Assembly: GCA_019787685.1 (NCBI GenBank)
Contig: JAHNUO010000009.1
Location: forward strand, 310,001-374,000
Source: Chiua virens
Taxonomy: Eukaryota > Basidiomycota > Agaricomycetes > Boletales > Boletaceae
Length of the DNA: 64,000 nucleotides
Reading direction: 5' to 3'
The position numbers were made by a program, and so were the translations under genes. The stretch's first letter is position 1; every line of letters begins with the position of its first letter. The notes under the pieces were generated by a model. The model was not told the origin of the DNA. It saw only the letters and a program-made list of their open reading frames with translations, and searched no databases. This document shows, one piece after another, positions 1 to 64,000 of the stretch.

Positions 1-1106
1 CAATGAATCCTACCCCTCGGAGACGGGACGCTCAATTTCTCACCCGGTCCGAGATGGTGGCGAACGAGTGATGTTGCCTCGCGCTGGGACGTGCCTGAGA
101 ACGCCAAGTGTATTCAGGCGGCCTAGAGATTGGCATCTGGGCACCGCCTTGATACGAGCTGCAGCAAGTGGATTCCTGGTGTCCCTTTTGACTGGCGTTG
201 ATTGCGCGTCTTCGTGGTGTGATACTTCTTGATTTGATTCAAAATGGACCGTGGAACATTCTTTATTATACTTAATTTCCAGGCAATGTCCGAGTCGAGC
301 GCTTGATGTCGGAACTTCACTTGCACACGCTATGATTAGAGTGACGGTCTTCTGGTCTCGGAGGGCTGATGTGTAACTACGAGACTAAATATGTGCAGGC
401 CTATTGGTAATGCTTGTATCCCAGTATCTTGTGTTGGGCCAGTGGCAGTGGTTGTGATTTAGATCATCATGTAAGCCGTGAGACCCTCCGAGAAGGATTT
501 GTTCTGCGTCTCCAACCCTCACCAGTACCTCTCACGACGGTATCCAAAGCGTCGACCTCTCATAGTATACCTATCACACTGCATACTAGCACGCAGAAGA
601 GCTCATCGGACCATCCAAACTATAAATATTGTTCCGATCAAATTGCAACAATAATGAAAAGTTCACCGCACCCAACTTGGTGCCGTCTCTTATCTTACCG
701 CCCACTTCCTGGGAACTTGACCACTCAAGTTATAAATATCGCCTCCCAACAAGACAAATAGTACGGCAATGCAGTGGCAACCCAGCATTCTGTCTTCCTC
801 CGCGGTGACAGGTGTTCCACATGTCCCAGCACTACCCGACGTCACACTCTCAGCTCCTGATCACGAGTACTTCCACGCGGAGGTCTGCCATATCCTTCTG
901 GGGATCCACACCAGGTCCGATCATATATATGTTCTCATAGTATCGCTTGATTCACTATCTTGGAAATTTGCAGCACATGCCTTCGGATGATGTTGCACCA
1001 CTTTATATAAACGCCCCCACGACCCAGTTGGCGGCCAGGCACGTTCTATTTATGACCATCCTTTAAAGTGGCCGTCTCCCGATCCCACTCTCCTGCTTCT
1101 GTCGCC
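1..1106. other. Upstream non-coding stretch
   Basis: I see no recognisable gene here. The open frames are short and resemble nothing I know. The last 100 bases hold a TATA-like element and form the probable promoter of the first amino-acid transporter. Confidence 0.5.
1004..1011 (+). promoter_or_regulatory. TATA-like box of first transporter copy
   Basis: The sequence tatataaa lies about 95 bp upstream of the transporter ATG at 1107, a usual distance for a fungal TATA box. This is inferred from sequence and spacing only. Confidence 0.35.
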
Positions 1107-3253
1107 ATGTCGTACCCTCCTGCGGCTGTTGCAGCTCACGACCCTCGCGTGCATCTCCAAGAGGATGACGATGTCATTTCCCCCGAACATTATGTTCTCG
1201 AGGACGGTTTACCACCCAACCTCGAGGCGTATCTCTTCTACGCTCGGGAACAACGTGACAAGGAAGCTGCCGAAGCCCGGAAAGAGGGTAACAAGCCCCC
1301 GACTGGTTGGCTAAGTGAATTGTTCGGTTTGAATCGAATCAGCCGCGATCAAGACTCTGTCATTTCTGGCGACGAGAAGAAGCCTCCTGTTGACGAGACT
1401 GGCATCCTTGCCGTCACCGCTGCAGAGTATCGCGCCGCTTCTGGCTCTCTCAGGACCGCTACCTGGGGCGCTGTCTTCTATCTCATTACTACAGGTATGA
1501 GTATGTTCGCCCAGTTTTTACCCTCTGACTGGTGAGCTAGATATTCTTGGTCCATACACCGCACCGTATGCCTTCTCGGCGGTGGGATATGGTCCTGGTG
1601 TTGCATGTTTCGTCGCTTTCGGTATCATGGCCGCCTACAGCGGTTTCCTCCTCTGGCATATGTTCTTGAAATTGGATTCTGAGAGGTTCCCACTCAGATC
1701 GTTTGGCGATCTCGGTTATCGGATCTACTGGAACTTGGTTCCGCGTTGGTATGTCATACACATCCCTTGACAAGCACACCATATTCACAGGGTCGTAGTG
1801 TGCAATGTTTTGCAGAGCTTGCAACTCATCTTTAATGTCGCTCTCATTATTCTTGGAAACGGTCAAGGTCTCTCGCAAATGTCACAGTTCGAGGTATATA
1901 TTTGCATTGTGAACCAAGTTCCAAGCTGATTATTTTTTTCATGAATTTAGCTTTGCTTAGTGTTTGCAATGTCGTCTGGATGTTAGGTGGTCCGTCATAT
2001 TCCGTACTTTTCTCCCGACGGTGGACTCATACCCATTTTCAGGCATGATTTTGGGTCAGATAAGGACATTACAAAAGTTTGGTTGGATTGCAAACTTTTC
2101 CATCTGGCTCAACATTATTACGTTGGTTATCACCATGGGTGCTGTTGCACACACCGTGCCCAACTATCAGGCTGCCAATACTGCTTATGGTATCACTCCA
2201 GCGCCAGTACAGACTATGGCTATAAACCCACAGCCCTTCCAAAACCAACTTAACGGTATCATGCAGATCGTGTTCTCTTACGGTGGCGCGTAGGTCGATC
2301 CTCGTCTAGTTTGCAATGCAGTCTGACCGAACACCTATTATAGAATGATCTTCACCGAATTCATGGCAGAGATGCGTCGACCGATGGACTTCTGGAAGGC
2401 CATGGCTTGTGCACAAGTGTTCATCTGCCTTGTGTACATGTTCTTTGGGCTGTTTGTCTACTCGTACCAAGGCCAGTTCACCCTCATCGTAAGCAGTCAC
2501 TTCCCTAGTTTGTCCGGATGAGCAGTTGACTCGTGGTATCGACGATAGATCGCAAACCAAGGAATTTCCCTTTACAGTTTACAGACGACAACGAACGCAA
2601 TCTCTCTTGTCGCGGGTCTTATTGCAGCTGCGTTATATGGTAACATTGGTGTCAAAATCATCTACCAGAATATCTTTATCGAGTTATTCCGGGCCCCCCC
2701 ATTGACCGTCAAGGCTGGAAAATACTTTTTTGCTGTATTGGTGATCGTCTACTGGGCCCTTGCCTATATTATCGGTTCCGCTGTCCCTCAGTTCAGCAAT
2801 CTGTCCGCCCTCGTTGCCGCGGTCTGCATCTTCCGTACGATATTCTTGACGTCACATTCCGAATGGTTCTAACAACGTTTCCCATAGAATTCTCCTACTC
2901 ATTCCCACCCTTCATGATTCTTGGCTACGTCATGCAAGTGGATGCCATGTGGGAAGACCGTCCCTATGATATCAACAACCCCCGCACATCTAGAATCGAT
3001 GGCTGGCGCAGCCTTTCCCGATGGGTACGCGGATGTACGTGATGTGTCGATCCGATCTGTTTTGTTTTCCTAACGCGTCGACGTTTGTGCAGACAGGAGG
3101 CACTTTGTTTTCAACACGTGGAACCTCATCATTGCCCTCGCAGGCTTTGCGACTGCTGGACTGGCGTCGTATTCGGCTATCGAGTCGATTATCACGGATT
3201 TCGCGGCGGGTGCCGGTGGGACGTCGTTTGGTTGCACTTCTCCCGTTGGTTGA
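1107..3253 (+). pseudogene. Amino-acid transporter (Aa_trans type), first copy, apparently frame-broken
   Basis: This is a multi-exon gene for an 11-TM-type amino-acid/auxin permease family protein, like the fungal neutral amino-acid permease Mtr. A hydrophilic N-terminus precedes the membrane core, with motifs such as AVFYLITTDILGPYTAPYAF across a splice, GNGQGLSQMS, FSYGGA and FMAEMRRPMDFWKAM. The C-terminus is TSFGCTSPVG, then stop. It is a close paralogue of the copy at 9318-11465, with the same intron positions. Compared with that copy it has one extra base near 1730 (which an alternative acceptor 8 bases upstream would absorb) and lacks one T near 1968 in the short exon after the MSQFE residues. 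No donor or acceptor choice I tried restores the frame at the second site, and a stop follows at once. All other exons are well conserved. So it is either a recent pseudogene or a base-calling error in a T run. The start at 1107 was chosen because it matches the paralogue's start. Confidence 0.6.
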
Positions 3254-4450
3254 GCAGCGAGTCACCTGGCCGAGCGCTCGGCGCAAGTCCATACGATTAA
3301 TAATATCATATCGTGTATAATGAGCACAGTTTTTCGAATATAGGGAATTCCATAGCCTCAAGATGCTGGATACAACGTTGATGCATCATTGCCATACCAA
3401 AGTACGCATCCAAAGGATCCTACACTTTCAGTTTTGACTGGTAATTGTGGCTACAATGACAAGAGAGGCGAAGCATTGCCATCATCTATGGAACCAGAAG
3501 TGGGAACGTTAGGATAAACATAGTAGCGGGCGTACCGGACTCACATTACTTCGGGGTCCTGGCCACTAATGCACTTGGACCGTGCGCGTGGAGCTTCAGC
3601 CTCAATGAAGAGTGAGATCTAGTGAAATCTTGAGCTTGAGATCTTGAATATTGAACTTCGGCCGCTGTCACGTGCATTTCTTCTCCTCAATACGCTAAAC
3701 GCTTAACGCTTGATATTTTTGCGATCGACGATTTATGACTGACTCCTCGTTGCCAGACAAGCCATCTGACGTGCCAGTGGATGTTGAACGTTGATCCCCG
3801 TGAGGTATGGCTGTCTGGCAGCCATAACATAACGGGACTGACGCTATGCAGCATTAGGGCCTGCCTGGCCTCAATCTACGGGTGGCGTTCTATGGAGGTC
3901 ACCCACATCATCTAGGTCTTCAAATACTTCCCGAGGTACCGATATCTGATTTGCATGTTCGATACCGTGGTGTGTGTCTTTTCCGAGGCCCACCCACTTG
4001 TGATGTCAACGCAGTCCCGGACTTGAAGCTTGATCCACTGGCCGGGTGTGCAGTCAAGCCCTTGGCGCATTGACAGTCTCCGTCCCGGCGGCAGAACTTG
4101 TTGATCCGAGTCGGGTACATATATTGGTCACAAGTTGACAACCGACTCGGAATCCAGGCACGACTCGTACGTTCTTCCGACCTTTTCACAGTTACATATG
4201 TCAATAGTGTACATCGAGCAAGTCCGACAGTCGGCAATATATACATTCTCTATCTTCTCACCATCAATGCCAGATAAAAGGTTCATACAAACAGGTACAA
4301 AATACCGTATGTGCTTGACGTCTTCCCCGTCGTCCATCATCTTTCAATGGCAGCAAGGCCGCTTCACCTACTGAACCGAACCGTATCCAGGTCGACAATT
4401 CTCCAACGCAAGGCTGCCAGACCCACTTCGCATATAACAAATCCTGGCAC
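3254..4450. other. Intergenic, convergent gene ends
   Basis: This stretch lies between the 3' ends of the first transporter and the sphingomyelinase. The open frames are short and overlapping, with no recognisable protein. Confidence 0.5.
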
Positions 4451-7445
4451 TCACGCACTCTCCCGTGCAAGTAGGGACGTGAACAGAGCTCTTGCCTTGA
4501 TAGGCACTGAACAGCTAGTTGACCCGTGCTCGTTAGAAATTGAGCGTACTATGTTCGATCGAGCGTTCACATACCTTGAACAAGGTCGCATTGACAGCCA
4601 TTTCTGCAGCGACGCCGGGTGATTAGGACGTCTGTCAAGAAGGGAGGACGCACGTTCAGTCACGAGGTGCCACCATGTCGCATTTAATGGATCATTGTCG
4701 CCCCAGGGAATGTTCGAACTGTAGGTCTCTCTGGTGTTGTACTCCAACTCGAACGTGGGACCGTGTTGACCCTCGGCGTCTAGCGCACTGAAGGTATCAA
4801 CGGCAGCTATGTAACTATCGGAGCAATAGTGTGAGGCTAGTTTATTTGGTGGTCAATGGACGAACTCACGTGTAAGCATCAACGACTTCGAACGTCTGGG
4901 AGTTGCACGATATGAGTCATCACACATCTGAAAACTTAGGCTGACGTACAGCAGAATCGACATCGTAGACACGGAAAGCAGTGTTCAAGTTTTTCAAAGG
5001 AGTCACCGAAGGGCACATCTGAGAGGAATCAGTAAACCTTGCGTCGGAAGCTGAAGAGGAATGTACCCAAGATACTGTCTGAGCAGTGCTCGTATTCATC
5101 ACTGTAGCGTTGTGCGCGTAATAGATCTAGTACCAATTTTCAGACTTTGAGTGGATAGAGATTCAGTATACTTGCCGAGAGTTGGTCCTCGTGAGTGTGA
5201 CCCCAGAAGATATCTACCGCAGGATTAGCTAGCCACCTGCAGGAAAAGATCTCTTACTCACTTGCAATGACATGTGGAGAGAAGCGATCGACACTGAAAT
5301 ACAATCAAGACAGGTATCAAGGATGCGATAAAGGAGAGCGATCACATTTGATAGACTGTTGAACGGGAAATCTCAGTCAAGTTAGGGTGCCAGGTAGGTA
5401 TACGTACATAGATTTGTTGGGTTCATCAATGAGTTGGTACCATCCCAACCACTGGGTACATGTCCAATAATCCAGACTGTCCATCCATCAGTGTCGATTC
5501 TATGTTATATGACTGGTTATGTACCACGGTCACCTGCATCTTCAGCATCCTGCAATTCATCAGTCAGGAACCGCATCATGCCTGATGTGTCCGGGTGCGA
5601 GGCATTGATATGAGTGAAGTAGTTTTTTCTATGAATAACTCAGGAAGCGAGAAATGGACAAGTGACACCACTGACCGGTACCCTAGAATCAAAAAGACGG
5701 ATCATGAATATCCGTACCGCATACGTTACTCGTAGAACGAACTCACACAAGTTCGTGTTCAAACTGATAATCCTAAGACCATCAGATCGTTTCACTATGT
5801 ACGCTGCGTAGTGTGCACGTGAAAACTCGACAGAATCTTCCGGCAGCCAGCCTTCGTAATTCCAAAGGGAAGTAACATGATCATACAGCCTAGACGCACG
5901 TCAATGTGGTAAGGAACTCAAACAAGCTGAATTGTACCATCCAAATTGTTGACCCAGCTCCCCGCCAAGAGAATAGGACGCCGCTAAATCGGATGGGTAG
6001 CTATCGTGGTTGCCCAGCGTCGCGTATACTGGACCTGGTCCAAGCATGCGTTTGAGGAGGTCGTATATTACAACCTAAAAACGTCTTGGAATAACGAATC
6101 ATGTCGTTTCCTAGCCTTACCTCCGAATATTCAACATAGGCCCTTTGATAAAACTTAACGGAGCGTCTGATAATGTCTGTCTGGCTCACCTTGATAGTTG
6201 GTTAGTGGGATCATGGGCAAGCAAATCGCCGGTGACGAGCGTGAAGTTGAATCCGGTTGTCTCTGTTCCAGCCAAGGGCGGGATAGCCTCTAGGGTGGCA
6301 GCGATCAACGAATATGGAGAGTCGCTGGAAAACCTGGGAGATGAAACCCAGCGCATTCAAGAAAGAGGTATCGTACCACAAGAAATAGCCAAAGCGGGGA
6401 GCTGGCAGCAACGGTGTCTGCGGGCTTTCCTTGTTATATGCGTTAGCGCGACAGCATATTCCGCTGGAGGTGCAGTTTGCCTCCGCCCCATTAGCAAATC
6501 CTGGAAATTGATAAGTTCAAGGGAAGCAATCGCCAATCAAAATGGTGAGAGAATGCTCACGTGGATCAATATGAGGATCAGAGACGTGCAATACTCTGAG
6601 GCGCTCGCCGCTGGGTTGCCGCGAAGCAGGCAGCGGATTTGGTTTGGGTTTGGAAAACCACCCTGTGAGATTCAAAGGCAAGGTTCCCGGGTAGGGGCAA
6701 AGTCCGAGGAATTGAGAACAGAGAAGCTGGAGTATCATACGTGAAGCTTTGAAGGATTGCATGCTGAAAAAGAGACACTTACTTGTCCGTCGTATCCCCC
6801 GACATCGGCAAATGACATGACTTGAGTGAAAATTGGCCCGAGGGCAAGGGGACCATACGTCGCCTCACACGTCGAGGAGTAATCAAAGTATTCGCACAGG
6901 GAAACAGTGAAGTTCGATCCTTGACCGGGTGCGCTTAGCGCAAGGAACTTGGCGACCTCCAGCGAGGCTTGGCAACGCGCACATTGATTCGTGCCAAAGA
7001 TTGGGTTGACCGAGATTGATTTGACCTGTGCGACAGCTTGTTCCAAAAGCTTCAAAGGACTGCTCGCGGGGGGAAGTGGATGAGGATCTGAGGTATCATT
7101 CTAGCTTGCGGATCAGTGATGGGCAGCATGCTCAGGTAAGTCGCTGCAGTCACCTGGGGAATGTTGTTGGAATCGGTGAGTGCGAACGGAAACACTTGAT
7201 GCTAAGGACGATAAGGCAGAAGAATCAACACCGCTGTTCAGTTCTCAGATTAAGCTTACAGTGACCGGGTCCGATATCACTGGCTGCGGTTGGTCAGACG
7301 TTGCCGTAGGATTATTGTAGTAGTGAGGATAGAGTGAGGTAGGGAAAGCGCCCGATACAGTATACGCGGACTCTTGTGCAGGGACGAGCGTGATGGTGGA
7401 GGCAATCACCACAGCGGAGAGCCACGGACCGAATCTGAGCAGCAT
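4451..7445 (-). CDS. Secreted acid sphingomyelinase-like phosphodiesterase
   Basis: The predicted enzyme hydrolyses sphingomyelin or a related phosphodiester outside the cell or in the secretory pathway. The start at 7445 gives a signal peptide (MLLRFGPWLSAVVIASTITL, cut near AQES). A saposin-B-like Cys segment follows around 6750-7010 (NQCARCQASLEVAKF, then CEYFDYSSTCEATYG). The calcineurin-like metallophosphoesterase signature is then complete and in order: HVSDPHIDPR (about 6560), TGDLLAHDP (about 6220), GNHDS (about 6005), GHVPSGWDG (about 5450) and IFWGHTHEDQLS (about 5190). The C-terminus contains PLNATWWHLVTER and ends LLARESA. There are many short introns, and I did not fix every junction. 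It sits between the two transporter copies on the opposite strand. Nothing in the sequence ties it functionally to the pigment-like cluster. Confidence 0.88.
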
Positions 7446-8599
7446 GTTCGTTGGGCAAACGGAAAGTCTGAGCGCGCCAACATTTTACAGCATGGCCAAG
7501 CCCTTATACTTGAAGCAATATAGCTAGAAAAGTTCCGCGGATTGGCGGGGTACCTTATAGGAGTTATGTAAGCGAGGACCTGAACATGCAGGGAGAGATA
7601 AAAAGCAGGATAGGCATCAACTTGAGCGTGCGAACTTGAATGCACCAGCTAGCCCAAGATCCCCAGCCGCCTCCTTCCAAGACCGTCTAGGGACGTCCAA
7701 CATACCGCTGCACGTCGGGAAGGGAGCTCGGATGCCACGAACCTCTCCGATACCGGCAGCCACAGGTACAACCCAGGTGGCCGCAAGTACACATGGTCAG
7801 TGCTAATTGGTGGGGGAGTAAGGAGGCCTTTTATCTCGCCGCCGCCGTTTATATGACACCAGGCACGGACCAACCGAGACTTGAATGTAACATACTCTTT
7901 CTGAATCAAGCTTGTCACCTCATTGAATGCCACGTCACTAAGTACTTATTTCCATCATTGTAGGACTCACCCTCGGCATAGTATGTACGCATTATTAGCC
8001 GAGGTACTCGATACTCATTCTTGAAAAGCCCGAGCAACGCGACTACTTGATTGATACTCTTCGGCTCTGGTGCCTAAGATGAGCCTGACATGGCGGCCCT
8101 GCGCACGCACAGCAACGATTAGGAGAGGAAGATATTTTGAGGTCGGCGGAATGGAATCCCCGAACCCTGTCCGCTGGTCCTGTCCGAGTCATGCTAAAAT
8201 CATTGACATTGAATATCATGAGGGATACATACTTGGACCAGTCGAGTGGTACAAGAGTAACGAGACTCGGGGAGGAAAGTGTGCAAAACATGGTGTCCAT
8301 AAAAGGACTTAAGGGTAGAAAGTGTAGCTAATAGTACTACTAGAATTTGTAACTCAAATTAACCTTTCAGTCCATCTGACATGAGGCTTGGAACCCTCCG
8401 CTTCACACACGCTGATTAGCCTCTGGGAGTCAGGATCAGTAATGGGGAAAATATGAATAACTTGCACCCGCGAGCTGTTGGTTGCTAACGAGTTGTGGTA
8501 AGCGATAGCACTATAGCTTGAACTTCCTGAATGGATAGTCACAATGTTTTTTTCAGAAACCATTCTCCATGATTCCAGGGTTATTGAACCTATTTACAG
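7446..8599. other. Intergenic, likely sphingomyelinase promoter side
   Basis: I recognise no gene here. Open frames of 60-95 codons on both strands lack any family motif. The bases next to 7445 should hold the sphingomyelinase promoter. Confidence 0.45.
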
Positions 8600-8803
8600 A
8601 CTGCACGCGAGAGGGCTACGGAAGATCTTTTGGAAGCCGGGGACGTGGTCAAATTTATCCATCAATTCAAGCTATTGTTGGCGGGGACGCCATGTAGTAG
8701 CAGGTAGGTGTTATGATCCCCGGGGCTGGATTGGACCTACGGCTCGAACATTTATTTAATCAGTTCTCTTTGCTGTCGCGCAGCGCGGTGGCCTAGAAGG
8801 ACA
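8600..8803 (-). pseudogene. Relic of the 3' end of the A-T-TE synthetase gene
   Basis: Bases 8619-8653 are identical over 35 nt to 12276-12310, which encode the FQKIF region near the C-terminus of the synthetase at 12248-15293. A second block at about 8760-8800 matches about 12402-12440 (region encoding FYAIPLRGSKEDW) with several substitutions. The order and spacing (about 150 bp) are as in the intact gene. The sequence between the blocks has diverged and no reading frame survives. It is a truncated, decayed duplicate. Confidence 0.75.
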
Positions 8804-9317
8804 CTGATGCAGCCTACAAATGTCAACTTTCATAAGCAAGGTGAGGCAGTCGCAGTGAGCTCAGAACTGGGTCTACCTTAAATTGGAATCAGGGAACTGG
8901 CAATGCCGACGCACGGGCATCCCCGACTTGGGCTATCGTATCTGCCGTCTGCTGGTAACCACTCCCATGGACCTCCCAATTTCTGTCTCGCTCAGTCCAA
9001 CGATCTGTCCGGCGTTCTACACCTTTTGATCGCGATAACGCTCCAGAGTGTACCACATGTCTGAACACTGCAATTCAGTCTCACGTGTTTCTCCGTCCAC
9101 GGCTCCGTGCTAACTGTGTGACCGTCCAGTGGGCTACGCGCTGGGTAAGCACAGCAGTGAGGTTGTCATACACTATTCGATCACGCTAACCTTACATCAT
9201 GCCTTAATTCCCATGGATTTTGCAACACCCTCGTCTGGAAATAAAAGGCCCACAACTCGATAAGTTGAGACCCACTTTTGAGGGCCAGTGATCCATTCCG
9301 TCCTTCCTGTTGTCGTC
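8804..9317. other. Upstream region of second transporter
   Basis: No gene is seen. An ataaaagg element around 9241-9248, about 75 bp before the ATG at 9318, is a plausible TATA-like box. Confidence 0.4.
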
Positions 9318-11465
9318 ATGTCATACCCTATTGCGGCTGTCGACGCTCACGACCCCCGCGTCCATATTCAGGAGGACAGCAATGTCATTTCCCCTGCGAA
9401 CTATGTTCTTGAGGATGGTTTGCCACCCAACCTCGAGACGTATATTTTCTACGCTCAGGAACAGCGTGACAAGGAGGTTGCCGAAGCTCGCAAAGAAGAT
9501 CACAAGCCTCCTACTGGCTGGCTAAGCGAATTATTTGGTCTAAATCGATTTGGCCGTGATCAAGACTCTGTAGTTTCCTCCGGTGAAAAGAAGAGCATTC
9601 CTGACGAGACCGCCACCCTTGCCATCACTCCCGCCGAGTATCGAACCGCTTCTAGTTCTCTCAGGACTGCTACCTGGAGCGCAGTCTTCTATCTTATCAC
9701 TACCGGTACGAACGCCTTCACCTGGTTTTCATCCAGCTGACTGTCGAGCTAGATATCCTTGGTCCGTACACTGCACCATATGCATTTTCGGCGGTGGGGT
9801 ATGGCCCTGGTGTTGCATGCTTCATCGCTTTCGGTATTATGGCGGCCTACAGCGGTCTTCTTCTCTGGCATATGTTCTTGAAACTGGATTCTGAGAGGTT
9901 TCCGGTGAGATCGTTTGGCGATCTAGCTCACCGGGTCTACGGGTCTTGGTTCCGTGTCGGTACGTATGTCATTTTTCTTTACGGCATATCATGTTGACGG
10001 GGTCGCAGTGTGCAATGTTTTGCAGAGTTTGCAACTTATCGTTAACGTTGGTCTCATCATCCTCGCAAACGGCCAAGGTCTTTCGCAAATGTCAATGTTC
10101 AAGGTAAGTATGTTCGTTGTCACAAGTCCTGAGACTTACGGCTCCCTTGCGAGATCAGCTTTGCTTTAGTATTTGTAATGTCGTCTGGATGATAGCCGGT
10201 CCGTCGTATCCGTAATTTGCTCCCAACGATTAACTCATACCCCCTCTAGGTATGATCGTAGGTCAGATAAGGACGCTAAAAAGATTTGGTTGGATTGCAA
10301 GCTTATCCATCTGGCTCAACATCATCACATTGGTCATAACCATGGGTGCTGTTGCGCACACCCCGCCCAATTACATTGCGGCCTGGAATTCTTATGGAGT
10401 TCCACAAGGACCGGTGCAGACTATGATCATCAATCGACAGCCCTTCCAAGCCCAACTCAACGGTATTATGCAGGTAGTGTTCTCCTACGGTGGCGCGTAA
10501 GTCATCCTCCACCGAAATTAGAAAATAGTCTCAATGACATTGAATCCCAGAATGATCTTTATCGAGTTCATGGCTGAGATGCGTCGACCGATGGACTTCT
10601 GGAAGGCAATGGCATGCGCACAAGTGTTCATCTGCATTGTGTACATGTTCTTTGGGCTGTTCGTCTACTCGTATCAGGGCCAATTCACCCTCATCGTAAG
10701 CATGCTACCTACATATTCGTATATGAGCTGTTAACCTACGATTTCGGCGTCAGGCTGCAAACCAGGGTATCTCCCTTTATAGTTTACAGACGACGACAAA
10801 CGCAATCGGCCTTGTCGCAGGCCTCATTGCTGCTGCGTTATACGGCAACATTGGTATCAAGATCATCTATCAGAACATTTTCATTGGGTTATTCCGGGCA
10901 CCTCCCCTAACGGCCAGAGCTGGAAAATACTTGTTCGCCGGATTTGTTGTCGTCTACTGGGCCGTTGCTTTCGTTATCAGTTCCGCTATCCCCCAGCTCA
11001 CCAATCTCTCGGCCCTTATCGCTGCAGTCTGCATCTTCCGTACGATTTCCCGGTATCGGTATTCATTGTCCAGCCGTCTTAACGCTTTTCCTGCAGAATT
11101 CTCATACACATTCCCACCCTTCATGGTTCTTGGCTACATCGTGCAAGTCGATGCCATGTCAGAAGACCGTCCCTACGATGTCAACGACCCCCGTGCATCC
11201 CGAATCGACAGTTGGTGGAGCCTGTCTCGATGGGTACGCGGCTGTACGTGCCACTATCATATGATCACATTCCTTCTTATCAACATTACCCTTGTTCATT
11301 GCAGATAAGAAGCACTTTTTCTTCAACACTTGGAACCTCCTCCTCACTGTCACGTGTCTGGCGACGGCTGGACTGGCGTCGTATGCCGCTATCGAAGGGA
11401 TCATCTCGGACTTCGCAACGGGTACCTCTGGGACATCATTTGGTTGCCAATCCCCTGTTGGCTAA
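9318..11465 (+). CDS. Amino-acid transporter (Aa_trans type), second, intact copy
   Basis: This is an integral membrane permease of the amino-acid/auxin permease family (fungal Mtr-like), predicted to import neutral or aromatic amino acids. About 480 residues are interrupted by about nine short introns. A hydrophilic N-terminus (from MSYPIAAVDAHDPRVHIQED) is followed by around eleven membrane segments. Visible landmarks are GPYTAPYAFSAVGYGPGVA, GNGQGLSQ-like ILANGQGLSQMS, SLSIWLNIITLVITMGAVAH, FSYGGA, AEMRRPMDFWKAMACAQVF and the C-terminus FGCQSPVG, then stop. Reading frame and splice sites are consistent throughout, unlike the first copy. It converges on the quinone-synthetase-like gene, about 0.8 kb from its 3' end. 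A link to aromatic amino-acid supply for that pathway is inference. Confidence 0.87.
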
Positions 11466-12247
11466 ATATGTTGTCGTCTCCAAGGCCCTGAGTCATGCAT
11501 TATGCATCATGAGTCACTGGGGGGATGCTGCATCGCATATCAAACGATAAATATATATCAGAGTGCAACATCAGCCGAAGAATGTCAGTATCTAGCAGAA
11601 TTTCATGATATGTTGACACAAAACGCCGATGCGGACAAATCTGGCTCATGTGGTCGCGACGCCGTATCATTTTCTCAGGCTGCCGGGCCGTGACACTGTC
11701 CCAGCGGGTATGTTAGTGCGTATAGTATACAAGATTCGGACCTGAACTTGCGTCATGTCCGAGTCAGCAATCTCGTGAGCGAATGCCAAGTTTTTCCAGA
11801 CAAGTATCTAAGTAAAGTTCTACCATGTGGGGTAAAATGACGGACTTCTGTCGACGCCACTACTTAGCAGGATTTTTGCTTCTCTGATCGATCGGACGGA
11901 CCCTTATTGTCATCAGCGGATAGCATTAGTCGTCTAGTCGTTGTTAGGTTCGGACTCGTCATATGTAATGTGGATGGTTCAGAAGACCAGACCTAACATA
12001 AAAATTTGCGCAGCGTCAATACATAATACAGGCGGAACCATCCGTCTATACAAAAATGCGTGTCGAAATAACGAACAAAATGATCAAGCAAATACTAAGT
12101 CTAACATATGTGTGTGCTCTGCTGCATTTACAATGCCGTTAGATAATAATAGGCAAAACAAGTTGTATGTACAACGCTGACAATCTTCAGCAAACCCTCT
12201 TTTCACGATTACCCACTCTCCATAGATCGCAAGCCGGATGAATCTCT
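11466..12247. other. Intergenic between convergent genes
   Basis: An AT-richer spacer between two 3' ends. No supported gene is seen. Confidence 0.45.
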
Positions 12248-15200
12248 TTACAAACCACGTGCCTCGAGGCGGCTGCGGAAGATCTTTTGGAAGCCGGGGA
12301 CGTGGTCAAAGTCCATCAAGGTGTAGTGCTGTCCTGGGACGTCGGTGTATGAGGGCTCGCTGCGGCTGAAATCGCCCCATGGCTTGAGTTGCTTGTTCAA
12401 CCAGTCTTCTTTGCTACCGCGGAGCGGGATGGCGTAGAAGACATCGAGGGAAGCTACAGAAGCCAAGTGTAGTCAGCAAAGGTGGTGGATACGGCAAATT
12501 GAAGAGGGTGACTTACAGACTGAGCTGCCGGGTTCGTACGCCTTACCACACTCAATGAGCGAACCTGCAATGTCGACCCAGTGGTCGAGTTTCTCAGGGG
12601 TGAGCTGGAGCTCGATGAGACGCTCCGGGGGTGCCAGCTTCCAGACGATGTCGAGCTGCTCCTTGCGGGTGAGAGGCCTCAAAGATGGAGCGAGGTCGTT
12701 GGCATCCTGCTTGCTCACGAGACCAAGGAAGTACGACAGGTTGAGCATACCACCCGTCCAGTCAATCTCGTGCATGCGGTCGGCGATGTGAGGGGGAATG
12801 TTGATAAGACCGGTGAACTTGACTTCTTCACCCATAGCTTCGAGGCGCTTGGCAACCTCAAAGGCAACGACACCACCGTATGAGTAGCCGGCAATGGCGT
12901 AGGGTCCGTGGGGCTGAGTGCGCCTGACTGCGGCGGCGTACGAAGAGACCATCTCGTCCATCGAACCGAAGAAGGGGTGACCAGGTTCGAAGCCCCGCGC
13001 ACGGAATGCGTAGAAAGGCCGCTCGTTCTGGAAGTACTTGGCGAGGTTGACGAAGATGAGAACTTCGCCGACACCCGGGTGGACCATGAAGATGGGGGTC
13101 TTGTTACCGGTCAGGTTGAGGGGGACAATAGGATCGTATTCCTCGGTGCTTGCGTCCTTGGAGATCAAGGAGTCGACATACTTGGCGAGGCTGGAAACGA
13201 TGGGGTTCTTCAGGATCTGGATCGTTGGGATCTCAGGCAACTCGAATGCAGCCTCTCCATCGCGTTTGAGTCTGATCACGTCAATGGAAGTACCGCCGAG
13301 CTCGAAGAAGTTCTCGCTGGCAGAGATGTCGCTCACGTTGAGATTGAAGATGTCCGCGTAAATGCGAGCCAAGGTCTTCTCAGTCTCAGTAGAGGGTACA
13401 ACGAAGCTAGCGCCACGAGCGACGGCCAACAGCTCCTCGGCGCGAGCGATGTGCTTGGCGAGACCACCCTGCTTGAATTGGTTGATAAGCCGAGCCCTCG
13501 AGAGCTTCCCGAGGGTTGTCTTTTCCATCTGATCAGCGGGAACGGGGATGATGATTTGCGGTGGGAGGGTGATCATCTTGACGGAGATGTCGCGGAGAGC
13601 ACGGTGAGTAGCAAAAAGTTTTGCAGGAGCATCCTCGCTCTTGAGGTCGAAGGTTGGCGCGTAGAAAACGACGAAGCCTTCAGTCTCCTGACCCGGGGCA
13701 CGATAAGGCGCGGCGGCGAGGAACGAGTGGATGACACCCTCGACGGTCTGGAGGTGAGTCTCAAGCTCGGGGATACCGTACGAAACACCGTGAACAATGA
13801 CAGTGTCCTTGATACGGCCACTGAGTCTCATCTTGCCGTCCTCGATGATACCGACATCACCGGTGCGGTACCAGCCACCCTCGACAAAGCTGGAAGAGGT
13901 TGCTTCGGGGTTGTTGTAGTACCGCACGAAGATCATTGGGCCGCGGACTTGAAGTTCTCCGCTCTGACCATCGGGACGAAGTGTGGCACCGTCCTCGGGA
14001 TCTACGATGCGCATCTCACACCCGGAAATGGGCTTGCCGAGCTCCAAAAACTCGTACCCGGGAGGTGTGACCAAGACGTTGATAGGGTCATAGACGCACC
14101 CAGCGCTATGCACAAGTCCAGTCAGAATGCAAATACTTGAACGCGCATATCAACTTACCAAGTCTCTGTCATACCGAAACCAGCAGAAATGACGAATGAG
14201 GCATCGCCATTCTTCGCAAGGTTTTTCAAGGTCTTGTGGAAAGCAACGGCAGTGCTACTGACAACCGCTTCACCGCCACTGTTGACGCGTCTGAGAGAAG
14301 AGAGGTTGAATTGACCGAATAACTCAGTGCGCTTTTCGAGGTCACGCGTAAGCTTAGCAAGCAAGAAGTTTGGTGCAAATGCGACCTCAATGGACTGAGT
14401 GGGGATGAGGTGGTGAGAATGCGAAGTTGGGAATATAATTATTGATTACAAACCTTTTCTTCGATCAGACGGAGGTACCTCAGGGGGTCTGAGAGGATAG
14501 CAGATGCGTGAACGTGCAATTGGGAAGCACCGTACAAGAGGGGGGTGATGTGCATCTCGAGGGATCCAGCGACGTGGTCAAATCCGACCCCTGATAAACC
14601 GTTAGTATGGCAACGCTTCACAGGGCAGTCCTAGTACTCACAGTTCATGACCTTGGATTGAGGAGTAAGGCCATAGTTTTGGCCCTTCGCGTAGCATGCG
14701 GCAATGATGGAGCTGTGCGTGTGCACGACGGCCTTGGAGAATCCGGTAGAACCAGAAGTCAGGAAGAGAATTGCTTCGTCGTCAGGCTTGGGTTGGTGGA
14801 CGGCAAAGTCCGCAAGAACCAGTGTCTGAGCTGCAGCCTTCAACTCAGAGAACAAGTGGATGTCGAGACCAGAGATCGACCGCACTTGCTCAGCGCCGCT
14901 CTCGTTCGTCAACCAGGTGGCTGAAGAGAAGAGGTTTTTGATGTGAGCAACGTGGCCCTCCTTGTGAGCCTGCTGAGCGCTCAAGGCGGGCTGCAAGCAA
15001 GGCACGTAACCAGCGAGAAGACAGGCCCAGATAGCAGCCATGTTGTCCTCATGCTCGGTTAGGTAGACGACGACGACTGAGCCAACGGGCTTGCCCCAGG
15101 CACGGAGAGCCTTTGAGAGACAGACGACGTTTTGAGCGAATTGGCTAAAGGTTTTGGTCTGGATAGAAGAGTCGTGGGCAGACGAAGTGATAAAGCTGAG

Positions 15201-15293
15201 CTCGTGGCTAGGGTACTGAGAGACAGCCTGAGAAAGGACATGGAGCAAAGTCGCTGGGAGCGAAGCAGGAGAAGAAACTGCGACGGAAGCCAT
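12248..15293 (-). CDS. NRPS-like A-T-TE enzyme, atromentin/quinone-synthetase-like
   Basis: Predicted about 925 residues in the order adenylation, thiolation, thioesterase, with no condensation domain. The adenylation part starts at the N-terminus; FLTSGSTGFSKAVVHTH lies near residues 177-193, and SGFGMTETW-type, YRTGDVG and the GKLSRA lysine motif follow. The carrier domain has ENFFELGGTSIDVI with the phosphopantetheine serine in GGTS. The thioesterase has PIFMVHPGVGEV and the nucleophile motif IAGYSYGGVVAFEVA, and the protein ends RSRLEARGL. In characterised basidiomycetes this architecture condenses two aryl pyruvates (for example 4-hydroxyphenylpyruvate to atromentin). The aromatic aminotransferase and reductases nearby fit such a cluster. 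The exact product cannot be told from sequence. Four to five short introns; the start at 15293 begins MASVAVSSPASLP. A relic of its 3' end lies at 8.6 kb. Confidence 0.9.
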
Positions 15294-18200
15294 TGATAAT
15301 AATGATAGATGTATGCGAGAGTAAGTTGAGTGATCGAGAGCTGAAGTGTCTAGAAGATGCGTCTAGGAGAGGAGAGAACTTGAGTGTGATTGTGAAATCT
15401 GCTCGAACTACCCATCTTTTATATGGCATGGGAGACGGATGACCTCTATGATGGAAGCCGGTGAACGCGCGCATGGCGGTGTAATAGACTGACTTCAAAA
15501 TCAAAACGAAGTGAGAAAAGGGTAGGTTACGTGACAAACATACATGGGTCAAGCTTCCGCTCAGGCTCCGTAAGTAATGCGATGCCGATCGGGGATCGGA
15601 AGCACAAGATGCAGCGATACAGCACGGCCGTACTCGTGGTACCGCTTGCTTCGGGGCGCTGTTGAGCAACGGACGATGTTAAGGTGGCCAAAACCCTAAA
15701 GCTGTCGAGCCAAGTAGACATGACTAACCCGCAATAGCAAATGATGGCGATGAAGTTGAACAAGGGAAACGGTTCGCCGATCTGGTGGGATAAGTGAACC
15801 AGCTCGTACGTCGGTGGTACTGATGAACATCGCATTAGCTTCAGCCGGCTGTCATGAAGGTCTGATACCGGGAAGCTCACAAGTCGGTGGATCGCAATAG
15901 GTCCTCCGTTCATACTGGACTTCTCAGCCATCAACTTGTTCCCTAGCGCGGGGCAGACATTCGCCGATGATGCCGTCGTTAACGTTCCATATTCAATTTC
16001 TGGCGGTTCGGTCACGTTCCACAACTCCCCGGTGGTCTCCGGCCCGTTCGACGGTCGACGTTCAATCAAGCTCAAGCTCAAGTTTCAGTGTTCTTTCAAA
16101 TTTCGTAGGTGGAGCTCCCGTGTGTATATGCATTTGGATACATGTTCAGGCGGGCTACGGGTGGCAGCGGAACCCTCGCAGCAAGTCAAATTCCGTGCTA
16201 AACCCACACCCACTGCCAAGACATGACAGTACTTATCACACGACAGTTCCTACTCCCAAGTCTTGGCATGGCAAATTCTGACCACGAAACCATTGAAGAC
16301 GACGACTAGATACTAGATACCTGGCACATAGTGACATTGCTAGACATAAGAAAACCCACGAGACTGCGTCGGACACAATATCGCCTCAAACTTTGGATTT
16401 AGCCTGGTTCCATTCGCATGTCAGCACAGCTTCGACAACGAACGTCTCGCTCACTGACAAAGTGAGTCGTTCAAATTCTTACTCGACGGTTTAAAGGTCG
16501 ACTTATAATTAAGTAAGCTAAGTGACAATTTTTCAGAATCGATTCGAGTCACCGCCACGCAGTGCAGCTAGCATTAAATATCCGGAAGGAACTTTGATTA
16601 GCGGAATACATCATCTAGCACGTGTTCACTAGTCCCACTGGTTCGTTCAAGGCTCATTCAAATGTCGCGTCGCAATGATGACGCCTCGTTTACGATATTG
16701 GTTGCTTATCGAGACATACGCGGACAGCATATCGAGATGCATACGGCGTAAGCAGCCACATTGCCATATCGCCAACATGTTGGGGGATTAGTGATCGTTC
16801 GTCCGCTTCGCAATCTTTATGAGCGCAACAAATGGCGGACCGACCTCGTGCTTCCGCACAGGTTTGCATGCCGGAATCGCGACATCCTGGTGCGCGCGCA
16901 CTACTCCGCAGCTGCAGATACCCAGATACTCACAATGTCCGCAGAACCCCGCCCCAGGCCTATGTACTACTCTGCTTGGCTAGGATATGAATCGCTGGTT
17001 ACGCGGCGCTACGTCGTATCGTACTTTTTAGTTTTGCAGGTATAATCTTGCGGGATATTAAATTCAACCTGTACCTAGAGTGTCTCACGGTTAATCGTAC
17101 GATAGACTCGTGAAGTCCCGAACTGAATTCAACGGGCGACGATCTCTTGCCGATTATCATTCCGTTATTCCAGTAGGCTGTGTAGACCGCATGGTGGTAT
17201 GTATTTGTCTGTTACTTTGCTGACCATGACAACTGAGATAACAACCTAACAAATCAGCCCTACCGATGGATCGGAATCATCGAATACGTCACAGTTCTGG
17301 CATCCCTAGCATGTGAGTTACCTAGACCATTACTCCAGTCAACCAGTGACGGAATATACCATCATTCATGATGAGATCAGTGCTCGGGGTTGTTCGAGAA
17401 CCCAGATCCCAATTTTTAAACATTGAAAATTGACACTGAGCCGATTCAGATGAGGTCCTTTACTGGTGACCACTGGACTGGATCATTATGTCTCTGTCGA
17501 TAAACGAGCTAATTGCTCGTTGAGCCTACGTTGCCCATCATCATGTCAGAGAAATTATTGTGTTGTTAAGGAGACCTAGTGGCATCACAACATATATACA
17601 AACGGTATTGGTCAAATGACGCATACAAGACTTTACCCCGATTATGGATCACGATGGGAATTCGTTTTCGTTCTCGAGTGTTTCCGGAACTCACAGTGAA
17701 AATTCGAAGTTAATATAAGGCGATTGTATGGTTGCCGGCCATCACAAGTCAATTTAGCAGCAATAATACGTCTGCACGTACTGGCATAACGCACGAGAGC
17801 TATCCTTTACTCCCTGTCTCCGTCGGTGCCATCTACCCAATGGCCCTGAACGCGAAGTCAGTGATCTACGATCTACTTACCCGTACTTACTGCGGTCCGG
17901 GGATTCCAATCCGCCTATCGGATCAAAAATGTGTCAGAATCTGTCGAGTGACGCGAGTCGGACAGGTTACGCGGATGCCCGGCGGTGAGTCTCGCTGTAT
18001 AGCGATTTGGCGTGATGACAGCTCATTGATGCACCTAACGTAATAAATAATAGCCGTAGAATGCCGTACTCCCACGCGATGCTCGGGTAAGGCGTCGGAG
18101 ATATGCTAGTGGCACATGGCAGTTGTCGGTTTGTGCACTGGCCAGCACACTGCAAAGAAAGAAACCCCCATCAAGTCACCACAGCAATTCGGTCGGGGAT

Positions 18201-18677
18201 TCGCCAAACGGGCCATATTGTTCTATCTCCAAGTTATCTGACTCTAAATCCGCTACGGTCAAGAAATCGAAGCGTACGTGCATTGGGTAAGTCGAACATT
18301 CACGAGTCACGGTGTCCTTAGTACAATAGCTCTACGCGCTAGAGTGTGTTTTATAAAAGTTTTACATCACCAGGTTTGAGATACACTGTTGGATCCCGAC
18401 CGGGGACCGAACAACTTTCAAGGGCAGACAGTGCGGATGTTGCATCAAGCCATCATTCGATCTCATTATTTAGCTCCCTCTCGATTCGTCAGCTTATCTC
18501 TGACATTCCAACGCTCACCACGCATCCTTGTCAGCAACTCAGCCTCGTAAGTCGCCGTCTCTTCCCCTTTTGTTTCCATACCCTCGTACTCTTCGGACAT
18601 CTCGCGTCTAACATTGCCTTGTTCATTTATTTGGATATCATAGAAACTATTACCATCTGGGTCGCCGCTATTCAACC
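15294..18677. other. 3.4-kb gene-poor stretch
   Basis: It lies between the divergent synthetase and first reductase. Open frames of up to about 180 codons show no family motif and are probably chance frames. It should contain both promoters. I see no repeat, tRNA or transposon end. Confidence 0.45.
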
Positions 18678-20012
18678 ATGCAAGCGCTTCGATTCGAAAA
18701 GACGGGTTCCTTCGACGAGCTCGCCCTCCGCACCGTCGAGAAACCTTCCATTGCTCCAGGTGAAGCGCTTGTACGTGTAAGAGCCGCAGGTATCAACGGG
18801 GTGAGCCATCTCCGCATTCCTCATTTATTCATCCCTCCCACAAATTTCCTCTATCATCACTACCATCATCACACCCATTTCATAGTACAAGCACGCAGCA
18901 CGCTAACTTAACTTTTTACCTACCCTCCGATCCAATCGTTGATGTGTATCGTGAAATAAGTCCGATGCAGCAGGCATCTTGGGTATCCTCCCTTTTGTCA
19001 CAACCCCACGCACCCCAGGTCGCGACTTCTCGGGAGAGGTTATTGAAGCACTGGATGAGGCGGGTGCGCCCGCCAAGGAATGGATTGGCTCGCACGTCTG
19101 GGGCACTGACGGTAAGAGGGGGTTCACCTCCGATGGCACGTTTGCAGAGTGAGTCTCTTTCAAATTTTGCGTCGATAGAAATTGCCGCGCGTGTTTGTTC
19201 TGACCTGATTCCTTCTCGCTCCATTTCATGCTTGGATCAGATTCGTCAAGGTCCCGTTGTCCTTGTTGAGTCGCAAGCCAGAGAGGCTCAGTCATGTCGA
19301 GGCAGCGAGCATAACGCTTCAATGGCTTTGCGCATGGATCACGGTCGATACACTCGCGAACGTTAAAAAGGGTGACAATGTCATCATTATTGGTAAGGTC
19401 ACTTTTTCACCTTCCGGACTGTATCTTGATGTCCTGACTGTTATCATGTTCTATTTTTATCTGTCAGGTGCTCGCGGTGGGATTGGTTCTGCTGTCGCAC
19501 AACTGTGTCACGACCGGGGCGCACGTATATTCGGCACCTATTCCTCTCTCGCCAAAGTCTCTCCCCCACCATATATCCATCCCATTGAGCTCTCGTCCAA
19601 CACTGCCATCCGTGACACCATCGCACAACACGGCTTGCACAACAAGGTTGACGTTCTGCTCGACTGTGCAGGTTACGATCAGCCGTTCAACGACGCCGTC
19701 TTGACCATGGTCCCTGATGGCACTGGACGCGTAGTCGTAATGGCCGTGCATGCCAAAGATGGGTTGTTCCCTGTCAACTTGCGCGCATTTTATACCAAGT
19801 CCTTGACGCTCAAGGGGATGAGCTCGAGCATTTTGGATGCGCCACAGGTCAAGACATTCTTGGACTGGCTCGCTGGAAAAATCGACAGTGGGGCATTCCA
19901 GGGACCACAGTCGACTAATACGGTAGATCTCCAGGATATGGGTGCGGTGACCGGTGCACTCAAGGAGATCTTGACGCGTTCTTCGCACGCACGTTCGGTC
20001 ATCGTCCCTTGA
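18678..20012 (+). CDS. MDR-family quinone oxidoreductase / alcohol dehydrogenase-like, copy 1
   Basis: About 330 residues in four to five exons. It begins MQALRFEKTGSFDEL and continues with the medium-chain reductase pattern: SDAAGILG after the first intron, TPGRDFSGEV, EFVKVP, KPERLSHVEAAS, then the nucleotide-binding GARGGIGSAVAQLC and DVLLDCAG, ending ARSVIVP. I see no structural-zinc cysteine cluster, so a zinc-free NAD(P)H quinone-reductase-like type is likely. Known atromentin clusters carry an alcohol-dehydrogenase-like gene beside the synthetase and aminotransferase, so the context fits. Its first intron is unusually long. It is a tandem paralogue of 21286-22568. A dead MFS fragment follows it downstream, as the intact MFS gene follows copy 2. 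Confidence 0.85.
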
Positions 20013-20339
20013 AAGTAACTCTGGGCGAACGACACATCGGATTAATGACCCACGTTTGAGACGGAGTTTCTGCGAAGAGGTTGTTCCATAGGAGACTTTT
20101 GTTTGTGGAACGATATGTACACGGTTTCATGAAAATAACGTGTTCACATGGTGACCATGTTCGGATATATTTCTAGTTAAGTCGAGTGGTGTTACTGAAA
20201 TGCTATCATCCGTCAGGTCACTTGCAGTTCTTTTCGCTGCTTCAGACAGCACGGGGAAGTTTCATCGAGATCTCGCGCGCTTTAAACTACCGAAGTTTGT
20301 GTTGCATGTGCCTGAATGAGAAACGGGTCATCGGACGCA

Positions 20340-20745
20340 ATAACTAATGGGCAGCAAGCAAACCGGCTCATACCATCAGGGTAGCTCCAAGGATCGTCAA
20401 ACACCGGTACGGTCTAACTAATCACCGCAAATGTTAATAGATGGCCGGCACACCTATCTAATCAACACCGGAGACGAAAAGAGAATTTACTCACCGAATT
20501 GACGATGATACACTGTTGATCGCAGTCATGCTTTCAGTGATAGGATCTAGTTCAACGGGGAGCGTCAAGATTGTGCCAGTTGTGGGGCGGTTGAGCGTGA
20601 ATGTTTGAACACCTAGACCATCCCTGCGGTGCGGTCCGTTGGCAGGTCCGCATGCAACGTGTTCCAATGTAGGAATGCGTGGATGTTTTTGTTTCGGGTC
20701 AGTGCTCAGGGTGCGAGCAAAAGGAAAGTGGAAGTCGGGAAGTCG
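20340..20745 (-). pseudogene. Relic of the 3' end of the DHA2 MFS transporter
   Basis: The stretch aligns by eye with about 23045-23490, the last exons and last intron of the intact MFS gene. Shared blocks in the same order include agcaagcaaacc, gatcgtcaaacacc, gatcgcagtca with cagtgat, and a tgcggtccg block followed by cgtcagtgtttgg-like sequence. Indels and stops destroy the frame. Its place right after reductase copy 1 mirrors the place of the intact MFS gene after reductase copy 2. Confidence 0.75.
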
Positions 20746-21285
20746 GTGTATGTTTGGGGGTGACACCTGCGGCGAACTTGCAGCTCGGAGTCTCGGACAC
20801 ACTGCCAGTGCCAGCACGTCAGAAATGGAACGGTGTTCTGAGATGAGTCTCAACAGATCCAATTCTCATGGAAGCCCGTCAACAGGAAGAATTGCCCATG
20901 CGACCACTGCCAAGCTGCAGGTCGATCTTTTCCTGATGGGTTGGATTGAACTTGAACGTTTGAACGTTTGAACAATCATACTATCTCCGACAGAGACGGG
21001 AAGATGTGTTTGGTGGTAAACAGACTAGCCGAACCAGTGGCATCACTCATCCATTCAACTCCGCTTGAAATTGTCACTCTTGTGGACCAGGGAAAGGACG
21101 TGCTCGGAATTCGGATGGACGAAGGGTTATCATAAAGCATCTGTGGAGATTTTTCTTGATTTCTTTGAAGCTGAATACAATAAACTTCTTCGCTACCATT
21201 TGCTACAAAGTTATTCCGAAGGCTTAGCCAAGTACTAGTACTTGGAGAAGGTCTGAATATTTGAATCATTGCCATCTGGGTTGTC
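20746..21285. other. Spacer before reductase copy 2
   Basis: No gene is seen. A short direct repeat of gaacgttt lies around 20952-20970. The last bases before 21286 (catctgggt followed by the ATG) resemble those before copy 1, placing a duplication edge upstream of the start codon. Confidence 0.4.
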
Positions 21286-22568
21286 ATGCAAGCACTTCGA
21301 TTCGAAAAGACGGGTTCCTTTCACGAGCTCGCCCTCTGTACCGTTGAGAAACCTTTCATTGCGCCGGGCGACGCGCTTGTCCGTGTAAAAGCCGCAGGCG
21401 TTAACGGGGTGAGCCATCTTACCCTACATACTATCAATTGAGTCAAGCTTGCAGAACACTGACCATTCATTCAACTTTACAATGTGTCTCGGGAATCATT
21501 AATCGATTAATCAAGTCCGATGCTGCTGGCATCTTGGGCATTCTCCCTTTCGTCACAACACCGCGCACCCCTGGCGGCGATTTCTCGGGGGAGGTCGTCG
21601 ATGCGCTGGATGATGCGGGTGCGTCCGCTAAACAATGGATTGGCGAACACGTCTGGGGTACTGGTGGCAAGCGAGGATTCGCGTCTGACGGTACATTTGC
21701 ACAGTGAGTCTCGGTTCAGATGACCGTGTGGATGCGAATTGCTTCCGCTACGCGTTTCTGTTCTAAAGTACTGCTCTCTTCCCTTGTTCCGATCAGGTTT
21801 GTTAAACTTCCCTTGGCCGCGTTGAGTCGCAAGCCAGAGCGGCTCAGTCATGTCGAGGCAGCGAGCATGACACTCCAATGGCTCTGCGCATGGATCACAG
21901 TCAACACGCTCGCCAACGTCAAAAAGGACGACAATGTTATCATTATCGGTGAGGTCACTTTTCATCTCCCCGCATCGTCCCTTGATGTCCTGACTGTCGT
22001 GGCGTTCTGTTTTTATCAAACAGGCGCTCGCGGTGGTATCGGTTCCGCTGCCGCACAAGTGTGCCGCGACCGGGGCGCCCGCATATTCGGTACCTACTCC
22101 TCCCTTGCCACAGTCTCTCCCCCACCATATGTCACCCCGATCGAGCTCTCGTCCAACACCGCCATTCGCGACGCCATTGCACAACATGGCCTGTACAACA
22201 AGATCGACGTTCTGCTCGACTGTGCAGGCTTCGACCAGCCATTCAACGACGCCGTCTTAACCATGATCCCCAACGGCACCGGGCGCGTGGTTGTGATGGC
22301 TGTGCATGCCAAGGACGGGTTGTTCCCTGTTGACCTGCGAGCGTTTTATACCAAGTCATTGACGCTCAAAGGGCTGACTCCCAACATCCTCGACGAGGTG
22401 GAGATCAAAGCGGTTTTAGACTGGATCGCTGATAAGATCGATAACGGGGAGTTCAAGGGGCCACACGCGGTGAATACGGTGGATATCAAAGACATGGGAG
22501 CGGTGACGGGAGCATTAACGGAAGCCTTGACACATTCCGTACCCGTCCGTTCTGTCATTCTCCCTTGA
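21286..22568 (+). CDS. MDR-family quinone oxidoreductase / alcohol dehydrogenase-like, copy 2
   Basis: Closely similar to 18678-20012 along its whole length, with the same exon pattern. Landmarks are MQALRFEKTGSFHEL, SDAAGILGILPF, TPGGDFSGEVV, FVKLPLAALSRKPERLS, ARGGIGSAAAQVC, DVLLDCAGFDQPF and the C-terminus VRSVILP. The reading frame is intact in all exons. The Rossmann glycines and catalytic core are preserved, so both copies may be active. It lies about 0.5 kb from the 3' end of the convergent MFS gene. Probable role: NAD(P)H-dependent reduction of a quinone or related carbonyl. The link to the pigment-like pathway is from context only. Confidence 0.85.
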
Positions 22569-23064
22569 CAGATAGGCTTGCGTCATGTCTAAATGTGGTT
22601 GCTCATTAATTAACGTGTCGGCCCCAATAGTTTTGTGCAATTGATGCTCTGTATCTGCATGTTCAGGGTTATCCAGAGTGTTTGAATTTGTTGCGTATGC
22701 GATCTACTCGGTTTGGCGAAAGGACTTCTACTGTACAATGTATTCTAAGCTCATTCTGAGCAACCACTTGTTAATCACGCTGTGATCGCATTCGACGCCA
22801 ATGCCGCGGCTCGATCTGGCTGTTTTCATCACGTTGCGTATAATATGTTCCGGGGTGCAATCTCACCTCCTCTTCTTAAAACGTCTCTTTGAGGACAAGG
22901 ATAGGGTTAATTGCCGTTTTTGTCGCTGGCCGCACGCTCAAGCTGCGGGAGAGCATCGCCAAGGTTTTGATCACGTGAACCTTGCTTTATACTACCGAGA
23001 TTGACGTTTCTGGACATCGTGTGTCAGGTGTTCCCATCGGACATCCGGAAGCAAGCAAACCACC

Positions 23065-25491
23065 TCACCTCATCAACGCAGCACCAACGATCGTCAAACA
23101 CCCCGCTGGAACGGCCGTGACAAAGACGCAGTCCAACTAGGCACCGGAAATGTTTATAGATGGGCGAGATACGGATCCGAGAATACCGGTGACGAAACAG
23201 AGATTAAATCTAAGCCAAAAAGAGGAAAGGCGAGGTTTACCTACCGATTTGATGTACGCGTGGATGACGCCAGGCCGGGCTGCCAATGACACTGCGGTGT
23301 AGATCGCAGTCACGTTCTCAGTGATCGGACCTGGGTCGACGTTGGGAGCGTACAGCGATAGATTGTGGCGCAGTTGATCGTTGAAGACCACGCCTGCGCT
23401 GCGGTCCGCCATGTCCATATGTTTATATGTAACATTTTTGAGTGTAAGTGAGCATGCGTGTTATTCGCGTCAGTGTTTGGACTGCGCACAAGAGGAAAGA
23501 ATAGCGCTGTGTGCGTTTTGGGGGATACGTACATGGTTATACCGATGAAACCACCGAGGATTTGCATGAAGGTGGCGATGGCGTTGCACACGGACATCGA
23601 TTCTGGATCGGAATCAGCTTGAACTGCGGAAGGCCCCGGCGACAGGACACATCGATGAGATCAATATAATTGCTTCTGTAGCCCAGGACTCACGTGCTAC
23701 AAACGCATTCTGGGTGGTCGACCCTGTGAACCTTTAATTCAATACGATGAAACAAGTCCGAGAGGCACCCACCGACGCCGATGCCATACAGGACCTGATA
23801 GATGGCGAGTTTCGACAATGACGTGTTCTCCGTGACAGTGAAAAAAAGGCCACCGGCGATACAACAGAATCTGGTAAACCATTTGTAAGGGAACCTCAAA
23901 TATTTGAAAACGGGACCAATGACTGACACAGGGCCAGCAACGAGAATATTCCAATAGTGCCCAGTCCGCGAGACGATCATGGCGGTGCCTGTCGTAGTTA
24001 CTACCGAGGACAGGAGGAATGGTAACATGTCTATTCCAGAATGAATCGCGTCGTGGTCGTATACGGCTTGATACAACAAGGGGATATAACTTAACCTGGG
24101 TCAGGACGAGATTCTAGTACGGGACTGTAAGCGTACTAGATCAATACCAGGTTGTTGAACATCGAGAAAAACACGACGATGCACGCTCCGATTCTGTGTC
24201 GCGGTCAGTTTTACACATGTGTATCGAACCCGATAGACTTACTGAGAACGTTTTGCGATGACACTTAGAGGTAGAATACCCCTGTCGCCTTTGTGACGCG
24301 CCCATAGAAGCAAGCAGACCAGGAGTACGGCAAATACACATAGGGGCTGCACAAATAAATAAGGAAGAAACCGGAAAGGCAGAGGGGAAGCGACCGTACA
24401 ATGATCACAACAAGCGAGTCCCATCCGTAGCTACTACCCCACGAAAGCGGGAGAATGAGAACCACCATGGCCGCAAGGCAGAGCAAGCAACCTAAGAGTT
24501 CCACAGAGTGAACGTCCGCAGAACCACGTCGGTCGCGTAATTACCTATCCAATCCACTTCAGCGATAGATTTGATCGTTGTGCTTGTTTCCGAGCATCCG
24601 GCCAATGTTCTGTAAAGCGGCAATCTGAAAACGGTAACCAAAGTCGACAAAGCGCCCAGGGGTAGGTTGATATCTGAAAAAAAACCGTAAGTCCGCATCG
24701 ACGAATGACCAAAGACCTCACAGAAGCACCAACGCCCTTGGCATACAAAAAGGGTCAATTCACGTCAGAACTGCTGAGAGTCAAACTACTAACACGAGAG
24801 ATGTGTCGTCAAGGCACCTAGGCCCAGTCCAAAATCAGATATGAGAAGAACGTTACATGATTCATTCTGGAGAGATTATGTACCTCCTAATATGGGTCCC
24901 ACAACGTTCGCGACGCTGTACACCGCGCCTATGGCAGCGAACACAAAAGCTCGATGTCGAATTGCAGTGCACTGTCCGGGGGCAGGAGAAGACAATGTTA
25001 ATATTGAACGTTTGCGCCGATCGACTCACCTTAGCAATGATCGTAAGGGCACAGACACAGATCCCTCCTGCACCGACGCCGGAAAATACACGTCCAAAAA
25101 TGAGAACGTTTACCGATGGCGCTATGCCGCAAAACAGCGAGCCCAACTCGAAGATACTAATGGCAGTCACGTAAACCCTTAAAAGAAGGACGTCTCAGCC
25201 ATGAGTCCGCTGCGAGCGGTAATACCAGCGCAAAGAGTACAGCAATTCCACGCACCATTTTGTTGACAGTATCATCAGCAATTGGCCGAACATCGGCGTG
25301 AATGCCACGATCGTGAGGAGGTATCCTCCAATAATCCACGTCACATCTTGTAGTGCATTGAAATCGGAAACGATCACGGGGAGCGCAGTTGCAACTATAG
25401 TTTGATCAAAGGCGATGAGCGCGATGCTCAACAAGAGTGCAAAGAGGATGACGATGAGCGGTTTCCCAGATATGATGGAACTGTCTTCCAT
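23065..25491 (-). CDS. MFS transporter, DHA2-type drug/metabolite exporter
   Basis: A plasma-membrane or vacuolar efflux pump with many short introns. The start at 25491 gives MEDSSIISGKPLIVILFALL and the first helix with FDQTIVATALPVI, the classic motif-D1-like segment. NVLIFGRVFSGVGAGGIC, FSDINLPLGALSTL, a long middle with GSSYGWDS, and SGIDMLPFLLSSV with IVSRTGHYW follow in family order. After the last intron the C-terminus reads VFVTAVPAGCLTIVGAALMR, then stop at 23065-23067. About 14 membrane segments are expected, though I did not place them all. Its 3' end was copied to 20.3-20.7 kb. Export of a cluster product is a reasonable inference. Confidence 0.8.
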
Positions 25492-27378
25492 GCTTAATCG
25501 CAAGCCGCAGAATGGGGACAGAACGTATTTCTGAGAAGCTGAAGCCCATTCCGTGATTATATGGAATTCGATAGCTCCACACCGCGGGCTTCGCGCGCAC
25601 GCTGATTCATAAAACGTGATGTGTATGTTAACATCAACTCCCTGAATCCCACAACAGGGGACACGCACCCAGAATGATGCTGCGATGGCTCGGCAGTTGA
25701 CAAAATGAGAGTAATTGAATCGAGCTTCGTCAGAAGGCGACCGTCAGCGGTGTTCGAAACGGTTACGTTTTTCCTATTCACTCAGTGTCAAACGGTGCCC
25801 AACTGTCGTGCTGAGGCTGGGCGAGTGAGCTTTGTTACCCTCCGTGAACAGCTGAGAGATTTGAGTTCTTGTTCCCACAAACATTCTTCCTCGGTTAATC
25901 TTGGGGCCTTGTTCCATTGACAACTTGCTTAACGATTCGTCAAGATAACCTGTATGTAGATGCATATATATGCCAGTGACGCCATACGTAGCAGGCCAAG
26001 GAAACTTACATAGGATTAGGAGATCGATTGGTGGCGTGTGACGCTTCTTCAGCCAATCACCAACCACTTCAATTGACTAGTAGTAATAAGAGTAATCGAT
26101 TAATCCCTCTACCGTTTTACACCCTTGATGAAATATTGTTCCTCATTCTAGCAGAATGACCTTCGATACAAAAATGTTTTAAACACTATAACGGGTCACC
26201 ATTCTGGCCAATGCGATATTTAGCCTCCTTTTTTTTCATACTGATGACTTGACGTTTAGTTGTCCAGGTACCAGCACGTGCACTGCTGTAGTCCCAGTCT
26301 TGCCACCAGGGGTGAAGTGGAACGTCATGATTTCGACAGTGTATCGCAAAGGGGCGTCACGGTGGCCTGGAGGCCTAGGAGATCTCCGCAAGGGCTAGTT
26401 AGTAGGTGAGCACTTGAGTCATGCATGTGCACCAGCTGTCAGTCTGTCAGTCTGAGGGTGTCTTTGACAAACGTGAGCCAGGTTCGTCTTACAAAGGCTG
26501 CACTGCCAGTGAGTGGCTGGCCCGGATCTTCAACTCCACCGCTACTGTGTACATTACTTACGTGAGATCCAGGCCAAGCTATTCTCTCACCAGGAGTCCC
26601 TTCCCAAAGAGTTTTGTGATCTGATGCGACACCATGACCTCTTCCTGTGAGCGAACGCCATGAGGGTGCCAACGTGGGTCGCTTATCTCGAGAACAGTTT
26701 CAAGGATCAGTCAGTGGGTGCAACACCACGATTGAATCGATAGCGGCGGCAAGAACTGATGATTATTCTCAAGACTTCGCTCCTCATACGTACATAGCTC
26801 TCTCTTAATTTGTAAGATTACGACCCGGCTTGACTCATGCCGACTCAGGAATGGCGCAGAAAGTTCGATTGGAAAGTTCAAACGTTCACGTACTAACCTA
26901 TCATGACGAGACGAACAGTACCTCATCACTGGTGTCACATGTCACACCCGGGTTATCCTTGACACTTTCCGTCAACGCGTCTATTCGGGACCCTACTGAG
27001 TTGTCATTAGCTACTCCGAGAGCCGCCTACCGCTGTCCGGGCCGTGGCCTAGCGGTCTCGGGTCGAACGAATTCCTGCTACTGTCCCATGGGGTCTTCTT
27101 TTCACACCATCAATTGGGGAAGAACCTCGTACTTTGATCCTCGGTCACGCCCGCTATCTATGAATCTCGTTGTCTCTAACGCACACCGATGATTGGATAT
27201 CAAACAAACTGTACGTTATCCCCTTCCCCAATACAATCGGTTCAATAATGATACCTCCAAACATAGATAACGCATATTAACGTCTGCTAGATCTATACAG
27301 CAATGATGCAACGTGTCGTGAAATAACATACATGGGCCCTCAAAATGCAATTTAGTTTCAGGTAAAGGATGCACTTGC
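25492..27378. other. 1.9-kb intergenic stretch
   Basis: No protein family is recognisable on either strand. It lies between the MFS start and the 3' end of the aminotransferase. A tRNA A-box-like string near 27044 is not backed by a fold. Confidence 0.45.
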
Positions 27379-29143
27379 TCAATAACAGAAGAATGCTTCG
27401 AGACCACGACCGAAGATGGTTAATCCATTTTCGATCGTTTCGTCCGTCCCAACAAATGTAGCGCGGAAGTAGTTGACACGCTGCATCAACATCGTGGTTA
27501 GTCTGGTATAACGGCAGGACGAGAATATCAAAAAACGTACGTCGGCAATGTGGCTATCAGAGGGTGCTTGCCTGGACCGATCTACGATAGCAAAGGTCGA
27601 TGCAGGCATCATCACCAAGCCGCAGTCTATAAGTTTACGGAACAACTCGTCCATCAATTCCGCCGTGTTCGACACGGGGCCCCCATGAGCATTGTTATCT
27701 TCGACCCTGTAGCGGGGGTGACGGTCAAGATTGACCTTGATCCATACGAACATGCCAGATTGTGGCACCTCTGCAGACGCCAGGCCAGTGCCGGACACCT
27801 CACGCTCAAAAACTTGCATAAAGAGGTTGCGTCGACGTTCGTACTCCTGGCAAAGAGACGAGACCCATTTCATGAACCCGTCCAAGCCCCAGCCTTGGTT
27901 TCCAAGGAGTTCTGCGATGAAGGCCTGACCGAGGCCGTGTGGGTGTTGCGACGACGAATCTGTAAGCATGTCTAGTCGCTCTGAAAAGAATTCATTGCTC
28001 GTCACCCAGCCGAGCCTCATTCCCGGTGCAAGGATTTTGCTGAAGCTATATATGCCCAATAAAGGTTAGCGTCATTGGCTATAAATGGATGCCGCCAAGA
28101 CTTGCCTATCTAGGCGCATCACACGCCCATCATAATCCATTGAAAGGAAGGAGCGAGGAAGGACCTCGGCCATGGCGCGTGTGTAACCGTGCTGCTCGAT
28201 GGTGGACTGTTGGACCTCGAGATCGTATTGGAGGAAAAAGTATGGGTCATCCTCAAGGATAATCACGTCCCACTCCCGTGCAATCTGATAGATCTCCCGA
28301 CGTCTCTCAAGGGAAAGTGTGCTGCCTGTTGGGTTTTGAGAGCAGCTGATTGAAATAGTGAGTCAAAATAATGATTCAGATGACCTAAAAATGACGCACG
28401 GGATCGTGTAAAGGACATGGGGGCGCTTCCCTTGGGAAGCCTCATCCCAGTTAGCGAGGATGCGCTCCATATCTGAAGGGACAAGACCATCTTTGTCCAT
28501 TCGGATCGGTACCCAGTCGATGCCAAGGGGAAGGGCCGCATTGGTCATGGCGGAGAACGTGAATTCCTCGCAGAGGAAGGAATCACCGGGGTCGCCCAAA
28601 AGGCGGAAGCACTTTGTCAGCGCATCGGCGTTTCCGAGGCTCAGAGAAACGGTGTGCATCGGCGGTGCATGGATACGATCATTGAGTTCTGCGAGAGTAT
28701 CCCGGACCTGTTTCAACCCCGCACCGGCGCCGTACGCCATGGCGGTTCGGAGGCTCAATGAGCAGGGCTCGTCTCGGTGGGACGCGATGGTCTGTTGTTC
28801 AGCAGTACCCGCTCGCCATGCTTGCACGGGGTCTTGCTGTTGATGGACGGATGGGACAACAAAGTTCATTCCGCTGATGGGATACAGAGAATAATGCGGG
28901 TCGCCTAGAACCAGTAGGGGTAAGCTTTTTCATTTCACCGACGATGATTTCGGGCGCCATACCGTTACCCATGTTGATTGTTCCAGATTTGACCTGTGCG
29001 ACTTTCCATATAGACTTGATGGGGTTGGGAAGTCTTGCTCTAGCTTCCGCGGAAAGGTGGCGTGAAAGGTCTGGTTGGCGACGCTTGGAAGCGATGCCAT
29101 TGGCACCAGCTTTATCATAGTAGGAAGGCGCGACGTAAACCAT
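27379..29143 (-). CDS. PLP-dependent aromatic aminotransferase (class I/II, Aro8-like)
   Basis: About 510 residues in six exons. The predicted enzyme transaminates an aromatic amino acid (tyrosine or phenylalanine) to the aryl pyruvate, the substrate type used by A-T-TE quinone synthetases. Fold-type-I landmarks in order: INMGNGMAPE, SLSLGNADALTKCFRLLG, SCSQNPTGSTLSLERRREIY, VIILEDDPYFFLQY, the lysine motif DSFSKILAPGMRLGW (PLP Schiff-base lysine), and the C-terminal VNYFRATFVGTDETIENGL. The stop is at 27379-27381; the start at 29143 reads MVYVAPSYYDKAG. The intron just before the lysine motif (28046-28105) appears to use a GC donor. It is separated from the synthetase by about 12 kb, with the reductases and transporter in between. 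Confidence 0.88.
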
Positions 29144-30134
29144 GGCGGAGAGTCTATTCTAGAGCAAAAGCAGACAAAGAGAAATTAAGGGAGACAGAGT
29201 GTGAGAGAGGAAATTGGAGGAAGGGAAATCTGGAACTCAACCCAGCAAAGACGAGGCGTATTTCAACGGTAGCGCGGTTCACTGCTCGGGATCGGAGTCG
29301 TCGCCGTTACGACATGTGTGCTTCAATGATTTAATGAACGGCGCGCTTTTAGCACAGAAAGGAACTGAGAACGGCTAATCAAAATGCAGGGGGGCTGTAC
29401 AGTGAGAGCTCTCTTCTGAACAGGTGAACGGTTGGATCTGGAATCCTGAGATGGTGACCGGTCCAAGAGCGGGTCGGGTAGATCTCCGTGACAAGATCTG
29501 GTCAACTCTATTCCGGCCCAATGGCTATTTACCCAGCCGTCAGCCTTACATAAATCGAACCAGCTCACCCGCTGCAACAAGACGCCGCACTTATCGGCTT
29601 GCTTAGGAAATACCCGATTCAACTCTTGTTACCGGGTGCTGCAGATCATCGCATTACGCTCAAGTCAACCCACACGACAAGTCACAGCCAACCATAATAT
29701 GAGCGCGCCAATCCAACGTAACATGGACACGTTCTGCTCAAAGATTAGCCGGAGTGCGAAGCCTTACAGCATCACCTAACTCAACCTGTTGTAACACTCT
29801 AGTTCTTGCTCGCACGTTTAGAGCCTCTCACATTGTTACATATCTGTACTGATGAGGTTCCATTGTGGGCACCCGGACAGTGGCTGGTCAAAGTAAACCC
29901 GGTCCCAGACACGCACCTTCAACTCCACGGCTTGGACCATGGCGCGCACATCCTTTCACAACCATGTGGGGCGCGCCGCGAGGTACATCAAAGTTGGATA
30001 TGATATCGACATCCCGGACGGATAAATAAAATCAGGAAGAATATGTCCAAGAAAATAATAACAAATGTTCCAGGAGAAGTGAACACGCCCGCGGCCAAGT
30101 GCCTGGTGCCGCATTAGTTCATTGGGGTCATTGA
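29144..30134. other. Intergenic, aminotransferase promoter side
   Basis: No supported gene. Bases next to 29143 are purine-rich on the plus strand (about 29160-29250) and probably make up the 5' leader of the aminotransferase. Confidence 0.4.
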
Positions 30135-30861
30135 TCAAACAGCCTCCAACCCAGCCGCACACAATCCGCATCCGACGCATTCCAGACAAGCTAGCAACAC
30201 AAACTAAGTTCAACACTTGCAGCCGCACTAGTAACAACTCACCAAGTCCTCCACAGCAGGCGCACAGGTAACACGGGCAGCAGAGTGGGTTCTCAAACGA
30301 GCCTGCATTGGGAAAATCAAACAATGAGTCAGTGGCCGTTCATATCTTTGACATGAGCGTATATTACCTTTGCAGCACCAAAAACTGAGCATGATTCCCG
30401 CAATGAGCACAAGAAATAATCCGACGAAGACGATAATGAGATAAACTATTGCACCCGAGCACCGTTTAGTTTGCATTGCAACGCCAGTAGGGTGCCTTAG
30501 AAAACTCACGTTTGTGGTTGGTGAAGCTCGAACCGCTAGAACTTTGCCTCTTGCCCAATGGGCTGCCGCTCACATCAGCCCCAAGGCTAATCATGTCAAA
30601 CAAGTCGATATCGTATACGCATGCGACCGCCAATGTAGCCCCGACCGCGAGAAACAAGAGCATCACGGGGAGTAATATCCTCCGCAATCGCGCCTGGTGG
30701 CAAGCACGGTGACCAGCAGGGTTGGAATCCGCAGCGCAGGCGCACTGCCCCTTCGAGTCCAGATGAATGTGACATTGATTGGAAGATTTCGTGTCTCCGT
30801 GCAAATCAACGCTGTACGCGTCCATTGAACTAGGGAGAGGTTGGGTTAAGACTGGAGCCAT
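30135..30861 (-). CDS. Small Cys-rich membrane protein, unknown function
   Basis: No function is known to me. Read as four exons from MAPVLTQPLPSSMDAYSVDL at 30861. It has a polar N-terminal region with CHIHLDSKGQCACAADSN, then a membrane segment (ILLPVMLLFLAVGATLAVAC), a loop and a second membrane segment (IVYLIIVFVGLFLVLIAGIM). A short Cys-rich tail follows (CCPCYLCACCGGL, then CLECVGCGLCAAGLEAV) with the stop at 30135-30137. The frame stays open upstream to 31149, but that extension looks like read-through. The tandem CC/CxxC tail suggests acylation or metal binding, which is inference. I recall similar short proteins in Boletales, without a role. Confidence 0.65.
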
Positions 30862-32933
30862 GTGGTATCCGTGGTAACGCCGATCAAAAAGTATTAGTGG
30901 TGGTAGTTGTGGTTCAAGTTTTGGAAACGCGGCTGCGGAGCGGGGCAACGCCGTGCGTAGTGGCAATCCCGTCACCGCCCCGCCGGCAAGACCCGGAGAG
31001 GCGGCCACATTACTCGTCCTACGTCGCGGCACGTACAACGTACAGTAGTATACCAGCAGAAGTGTGTACTCCAAGTACTGGAAACCACAAAGTGTGTAGG
31101 CCACCCAAAGACCATTGACATTGATGGCTTCCATATCATATAGAGTCATTTATTCCCGCCGATCACGGCGGCTCCATCGGCCCATCAACAATTTCAGCAA
31201 GTCTACCGTCACGGTGGTACAACTGATCGTGAGTAAGCAAGCGATGAGTCTTTGTGAGCTCCTAACGCATACTATCGCCTATGTAATATCGCTGCAAGAC
31301 TCCGAATGTTCAAGTTAGAGCTTGTTTCGACTGAGAAATGAATACACAGCTTCTCAAGAGAAGTCACTGGGCGCATGTCCATTGTATTGATAATCTGGGC
31401 TGTACGGTCAACGTCATGTCATTTGGCGAACAAAGGTCCGCCCGGGAGTCATGAGAACGGGCTTACAGGCCTCGATCACCCTAATGCCGTATTCGCTGTG
31501 TATCCGACTCGGAGTCATTGTCAGAAGTGATTGGCGGCGGTACACATCAGGACGCAAAGGAATCTAGCGCTCTAAAGGTTAGAATGACATCGCGTTCGTG
31601 GTATCATGTGGTGCGGCGCGGAACGTTGTTCACAGCAGCTGATTTGAACTTCAATTATTAGCACAGGTGCGCCCTTCTCCCGAGAAATTTATATTCGAAA
31701 TTGGTGGCACCATCACGATCACACGTGTGCTTTGTAAGTTTGCCAGGAGCAAGGTATTGAAGATACTGACAAGGTGCGCCTCATGACTGTCCTGATCTTC
31801 CGGGGGCATCTGGATCAGGAGCGGCGCGCCATTAACGATTCAGAACCACTGTCGAAAAACCATCAGATGTCGATCGACAATTCGACACCGAGCCGCGCAC
31901 ATAAAAGTCAGCGAGAGTCATCCATGATAGCGTAGCTCGGGAGATTAGGTTGGTATGATGGTTGCCAACTTTTCAATTGACAATTTGCGTCAGAGAGCTT
32001 CAAGTTGTTGGTGTGAAAATACACACAGAAGGGAGACCATCCTCGCGCACGGCGGCGATTCGTATCTGTCGAGGCGACTCTACTAGTCTCTAGTTATGTA
32101 CTACAGGGTCTAGATCTCACCTGCATGGGTTGAGGTAAACGTACTTGGCGTTACTAAGGAAATTGGGAATTCTGAAAAGGTCCACCTTGCCGGGTCAGCT
32201 CGCTTCAACTTGATCCACTCCGCCTTTCCCTTGGCTCAGGGAAAACCCAAAACGATGATGATTCAGGCGACACATTCAAGGTTGGCCAAAATTTTCTACT
32301 CTAAGACGGAGCACCGTAGGTGTACATCAGAAACGGTCATTCTTTGCTCGGGATGTCGCATTGGCAACATTTGCATCGATATGTTCAACATCCAAACCGA
32401 CCGCATCAGAATGCCTGTAATGAAGATAGGTACATACGCGTACGACCAGAGATACTAGCCTTCTCTTCATTTCGATGACTCCACTTGTTCCTAGATAGTC
32501 CATATATCACAGCTATGGTTTGATTGTCGTGGTTTGAGTTCACATCCGATCCACATGATCCGAATGTAATGCTGTATAATATTCCGCAGTTCGTGCTGGA
32601 ACTGGAGAGCCAGTCGGCTAATAGGGGCTCAGGGAAAACAGAACAAGTGGCTGTGTATTTCAGCGCATATGCATCATCATAGGCTGCTCACTGATAGAAG
32701 ATATCGTCCACAGCGGGCGGTGCGAGCTACCGACGTTATTCATCGTATGGTCTACCTTTCGATGGGTTGCAAGCCTTGGAGGATGCATGGGCAGAAATAA
32801 CCTGTTGGTACCTAACTACGCACGGCGTTGCCAAGAGAGCACACCGGCGAAAAGATGAAATTCAACAGGAATAGACATATGACATTGCTTCTTGACATGT
32901 GGAGCACCAAGAGTACCTCTCGTCAGTGATTCG
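30862..32933. other. 2.1-kb intergenic stretch
   Basis: No coding region is supported. Only short, unconvincing frames are present, and I see no repeat or transposon end. Confidence 0.45.
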
Positions 32934-33639
32934 TCAATGATTACTGACACCGATATCTAGTTCCGTGGCTGTTCCTGCCCCTGGAGGATCATGGTCCCCT
33001 ACGTCGACCGTACCAGGCGCGGGAAACCAAGCCCACGTCGCTAAGTTGACCCGGAAATCGCCCGTCCGACCGTCTGTTACCTCAACGCCCTCTGCCTCAA
33101 GCGCGTCGCGTTGGCGCTGTGCGCCTGTTGTCCCTGGGCCGCGCGACGAGATCGTTCCGGAGGATGAGATCACTCTGTGCCAGGGCACGGGTGGCGTGAC
33201 CTCCGGGGACAGGAATTTGAGTGCTGTACAGCAGTAATGCACAGTCAAAGTTTGATTGACAATTGAAAAGGTAAACGCTATGGAAGGCGAACCTTGGCCG
33301 ACGTGTCGTGAATGTCTGGGCATACCAATCAACTTGGCAATGTGACCTGTCGATGCATGATGTGATTTCAGTGGTGGAACGTTTGGGTCTTGGTTAACAT
33401 TTGGAAGCGGATGCAGTAAACTTTCACATACTGTAGCTGGTCACCTTTTGTGGAGGGATTCTGCATCGCGAACAACAAGGGTAAGGTTCTTCAATAAAAT
33501 CTGGCATGATGAGTAGGGAGTAAGCCTACTGTCGTACAACATGGTAAACCTAACGTTATCATCAGGTCACCGGTCAAACCTGACGACGATGTAGAGAAGA
33601 AATTTACCTACCGCTGCGTGGAACTCTGCGCTATCCATG
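32934..33639 (-). CDS. atl1: Alkyltransferase-like protein (ATL), MGMT DNA-binding domain
   Basis: A small nuclear protein that binds O6-alkylguanine and flags it for nucleotide excision repair, without transferring the alkyl group. The start at 33639 gives a 27-nt first exon (MDSAEFHAA). It is joined to a 20-nt micro-exon (33530-33549, encoding VYHVVR), then RIPPQKVTSY in the next exon, HIAKLIGMPRHSRHVGQ, and ALKFLSPEVTPPVPWHRVI. The active-site PCHR cysteine of true methyltransferases is Trp here (PVPWHRV), the hallmark of ATLs such as S. pombe Atl1. The GPGTTGAQRQRDALEAEG helix follows. A long Gly/Pro-rich tail (VDVGDHDPPGAGTATEL) extends past the usual end. The exon joins are read by eye but give an uninterrupted family match. 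Confidence 0.85.
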
Positions 33640-35708
33640 CCTTTGTCACCTTCAAGTTCTTGATGAGATTTCGTGACTGCCGTGGGGTCATGCCAAGTTA
33701 CATCACTCCAGATTCCAGAAACTCAAAATAATCCCACGGTCGAGTTCACTCGCTTTCTCTCTCATTGCTACATTTCTGCGTCAGCCGTTGACAGACGACC
33801 AGTCCTTCGATTTCACACCAAGTTCGCTCCTTGGTCGGAGCGAGGACTGCATCTGGGAATTGTATTTTCCAACCTCTAAACCAGTCACGTGCTCCCACTT
33901 GTCAAAGTGGAGTTTGCTGATATTCGAGCCGTGTTCTAATAGGGCTGTATGTGGGTGTCGTCTGTCAATCTGTGGTGGTGACCAGTCTGCATGCACTCTG
34001 AAGTTTGACCTATCCATGTGCGCAGCAATGTCCAGACAAGTGCCGGCAACTTTAAGGTCAAAAACGGGTTGATGGACGAGGAGGACCTCAAAGTCAAATC
34101 AGGCAGACCCAAGAACCATCAGACCGAGTCAAAACCGTCGGGCGAACGGCAACATGGAAAAGGCCATGCCACCACAATGTACCTGTATGAGGGAACCAAA
34201 CGAGCCCAACTTGAATGACAAGGCACATGCATGGACACCAAGCGGGCGTGATAGGGACTTTAGGAGACACAGCATAAGGTGATGTCATGCAAACATGCTG
34301 GAACTTACCAGCCAAAATACGTAGAGCAAAGGGACTGTTAGATGACCCAGACGGCAAGCCAAAAGGCATCCACACCCATCTGGAACGTGATGGAGATGAG
34401 GAGAATGAGCAGCTCACTGAAACAGATGCACAAATGTCGAGACATGTGACAGGAGCAGGTGATGGTGAAGAGGGGCCCACCAATGTTCCAGATCCCTCAG
34501 AAGCCGCGATGAACGATGATGAGAGCCAAACGAGTGCAGCATGTCAAGGTGCAGGCCAGCTTGTGCAATGATATGACAACGCGATAGCACGATGCCACAT
34601 TGCCATGTCTTCATATCATTATGTCATCACCTGTTGAACCAGCCTGTCCGGCCCTTCCTCACAACCTCTTGCACTTACCTACGGTACTAGTAGTACCTGT
34701 GGTGCGTATATGTACCCTGTGCGGTCGTCCGCTGGAGTCTGTGGTGAGTCCGGCGGAGTCTCTACAGAATCCATCATCGTCCGCGTGGAGTCCGTTGTCG
34801 TCGTTAGTGATGAGATGAGGGTAGAAAGCGACGAGGGCAGAGGGCAGAGGGCGACAAGGGCAAAAGGCAATGAGGGCAATGAAGGCGCGATGACGACGAC
34901 GACGCGACAACCGCACTTATCGCGGTGGTCGCGTCGTCGTTGTCGTTGTTAGGCAAGGTGAGGGGAGAGGCAAGGAAAGGCTGAGGCGAGGCGAGGCCGA
35001 CAACGCGATAACTGCATTGTCGTCGAAAGACCTGGGCAGGCGAACTGGTGAGAAGGCAGGAGGGTGAGGTGTAGAAGGCCTGCGCAAGCACGTGCGTGAT
35101 CACGGCGAGCAGACGATGCGACAATGTGTCGTATCGTCGTCTCGCCGTGACAAACCGGCAGCGAGGCAGCGCCTGATTGCGACGCGTGGACGATGTGATC
35201 CACGCATCATGATGAAGGACGGTGTGGTAGCGAAATGAGACGGCAGGGGGGCCAAGGTGTGGGAGGACTTGAGCGAGCACGACTAAGCCGACGGCGGGTA
35301 CTGACGTCGGCATGTTCATCCGCTTAAACTCAGCCGTTGTGCCGGAGACGTGGTTTGGAGCTGGAAAGTACAAATCCGAGACTTTTTGGTCGGAGCAGGA
35401 AACCTAAAATTTCATTATCAGTTTCAAATGCGTGCCAACCCCGATTGTCAATACATAGTAACATGGTCACCAGCCTGAGACTATCTTGATAAATGTGTGC
35501 ACTGTTGCCGCCCACGAGCACTTTAAATCTCGAGTGCGAAATAGGGATCGCAAGCGATGGTGGAATAATCCATGTCATAGCGTTAATCTGATAGCACAAT
35601 CCCAAATTTGAGGATCATGGGAGTCAGATTTTGTTCTCGGATCACAGAGCGAGCCTCCGAATTCGGATCCACGGCCTCGGAGGTCATCGATTCATCACCA
35701 ACTATTGT
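33640..35708. other. Intergenic with purine-skewed and CGA-rich low-complexity sequence
   Basis: No gene is supported. About 34280-34560 is purine-rich on the plus strand. About 34820-35230 is rich in gacgac, gaggc and cgtcgt trinucleotide-like runs, which create chance open frames. It ends at the target-site duplication of the transposon. Confidence 0.45.
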
Positions 35709-35714
35709 GAAACG
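35709..35714. repeat. Target-site duplication, left
   Basis: The hexamer gaaacg lies immediately outside the left inverted repeat. It is identical to 41908-41913 immediately outside the right one. Confidence 0.85.
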
Positions 35715-35890
35715 TATGGAAAGCCGGACGGTCGTGCTGATTCCGCATCACGGTTTTCGCCCTCCGACATTCGGCATGAAGATTAGGAAATTGGATTGCA
35801 CGCATTCACGATGACCCCCAGTCACCACTTCAGCCGATGGCCGTACGTACTATACACTGGGTTTCATGTACGATACATGTAGGACAAAGT
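35715..35890. repeat. Left terminal inverted repeat
   Basis: This is the reverse complement of 41732-41907 with about eight mismatches and no gap over 176 bp. It ends 46 bp from the transposase stop codon. Confidence 0.92.
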
Positions 35891-35936
35891 ACCAAAAGTT
35901 AAGTTGTTGATCAAGATGATTACAAGTAACTGTTAT

Positions 35937-37904
35937 CTACATATTGTCGGACAAAAAGGTGTAAGTGGTTTCGTCATCAGAAAACTCGTCCAGGAGTGCT
36001 GCCGCTTCGTCCATCTCAATGTCATCTTGATTGACCGGGTTGGGAGGTAGACCATCCTCTGCCTCCATCTCGTCCAATGCCTGATGGTGCTCAATTTCTA
36101 ATGAATGTTAATGGACAATAGAGTCGAGGAAATGGATGTGAACTTACAAAGACCCATGCCATTTGCCAGACCACCCATATATCCGTCTACATTCTCGAAA
36201 AGTTCTTGAAGCCCCGGGATCAACTCCTCGTTGTTACCCCCATCCTCAGGCTGCTCGCTGTCTGCATTGCCAGTCGAAAGGATATACTGGAGTTCGACAT
36301 GGTGGTCATGCTGTTGCAACGCATTCAGCAGCGATTGATAGACAATCCACACGGAAGAGCGGTTGACAGATGGCGAACCAATCCGACCATAGCAATCCTC
36401 GATGAAGGTGCCAAGAGCGGGGGGAACAAGGTCGAACACGACATGGTCTTCTTTGATGTAAAGCTGGCGAACGTGGTCAAGTGCTGTTTGATCGACCATG
36501 ACCTGATTTCGTATGTTAAGTAACCAACTCGGAGAACCTGAGAGTATTTAGATAGTGTACATACTTTGAAGTCGAGTGCGCCGAAATCTTGTGGCGACTC
36601 GTGGATGAGCTCGGGAACACTGTGCGGGAGTATCTGAGAGGCTTATTAGTACAGATAAGTCATGGACAAATTCAAATATACCTTGTTACGGTCACGTCGT
36701 TTACGAGAGCGATTGATACGTTGCTTGTAGTTATCTAGTTCTTGCTGGAGCCATGGGATGAAAATCCAACGAAAGACCATCCTGACGTCGAGTAAAATGT
36801 GTTAGTAGACGCACCAGCATATCGGAAATACCACTTACAGTTGTAAGGTATTATCTGGGTCAAACCACCCAGCCTGAATGCCTTTTTCGAGCACCTCCTC
36901 AAAGCCCGGAGTGAAGCGGCGCCGGAGTTGTGACCAAGCGATCTCTGGCATGATATTTTTCTTCAAGCGCATCCAACGGTGCTGGACGAAACCTTGCAAT
37001 GCCGGGTCATGCATCTGGCGAAGCATCGTTTGCGCGTTTGCAATACCGAAGTTTTCCGTGCCAGGATCACTCTGCGTCACCATAGGAACATCTAATGAGA
37101 GGTGTCGAGAGGTGTGAGTATACATTCGAAGCGAGCACAAAGGCTTACTTACATCCGAGGGATTCCACCGTTTCGAGATAGTAGGACAGAATAAGCTGCG
37201 GGTTACGGTTACTATGCCATACCTTCATCCATAGAATACGCCCCGAGAATGGCTCGATGCCGGTGTGTAAGGCCAGACCAAAGCGTAACCATTTGTCGTG
37301 CTGGTCGACTGCCCAGATGTCATTGACACCTGCAGCCCAGAAGCGACGACGTTTGAGGCGATTAGCTCGACGAGCTTGGATGAGGTGAGGTTCATAGAGC
37401 TGGAAATATTCCTGAACTACCCGCCTGTCAAATAATTAGTGCGATACTTTCAACTAGATGAGTCTGAGTGCGTTTTACCTCGGAACACTGAGACCATGTT
37501 CATGAAATAAAAGACTGACCATTTCCCGAGCCCCAGCATGTGGGTACATCTTTCGCAGTTCGACCATTTGCGCTGTGATAGAGGCTGTCGTGTGTTGTTG
37601 CTGTCGTGCTCGAGTCAATCCGAGGCTCTTCCGGATTGACTTAAATTTGGTGAGTCTATTTGATTGCGTCTGCCTGACAGTTCAATTCTTGAAGTGAACA
37701 GGGCACTTACCCAATGCCGTACTGGTCAGTGTCAAATACTTTTTGAAGCGCACCGACAATCTGTCTGTCTGTCTGCCGTGCGGCCCAGAGCCGTTGAATG
37801 TGGGGCTCTATCAGTTCTAGGGGTGCTGTATCCATGGTAAGTCCACTAAAAACAACGAGAGCCGCATTTTTACACTTACGGGTAGGTTTCCACTGGTTAG
37901 GCAT
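35937..37904 (-). CDS. Integrase-type (DDE, rve-like) transposase
   Basis: The predicted enzyme cuts and joins the transposon ends. The start at 37904 reads MPNQWKPT, and a 55-nt intron leads to PLELIEPHIQRLWAARQTD. An N-terminal helix-turn-helix region follows (LRKMYPHAGAREMVSLLF, similar in layout to the IS3 HTH_21 type), then RRVVQEYF and the catalytic core. That core has VNDIWAVDQHDKW (first Asp), a beta-strand with GIEPFSGRILWMKVW, SDPGTENFG (second Asp) and, about 41 residues on, KKNIMPEIAWSQLRRRF with the likely Glu. The acidic C-terminal tail ends DDETTYTFLSDNM with the stop at 35937-35939. There are seven to eight short introns and no frame break that I can see. It lies divergent to the alpha-kinase gene in the same element. 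Confidence 0.83.
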
Positions 37905-38694
37905 CGTAAATGACGCGGATGGCCCAAGACACAGTCACTGGGTTCGGTTAGGTGAGAGGGAAGGGGCTCGATAGGTGAGGCAATCCTGGTGGGCAGCAAG
38001 GCTCGCTAATAGAGCACCTCAGAGTCTTTGTTGGCATGGCAAAACACGCGCACCACCACCGTGACCTTCACTTGCTGCCTCATGTCAGATAGCAACCCCC
38101 ACTTACCCCCATCGTCTACCGGCTTCTTACCCAATCGCTTCTCACTTGAATCCACCCCATTCTCAGAATCTCCTTCTCCTGTGACTCTTTGCCCCTTCTT
38201 GGGATTTTGTTATCCAGGTATTGTGCGCTTTGTTTCCTCATGTCCTCGGCTCACCGCACCATTTTTTTTGTTTTTAGAAGCTATCTTTACTTCGTCTACT
38301 ATCTGCCACCTCTCAAGTTCCGCCTCAGTCCTCGTTGTCCTTTCTTTAGCAGGTATGTGTACCAGATTTGTTCTCTTATCTTGGACGAAGTTCGACGAAC
38401 ATTTTCTCACGAGTCACGACAGATTCTCTATCTATTGTGACCCAATTCAACTAACCAACTTGTCGCCGGATGGCAACAGCCACACAGAATTCCGTCAGAT
38501 GACAGTAAGTCCTTTATCAATTCCAGTAAACTCAACTTACAAGGGTCGAGCAGCGCCATTGCTGGGTATAACATGTATCAAATTCCCAGGGACACCGTGC
38601 CGGGCCAAGGTGTTGCGCCAAGGTGAGCTACTAGTATAAAACCTGTGGGCTGCCTCCATGACTCGGACTAACACGTCACATAGCCTTTCCCATC

Positions 38695-41614
38695 ATGTCG
38701 TCCTTTCAGCTTGTCGCACCGCTGACTGAGGTGGCTTCAGACGATCAGGTCTGCAAGCGTACCTTCTGCAAGGAACTCATCCCCCGAGGATCGCCCTACT
38801 ATCCTGTTGTAGGCTATGACGCCAGCATGCCTCCACGCAAAATGTGCCAACATTGCTATGAAGAGTGCCTCAGGTTACCAGGTACTGCTGTGCGCGAAAC
38901 GTGTAAGTAGTATCTGCCAGTGAGGATGATGCTGATCATATTTTGTGGTAGACCCAGCTAGCATGGCGGTCCCTGATCCTCAACAGGTGCGAGTGGCTGT
39001 AAATGCCTCACAATCTAGATGTAAGTAGCACATCTTTTTCGAAGTATTTTGCCTTGGAACTCATTTTATTCACAGCAACGGTCAATCCACCTGCATTGGT
39101 TGCGATTCCACCTAGATATGGAGTAGGTATTTCACGCATGAACTTGAATCCACCTGCCCCACCTGCGCAGCTGCTCCAATCTCGTGGATCACAAGCAATG
39201 TTACCGCCCTCATTACCCACTGCCCGTTTACCCACCCAGCTTGTCCAATCTCGCGGATCACAAGCAATGCTGCCACCCTCGTTACCTGCTGCCCGTTTGT
39301 CCCGTACTGGCCCCAGGGTGGATGTGCCAGCCACTTGGTCCACAACTGGTCCAGTGTCCATCCCCAAGTCTAGTAACTGCGCAGTCATGCCTCACAATTT
39401 CGCTTCTTATAATGAAAGCCATGCATACTATCCTACAGAAACTCAGTGTTGGTCAGGCCTTGCTCGCGGTACCCTTCCTTCTGCTGAGACTATCTCCTTG
39501 AGTATCGTGGCCTTGCGTGAGGGTGGTCAAAGGAGAGGTCGCTTGAATGGGACCCCGTTTGGGGTAAGTACTCACCAATACTACGACTGGCTGGACATGA
39601 CTGGCTGACATTGCTATAGAATATCATTGAAGGAAAGAAAGGTATCGATGCACACATCACTGCCAGCGGGCTCGTGGCAGTGGCACGTGAGATTCTCGTC
39701 CCCAACATTATAGCTTTCTGTCCTGAGTTCCCTTGGTGTGTGGACGAGTTTGTGATTCGCGATGACTCCTGGGTGGATCTCGCAAATCATGCCGAGACCG
39801 CCGAGAATCCTTTGGGCTATTTTTACCAGGACTGTCTCCAATGCAAAGGCAAGGGATTCGTGTTCAAGACCCGGCAGTTTCCTATCTATGTCGTCGTCCC
39901 CCAGAACCAGTGGACAGACTATGAAGAGTTCATTGTGAAGAAAAATGGACCACCGACGGAGTTGGACTTCAAGTCCACTAGCAAGTCTGGTGCTACGTCT
40001 CGCCGTTGTTCTGCACATGACACTACACAGCTCGTGAACACATCTCCTGGAGCATCTCGCCACCGCTCCACACACGACATGACACAGCTTGCATCCCATC
40101 ACCGCCAGCCGAACTCCATGACTGCTCCATTGTCATCTATTCGCTCACCTCCTGCGGTGTCACTGCAACCTCTGTTCTTGAGTTTGAACGATGAGCAGTC
40201 TGATGACGAGGGACCAATATCCAAATCGCTTGTAAAGGTAATGTATTAACACAACTAATTGCCTACTGTGACTGACATCTGATGCTCCAGCCTGCTACTG
40301 TCTCGTCTCCAATCTCAATCAAGCGTGCCTATAGTACGCGCCCCAGCAGTGCCGCCAGTAGTACAACAAAGTCCCTGCCTACAAAGAAGATGTTTGTCAT
40401 CAAGTCTGAGCCCTTGTCCCCCAATCGTGATAACCTTCGCGAAGCATTGCGAGTCAGCGGGACTGCTGATTTGGATACTACGCAAAGTAAGTTTTTCTTT
40501 TCTACTTCAACTCCGCTACTAACTGTTTATAGTCTTGAAGAATTCTGTCTACCAGATCGACTTCTATCCCATCCCCACGGTCTCCATCAAACTTATTCTG
40601 AGGAGTCCTAATCACTGCAAATTTGATTTGGACCCAAAGAAGAACGTGACAATCTTACATCCAGGACAACTTCGGCTCGGTGGTCAGGATGAGTCATACG
40701 TGGGAGCTGGTGCCTTCAAGACAGCATATACTGCAACCTTGATACTCTCGAAACCCACCGCCACTGGTATAGGGTCTAAGCCGCACGAGACCATTATTAT
40801 CAAGCGACCCTACATTCGTCGTCCCAATCAAGACCCATTTAGCACAGGCCCTTTCAAACGTCTTGGCATCAAGGAGGAGTCTGAGAAATTATTCCGTGAG
40901 GCCAATGTTTTGTACTGGGCGAAAGCACTCTTCAAGCTTGCTGAAGATTATATTGCCAAGAGAATTGCGAAGGAAACTGAGCCCCCACCTTTCAAAATCC
41001 CTTCCATATGCTTCGTCGATGCTGCTCTCACCTTTCGATACCCAGCCACACCAGTCAGAGGGCCTCGCACACCATCCATTGACTGCACCTATCTTTGTGA
41101 AGAGGAGATAGAGGGTGCCGACATGGTGTTCCTGAAGTTCATCCACAACGGCAACTGCGTTCCACTTCCAAGGCCTGGGGATACTGGCCATGACGTTGCT
41201 GAATTTCTTGCGTTCACCCAACACATTCAGTACGTGAAAACAAAGGGTTCCACCTACGTTTCAGACTATCAAGGTCAGTAATCTCAATGTGTTGTCTATG
41301 CTATAATCTCATATCTTTGTATTAGGGACAACTTCCCTCCTGACGGACCCTCAAATCCTCACCCATCCGTGCATGTTTTTTTATCTTGTTATTTCTATCT
41401 GACTCAGACTGCGACTGATCTATTTCTTAGTGACATCGGACACGACCTTTTTTGTGAAGGGAACTTGGAGAAGGCGGTGGAACTTTTTGAGGATGAACAC
41501 ATCTGCAATAAGTTTTGCAAGTGGCCGGGCTTCAAGTTGGTACCATTTAGAGGGAATTGGAAGGGCAAGGGTAAGGCATTGGATCCCGTCATCTTGAGCT
41601 CAGACTCCAAGTAA
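38695..41614 (+). CDS. Transposon-borne protein with N-terminal Cys cluster and C-terminal alpha-kinase domain
   Basis: Read as one multi-exon gene from MSSFQLVAPLTEVAS. N-terminal part: a zinc-binding-like set (CKRTFCKELIPRG, then CQHCYEEC). Next comes a Pro/Ser-rich linker with a 23-residue tandem repeat, then a conserved-looking block (ILVPNIIAFCPEFPWCVDEF, CLQCKGKGF, FPIYVVVPQNQW) and an Arg/Ser-rich linker. The C-terminal atypical alpha-kinase domain has VGAGAFKTAYTATL (Gly-rich loop), IIIKRPY (Lys), VSDYQG followed after splicing by TTSLLTDPQILTHP (metal-binding Asp/Gln), DIGHDLFCEGN, and the zinc-site EDEHICNKFCKWPG. It would phosphorylate Ser/Thr. The host or transposon target is unknown. 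Upstream exons from an ATG at 38082 are possible, since the frame joins across an intron into AFPIMSSF. Nearly all splice sites are canonical. Confidence 0.82.
39176..39313 (+). repeat. 69-bp tandem duplication inside the alpha-kinase linker
   Basis: Two in-frame 69-bp units (39176-39244 and 39245-39313) both encode QSRGSQAMLPPSLP and an ARL-type end, with a few silent or conservative changes. This lengthens the linker by 23 residues. Confidence 0.75.
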
Positions 41615-41731
41615 TCATCTACTATGTTTTTGGTACCATGTGATTTTTTGCTGTGCACTTTTGAATGCCATACATCATTGTCAGATTATATTATGGAGAC
41701 AATGGAAGTGCACTACTTGGAATCTTGGATC

Positions 41732-41907
41732 ACTTTGTCCTACGTGTATCGTACATGAAACCCAATGTATAGTACGTACGGCCATTGGCCGAAGTGGTGA
41801 CTGGGGGTCATCGTGAATGCAAGCAATCCGATTTCCTAATCTTCATGCCGAATGTCGGAGGGCGAAAACTGTGATGCGGAATCAGCACGACCGTCCGGCT
41901 TTCCATA
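41732..41907. repeat. Right terminal inverted repeat
   Basis: Inverted copy of 35715-35890. It starts about 117 bp after the alpha-kinase stop codon. Confidence 0.92.
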
Positions 41908-41913
41908 GAAACG
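41908..41913. repeat. Target-site duplication, right
   Basis: The hexamer gaaacg is identical to 35709-35714. Confidence 0.85.
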
Positions 41914-42272
41914 TCAAGGTGACCCAAGCCTGATTCACGCGCCCAGTGCTCAGTACTCAGTACCCAGATTCGACCGTAGTACCTGATTTTTTAAAAGGAG
42001 ACAAAGTATAAATCAGGCAGATGGTGGGTTGGTTCGCATCGTCCGGGTTACACCACAAACTCAGACATATTTGTGACTCGAAACGACAAGAGGTAATACC
42101 CAAAAGCCGAGCCAGAGCACGAAACATTCCTAGCTCCAACACTGATGCTGTTGCATGAATGACAAGAGTTATAACATCCTCCTCACAGCAATAGCACAAC
42201 ACTTGATGCAGCGAGACGGGACGGCTATTTACAGAAGGGGAGAGAGCCGAAGGCATGCATATGCATTATTTT

Positions 42273-43553
42273 TCAGGGTAAAGGCAAAACAACCGGCTTC
42301 CTCATCGCCATGCAGACATCCAGATACGCCGGGTCGGATTCAGGTGTGATGATTCCCCGTCGTATACAGAAGTCAACCAGTGCCATCGCAGAACTCGGCT
42401 TGAACTGTCCTTGGAGCAAGCGGTCCATGACCTCCTTTATGTCCATCAACTGGAACGCATCGACCTCGCCGTCCTCGGCGTTCGTGCGCGGCGCGACAGT
42501 GCCGTCGTTTGGAAGTCGGAGTTCGTAGAGGTAATAGATCCCGGGTAGGATCCATTTTGAGGGCGACCGGTTCGAAAAATTGAGCATCCCTGTCGAAAGT
42601 ACATGTCGCTTGACGAAATCCGATGGCAGAGAGGCTTCTTCAGTGCACTCGCGGACGATGGTCTCATTGGGTGTTTCTCCAAGTCCCATGCCTCCTCCCA
42701 CAGTGCAGTCGTACCGGCCAGGCCATCTATATGTTCAAAGTCAGTTTCACGAACAAGAGATGCGATCACTCAGACCCACGTGCTCTTCGATAGCGACCGA
42801 CGAGGGATCCAAAGCATAGTTTTACCTGTGACAGGACAATCATAGAACGCTTTGTTTCGTGTGAACGAGGATGATGATTAGAAAAGTTAAGGTCGACAAC
42901 GTGGACACGCTTACCTGTGAGGAGGCAACCGAAATTGGCGAACCCGAACAGAGGGAGAGCAGCACGCTCGATCCCAAATGCAAGGTTCAGCGTCGAGTCA
43001 GGCCGGTCCCGTGGAGGGGCATACACGGGGTATATTTCATCGCTCCAGCCTGAAATCGAAACCGAAAATGATTTACACCGTAAATGTGGGGTGGGAGCAG
43101 AAACGGAACAGCCATGCCTTTCAATATATCTCGAAAGAGGCCCCCTGATTTCCACCTTTCCAAGACGGTGTGCATGGCGTGCGTTTTTGTCTCTGTATCC
43201 GCGACGAGATCCGCAAAGCAGATTGCCCAGGGGGAGTCGTCCGACCTGCGAAGCACGCTCCAAACGGATTTCTTCCCGCATTCTTGGTCGTGTTGGTGGT
43301 CTTTAAGGATTTCCTTGGCGACATTGGGTCTGAGGAAACCGATGGGAGTTGAGAGAGACGTCGAATGTAGGAACATGGGCAAGAGGACTTCTTCCTCCTC
43401 TGGCAATATTGAACCCGCCATACACGACGCACGATAAGTTACCAAAGGATCATTGAATGGGCCCGATGGGAGAGAAAAGTTGATCGCAGAATGTACTAGC
43501 GGTAGCACGCTGCGAGGCAAATGATGGCGACCACCGACAGTCATGGTGCGCAT
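42273..43553 (-). CDS. Nudix hydrolase with DUF4743-like N-terminus (thiamine-pyrophosphokinase-related type)
   Basis: A soluble pyrophosphohydrolase of the yeast YJR142W / Tnr3 N-terminal type, proposed in that family to clean oxidised thiamine diphosphates. The N-terminal domain has TPIGFLRPNVAKEIL and WAICFADLVADTETKTHAMH. A segment IYPVYAPPRDRP and RAALPLFGFANFGC follows. After two introns come MLWIPRRSLSKSTWPGRYD-like residues and a full Nudix box GGMGLGETPNETIVRECTEE with the RE..EE set. The C-terminus is MRKPVVLPLP, stop 42273-42275. No thiamine pyrophosphokinase domain is attached. The start is uncertain: MRTMTVGG at 43553 or the next Met at 43544 fits best, and an open frame continues upstream without family match. 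Confidence 0.83.
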
Positions 43554-43951
43554 GCGTCGAAAGCAAGACGGGGTAGTCCAGATGGGGTCGCTAAGCGGCC
43601 AGAAGGCACTACGACTGACGTGTACATGAGAAGGAGACTTACACACACGTGTGCAGTTGCCAGCATAACTCGTCAGGCGGGAGTACATTTGCGTCCAGTT
43701 GTCAATAGTCGGGAGTCGCTGAGTCTGCTTTCGTAAATGTGTGGCGTTGCGGCATGGGCCGACCCGATTCCAATACAGTAACTTCAAGCTTCTGCACGTA
43801 CTCACACCAAAAAAGATCGCGATGTCATACAACGCTCAGAGTACGACATAATACAGTATAGTAGTACAACAACGGCGGCTAGATTCGGAAACTTCCAAAT
43901 GATTTTCGACAGTGAGGCGTCTCGCGCCATATTCCCAACACTATCATCACT

Positions 43952-45054
43952 CTACCACTCGAGGGACTCGGCCTCTGGGGCCTCTCTTTTCCAGTCAAAG
44001 ATGCCTCCGCGTTCCTTGAACATATTCTCATCAAAGCCCGAGTCTTGGAGTGCATTCTGGACGCCCACTTCTAACAACGATCTCCCAGGTATCTTGCCTC
44101 CGTCCTGACAATTCAAGAATCTAACCAGCAATCAGATTCCGGAGGAATTTCAGTGGCCACAACATACCTCATCCGCTCATCTAAGTTGAGGTAAGAATCT
44201 CTCATAGCTTCGTTAGACTCGGGGACGAGACACTTTTGAGTGGCATGCCGGTCAAGGAAAGCCTGGAACTGCTCGTCGGTGATGACGAGCTTGCGAGCAT
44301 CGCGCAGTGAACCTGTCTCGGCACCAGTGTTTTCGGAGTCTAGCAAAAGCACTTGGAAAACCTGATGGCGATCAAACGGATCAGTAGCTCGATCAAGAGA
44401 TAAGTGGCGGTAGGGCGTACCTTCCAGCGGAACGGTGCGAGTTGCTCGATTTGCTCATTCATATCTTCTTCCCAATTGTTGCTGATAGAGGGGCGTCAGC
44501 GGGCAACATATCAGCAGCAGCCATACGCACATGGTGACAACACTGTTGATTTTAACCTTGATACCTCTGTCTTTGGCCCATTGGACGAGCTTGAACACGG
44601 TGTCAATGTGTGTCGTCGAGGTTCCGTGTTCCGCACGGCCCTGTTTGACGTTGGTGTCTACGTCGAACGAATCGCAGGAAATTGCCATAACGTCGAGATA
44701 TTGGCCGTAGGTGTCCAACCATTTTTCGGTCACCTTCGATCCGTTATTCACGACGGAACACGACTCGATATGAAGTTCTTCTTTACAGAATTTGAAGACT
44801 TCCCCTATATAACGCGGGTTAAGGAAGGGTTCGCCACCGCTGATGTTGAGCTTCTTCATCCCCGCATCAGCAAGCATGCGGAGTCCGCGCTTGGCGTCCT
44901 CGAGAGGAAGAATGAACTCGTTTGTGTTCGTGTGGAAGCAAAAGTGGCACTCGTAATTGCAACGCCTGTTTGGGAACCAGTTGACGGACACTGGCACCAT
45001 TGTAGGTGCTGTGTTGAAGAAAGGAATTGTGACATCGAGCCAGGAGAATTTCAT
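43952..45054 (-). CDS. RSAD2: Viperin-like radical SAM enzyme (RSAD2 family)
   Basis: Viperins use S-adenosylmethionine and a 4Fe-4S cluster to turn a nucleoside triphosphate (CTP in animals) into its 3'-deoxy-3',4'-didehydro form, a chain terminator. About 305 residues in four exons, starting MKFSWLDVTIPFFN. The cluster motif CNYECHFCF has Cys32, Cys36 and Cys39. LNISGGEPFLNPRYIGE follows, then VMAISCDSFD, and the viperin-specific C-terminal part: NNWEEDMNEQI, FRWKVFQVLLLDSENTG, LDERM spliced to RFLNCQDGGKIPGRSLLEVG, and SGFDENMFKERGG with DW near the end. The stop is at 43952-43954. It lacks the N-terminal amphipathic helix of animal viperin, so it is probably cytosolic. Substrate and role in fungi are unknown to me. 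A decayed partial copy lies at 48.7-49.1 kb. Confidence 0.92.
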
Positions 45055-47324
45055 GTTGATACGTTCAGATCTTGGTGCGCGCGGGGGGAGGATAGGATGA
45101 AAGAAACGTAGTAGGATCGCAGATCTTATAGGTTTCGACTCTTACAGGATTTCAGGGAAAGCGAACTGTGGCGTCCAGACGGCAAGACCTACGAAACAGG
45201 AACCCGGTAGTTATTATTATTCTGTAGCCCAAGGAATGAAAGTTGGACCCACCCTGCCGCAACAGCAAGTTTGTACCATGTGTTGTAAATTCTACGTTCG
45301 ATGACGTATTACTTACTGTTATCATCCAGATATATGCAGATCAACGATGGAAATGCCCCAAATAACACGGTTACATGTGACTTGTACCTAAACGTGCTTT
45401 ACGCTAGTGGAGCAGTGAAGTCAGCGTTAATGACAACTAGAATGGTGCACGGTGAGTGACCCCCGAACCGTCATGGCGTTGTCAGCTTAGCAACCCCTAT
45501 TAATACCCCATTTGGCGATACATATCGATTGGCACACGTATTAACGGTATCGTGCGGTAGCCATGACTCGAGTCGAAGGCGTCTGAAATTGGGGCGACAG
45601 CGAGGCTCAGAATAGGGTGGCACAGTAGATCGCCGAGCGCTTGGAGAAAGAGTAACGAGAGGACATGTTCCCCCAGCATCCATGGACTTTTCAGTGCATT
45701 TATTGCTACATGCTGCCAAGTTTGAAGTGATGCAGTTGTTGATTGTTGATTCAGAAAACAGGGACTACCATGTCAAATCTGCGGGTTAATCTGCGGATGC
45801 GGGGGTGGGTAAATACGCGGAATTTTCGCAAGCGAGATAACAGGTACGATGAAACCGGGTATGAATAACATACATTCTGGGGCAACCGATGAGATTCTTC
45901 AGGTAGGATGTGAAACCCGTTTCAAGCCTTTGCGCCAACTGAATCTGGCATAAAAAGACGGAGCGCTCGTTTTAAGTTCGGGTCCATCAACAAAGAGTGA
46001 CAGGCGTGACTGTGAAGATAATTAATTTACTTGGGCATGACTCCTCATGGTTAGGGTACGGGTGAATAGAATCAATGAGGGACACCATTGGTCAGATCCC
46101 TTACTTGATGAGGCCCCACATTGCACAACAAATCAACGCTTGTGCAGACGATTGATCAACGTTGTGCCTATTCAAGAATGAGTACGTCAAGTATGACGGC
46201 TCAACTGGGCAGCTGATTTGAGAGACTTGATCGCGTTCGAGTCACAGGACCCAGATAATTAAAACACGTTGCGTCACCCTGGAGCAACTTGAACGTGTTT
46301 GTGAAACACTTCAATATCACTCTGGGCCCGGGATTGTGGAGTGGGAGCTCGAATGGTGTGGAAGGGAACCGCAGTACCACTTGAAAAAACCACCATTCAT
46401 TTTTCGCTGCCAAGACTCAAAGCGTTGGCTCCGAGAGGACCAGGAGAGTCCTGGATCAGAATTCAGATCAGTCTCAGTACTTATTGTCTAACACGAGACA
46501 CTCACTGGATTTGCTTAGACGCTCAGTTGGTAGTGAGACTGGTGGATCGACGTTTCAACCACTGGCACTCAGAGGGACGTGGAAGAACTCGACAATGCCA
46601 CGGGTTACAGTCGTACGCGTGAGATTTGTTGCGGCCCGTCCCGTTGCTTGACGACATTTCTTCTACTCATCATGATCTAAACAACTTCAACTCCAATACC
46701 ATTCAGTCCTCAGCGTGATTTATGTAATCGTCAAGGTTACAGTACTCATGAATCATGGATCATATTGAGACGGGAACGGGATACTTCGAATGAGGTCGTG
46801 CCAGTGAGTGTCATTTCTCCCAGACCCGACTAGACGGTGACCTAGTGATGACCTAGCCTTTAAGTTGATTATGTGTGCATTCAACTTCGCCTGTGCCCCT
46901 CCGACGTGACCCGTGCTTTGACAACCAGGTGGACGGATAAAGGGGACAGCTTGTTTCAAGCTGCTGTGGGTCAAAGTTCCTGTTCAAAGCCACTCCGTCA
47001 AAGCGACATGGTTTCGACTTATTGCTTTGCTCTCCGCTTTGAATTTGAACAAAGGAATCGAGATGTGGGCTGCGCGACGACGCTCGGTGTGGACCAAGGT
47101 GTGGATTGAGTGTGGACGCCTGGATTGTCAGCCACACCACATTTGTGGGTATTTAAACTCGACGACGTTTGACTCCTCCCATCGAACTCCTTGCTCGCCT
47201 TCTTTTTCTCTTTTGCCTGCCGCCATTGATGACAAGCACTTTCGTTGCTGCCCTCGACGTTCCACCCACTGTTACTACCTGGATCTACCACCTCGATATC
47301 GACGCTCAACTTTCAGGCGAGTTT
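45055..47324. other. 2.3-kb intergenic stretch upstream of viperin
   Basis: No gene is recognised on either strand. Short frames only. It should contain the viperin promoter at its left edge and leads into the dyad-repeat array. Confidence 0.45.
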
Positions 47325-48225
47325 GGCACGCGAGATGCCCAGGTCAACAAATCGACACGATTGACCTCAAGGACAAGGAGAGAAGCCACGCGAGTTGTTG
47401 TCCCGATGTACGATTTCGCTTGACCTGCAGGGAAGACGGCGCGAGATGCCTTCAGATCAACGAACCGACACTCCGATGTTCATCTTCCCCTCAAGAAGGC
47501 ATGCGAAATGCTCCGATACACGAATTAGCGCCACCATGCTCACCCCCAAGGGAGGGGGCACGCGAGTTGCCCCTTCACTCACTACTATTACCTGGCCACC
47601 CCCCAATTCCAATTCTCGGCAAGTCGGCACGCGAGCTGCACGAATAAACGGACCTTCACGACAAGTCTCCTGAGTTGTCTTTTGCTGACCCGCCAAACCG
47701 AAGACCAAACGAAATGGCACGCGAGATGCCCGAGTGGACGAAGCGACGAGATGCGATGTCGACTAATCCTCAGGACAACAAGTCTCAGCTGACGGTTCCC
47801 CGCTGGACCAGATCGCGTCCGACACCCAAGCTGAACGGCACGTGAGATGCCCGAGTGGACGAATTGACGAGACCCGACGCGCTGTCCATGCCAATTGATG
47901 TACCCCTTCGAGCTTCAAGCCCATTGGCAATGTGGTACGCGAGATGCCTAGGTCGACAATCAACGCGGCCGCAAGAAATGCCGATCGATGTATCACTTCG
48001 AGCTTCAAGTCCATTGACAAGGTGGCGCAAGATATCTGGAGCAACAAAATAAATGTCCACGATGATTGCGACTTGTCAGTACGGTTACTTGACGAGCCGC
48101 GAAGACTCTTCCTACGAATAGGATGCCCGTCCGGTGATTTTTGTGTTTTGCTTCCACCGTTTACCTGGACTCGACCTAGCTCGGGGAGCGTTTGTCTCTA
48201 GGTAAGATGGCCCACGAGTTGCCGG
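47325..48225. repeat. Array of at least eleven degenerate short dyad repeats
   Basis: A motif close to GGCACGCGAGATGCC recurs at about 47325, 47386, 47438, 47498, 47557, 47626, 47716, 47837, 47933, 48024 and 48209. Spacing is about 50-70 bp at first and about 90-185 bp later. Most copies can pair as a short hairpin (GGCA with TGCC around a CGCGAGA-type loop); the copy at 47557 extends this to GGGGCA with TGCCCC. Sequence after the motif is loosely shared (gagtggacga-type). A longer unit containing cttcgagcttcaag occurs twice, near 47905 and 47996. It is not a CRISPR: the organism and the variable degenerate units argue against it. Confidence 0.7.
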
Positions 48226-48674
48226 ATTGGACCAATGTTGGGGACCAGCAATCAATTTTTCACCTGAAGACGACACCTCCAAAACACTGAGCGTAAAGTA
48301 CGCTATGCTTTGCACTACTACTCACCACCGTTTACAGGAAATTTCACTTTGAAAGAATCGATCTTGTGCATGAGGTCCCCCGCAGACAGGAGAGGTGAAA
48401 TTCTTCCTGCGTTCCTGTTAAACTTTGTTGACTGTCTGTTGTAGACCGTCGGTATTGAACAAAAGAACGAAGGGTTGATAAGAGTCTATCGAAAATAAGG
48501 TGCGTCCAGCGGTAGGGCACGTCTTTGGTTCCAAGGGCGTCGCGCGCTGTTGGACCCACCTCGTTTTCAAGGCTAGTATTAATTCTTTCTTCACCATCCC
48601 TAAAAACAACAAGCAATTGGACAAGTACGACGCGTGACTTTGCCACACATTCAGACCAAGACCTACACCACTGT

Positions 48675-49120
48675 ACTGTCTTTTTCCGATCCAGGAAAGT
48701 CTTTTCATCGAAACCCGAATCGAGGAGCGCCCTCCAGAATCGACCTACCCAGTTTCGTTCCATCACCGCTACAATCCAAGAAACTAGTACACCATGATTA
48801 TCACTGTTCTGTTCACGATTTGCAACCAAGCACACGGACCGCATCTTTTCATCAATAGGCAAACACGAACCCTTCATCGTATTATTGTCCTCCAGGACGA
48901 GAGACTTTTGCTGCGTGTGCCTGTCGAGGACGGCTTGATGTTGTTCCTTTGTGATCGTCAAGCGGCACGCGAAGCGAAGCGAATTGGTATCCTGCCCTGC
49001 CAGTGTGTTTTCCGAGTCGAGGAGCGAAACTCGGAATACCTGGTGTGGGATTCAGCCGATGTAACTATATAAATGCTAACGACGAACCTTCCACCGGACG
49101 GGCTCAATCTCCTCAATTTG
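48675..49120 (-). pseudogene. Decayed C-terminal fragment of a viperin-like gene
   Basis: Read on the minus strand, it carries QIEEIEPVRWK, an intron at the same place as in the intact gene, then VFRVSLLDSENT, EQHQAVLDRHTQQKSLV and LPIDEKM. A frame-broken remnant of the last exon (FLDCSGDGTKLGRSILE, then SGFDEKTF in another frame) follows. Each block matches the C-terminal half of the viperin at 43952-45054 in order. The radical SAM half with the cysteines is missing. Kept intron position shows it arose by DNA duplication, not by retrocopying. Confidence 0.85.
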
Positions 49121-49279
49121 TGGGAAACTAATCCGGAGGTTGGGACGAATCCGGGCTTTCTAGCTGGCCACAGGAGGGAAGCGAGGAAAGTGAGAATGAA
49201 CGACGGAAGAGAAAATCGGAGCCACTCCATGCCTAGGCTGACTCGAACTGCTACGACGACACCTACTTTTCTAACAACG

Positions 49280-50720
49280 ATGTCCTCTTCCACGGCCTCT
49301 GGAATGATTCTAGTTGCTAGACCTTTGTGGTACTATCACTGGACACCCGGCAATGTTCGCGCTGTTTCCTTCATCATGGTATCCGCCAATTCGACTATCA
49401 TGGAATGCATGCAGGCGATGTTGCAAACTGCCAAAAGCACTACTCCCATTTTCGATACGCACCTTTCCAAAGTCTCGAACGACACACCTGTTCTTTTCAA
49501 CGATGACAGCCATCTCTCTGTGCTCGCCCAGCTTTCTATAGCTGACTTCGGTGGACCATTCCTACACTATATACAACTGCAGGACATTTTCGGCGGAATT
49601 CCTCCAGCGGACCGCATTTCGACGGTTTTCGTCAATTCTGGTGGGCACTGGGCAGATCTTGTGATCATTCGTTGTTCTCACTCACCCACCAACAGTGAAC
49701 ATCGAGTGCTCGATCCTCGGCGCAGGTCATCTTCAGCCTGAGGTGGCGCTCTACAGACACGCGACGGAGGACCACTGGCAGGAAGATCAGGAACTCAACG
49801 GGAAAGCCAACCTCACTACCAATTTTGCCTCGTCACCATTCCGTGAGCCACTGGGCATCACTGTGAAGATAACCACTCGGGGTAAGCATCATCATCAGTA
49901 CTCGAACTGTCTCATTTTAATCTCAGAACCACAGAGCTGAAGGATCTTCAAGACTGGAATCCTTCTAATAGACTCGCGAAACAACCGAGGCTCCACGCCT
50001 ATGCTCCATCAGAATGGACTGCCAACTGCTACACAGGCTTTGCAGCAGGGACTCCCGAATGAACGGATCCTGGACTACCAGTTTGCTCATTCGTCTGCCG
50101 CGGGATCATATCCGGACAAGGACCTCCCGCCTATCGAAGTTCTACTTGACGTATTTGGTGAATTCTTCGAGCCATGATCGTCAGTCATCTTTCAAAAAAG
50201 GTACTCTGACGCAAGTTATGAAAGAAGATGTCGACGAGTCACAGACGGAACTATGGTTTGGACGCTCTCAACAAAATCTTTTTTGGAATTTTGGGTCCTG
50301 GGGAGGAGATAACCAACACAAGCATTCCCACCGTCGGCGGGTCGCTATTGAAGGCTGACGGTCATTACACCTCCGGGCATCACCGCACACCTTGCTGCCT
50401 TGTTGAATTCGAGAATGAAGCACAGAGTTCACCGGTACCATTAGTGGAGCTGATCGGCTAATACAGCCAGTTTGTTGCGAATGTTGGAAGCCAGGATCAA
50501 AATGTGCACGCCTCTTCGAGGTTTCTAACACTTGGCATTGCTATCATTGATATGTGGCAATTCTTTTTTCCCTCTAGAAATTCGTGTTGATCTTTAATGT
50601 CGGGTCCCCTCGTGACGATGTTTGCACTTACATACGTCGGTTCAGCAGTCTGTGTCCCTCTGACGCCTGATCTTTGGTGTCTGCCTGTGTCTCCCATACA
50701 GCTGTGGATTGCGGAAAGTC
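49280..50720 (+). pseudogene. Crinkler-like effector-family gene, decayed copy A
   Basis: The first exon starts near 49280 and encodes LWYYHWTPG followed by a ubiquitin-like N-terminal layout ending LQDIFGGIPPADRISTVFVN, as in Crinkler (CRN) N-domains of basidiomycetes. Later segments resemble the C-terminal nuclease-like part: DKDLPPIEVLL near 50120, LKADGHY and LVEFENEAQS near 50350-50420 (stop codon soon after in the VELIG position), and CVPLTPDLWC near 50660. Frames change between these pieces and stops interrupt them, so it is a relic. CRN-type proteins are proposed conflict or effector proteins; no activity is expected from this copy. The family call rests on remembered motif layout. 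Confidence 0.55.
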
Positions 50721-50938
50721 GCCTCATCGAAGTGGTCGGCGAGAACAGCAGGTTTGGTTTTTGAATGAAGCGACGGTTGACGAAGGATCGACATGATGGA
50801 TAAGTCAATGTGAAGCCCGAGCTGGCAGAGTCGGATCGAATTTCGAAGAGCGTCACTGCCCACGAGCATGCCTCGAATTCCAGTTGATAGGCGACGAACG
50901 ACAGTTGGTGCTGGAGAATAGTGGGTGTGCAACAAGCC

Positions 50939-52520
50939 CATGGCGCCATCAGCCCATCATAACGACCACCCTATGGTACTATCACTGGACCCCTGGGGAA
51001 GTTAACAACTATACTTGCATCCCGGTGTTCAAGGCCCGCCTCTACAAAAATCCCAGAGAACAACTTGACCATTCTATTGGACAACTATCCCAAGGTGGAC
51101 CAGTTATCTTTGTCAGAACTTGAGGGACCCTTGCCGCTTCACCGTTCACTGCTGGATGTTCTTGGACAACTATCCCAAGGTGGACCAGTTATCTTTGTCA
51201 GAACTTGAGGGACCCTTGCCGCTTCACCGTTCACTGCTGGATGTTCTTGGAGATCAGCTCCTGGGAGACCGTCTACAAATGGTTTTTGTGGATTCAGGTG
51301 CGTGTCCCATATTTCGGAGTATGGTTACTGTATTTACATTCTACTGAGACCCTCAAAAATACCCCTTCATGGTTCAAGGGAGCCAGATCATGTGCCATGT
51401 GCTTGCATCTCTTACTGAACGGTCGGCCGTGACGACTCGGAGACGCATGGACGTTACTGCCTTATACAAAGCATCTTTTTCCACCACCCAGGAGCATAAT
51501 AAGATGCAGGATTTTACTGCGGCGCAGCTTCATTTGACTGAGACTGAAAAGGCCCTGAGTACAGTCAAGGACCAGCCGTTAGCAAAATTTTAGCTATCAT
51601 TGTGAAAACACACCCTCGAGGTGAGTTTGAACATCATAATCCAACTAATCATGAACTGTATAGAGCCAGCCAACCCTCTGTCTTGGAGTCCTTCCGACAG
51701 TGGCGAGAAAACGGAAGCTTAATCGTTATACGCCGCCGAACATGCGTCCTTCTGTCTATTGAAGCTTATAGTTGGAGGCAAAGGAGCGAGTTCTTGACTT
51801 TCGCTTTTTTATATCAGACGACCCGGATTCATTTCCAGATAGACATCTGCCGCCCATTGAAGCACTCTTCCATGGATTCAGTCAATTCCTTGAACGTTGA
51901 CATGGCCAGTTCAATTTCACCAAACCGGTGTTGACGGAAGACTTGAAAGAAGGTGTTGAGGTGTTTTCGGACAGCAGGGCCTGGATCTACGCCAACGAGT
52001 CCGGCAAGCAGAGGTTTGGTCTGCAGTCTAAATGAAATATTCAAGCAGAACATGGTTGCTGGCAGCAAGATCACGAGTGCAACCATTCTTACGAGTGCTG
52101 GCGAATCAATCAAGCGTGACGGCCACTACTGTTTGGGAACCCACCATATCGCACGCGGAGGTGTTGAATTATTATCGCTGTACCGTAAACGACTCAAATG
52201 TCCGTAAGCGCTCGAGGTTTCTTGTTTTTGAGATTACAGTTGTTGATAGGTTGCATTTTATATGGACTCGGACTTGCCCTCAAATTACTGAATATTCGTG
52301 ATCTTAGGCGCTACTGTGATGATGTTCGCACTTGCCTTTGTTGGACCAATAGTTTGCGTTCCCCTCACCCCCTCTCTTTGGTGTCTGCGCGGTGATCGGT
52401 TGATGCTTCATGCTGCATTTGCTGCCGCATTGGAACTCCTCCACAACGTCGTCCGAGTCTGTGACGAGAGCGTAGAGGGCTGGGTCTTGGACGTGCTCCA
52501 ACAGAGGATGCACATGCGTC
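50939..52520 (+). pseudogene. Crinkler-like effector-family gene, decayed copy B
   Basis: A second copy in tandem with the one before it, and in the same orientation. LWYYHWTPGEV opens it at about 50970. KARLYKNPREQLDHS, LLDVLGDQLL and MVFVDSG follow, then LPPIEALFHGFSQFL near 51850, IKRDGHY near 52110 and CVPLTPSLWCLRGDRLMLHA near 52350. The last is followed by AAFAAALELLHNV, an end typical of the same basidiomycete CRN-like group. A perfect 85-bp tandem duplication in the first exon shifts the frame, and the likely start ATG is also out of frame. Non-functional as read. Confidence 0.55.
51077..51246 (+). repeat. Perfect 85-bp tandem duplication
   Basis: Bases 51077-51161 and 51162-51246 are identical as read. 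The unit is not a multiple of three, so it frame-shifts the Crinkler-like copy B. Confidence 0.9.
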
Positions 52521-53151
52521 TGCGAAGCTGTTGTGGTCACGTCATACGTTGACCGGGCAAAAAGCTTCTAGGGTCTGTGGTACGCGTGTTGAAGACAATA
52601 TACGGTGATCGACTGACATACAGACGCACCTTGAGAGCTTGAACGGGATTGTTTTCGCTATGCAAGAAATTAGTGCGCTTGTCCGCGCTGACGTTGTTGT
52701 CATATGCGTCTATATGCGTCAAGATCAACACAGGACTTTAAATTTGAAAAAGGGGCCCACCTGGTAAAATGACATTGGCGATCACAGGAGACTGGGTGTG
52801 GTTGTATACTTCGTTAATGGCTTTCTGAACCTGGAATGCCGATCATATAAAGCGTGATGTCGGAAACAAAGCTCACCTTGCATGATTTTGACAGGGGTCA
52901 GAACTAACTCCCGCCGTAGATGAATCATCCGGAGCCGCCGACACAGCAAACCCCATAACAGGTTATACCGTCTCCTCTCGATGACGGATCCATTGGTGAT
53001 TCAGAGGAAGTTATTATGATTGTGAAACAGGGCACAGAGAAACCAAAAGTATACATCTTTACTTTGTTAACAACGGGTCACTTGCAATTCTGAGCTAATC
53101 TGAGCTTGAATTTCCGGAGGAGTCATCGCCACCGTTGAGACCATCCACGCC
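52521..53151. other. Spacer before NUP84
   Basis: No gene is recognised. It marks the boundary between the accessory stretch and conserved housekeeping genes. The NUP84 promoter should lie here. Confidence 0.4.
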
Positions 53152-56143
53152 ATGTCAGAATCCCTCTACGCGTCGTGCGCCCAGGTCCTGACCCTATGCC
53201 AGGGCATAAAAGATGACCTACCTGCTCTCCTTGACCCCGTTTCTGGGTTTGCGCCAAGAGTCAGACAACTATGTCGCGATCAGTGAGTTCACACTGCTCA
53301 TGTCACTGCACACGTCCTAGACTGTGGATCGATCAGGATTGAAGAATTAGAGAGTGGGGCCACCTCAGACGTATCGCAGGTCGAATTGGAGGCGCTGCGG
53401 ATGGAAGCCAACACCTGGGGTCTACTACAAGCACTCATACCGTGCGTGGACCACTGTTTTCTTTCCTTCCTATCATCAACTTTCGTCTAGGCCGCGAAAA
53501 ACGGAACCAGAACATCATCTCAATCCATGCACAATTCTCAAGGAGAATTCCTTCATGCCAACATTGACTCTTGCGCAAGCAATCATGCACGCGTCGCCTT
53601 TACTCTCCGAACTCGTCATTGTGCGCGAATGGCTCCACGAGACCGCGTCTTCACTGCAATATCCCGAAGCCACTACTGGGTACTGGAAGTTTACAAAACA
53701 CAACGTCATGCAGGCACTACGCACTGGGCACGGAATACGAGAGGGACTCGTCACTGAGTTCGATCCGGATTCTGTGAACAGGGGAGACGGCAAATCGTTA
53801 GGCTGCGGATGACGCAGTGAGTGAACAGTGTCTGTCTACTTTTGGAACGCAGGAATGAGTTTGTGCTCTGAAAGGTCTTTGAAAAATCATTGACTCAATC
53901 GTTGTATTCGTTCGTGCGCGCGGGGAGACTGGACGAAGCGGTGCAACTATGTCGAAAAGCCCACCAACCATGGCGTGCTGCGAGCATTCGCGGGTCGTTA
54001 CTGTTCCAATGGCGAGCAATTGGTATGTCACCAGGGACTCTGATGCCGTATCAGCACTCATAATCTGCAAAGGAAGCGAGCAACGTGAAGAAGGATTCGA
54101 AGACGAAGAGGATGCAGAAGGCTGGCAAGGAAACAGACGTCGGCGACTATGGAAATCTACTTGTATAAAAGCTGCTTTAAACGTACAGAATCTCTCTCCG
54201 TCACTGGCCAAATCATCTTATATCTTTGCAGCCTAACTTATCCGATCCCGAACGAGTATTATATGCCGCGCTCGCGCCGACCCCTCAAACATTCAATGTC
54301 CTCAAGTCGGCTTGTCGGACCTGGGAAGATCATTATGGGCTCAAATAAGTATATTGTGCGAAGAAAAACAAGCGGCGGAAATGATCAAGCTCGGAGGGGG
54401 TTACTGGGAGGGAGGGCTGGAAGCGCTCAATGATTTGTCCATGTCCCATGGAAGATGCAGATGAAAAAGAGGAAGAGGAATGGGAGAAGGAGGCAACTGC
54501 AGCGCTGGAAACGCTCGGTGGCAGTCAACGTCGATGATGGGTGAGTTATTTTGTTTTCTGATATCTGACACACTCGTGACAATCTGGCAGCCCACCAGCC
54601 GACAATGCCTTTCATGTCTCTCAACTAGCGATCATTCTTGACCGAACGAATCCGCTGTTGGATACTTTTGCAAATGGCCTGAGGGACGGTATGTACGATT
54701 CTCAGTCAGCGGAGTATGTATTCTTCTTTGCTCTATCGAAGAAGATTATGCATTTATGTGCCAGGTACCCCACGATGACGCGTTTCTTCGCCCATTTGTG
54801 CCTTTTTTTGCAAATAATTGATATGTCCGTCTCACCGTTGGCCACTCAAGTGATTTTGGAGGCGTATCTCCAAGTACTAGAGGTCAGTATCAGTTATAAG
54901 TCTGTTTGCAATTTCTTATTCACCGTCGTTGAATCTAGGCTGCTGGCCAGCGAGAACTTATTGCCATGTATGCTAGTGCACTGGGTGACAATGCCGTAGA
55001 GCGTTATGCCATGTTCCTCACTTCCCTTGATCTTTTGACCGATATTAAGGAGCGAAAACTTGCACTGACACGTGCGCGTGAACATGGCCTGGACGTGGAT
55101 CGTGTTGCCATCGTCACTGCCGAGCGTACAATTGAGAAGTGCTTTGATGTTTGTGGTCTTGTTCGGGTTTCTTGCGCGTTGTGTCGAACTTACAATTCCC
55201 AGTTACTCCCTCAACTAAAGGGCCCGCTTCCATCGATCATCACACTACAAAATCCACCGTCGGAAGTCGAGACCTTGTTACTCCGCTCCATAGAGTGGAC
55301 AACCTGTATGGAAGCTACGTATGACACCGCCCTCGAACAAGCTACAGTCATTTTACGATACTTCCTTGGTATGCCAATCCTTCTAACTCAAACTGTGACT
55401 CACTCGTACCAAGGTTCTGGACGTGTCGCTCTGGCAAAGGGTCTATTGGATATGTTGCCACATGAACTTGCCTCCATCGATGAACCGGAAGAGCGGGCAA
55501 CGGAGTATCTCCACTACAGACAATTTTTCAATGTGTGGGGGCTTCTCGATCGGGTGGTGGAGTGTCGATCACTGGAAGCCTCCTTGATGAACAAGGATAC
55601 TCGGATAGGGTGGTTGAAGGACTACAAGGTTCGTCGAGGCTTTTAATACCTCTCCGCTGATAACATATCCCATCAGGGTCTCATTGATCAAGCATACGAG
55701 TCAATCGTGAAGCTACTCACTTCTGACTGGATGCTTCCAGATCAAAGGAACCCCGCAGGTGTGTACTGTCTATCATTCTCTAATTTCACTCCTCATACTG
55801 TTGGCCAGATCATCGGCATCTTGAAATGTTACGCATCCGACAAATTTACATACCTGAGCTGATCCTGCGGGTACACGTCATGCTGTATTCGTCAAGAGAT
55901 CACATACCAGGGTTCGACCCTACTTTTGTCTTGCGCGCTCTCAGACTGACGATACACTGCAGCAATCTCAAGGTCGCGCTCGAACTCGTCAATATTATCG
56001 GGGATTCACGGTACAAGCTCTACGATGATTTTTTACATCCAGATGGGCGTAGACTTGCGGAATACCTGGGTGCAGTGAGGCGGGTTGTGTTGGCAGGGCT
56101 GGAGAATGGTGGTTCGGATCCATTCAGGGTTGTCTCTTCCTGA
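53152..56143 (+). CDS. NUP84: Nuclear pore Y-complex nucleoporin Nup84/Nup107, with apparent frame breaks
   Basis: An alpha-helical scaffold protein of the nuclear-pore outer ring. It starts MSESLYASCAQVLTLCQG. Family blocks in order: TGYWKFTKHNVMQAL, QSLYSFVRAGRLDEAVQLCR, PWRAASIRG, SDPERVLYAALAP, LGGGYWEGGLEAL, PPADNAFHVSQLAIILDR, MYASALGDNAVERYAMFL, RSIEWTTCMEATYDTALEQA, ATEYLHYRQFF, MNKDTRIGWLKDYK, IRQIYIPELILRVHVML and RRVVLAGLENGGSDPF, stop 56141-56143. Introns are short and mostly canonical. Four single-base frame changes sit near 53801, 54334, 54445 and 54523, all inside conserved protein. Since this gene is normally single-copy and important, base-calling error is the likelier cause, but a real pseudogene cannot be excluded here. 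Confidence 0.85.
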
Positions 56144-56414
56144 TATGTGTTGCTTCACGGATTTGACGAGAGGCCTTCGGAATGGTTATGAGACCGGATC
56201 CTATATTTGTCTTGGCTATCTCCAAGGTGGACCTGTGAAAGATTGATGGTTGTCAGCGCTCTCGAACGATAATGAAACAGATTCCACGAACGTGCCTAAA
56301 TGTGGCAGGAGGCTGTCCGTTGTCACCCCGGGATAGGGTGTTGTCTGGAGAAGACATGACAGGAACAAGAACAGCTGATACTACCCTCATTTGTTTCGCA
56401 TTCTAGCCCTCACC

Positions 56415-59400
56415 ATGAAATTCTTAGACAAAGTCCTCAACTACGCCGAACGACTTCCTGAGGGCATTGAGCGCGCCCGTGATCAGGTAATCGGTATGTC
56501 CAATGCTATTGCGCGATGCCCTTATCATTTACACGTTGTGATTCTCCAGGGTTTTTGGAACCCGATCGTGAGTCCTCGATAAGCGCTGAAACTGGCTGAC
56601 CGAGCTGAGAGGTTCGATCTGACGCGTGTTGGGTGGGGTGTGCAGATCGCCATGACAGTCCGCAAGAGAAGATGAACGATGAGATTCGGGCCAAGATCAA
56701 TGCCAGCCACCGATTCGGTAGTTTTGCAGGTCAGAGGGAGCAAAACGCTATCAAGTGGTATGTGAATCATTGATGCGGGTGGTGTGTGTCGTCGTGCAGC
56801 TGATGTTGGTGGGGCTTTACTTCCCCGTAAAGGCACATTGATGGTCAGGATTACTTTTGGGCCGTATCTGAGATTCTCGACAGCGCGAAGGACGTGATCT
56901 TCATCTTGGTGAGCGTTCCTCTCATTTACCAACGCGTTCTTTCATGCTGAGGTATTGTTGCAGGACTGGTGGCTCACACCGGAGGTATACCTTCGGTAGG
57001 TTTCCCGATCAATGTTCGAGTCGCCGTGCGATAGACTCATTTCTGCTCACTAGCCGACCCCCGGCCCAGAACGAGGAATGGCGCCTCGATAGGCTGTTGC
57101 AGCGCAAGGCTCAGCAAGGCGTCAAAATCTACGTGGTCGTTTACAAGGAAGTGACACAGACGATGACCATGGGTTCGAAGCATACCAAGGCAAGCATGGG
57201 AAAGTATCGTTATGGACAAGCCTCTGATCCAGCGGATAGGCTGCGCTGGAAGCACTGCATCCCAATATTGCGTGCATGCGTCACCCGGATCATATTGGAG
57301 CCAAAGGTACGCCAAGGGAGACTCCGAGTGTCACTCGCGTATTTGATCACTGTCAATTCGCAGATACGGTCGAGTTTTGGTCTCATCATGAAAAGGTTTG
57401 ACGCACATCGTCAAGGGGAAAGGCATTCTGACATGTGATTTGCGTGTAGGTCGTTGTGGTGGACAACCATCAGGCATGTATCGGAGGATTAGACCTGTGT
57501 TTCGGACGTTGGGATACCCACAATCACCCATTGGCTGACGCTCACCCAACTGACTTTGCCCGGACCCTCTTTCCTGGACAAGACTACAACAACGCTCGTT
57601 CTCTAGATTTCCAGGACGTTCAAGACTACGTTAGTAATGGGGTCTCCATTCTTGAGATGCCGAGGATGCCTTGGCACGATGTAAGTGACACCTTCTATGT
57701 ATAGGGATTCACGCGCTGAATACAGTGTCATAGGTCCACATGACTATATGCGGCTCCGTGGTACTCGATCTTTGCCAGCATTTCGTAGAACGCTGGAATG
57801 AGATCAAACGGCGAAAGGTACGCGGTGAATCGCACGTCCTATCATCTGGGCTCAGTCACATCCCTTGCTAGTACCGTGATGATGAGTGAGTGGCGACGAA
57901 CGTGGTCGTTATTATGACATTCACCCCTATCAAAGCCGATTTGATTGGCTTGCGCTTCCCCACAATGTTCAAGTTGCACCCGCGGAGGCTGTTGCTCGTA
58001 CGTACTATTTTCTCAGTCATTTCATCCCGTGGTCCGGCGAATGTCAGTTTACGTCTTGTAGGTCACCCTCACCGCGAGCAGTGGCACCAGGTGGGCAGAA
58101 GGTTTAGGCAGCGCTTTCACCTTGATTTTGGTGACAGCGTCGAACCGCCGTACCCACCACCACCGCACGGGACATGCCATGTCCAAGCCGTTCGCAGCGT
58201 GTCAGACTGGAGTCATGGCGTCCTTACGGAACATAGCATCCAGAACGCTTGTACGTGTGTTCGCTTCCGCTCTGAGCATCATAAACGCAACTTGCCGTTA
58301 CCCCTAACTGGTAGATATTCAATTAATTCGCGAGGCCAACCACTTTATCTACATCGGTAGGTTCCGGTGCCTTGCCATGCGCATCTGTCTACTGATGCGG
58401 CGGCATGTCTACCTCATGGCCGGCTATTGGCGTTGATATTTGCCGATAGAGAACCAGTTCTTGTGCGTGGGCCAAGTTTCGGTCATGTCGGAAGTGGTTG
58501 CTGACTTGGCGTGCTCATGATCCAGTATATCGAATACCCAAGATGAAGGCGTAGTGAAGAACCACATTGCCAAGGCATTGGTAGAGCGTATCATTGAGGC
58601 TGCTCGGGCCGGGAAAAAGTTCAAGGTCTGCGCCTGAATGAAAGAGTTTGATCAGCGCTCGCTCACTTGGCAAAACATAGGTCGTCGTCGTCATTCCCGA
58701 AGTGCCCGGTTTTGCGGGGGATATCAAGAATGAGACTGCAATCAAGACGATCATGGCGGCACAGTACCGTACTATAAACAGGGGCGGTCACAGTATCTAC
58801 GAGGAAATTCGCAAGGCCGGCTACGAACCGTGAGTGTTATCGGTCCCATTGCGTGATTCTAGGGCCTCATGGTCACCGCTAGGATGGATTACATCCGGTT
58901 CTTCCACTTGCGCTCATATGACCGTATCAACGCCCCTATGTGTAAGTCCGCCTTTTTCCTTTGGTATCGGCATGGTTGACGGAAGAGTTTACCATGCATG
59001 ACAGCGACATTGATTGCGCAGATGGAAGAGAATTCCGGTGTGACCTTCCACGAAGCGCAAATCGCCCTCGCTCGTCAGTGGGTGGGAAAGAACTTTTACG
59101 GGAAGGATGTCCCCCATGAGGTGTATATCAAAATCCCTCAGGAAGCGAAAGCCGGCATTACTGTTACGGAAGAGAAATCTGCTGTCAAGAAAGAAAAGGT
59201 GTCTCTACCGGAGTCTGTCGAGGCCGCGAGGCAGGTGATTGCGCGCTTCGAGTCTGGTGCACGGAATCTGCGGTCCGACGAGAGGGTAGCAGATTCTGTG
59301 TCCCACCATGCGTTACAAGGGAGGAAATCGTTGTTGGATGAGACGTGGCTGGGGTCGGAAGAGGAGGAGCTCAACTGGTGCGTCCGTCTGCATCGTGTTT

Positions 59401-60328
59401 GAGAGAAATGAAGGCTGAAGGAGTGAGACAGTTATGTCTCGGAGTTGCTCTACATTCACAGCAAAGTTATGATTGTGGATGACAGACGCGTCATTGTGAG
59501 TGTTAGTTTCGTGTTGTGCGTATGAATGGGACTGACGAGACGATCTAGATGGGATCTGCCAATTTCAACGACCGCAGCCAGAAGGCGAGCGCCAGACTCT
59601 TTTTTTTGTATTCGTAGCTGATTGTTGTGTAGGGCGATGGGGACTCTGAGATTGCGCTAGTGGTGGAGGACGACGACATGATTCAGACGACGATGGATGG
59701 ACGTCCGTACATGGCAGCGCGATTTGCTGCTACGCTGAGACGAAAGCTGTTCAGAGGTAAGATGCTGGTTCTGACACTAAATAACAATCTTGAATGTCTG
59801 TTTAGAACACTTGGGCCTCATCGAACCCCAGCGCACGACTCATCGACCAGATTCATTTATGCAGCCAGCACCGACGCCCAATGACGATGAGACGCACTTG
59901 CCCGAGGACATTGCCGTCGCGGACCCACTTTCGGATGCACAGCTGGAGCTGCTGAACAACACGGCGCGTAAGAACAGGGAGGTATTCACCGAGTTGTTCC
60001 GACCTGTACCGACGAACCTTGTTAGGTCGTGGTCTGCTTACGATGTGCGTGATTGTGCTGATAGTTGAGTACGTAACTCACAAATTGGTTAGAATTATGT
60101 GCCCAAGGTGAAGACGGGACACGTTGTGCCGGGCGTACCTTTACAACGGGTCAAGGAGCGACTCAGCCAGGTCAAGGGTTCCCTGGTGGAATGTCCATTA
60201 GTAAGTTGCCCTTGGTCTCGGGGCTGATGGAATCTAACTTTGTACAGGACTTCTTGATTGATGACAAGGAGTTCGTGGAGGGTATCGACTGGATTGGATT
60301 GAACCCTACGTTGCCGGTGTACATCTAG
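56415..60328 (+). CDS. Phospholipase D (two HKD motifs)
   Basis: Hydrolyses phosphatidylcholine-type lipids to phosphatidic acid at membranes. About 830 residues in 17 or more exons, starting MKFLDKVLNYAERLPEGIER. There is no PX or PH domain in front, so it is the short fungal type. First HKD motif: HEKVVVVDNHQACIGGLDLC (near 57450). Second: YIHSKVMIVDDRRVIMGSAN with FNDRSQ (near 59460-59580). Between them are DVQDYVSNGVSILEMPRMPW, FIYIENQF, VVVIPEVPGFAGDI and DYIRFFHLRSYDR, as in PLD1/Spo14 relatives. The C-terminus GIDWIGLNPTLPVYI ends at 60326-60328. One intron (57190-57239) appears to have a GC donor. The frame is otherwise continuous. It lies head to tail after NUP84 with a 270-bp gap. 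Confidence 0.9.
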
Positions 60329-60614
60329 GAGAATATGTAAAGAAAGCTGTATCTATCGGATGAAATAAAGCTGCCGTACAGAATGGGGTGGGGCCGGCGT
60401 AAGAGGGAGACAGACAAAAGGAGGATGCGGAGATTATCTACGCCTTGAGCGTAATAAACTTTGACATTCTGGGTTACTTCACTACCACAACCATCTCTCC
60501 TCGTTGCTCAGTATCGTCCTCGACGATGAGCTCGATAAACGAATACAGTCGTGGTTTCAATGACCCGTTCCTATCACATCTTATTGCTTTGCTTTCCACC
60601 TATGAGCTCTGTCC
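60329..60614. other. Spacer and probable promoter of the histidine kinase
   Basis: Short intergenic region, about 290 bp. No other feature is supported. Confidence 0.4.
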
Positions 60615-63600
60615 ATGTCTACCCCACCGCCCCGATACGACGGTCCCGGCGATTGGCAGACGGATTCCATCCTTCGTTCTCTCGCTGCCGTCGCCCGAAG
60701 AATGTATACCGCAGAGGACGCTCTGGCCTCCATAAAGGCTTCCGAGTCCTGGCAAGCAATCGGTCCAGACACTAAAAAAAGGCGCAGTGTAGGCGACACT
60801 CCCATACCATACTCGTATCCTTCTCAGAAGCGCCATATTCCGTCTTCCCTCTCACAGCCTAGCACGATGACTACCAAGCACGCAAGTTCCGCCCGCACTG
60901 GTTTCTTCTCAAGTAGGCCCGATGTCGCCCCTAGTACCGCCGATGGTCCGACCGATGTCGAAATGGTGGCAGAGGACGCAACGGTGGGCGTCGATGCTGT
61001 TCATCGCACTCCAACTAGTAGACCGACCAGCTCTCGCGCCCAGAGTATGTCGTTATCGCTTGATAACATCCCGAACAACATCGACCCCTCTAAAATGCAA
61101 CGCACGCTCTCGAACTCGTCCGCTTCGGCGCCGTCAACGTCCCACGGCGAGCGCATGCCATGTCCCACTTGTGGCAAGATCATCACCGATTCGTTAACAA
61201 TGAGCCGCATCAATAATAGTAGTTTTGACGGATCTCCGTCGGGATCCCCGCTCGTTATTCCTCCTGGCCCTCTCGCTACTGCCGCATTTGAGAGCGGTAT
61301 GAGCGCTGTGGAGGAACTTCGCTTGCTCAAGGCGCAGGTTCAGGACGTCGCACGTGTTTGCAATGCTGTCGCTCGCGGTGACTTGTCACAGAAGATCACT
61401 GTTCCTGTCCAGGGCGTCGTCATGGTCCAGCTCAAGGACGTCATCAACACTATGGTATTTCCTCGAACGTATGTCAAGTTGGGTAATCTGTATTCATTCG
61501 TGCGATTAGGTGGACAAATTGGGTCAGTTTGCCAAGGAAGTCACTCGTGTCAGTCAGGAGGTCGGTACAGAAGGGTGAGTCCCTCCAAAATGCCTTTCAA
61601 GTTCCGAATGTGAAAATCGCATTTCCTTTTTAGAAAATTGGGTGGTCAGGCTCTCGTTTTGGATGTCGAAGGGACGTGGCGCGAATTGACGGGCGTCGTC
61701 AACAAGTTAGCTGCCAATTTGACGAGTCAAGTGCGAAGCATCGCCAAGGTCACGAAGGCTGTTGCGCTGGGTGATTTATCGAAGCAAATTGACGTCGACG
61801 CTCGTGGAGAAATCTTGGATTTGAAAAACACGGTCAATGGAATGGTTATCCGTCTGCGAGCATTAGCCGCGGAAGTCACTCGTGTCACGCTCGAAGTCGG
61901 TTCCCAAGGAAAGTTGGGTGGACAAGCTCATGTGCCTGATGTAGAAGGCGTTTGGTTCGAGCTGGTTCGAAATGTAAGTCAGGAGACACGTAATAAGACT
62001 ATCAGGGCTTATCTTTTCGCAGGTTAATCGGATGTGCTCGAGTTTGACGGACCAAGTGCGGTCTATCGCCAAGGTCACAACTGCGGTAGCCAAGGGTGAC
62101 TTGACCCAGAAGATTGAAATCCAGGTCGAGGGTGAAATGTCGACACTGAAGGGGACTGTCAATTCCATGGTTGACCAGCTCAGTGCATTCGCATCTGAAG
62201 TGACCCGTGTCGCTTTGGAAGTCGGAACTCAGGGTATCTTGGGTGGTCAGGCTCGCGTCGAGGGTGTTCAAGGAACCTGGGCAGATCTGACACGCAATGT
62301 CAACGTAAGGTTTTCCCAAGTCAGGTCGGTGGACCGTCTGATAACACACGTGCATGCAGAAAATGGCTAGTAATTTGACCGATCAAGTGCGTTCCATCTC
62401 GGAAGTCACAAAGGCTGTCGCGTTGGGTGACTTGAGCAAGGTCGTCAACGTCGATGTCCAAGGAGAGATGCTTGATTTGAAGATGACTGTCAATTCTATG
62501 GTTGCCCAGTTATCAACTCTTGCGAACGAGGTTACTCGAGTGTCACTGGAAGTTGGCACGGAGGGTATCTTGGGAGGCCAGTCCTATGTACCCGATGTTC
62601 AGGGAATGTGGAAGGTTCGTCACCGTTGTCAAATATATTCTGAGCCTGGACTCACATGAACCTCCGTAGGTCTTGACGGACAACGTTAACTTGATGGCCA
62701 TGAATTTGACCAACCAAGTGCGTTCCATCGCTGAGGTTACCAAGGCTGTCGCTGCCGGCGATTTGACAAGGAAGATCGAGGTCGATGTTCGTGGCGAAAT
62801 CAAGGAGTTGAAAGAAACTGTGAATGGCATGACCGAGAGCCTAAGCTTATTCGCCGATGAAGTCACTCGTGTTGCAAGGGAAGTCGGTACGGAGGGACGA
62901 TTGGGTGGACAAGCCCGCGTGACCAATGTGGGCGGTACCTGGAAGGTGAGTTTGCTTGTGGTGGATGCATGCAGCCATTTTTTGAAAGAGGTTGCTTGCA
63001 GGATCTTACGGACAATGTCAACGTCATGGCTGCCAACGTGAGTAAATGTCATTTCCAATCTCGCCTGCGCTCACGGACGATGCGTCAGTTAACCCTGCAA
63101 GTTCGGACGATCGCCGTTGCCACAGTATGTTGACCACCGATTTTCAAATTTCCATCAATCGAGCTAAATTTCCTACAGACTGCTGTCGCTCGTGGAGACC
63201 TGACGCAACAGATCACTGGTGTCTCGGTCTCCGGAGAGATGTTGAGTTTGGTGAACACTATCAACGACATGATTGCCCAGTTGGCCATCTTCGCCAAGGA
63301 AGTCAAGAAAGTCGCCTTCGAAGTCGGTACGGAAGGTAAACTGGGTGTTCAAGCAGAAGTGGGCAACGTCCAGGGTATCTGGCAGGAAATCACGTGCGTT
63401 ATTCCTTCATTATGTGCTTTTTGTTGTTGAGCGACTGTTTGCTCGTGATACAGGATGTCGGTTAACACCATGGCCGGAAACCTGACCACTCAAGTCCGTG
63501 GATTTGCCCAGATTTCCGCAGCAGCCATGGACGGTGATTTCACTCGGTTCATCACGGTAGAGGCGAGTGGTGAGATGGACTCGTTGAAGACGCAGATCAA

Positions 63601-64000
63601 CCAGATGGTGTTCAACTTGCGTGACTCCATCCAGAAGAATACCGCTGCGAGAGAAGCTGCAGAGTTGGCGAATAGGTCCAAGTCCGAGTTCTTGGCGAAT
63701 ATGTCGCACGAAATCCGGTATGAATCCCGTTTCTGATTGTCAATGCCTGTGGGTGGCTCACATGGATAAAGAACACCAATGAACGGTATCATTGGGATGA
63801 CAGAGTTGACTCTTGACTCGGATCTGAACAGATCACAGAGGGAGAGTTTATTATTAGTCCACTCGCTGGCCCGTTCGCTGTTACTGATCATTGATGATAT
63901 ATTGGATATTTCCAAAAGTAGGTCCTCACGTTCTGATAAGCGTTCCAAACTCATGTGTTGTGCAGTTGAGGCAGGCCGTATGACTATGGAAGCAGTTTCC
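60615..64000 (+). CDS. nik1: Group III hybrid histidine kinase (Nik1/Os-1 type), cut by window end
   Basis: Cytosolic osmosensing kinase upstream of the HOG pathway and target pathway of phenylpyrrole fungicides in fungi. It starts [15 protein letters not shown] Ser-rich N-terminus with [10 protein letters not shown] precedes seven repeated HAMP-like units (about 61350-63640), each with a V-A-x-G-D-[LF]-[ST] core, for example [60 protein letters not shown] and [10 protein letters not shown] coiled [18 protein letters not shown] then leads to the H-box NMSHEIR, split by an intron from [12 protein letters not shown]. The window stops soon after ISKIEAG, so the ATPase and receiver domains lie beyond. 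Many introns fall at or near unit borders. It follows the PLD gene in the same direction. Confidence 0.93.

Follow-up and report, generated by a model that had tools for sequence, protein, structure and literature searches.

A TET-less IS3EU transposon of the bolete Chiua virens pairs its transposase with a predicted alpha-kinase

A 6,193-bp DNA transposon in the genome of the bolete Chiua virens carries two divergent genes, a transposase gene on the minus strand and an alpha-kinase gene on the plus strand. Sequence comparison indicates a long-standing partnership between kinase and transposase rather than a chance insertion, because kinase sequence is present in all five two-ended elements of this genome, the kinase gene is under purifying selection, the kinase and transposase trees are correlated, and both proteins occur within single gene models elsewhere. 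We are highly confident that the element is a two-gene IS3EU transposon, since its ends, its target duplication and its transposase all fit this superfamily. Overall, the explanation that we consider probable is an IS3EU-kind transposon in which the kinase serves the element. The pairing of transposase and alpha-kinase is itself already in print, and the element described here is a TET-less bolete IS3EU; what is new are the five kinase-bearing elements, the purifying selection, the correlation of tree distances and the two-protein gene models in other mushrooms.

Results

A complete-looking element with two divergent genes

The window, that is, the whole stretch of 64,000 nucleotides that was analysed, comes from contig C9 (310001-374000) of a 48.3-Mb assembly with 136 contigs, and the element occupies window positions 35715-41907. 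The following features were assigned:

35709..35714, no strand: left target site duplication, GAAACG
35715..35890, no strand: left terminal inverted repeat, 176 bp, beginning TATGGAAAGCCGGACGG
35937..37904, minus strand: transposase gene JVU11DRAFT_6818, 500 aa, integrase core PF24764, 9 exons, from the public protein aligned to the window (exons 1-5: 37904-37880, 37825-37711, 37655-37479, 37424-37153, 37091-36839; exons 6-9: 36781-36682, 36633-36565, 36502-36172, 36097-35937)
37905..38694, no strand: 790-bp intergenic gap between the divergent genes, presumed from the gene models to hold both promoters
38695..41614, plus strand: alpha-kinase gene JVU11DRAFT_6819, 848 aa, PF02816, 8 exons, from a spliced model and the public protein (exons 1-4: 38695-38902, 38952-39020, 39076-39563, 39620-40237; exons 5-8: 40291-40486, 40533-41273, 41326-41368, 41431-41614)
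38716..38874, plus strand: N-terminal four-cysteine module (C20, C25, C51, C54), residues 8-60, pLDDT about 78-92 in blocks of ten
39414..39952, plus strand: conserved middle domain, residues 206-366, one intron inside, pLDDT mostly >90 from residue 231
40538..41560, plus strand: alpha-kinase catalytic domain, residues 529-831, two introns inside
41732..41907, no strand: right terminal inverted repeat, 176 bp
41908..41913, no strand: right target site duplication, GAAACG

The inverted ends (TATGG..CCATA) are identical at 168 of their 176 positions (8 mismatches), and the perfect 6-bp duplication abuts each end without a gap. The inverted repeats of such elements need not be identical at insertion. 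A sequence-only reading of this DNA had reported inverted ends of 176 bp and about 95% identity, a perfect gaaacg duplication, and two genes for an integrase-type transposase and a multi-exon protein with an apparently complete alpha-kinase domain; all three observations were confirmed, the last by the PF24764 match, the 8-exon model and a near-full PF02816 match. When the 64-kb window was searched for 6-bp duplications bordering 20-bp inverted ends that start with TA, the finder returned the element and one sub-match within its inverted repeats, and the same finder returned no match in any of five mononucleotide shuffles of the window. The empty insertion site that the sequence-only reading had proposed to look for was not found in this genome, where a query made of the joined flanks matched nothing beyond the two flanks.

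The transposase matches the rva_4 Integrase core domain (PF24764, model positions 6-174 of 194, E 4.5e-16). Of its presumed catalytic triad D146, D205 and E246, the first residue is kept in 31 of 32 aligned relatives and the other two in all 32. The D-D-E triad of this integrase-type transposase is intact in the window gene. A PDB sequence search with the transposase alignment gave no match. When the last splice site of the relative on contig C11 is applied to the window gene, a stop arises about 50 residues before the end, and the public model escapes that stop by using a different donor site. The window transposase may therefore be shortened at its last splice site, which counts against the explanation that we prefer. 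With this caveat, 'complete-looking' is a fair description of the element, whereas the label 'active' would be too strong.

For the kinase, an independently spliced model was identical, letter for letter, to the public JVU11DRAFT_6819 protein. Its match to Alpha_kinase (PF02816; E 9.7e-15) runs from position 2 to position 185 of the 185-position model, with a score of 55.6 bits against a curated cut-off of 21.3. The gene keeps the conserved residues of the alpha-kinase fold, with K617, E717, D771 and D781 in the catalytic domain and H757, H811, C813 and C817 at the presumed zinc site. On the strength of this fold and of the conserved catalytic and zinc residues, we regard it as a predicted kinase. 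PDB comparisons gave no convincing cover of the middle domain, a result of little weight since the lists were filled by the kinase domain. A near-tandem repeat of 62 bp (85% identical; window 39168-39229 and 39237-39298) lies in a disordered linker of the kinase.

Assignment to IS3EU and the published pairing

IS3EU elements are described, in the part of the text available, as having TA..TA ends and usually 6-bp duplications (PMC10045372). The window element has a 6-bp duplication, terminal inverted repeats with TA..TA ends, and an integrase-like DDD/E transposase with a conserved triad. The earlier supposition that no described transposon carries an alpha-kinase proved wrong, as the pairing is noted in passing in the available portion of Kojima 2025 (PMC12730594). 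No other naming of it was apparent among the open-licence papers listed, leaving aside PMC10853768, in which IS3EU and kinase both occur.

A genome-wide search for TET/JBP (PF12851) gave 23 matches, none of them in the window element or its four sister elements. These matches are scattered over the bolete genome.

Five two-ended elements in the genome, all with kinase sequence

A 24-letter end pattern, searched genome-wide with up to 3 mismatches, occurred 26 times, and the reversed pattern, used as a control, did not occur at all. Five elements in the genome match at both ends and are bordered by a perfect 6-bp duplication, and every one of them contains kinase sequence. Besides the window element, these are:

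C11:936129-942288: duplication GAGATG, 6,160 bp; both gene models open; second complete element
C49:69668-91417: duplication CCGAAG, 21,750 bp; ends 89% alike over 234 bp; both genes present, decayed
C4:253486-255978: duplication CGATTC, 2,493 bp; keeps the kinase domain and a C-terminal transposase piece
C11:702716-716294: duplication GCTTTG, 13,579 bp; remnants of the kinase; no match to the transposase, with 8 kb of the interior left out

In the C49 element the transposase is split across 70.1-78.8 kb and the kinase alignment contains a frameshift and stops. The complete element at C11:936129-942288 shares with the window element the type of ends, the divergent gene pair and the 6-bp duplication, but its inverted ends measure 93 bp and its main kinase exon is 48% identical, which marks it as a different lineage of element. 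Judged by its inverted repeat, the subfamily of the window element has a single full-length copy in this assembly.

The sequence-only reading had asked whether full-length copies always contain both genes, and had named two outcomes that would speak for a chance insertion: copies that lack the kinase throughout, or kinase homologues never flanked by such ends. Three both-ended elements hold both genes, one more holds remnants of both, and the fifth has kinase remnants and no transposase match. The search for kinase-less copies came out in favour of the kinase, in five both-ended elements out of five. The idea that kinase homologues are never flanked by such ends was rejected, as five of the eight related kinase loci lie between them.

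Three further observations concern the ends. The five target duplications all begin and end with G or C, a possible target preference in a small sample. Four IS3EU ends (C14:363348, C14:1132216, C14:1130373 and C2:429127) have the outer flank CTGACAYGAG in common, which points to truncated or nested copies in a repeated context. At C11:253671-253935 lies a 265-bp fold-back of two window-like IS3EU ends without a matching duplication, possibly a short non-autonomous relic.

Kinase loci and kinase-less transposases

At least nine alpha-kinase loci were found in the genome (all such counts are lower bounds, and two pieces on C23 were taken as one split gene), eight of which are related to the window kinase. 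Five of these eight lie inside end-to-end elements; at C14:943-945 kb the end pattern was found 2 kb off and on one side only, and for the loci on C23 and C12 no ends were found in the adjoining DNA that was examined. Six of the eight IS3EU-type loci are broken or fragmentary. The ninth locus, on C3, has motifs that suggest the remains of another kind of alpha-kinase; as a candidate window-type kinase it was rejected, since none of 12 kinase-bearing queries matched at C3:2165459. In this region (C3:2165459-2165608 and 2168583-2168801), one of eight transposase queries matched weakly, 3 kb from the relic and on the same strand (33% over 82 aa, E 2e-5). Nearly all of the alpha-kinase loci found here are thus of this transposon type. 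The suggestion that the element could explain the alpha-kinase expansions of mushrooms is supported for this genome, with eight of at least nine loci of this type, but the C3 relic is apparently of another.

Transposase relatives without a kinase also occur, namely two fragments on C1 and a trio on C14, C53 and C63 whose members share 98-99% identity across 3.3-3.9 kb. Around the C14, C53, C63 and C1 copies no pair of ends was found in the DNA examined, and the kinase searches gave no match on C53, C63 or C1. These kinase-less relatives count against a kinase that serves the element. The trio (C14:71061-72695, C53:54852-56651, C63:78984-80540) is perhaps carried by another element or by a segmental duplication. 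Its C14 copy sits amid fragments resembling coatomer beta' and a methionine-pathway gene, and beside it, at C14:74186-77445, lies an element whose 103-bp inverted repeats are 99% identical and whose ORFs resemble a Harbinger-type transposase and a partner protein.

Selection, introns and trees

Between the window and C49 copies, the kinase protein gave a dN/dS of 0.19 over 796 codons and the transposase one of 0.05 over 409 codons; between the window and C11 copies, synonymous sites were saturated. Within the kinase protein, the kinase and middle domains have lower pN/pS values (0.26 and 0.31, respectively) than the linkers (0.60-0.67). The kinase thus changes faster than the transposase, which is a further point against the explanation that we prefer. 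Five of the seven window kinase introns and seven of the eight window transposase introns occur at the same place and in the same phase in the C11 element.

For the tree comparison we used 17 Boletales pairs, comprising the C49 pair and 16 kinase/transposase pairs from the same species and same-sized contigs, drawn from 84 kinases and from the 120 of 524 transposases among the matches listed; some of the 17 lie on contigs of 0.9-4 Mb and possibly do not represent one element. Kinase and transposase tree distances were correlated over these 17 pairs (r 0.74, p 1e-4; p 0.0009 when shuffled within genus/family groups), also for the kinase domain alone (r 0.74; p 0.002 within groups) and for the 10 best-supported pairs (r 0.87, p 1e-4; 0.012 within groups). 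The exact topologies, by contrast, differed. In AU tests on the 17 pairs each alignment rejected the other's tree (p 0.027 and 0.012), and on the 10 best pairs the kinase data rejected the transposase tree (0.0155) but the transposase data did not reject the kinase tree (0.061); here the two trees have 4 of 7 splits in common. Lineages may therefore have exchanged genes, or kinases and transposases on long contigs may have been wrongly paired. The deep splits are common to both trees: the Chiua window and C49 copies group with Boletus against Chiua C11, and Boletaceae separate from the rest. The two trees thus correlate in their distances but fall short of full congruence in branching order.

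Sixteen of the 84 kinases among the matches listed share species and contig size with a transposase, against a mean of 30 after label shuffling, which is no excess. We judged this null to be ill-posed and did not use the statistic, as it drew only from contigs in the two lists and from the 120 of 524 transposases among the matches listed, and most contigs appear in neither list. The pairing evidence relied on consists of three Chiua pairs in DNA, four more species by locus tags, and three further pairs on contigs <80 kb. Taken together, these comparisons support inheritance of the kinase with the transposase through several element lineages in Boletales, under purifying selection.

The pair in other species

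Outside Chiua, where the species are known from protein records alone and locus-tag adjacency was read by eye from protein listings, kinase and transposase have near-consecutive tags in Boletus reticuloceps (8961/8963), Melanogaster broomeanus (67056/67057), Suillus fuscotomentosus (1191262/1191263) and Suillus luteus (15632/15633). In addition, 4 of 209 proteins (from Arthromyces matolae, Mycena maculata, Favolaschia claudopus and Mycena filopes) combine a transposase stretch with a kinase stretch in a single gene model; these records are gene models and not proof of fusion proteins. We take Arthromyces, Mycena and Favolaschia to be Agaricales. A protein search with an alignment of four Agaricales-type kinases returned 7 proteins. 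Among viral contigs, 13 stretches fitted a pattern, and none of the 13 encodes a relative.

Discussion

We favour a role of the kinase in the element's own cycle. In the proposed mechanism, the transposase would bind the inverted repeats, excise the element and join it to staggered cuts in the target. The kinase would be expressed from a promoter region in common with the transposase and would work for the element and not for the host. Recruitment to the transposase complex or chromatin might depend on the four-cysteine and middle modules of the kinase, which could there phosphorylate the transposase itself or else a host factor of silencing or repair, so that transposition is permitted or regulated. 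That the kinase has been selected as part of the element is the step we hold with good confidence. Of its possible points of action, the transposition complex and host silencing can each be put forward only tentatively, with a slight preference for the former.

TET/JBP proteins have been proposed to remove methylation for other fungal transposons. An anti-silencing factor, by which the kinase would phosphorylate and disable a host chromatin, DNA-methylation or RNA-silencing protein, overlaps with the preferred explanation and, taken alone, strikes us as unlikely, if far from negligible. It would suit a kinase protein that has an N-terminal four-cysteine module and a second conserved domain beyond the kinase, and it would draw on the rust IS3EU elements, where the available part of the report places a TET/JBP gene between transposase and kinase (PMC12730594). 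Faster change of the kinase than of the transposase is expected for a factor facing a changing host, but equally fits any less constrained protein, and no TET/JBP match falls inside the five elements of this genome. If the kinase were instead cargo, a host signalling gene captured and spread by IS3EU to the benefit of the fungus, one could point to the rusts, in which alpha-kinases are said to be highly expanded (PMC4469406, in the portion at hand), and to the fact that purifying selection alone does not tell whom the kinase serves. We think this improbable. Eight of the nine alpha-kinase loci found are IS3EU-type and six of these are broken or fragmentary, as is usual for transposon genes; the correlation between the trees holds even within groups; and the available text on rusts reports the same opposed orientation of the two genes (PMC12730594).

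Repeated capture, in which the kinase gene would have passed again and again between transposon lineages as reported for TET/JBP genes, accords with the non-identical topologies of the two trees. We nevertheless rate it as improbable too, slightly more so than cargo, given the deep splits and intron positions common to both genes and the within-group permutations for 17 and for 10 pairs (p 0.0009 and 0.012). A transposon that merely captured or landed around a kinase gene at this one locus could explain why the window subfamily has a single full-length copy, but this we regard as scarcely credible and effectively ruled out by the kinase sequence in four further end-to-end elements of this genome, by the locus-tag neighbours in four other species and by the four records with both proteins in one gene model.

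In this genome, the data support IS3EU as the driver of the kinase expansion. More speculatively, the second core gene of IS3EU may be a dedicated kinase, paired with the transposase since before the split of rusts and mushrooms and acting through phosphorylation as a switch of transposition or of host silencing. In that case, many of the fungal alpha-kinase expansions catalogued as signalling or candidate effector genes would belong to transposons. In the portions of the papers that were available, alpha-kinases figure in a table of domain comparisons of wheat rusts (PMC5295586), and the rust genes named as being under diversifying selection include one alpha-kinase (PMC4150398). For annotation the warning is that fungal alpha-kinase 'host families' may in part be transposon genes, which belong in repeat libraries. 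That a DNA transposon of a eukaryote should carry a protein kinase of its own also raises a concrete question, namely which substrate is phosphorylated.

Comparison with known systems

The canonical alpha-kinases TRPM7/ChaK, myosin heavy chain kinase A, eEF2K and ALPK1 have the fold and the conserved residues in common with the window kinase, at about 16-19% identity. They are host proteins and not transposon genes, and their accessory domains differ from those of the window kinase. The Arthromyces, Mycena and Favolaschia models place the same two protein types side by side, with kinase stretches that are 26-36% identical to the window kinase, but they imply a single strand for both genes whereas the bolete layout is divergent.

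The closest comparison is with the TET-bearing IS3EU families of seven rust species and the one family of Tuber indicum, for which the available portion of Kojima 2025 gives 6-bp duplications and TAYGG..CCRTA ends and places, in all families, a TET gene between oppositely oriented transposase and alpha-kinase genes (PMC12730594); the Boletales appear in that portion with Kyakuja as their only TET-bearing transposon. On this account, the window element differs from those families in its bolete host and in having no TET/JBP gene between transposase and kinase, and it shares with them the 6-bp duplications, terminal inverted repeats of >30 bp that end in TAYGG..CCRTA, the integrase-like transposase and an alpha-kinase in the opposite orientation.
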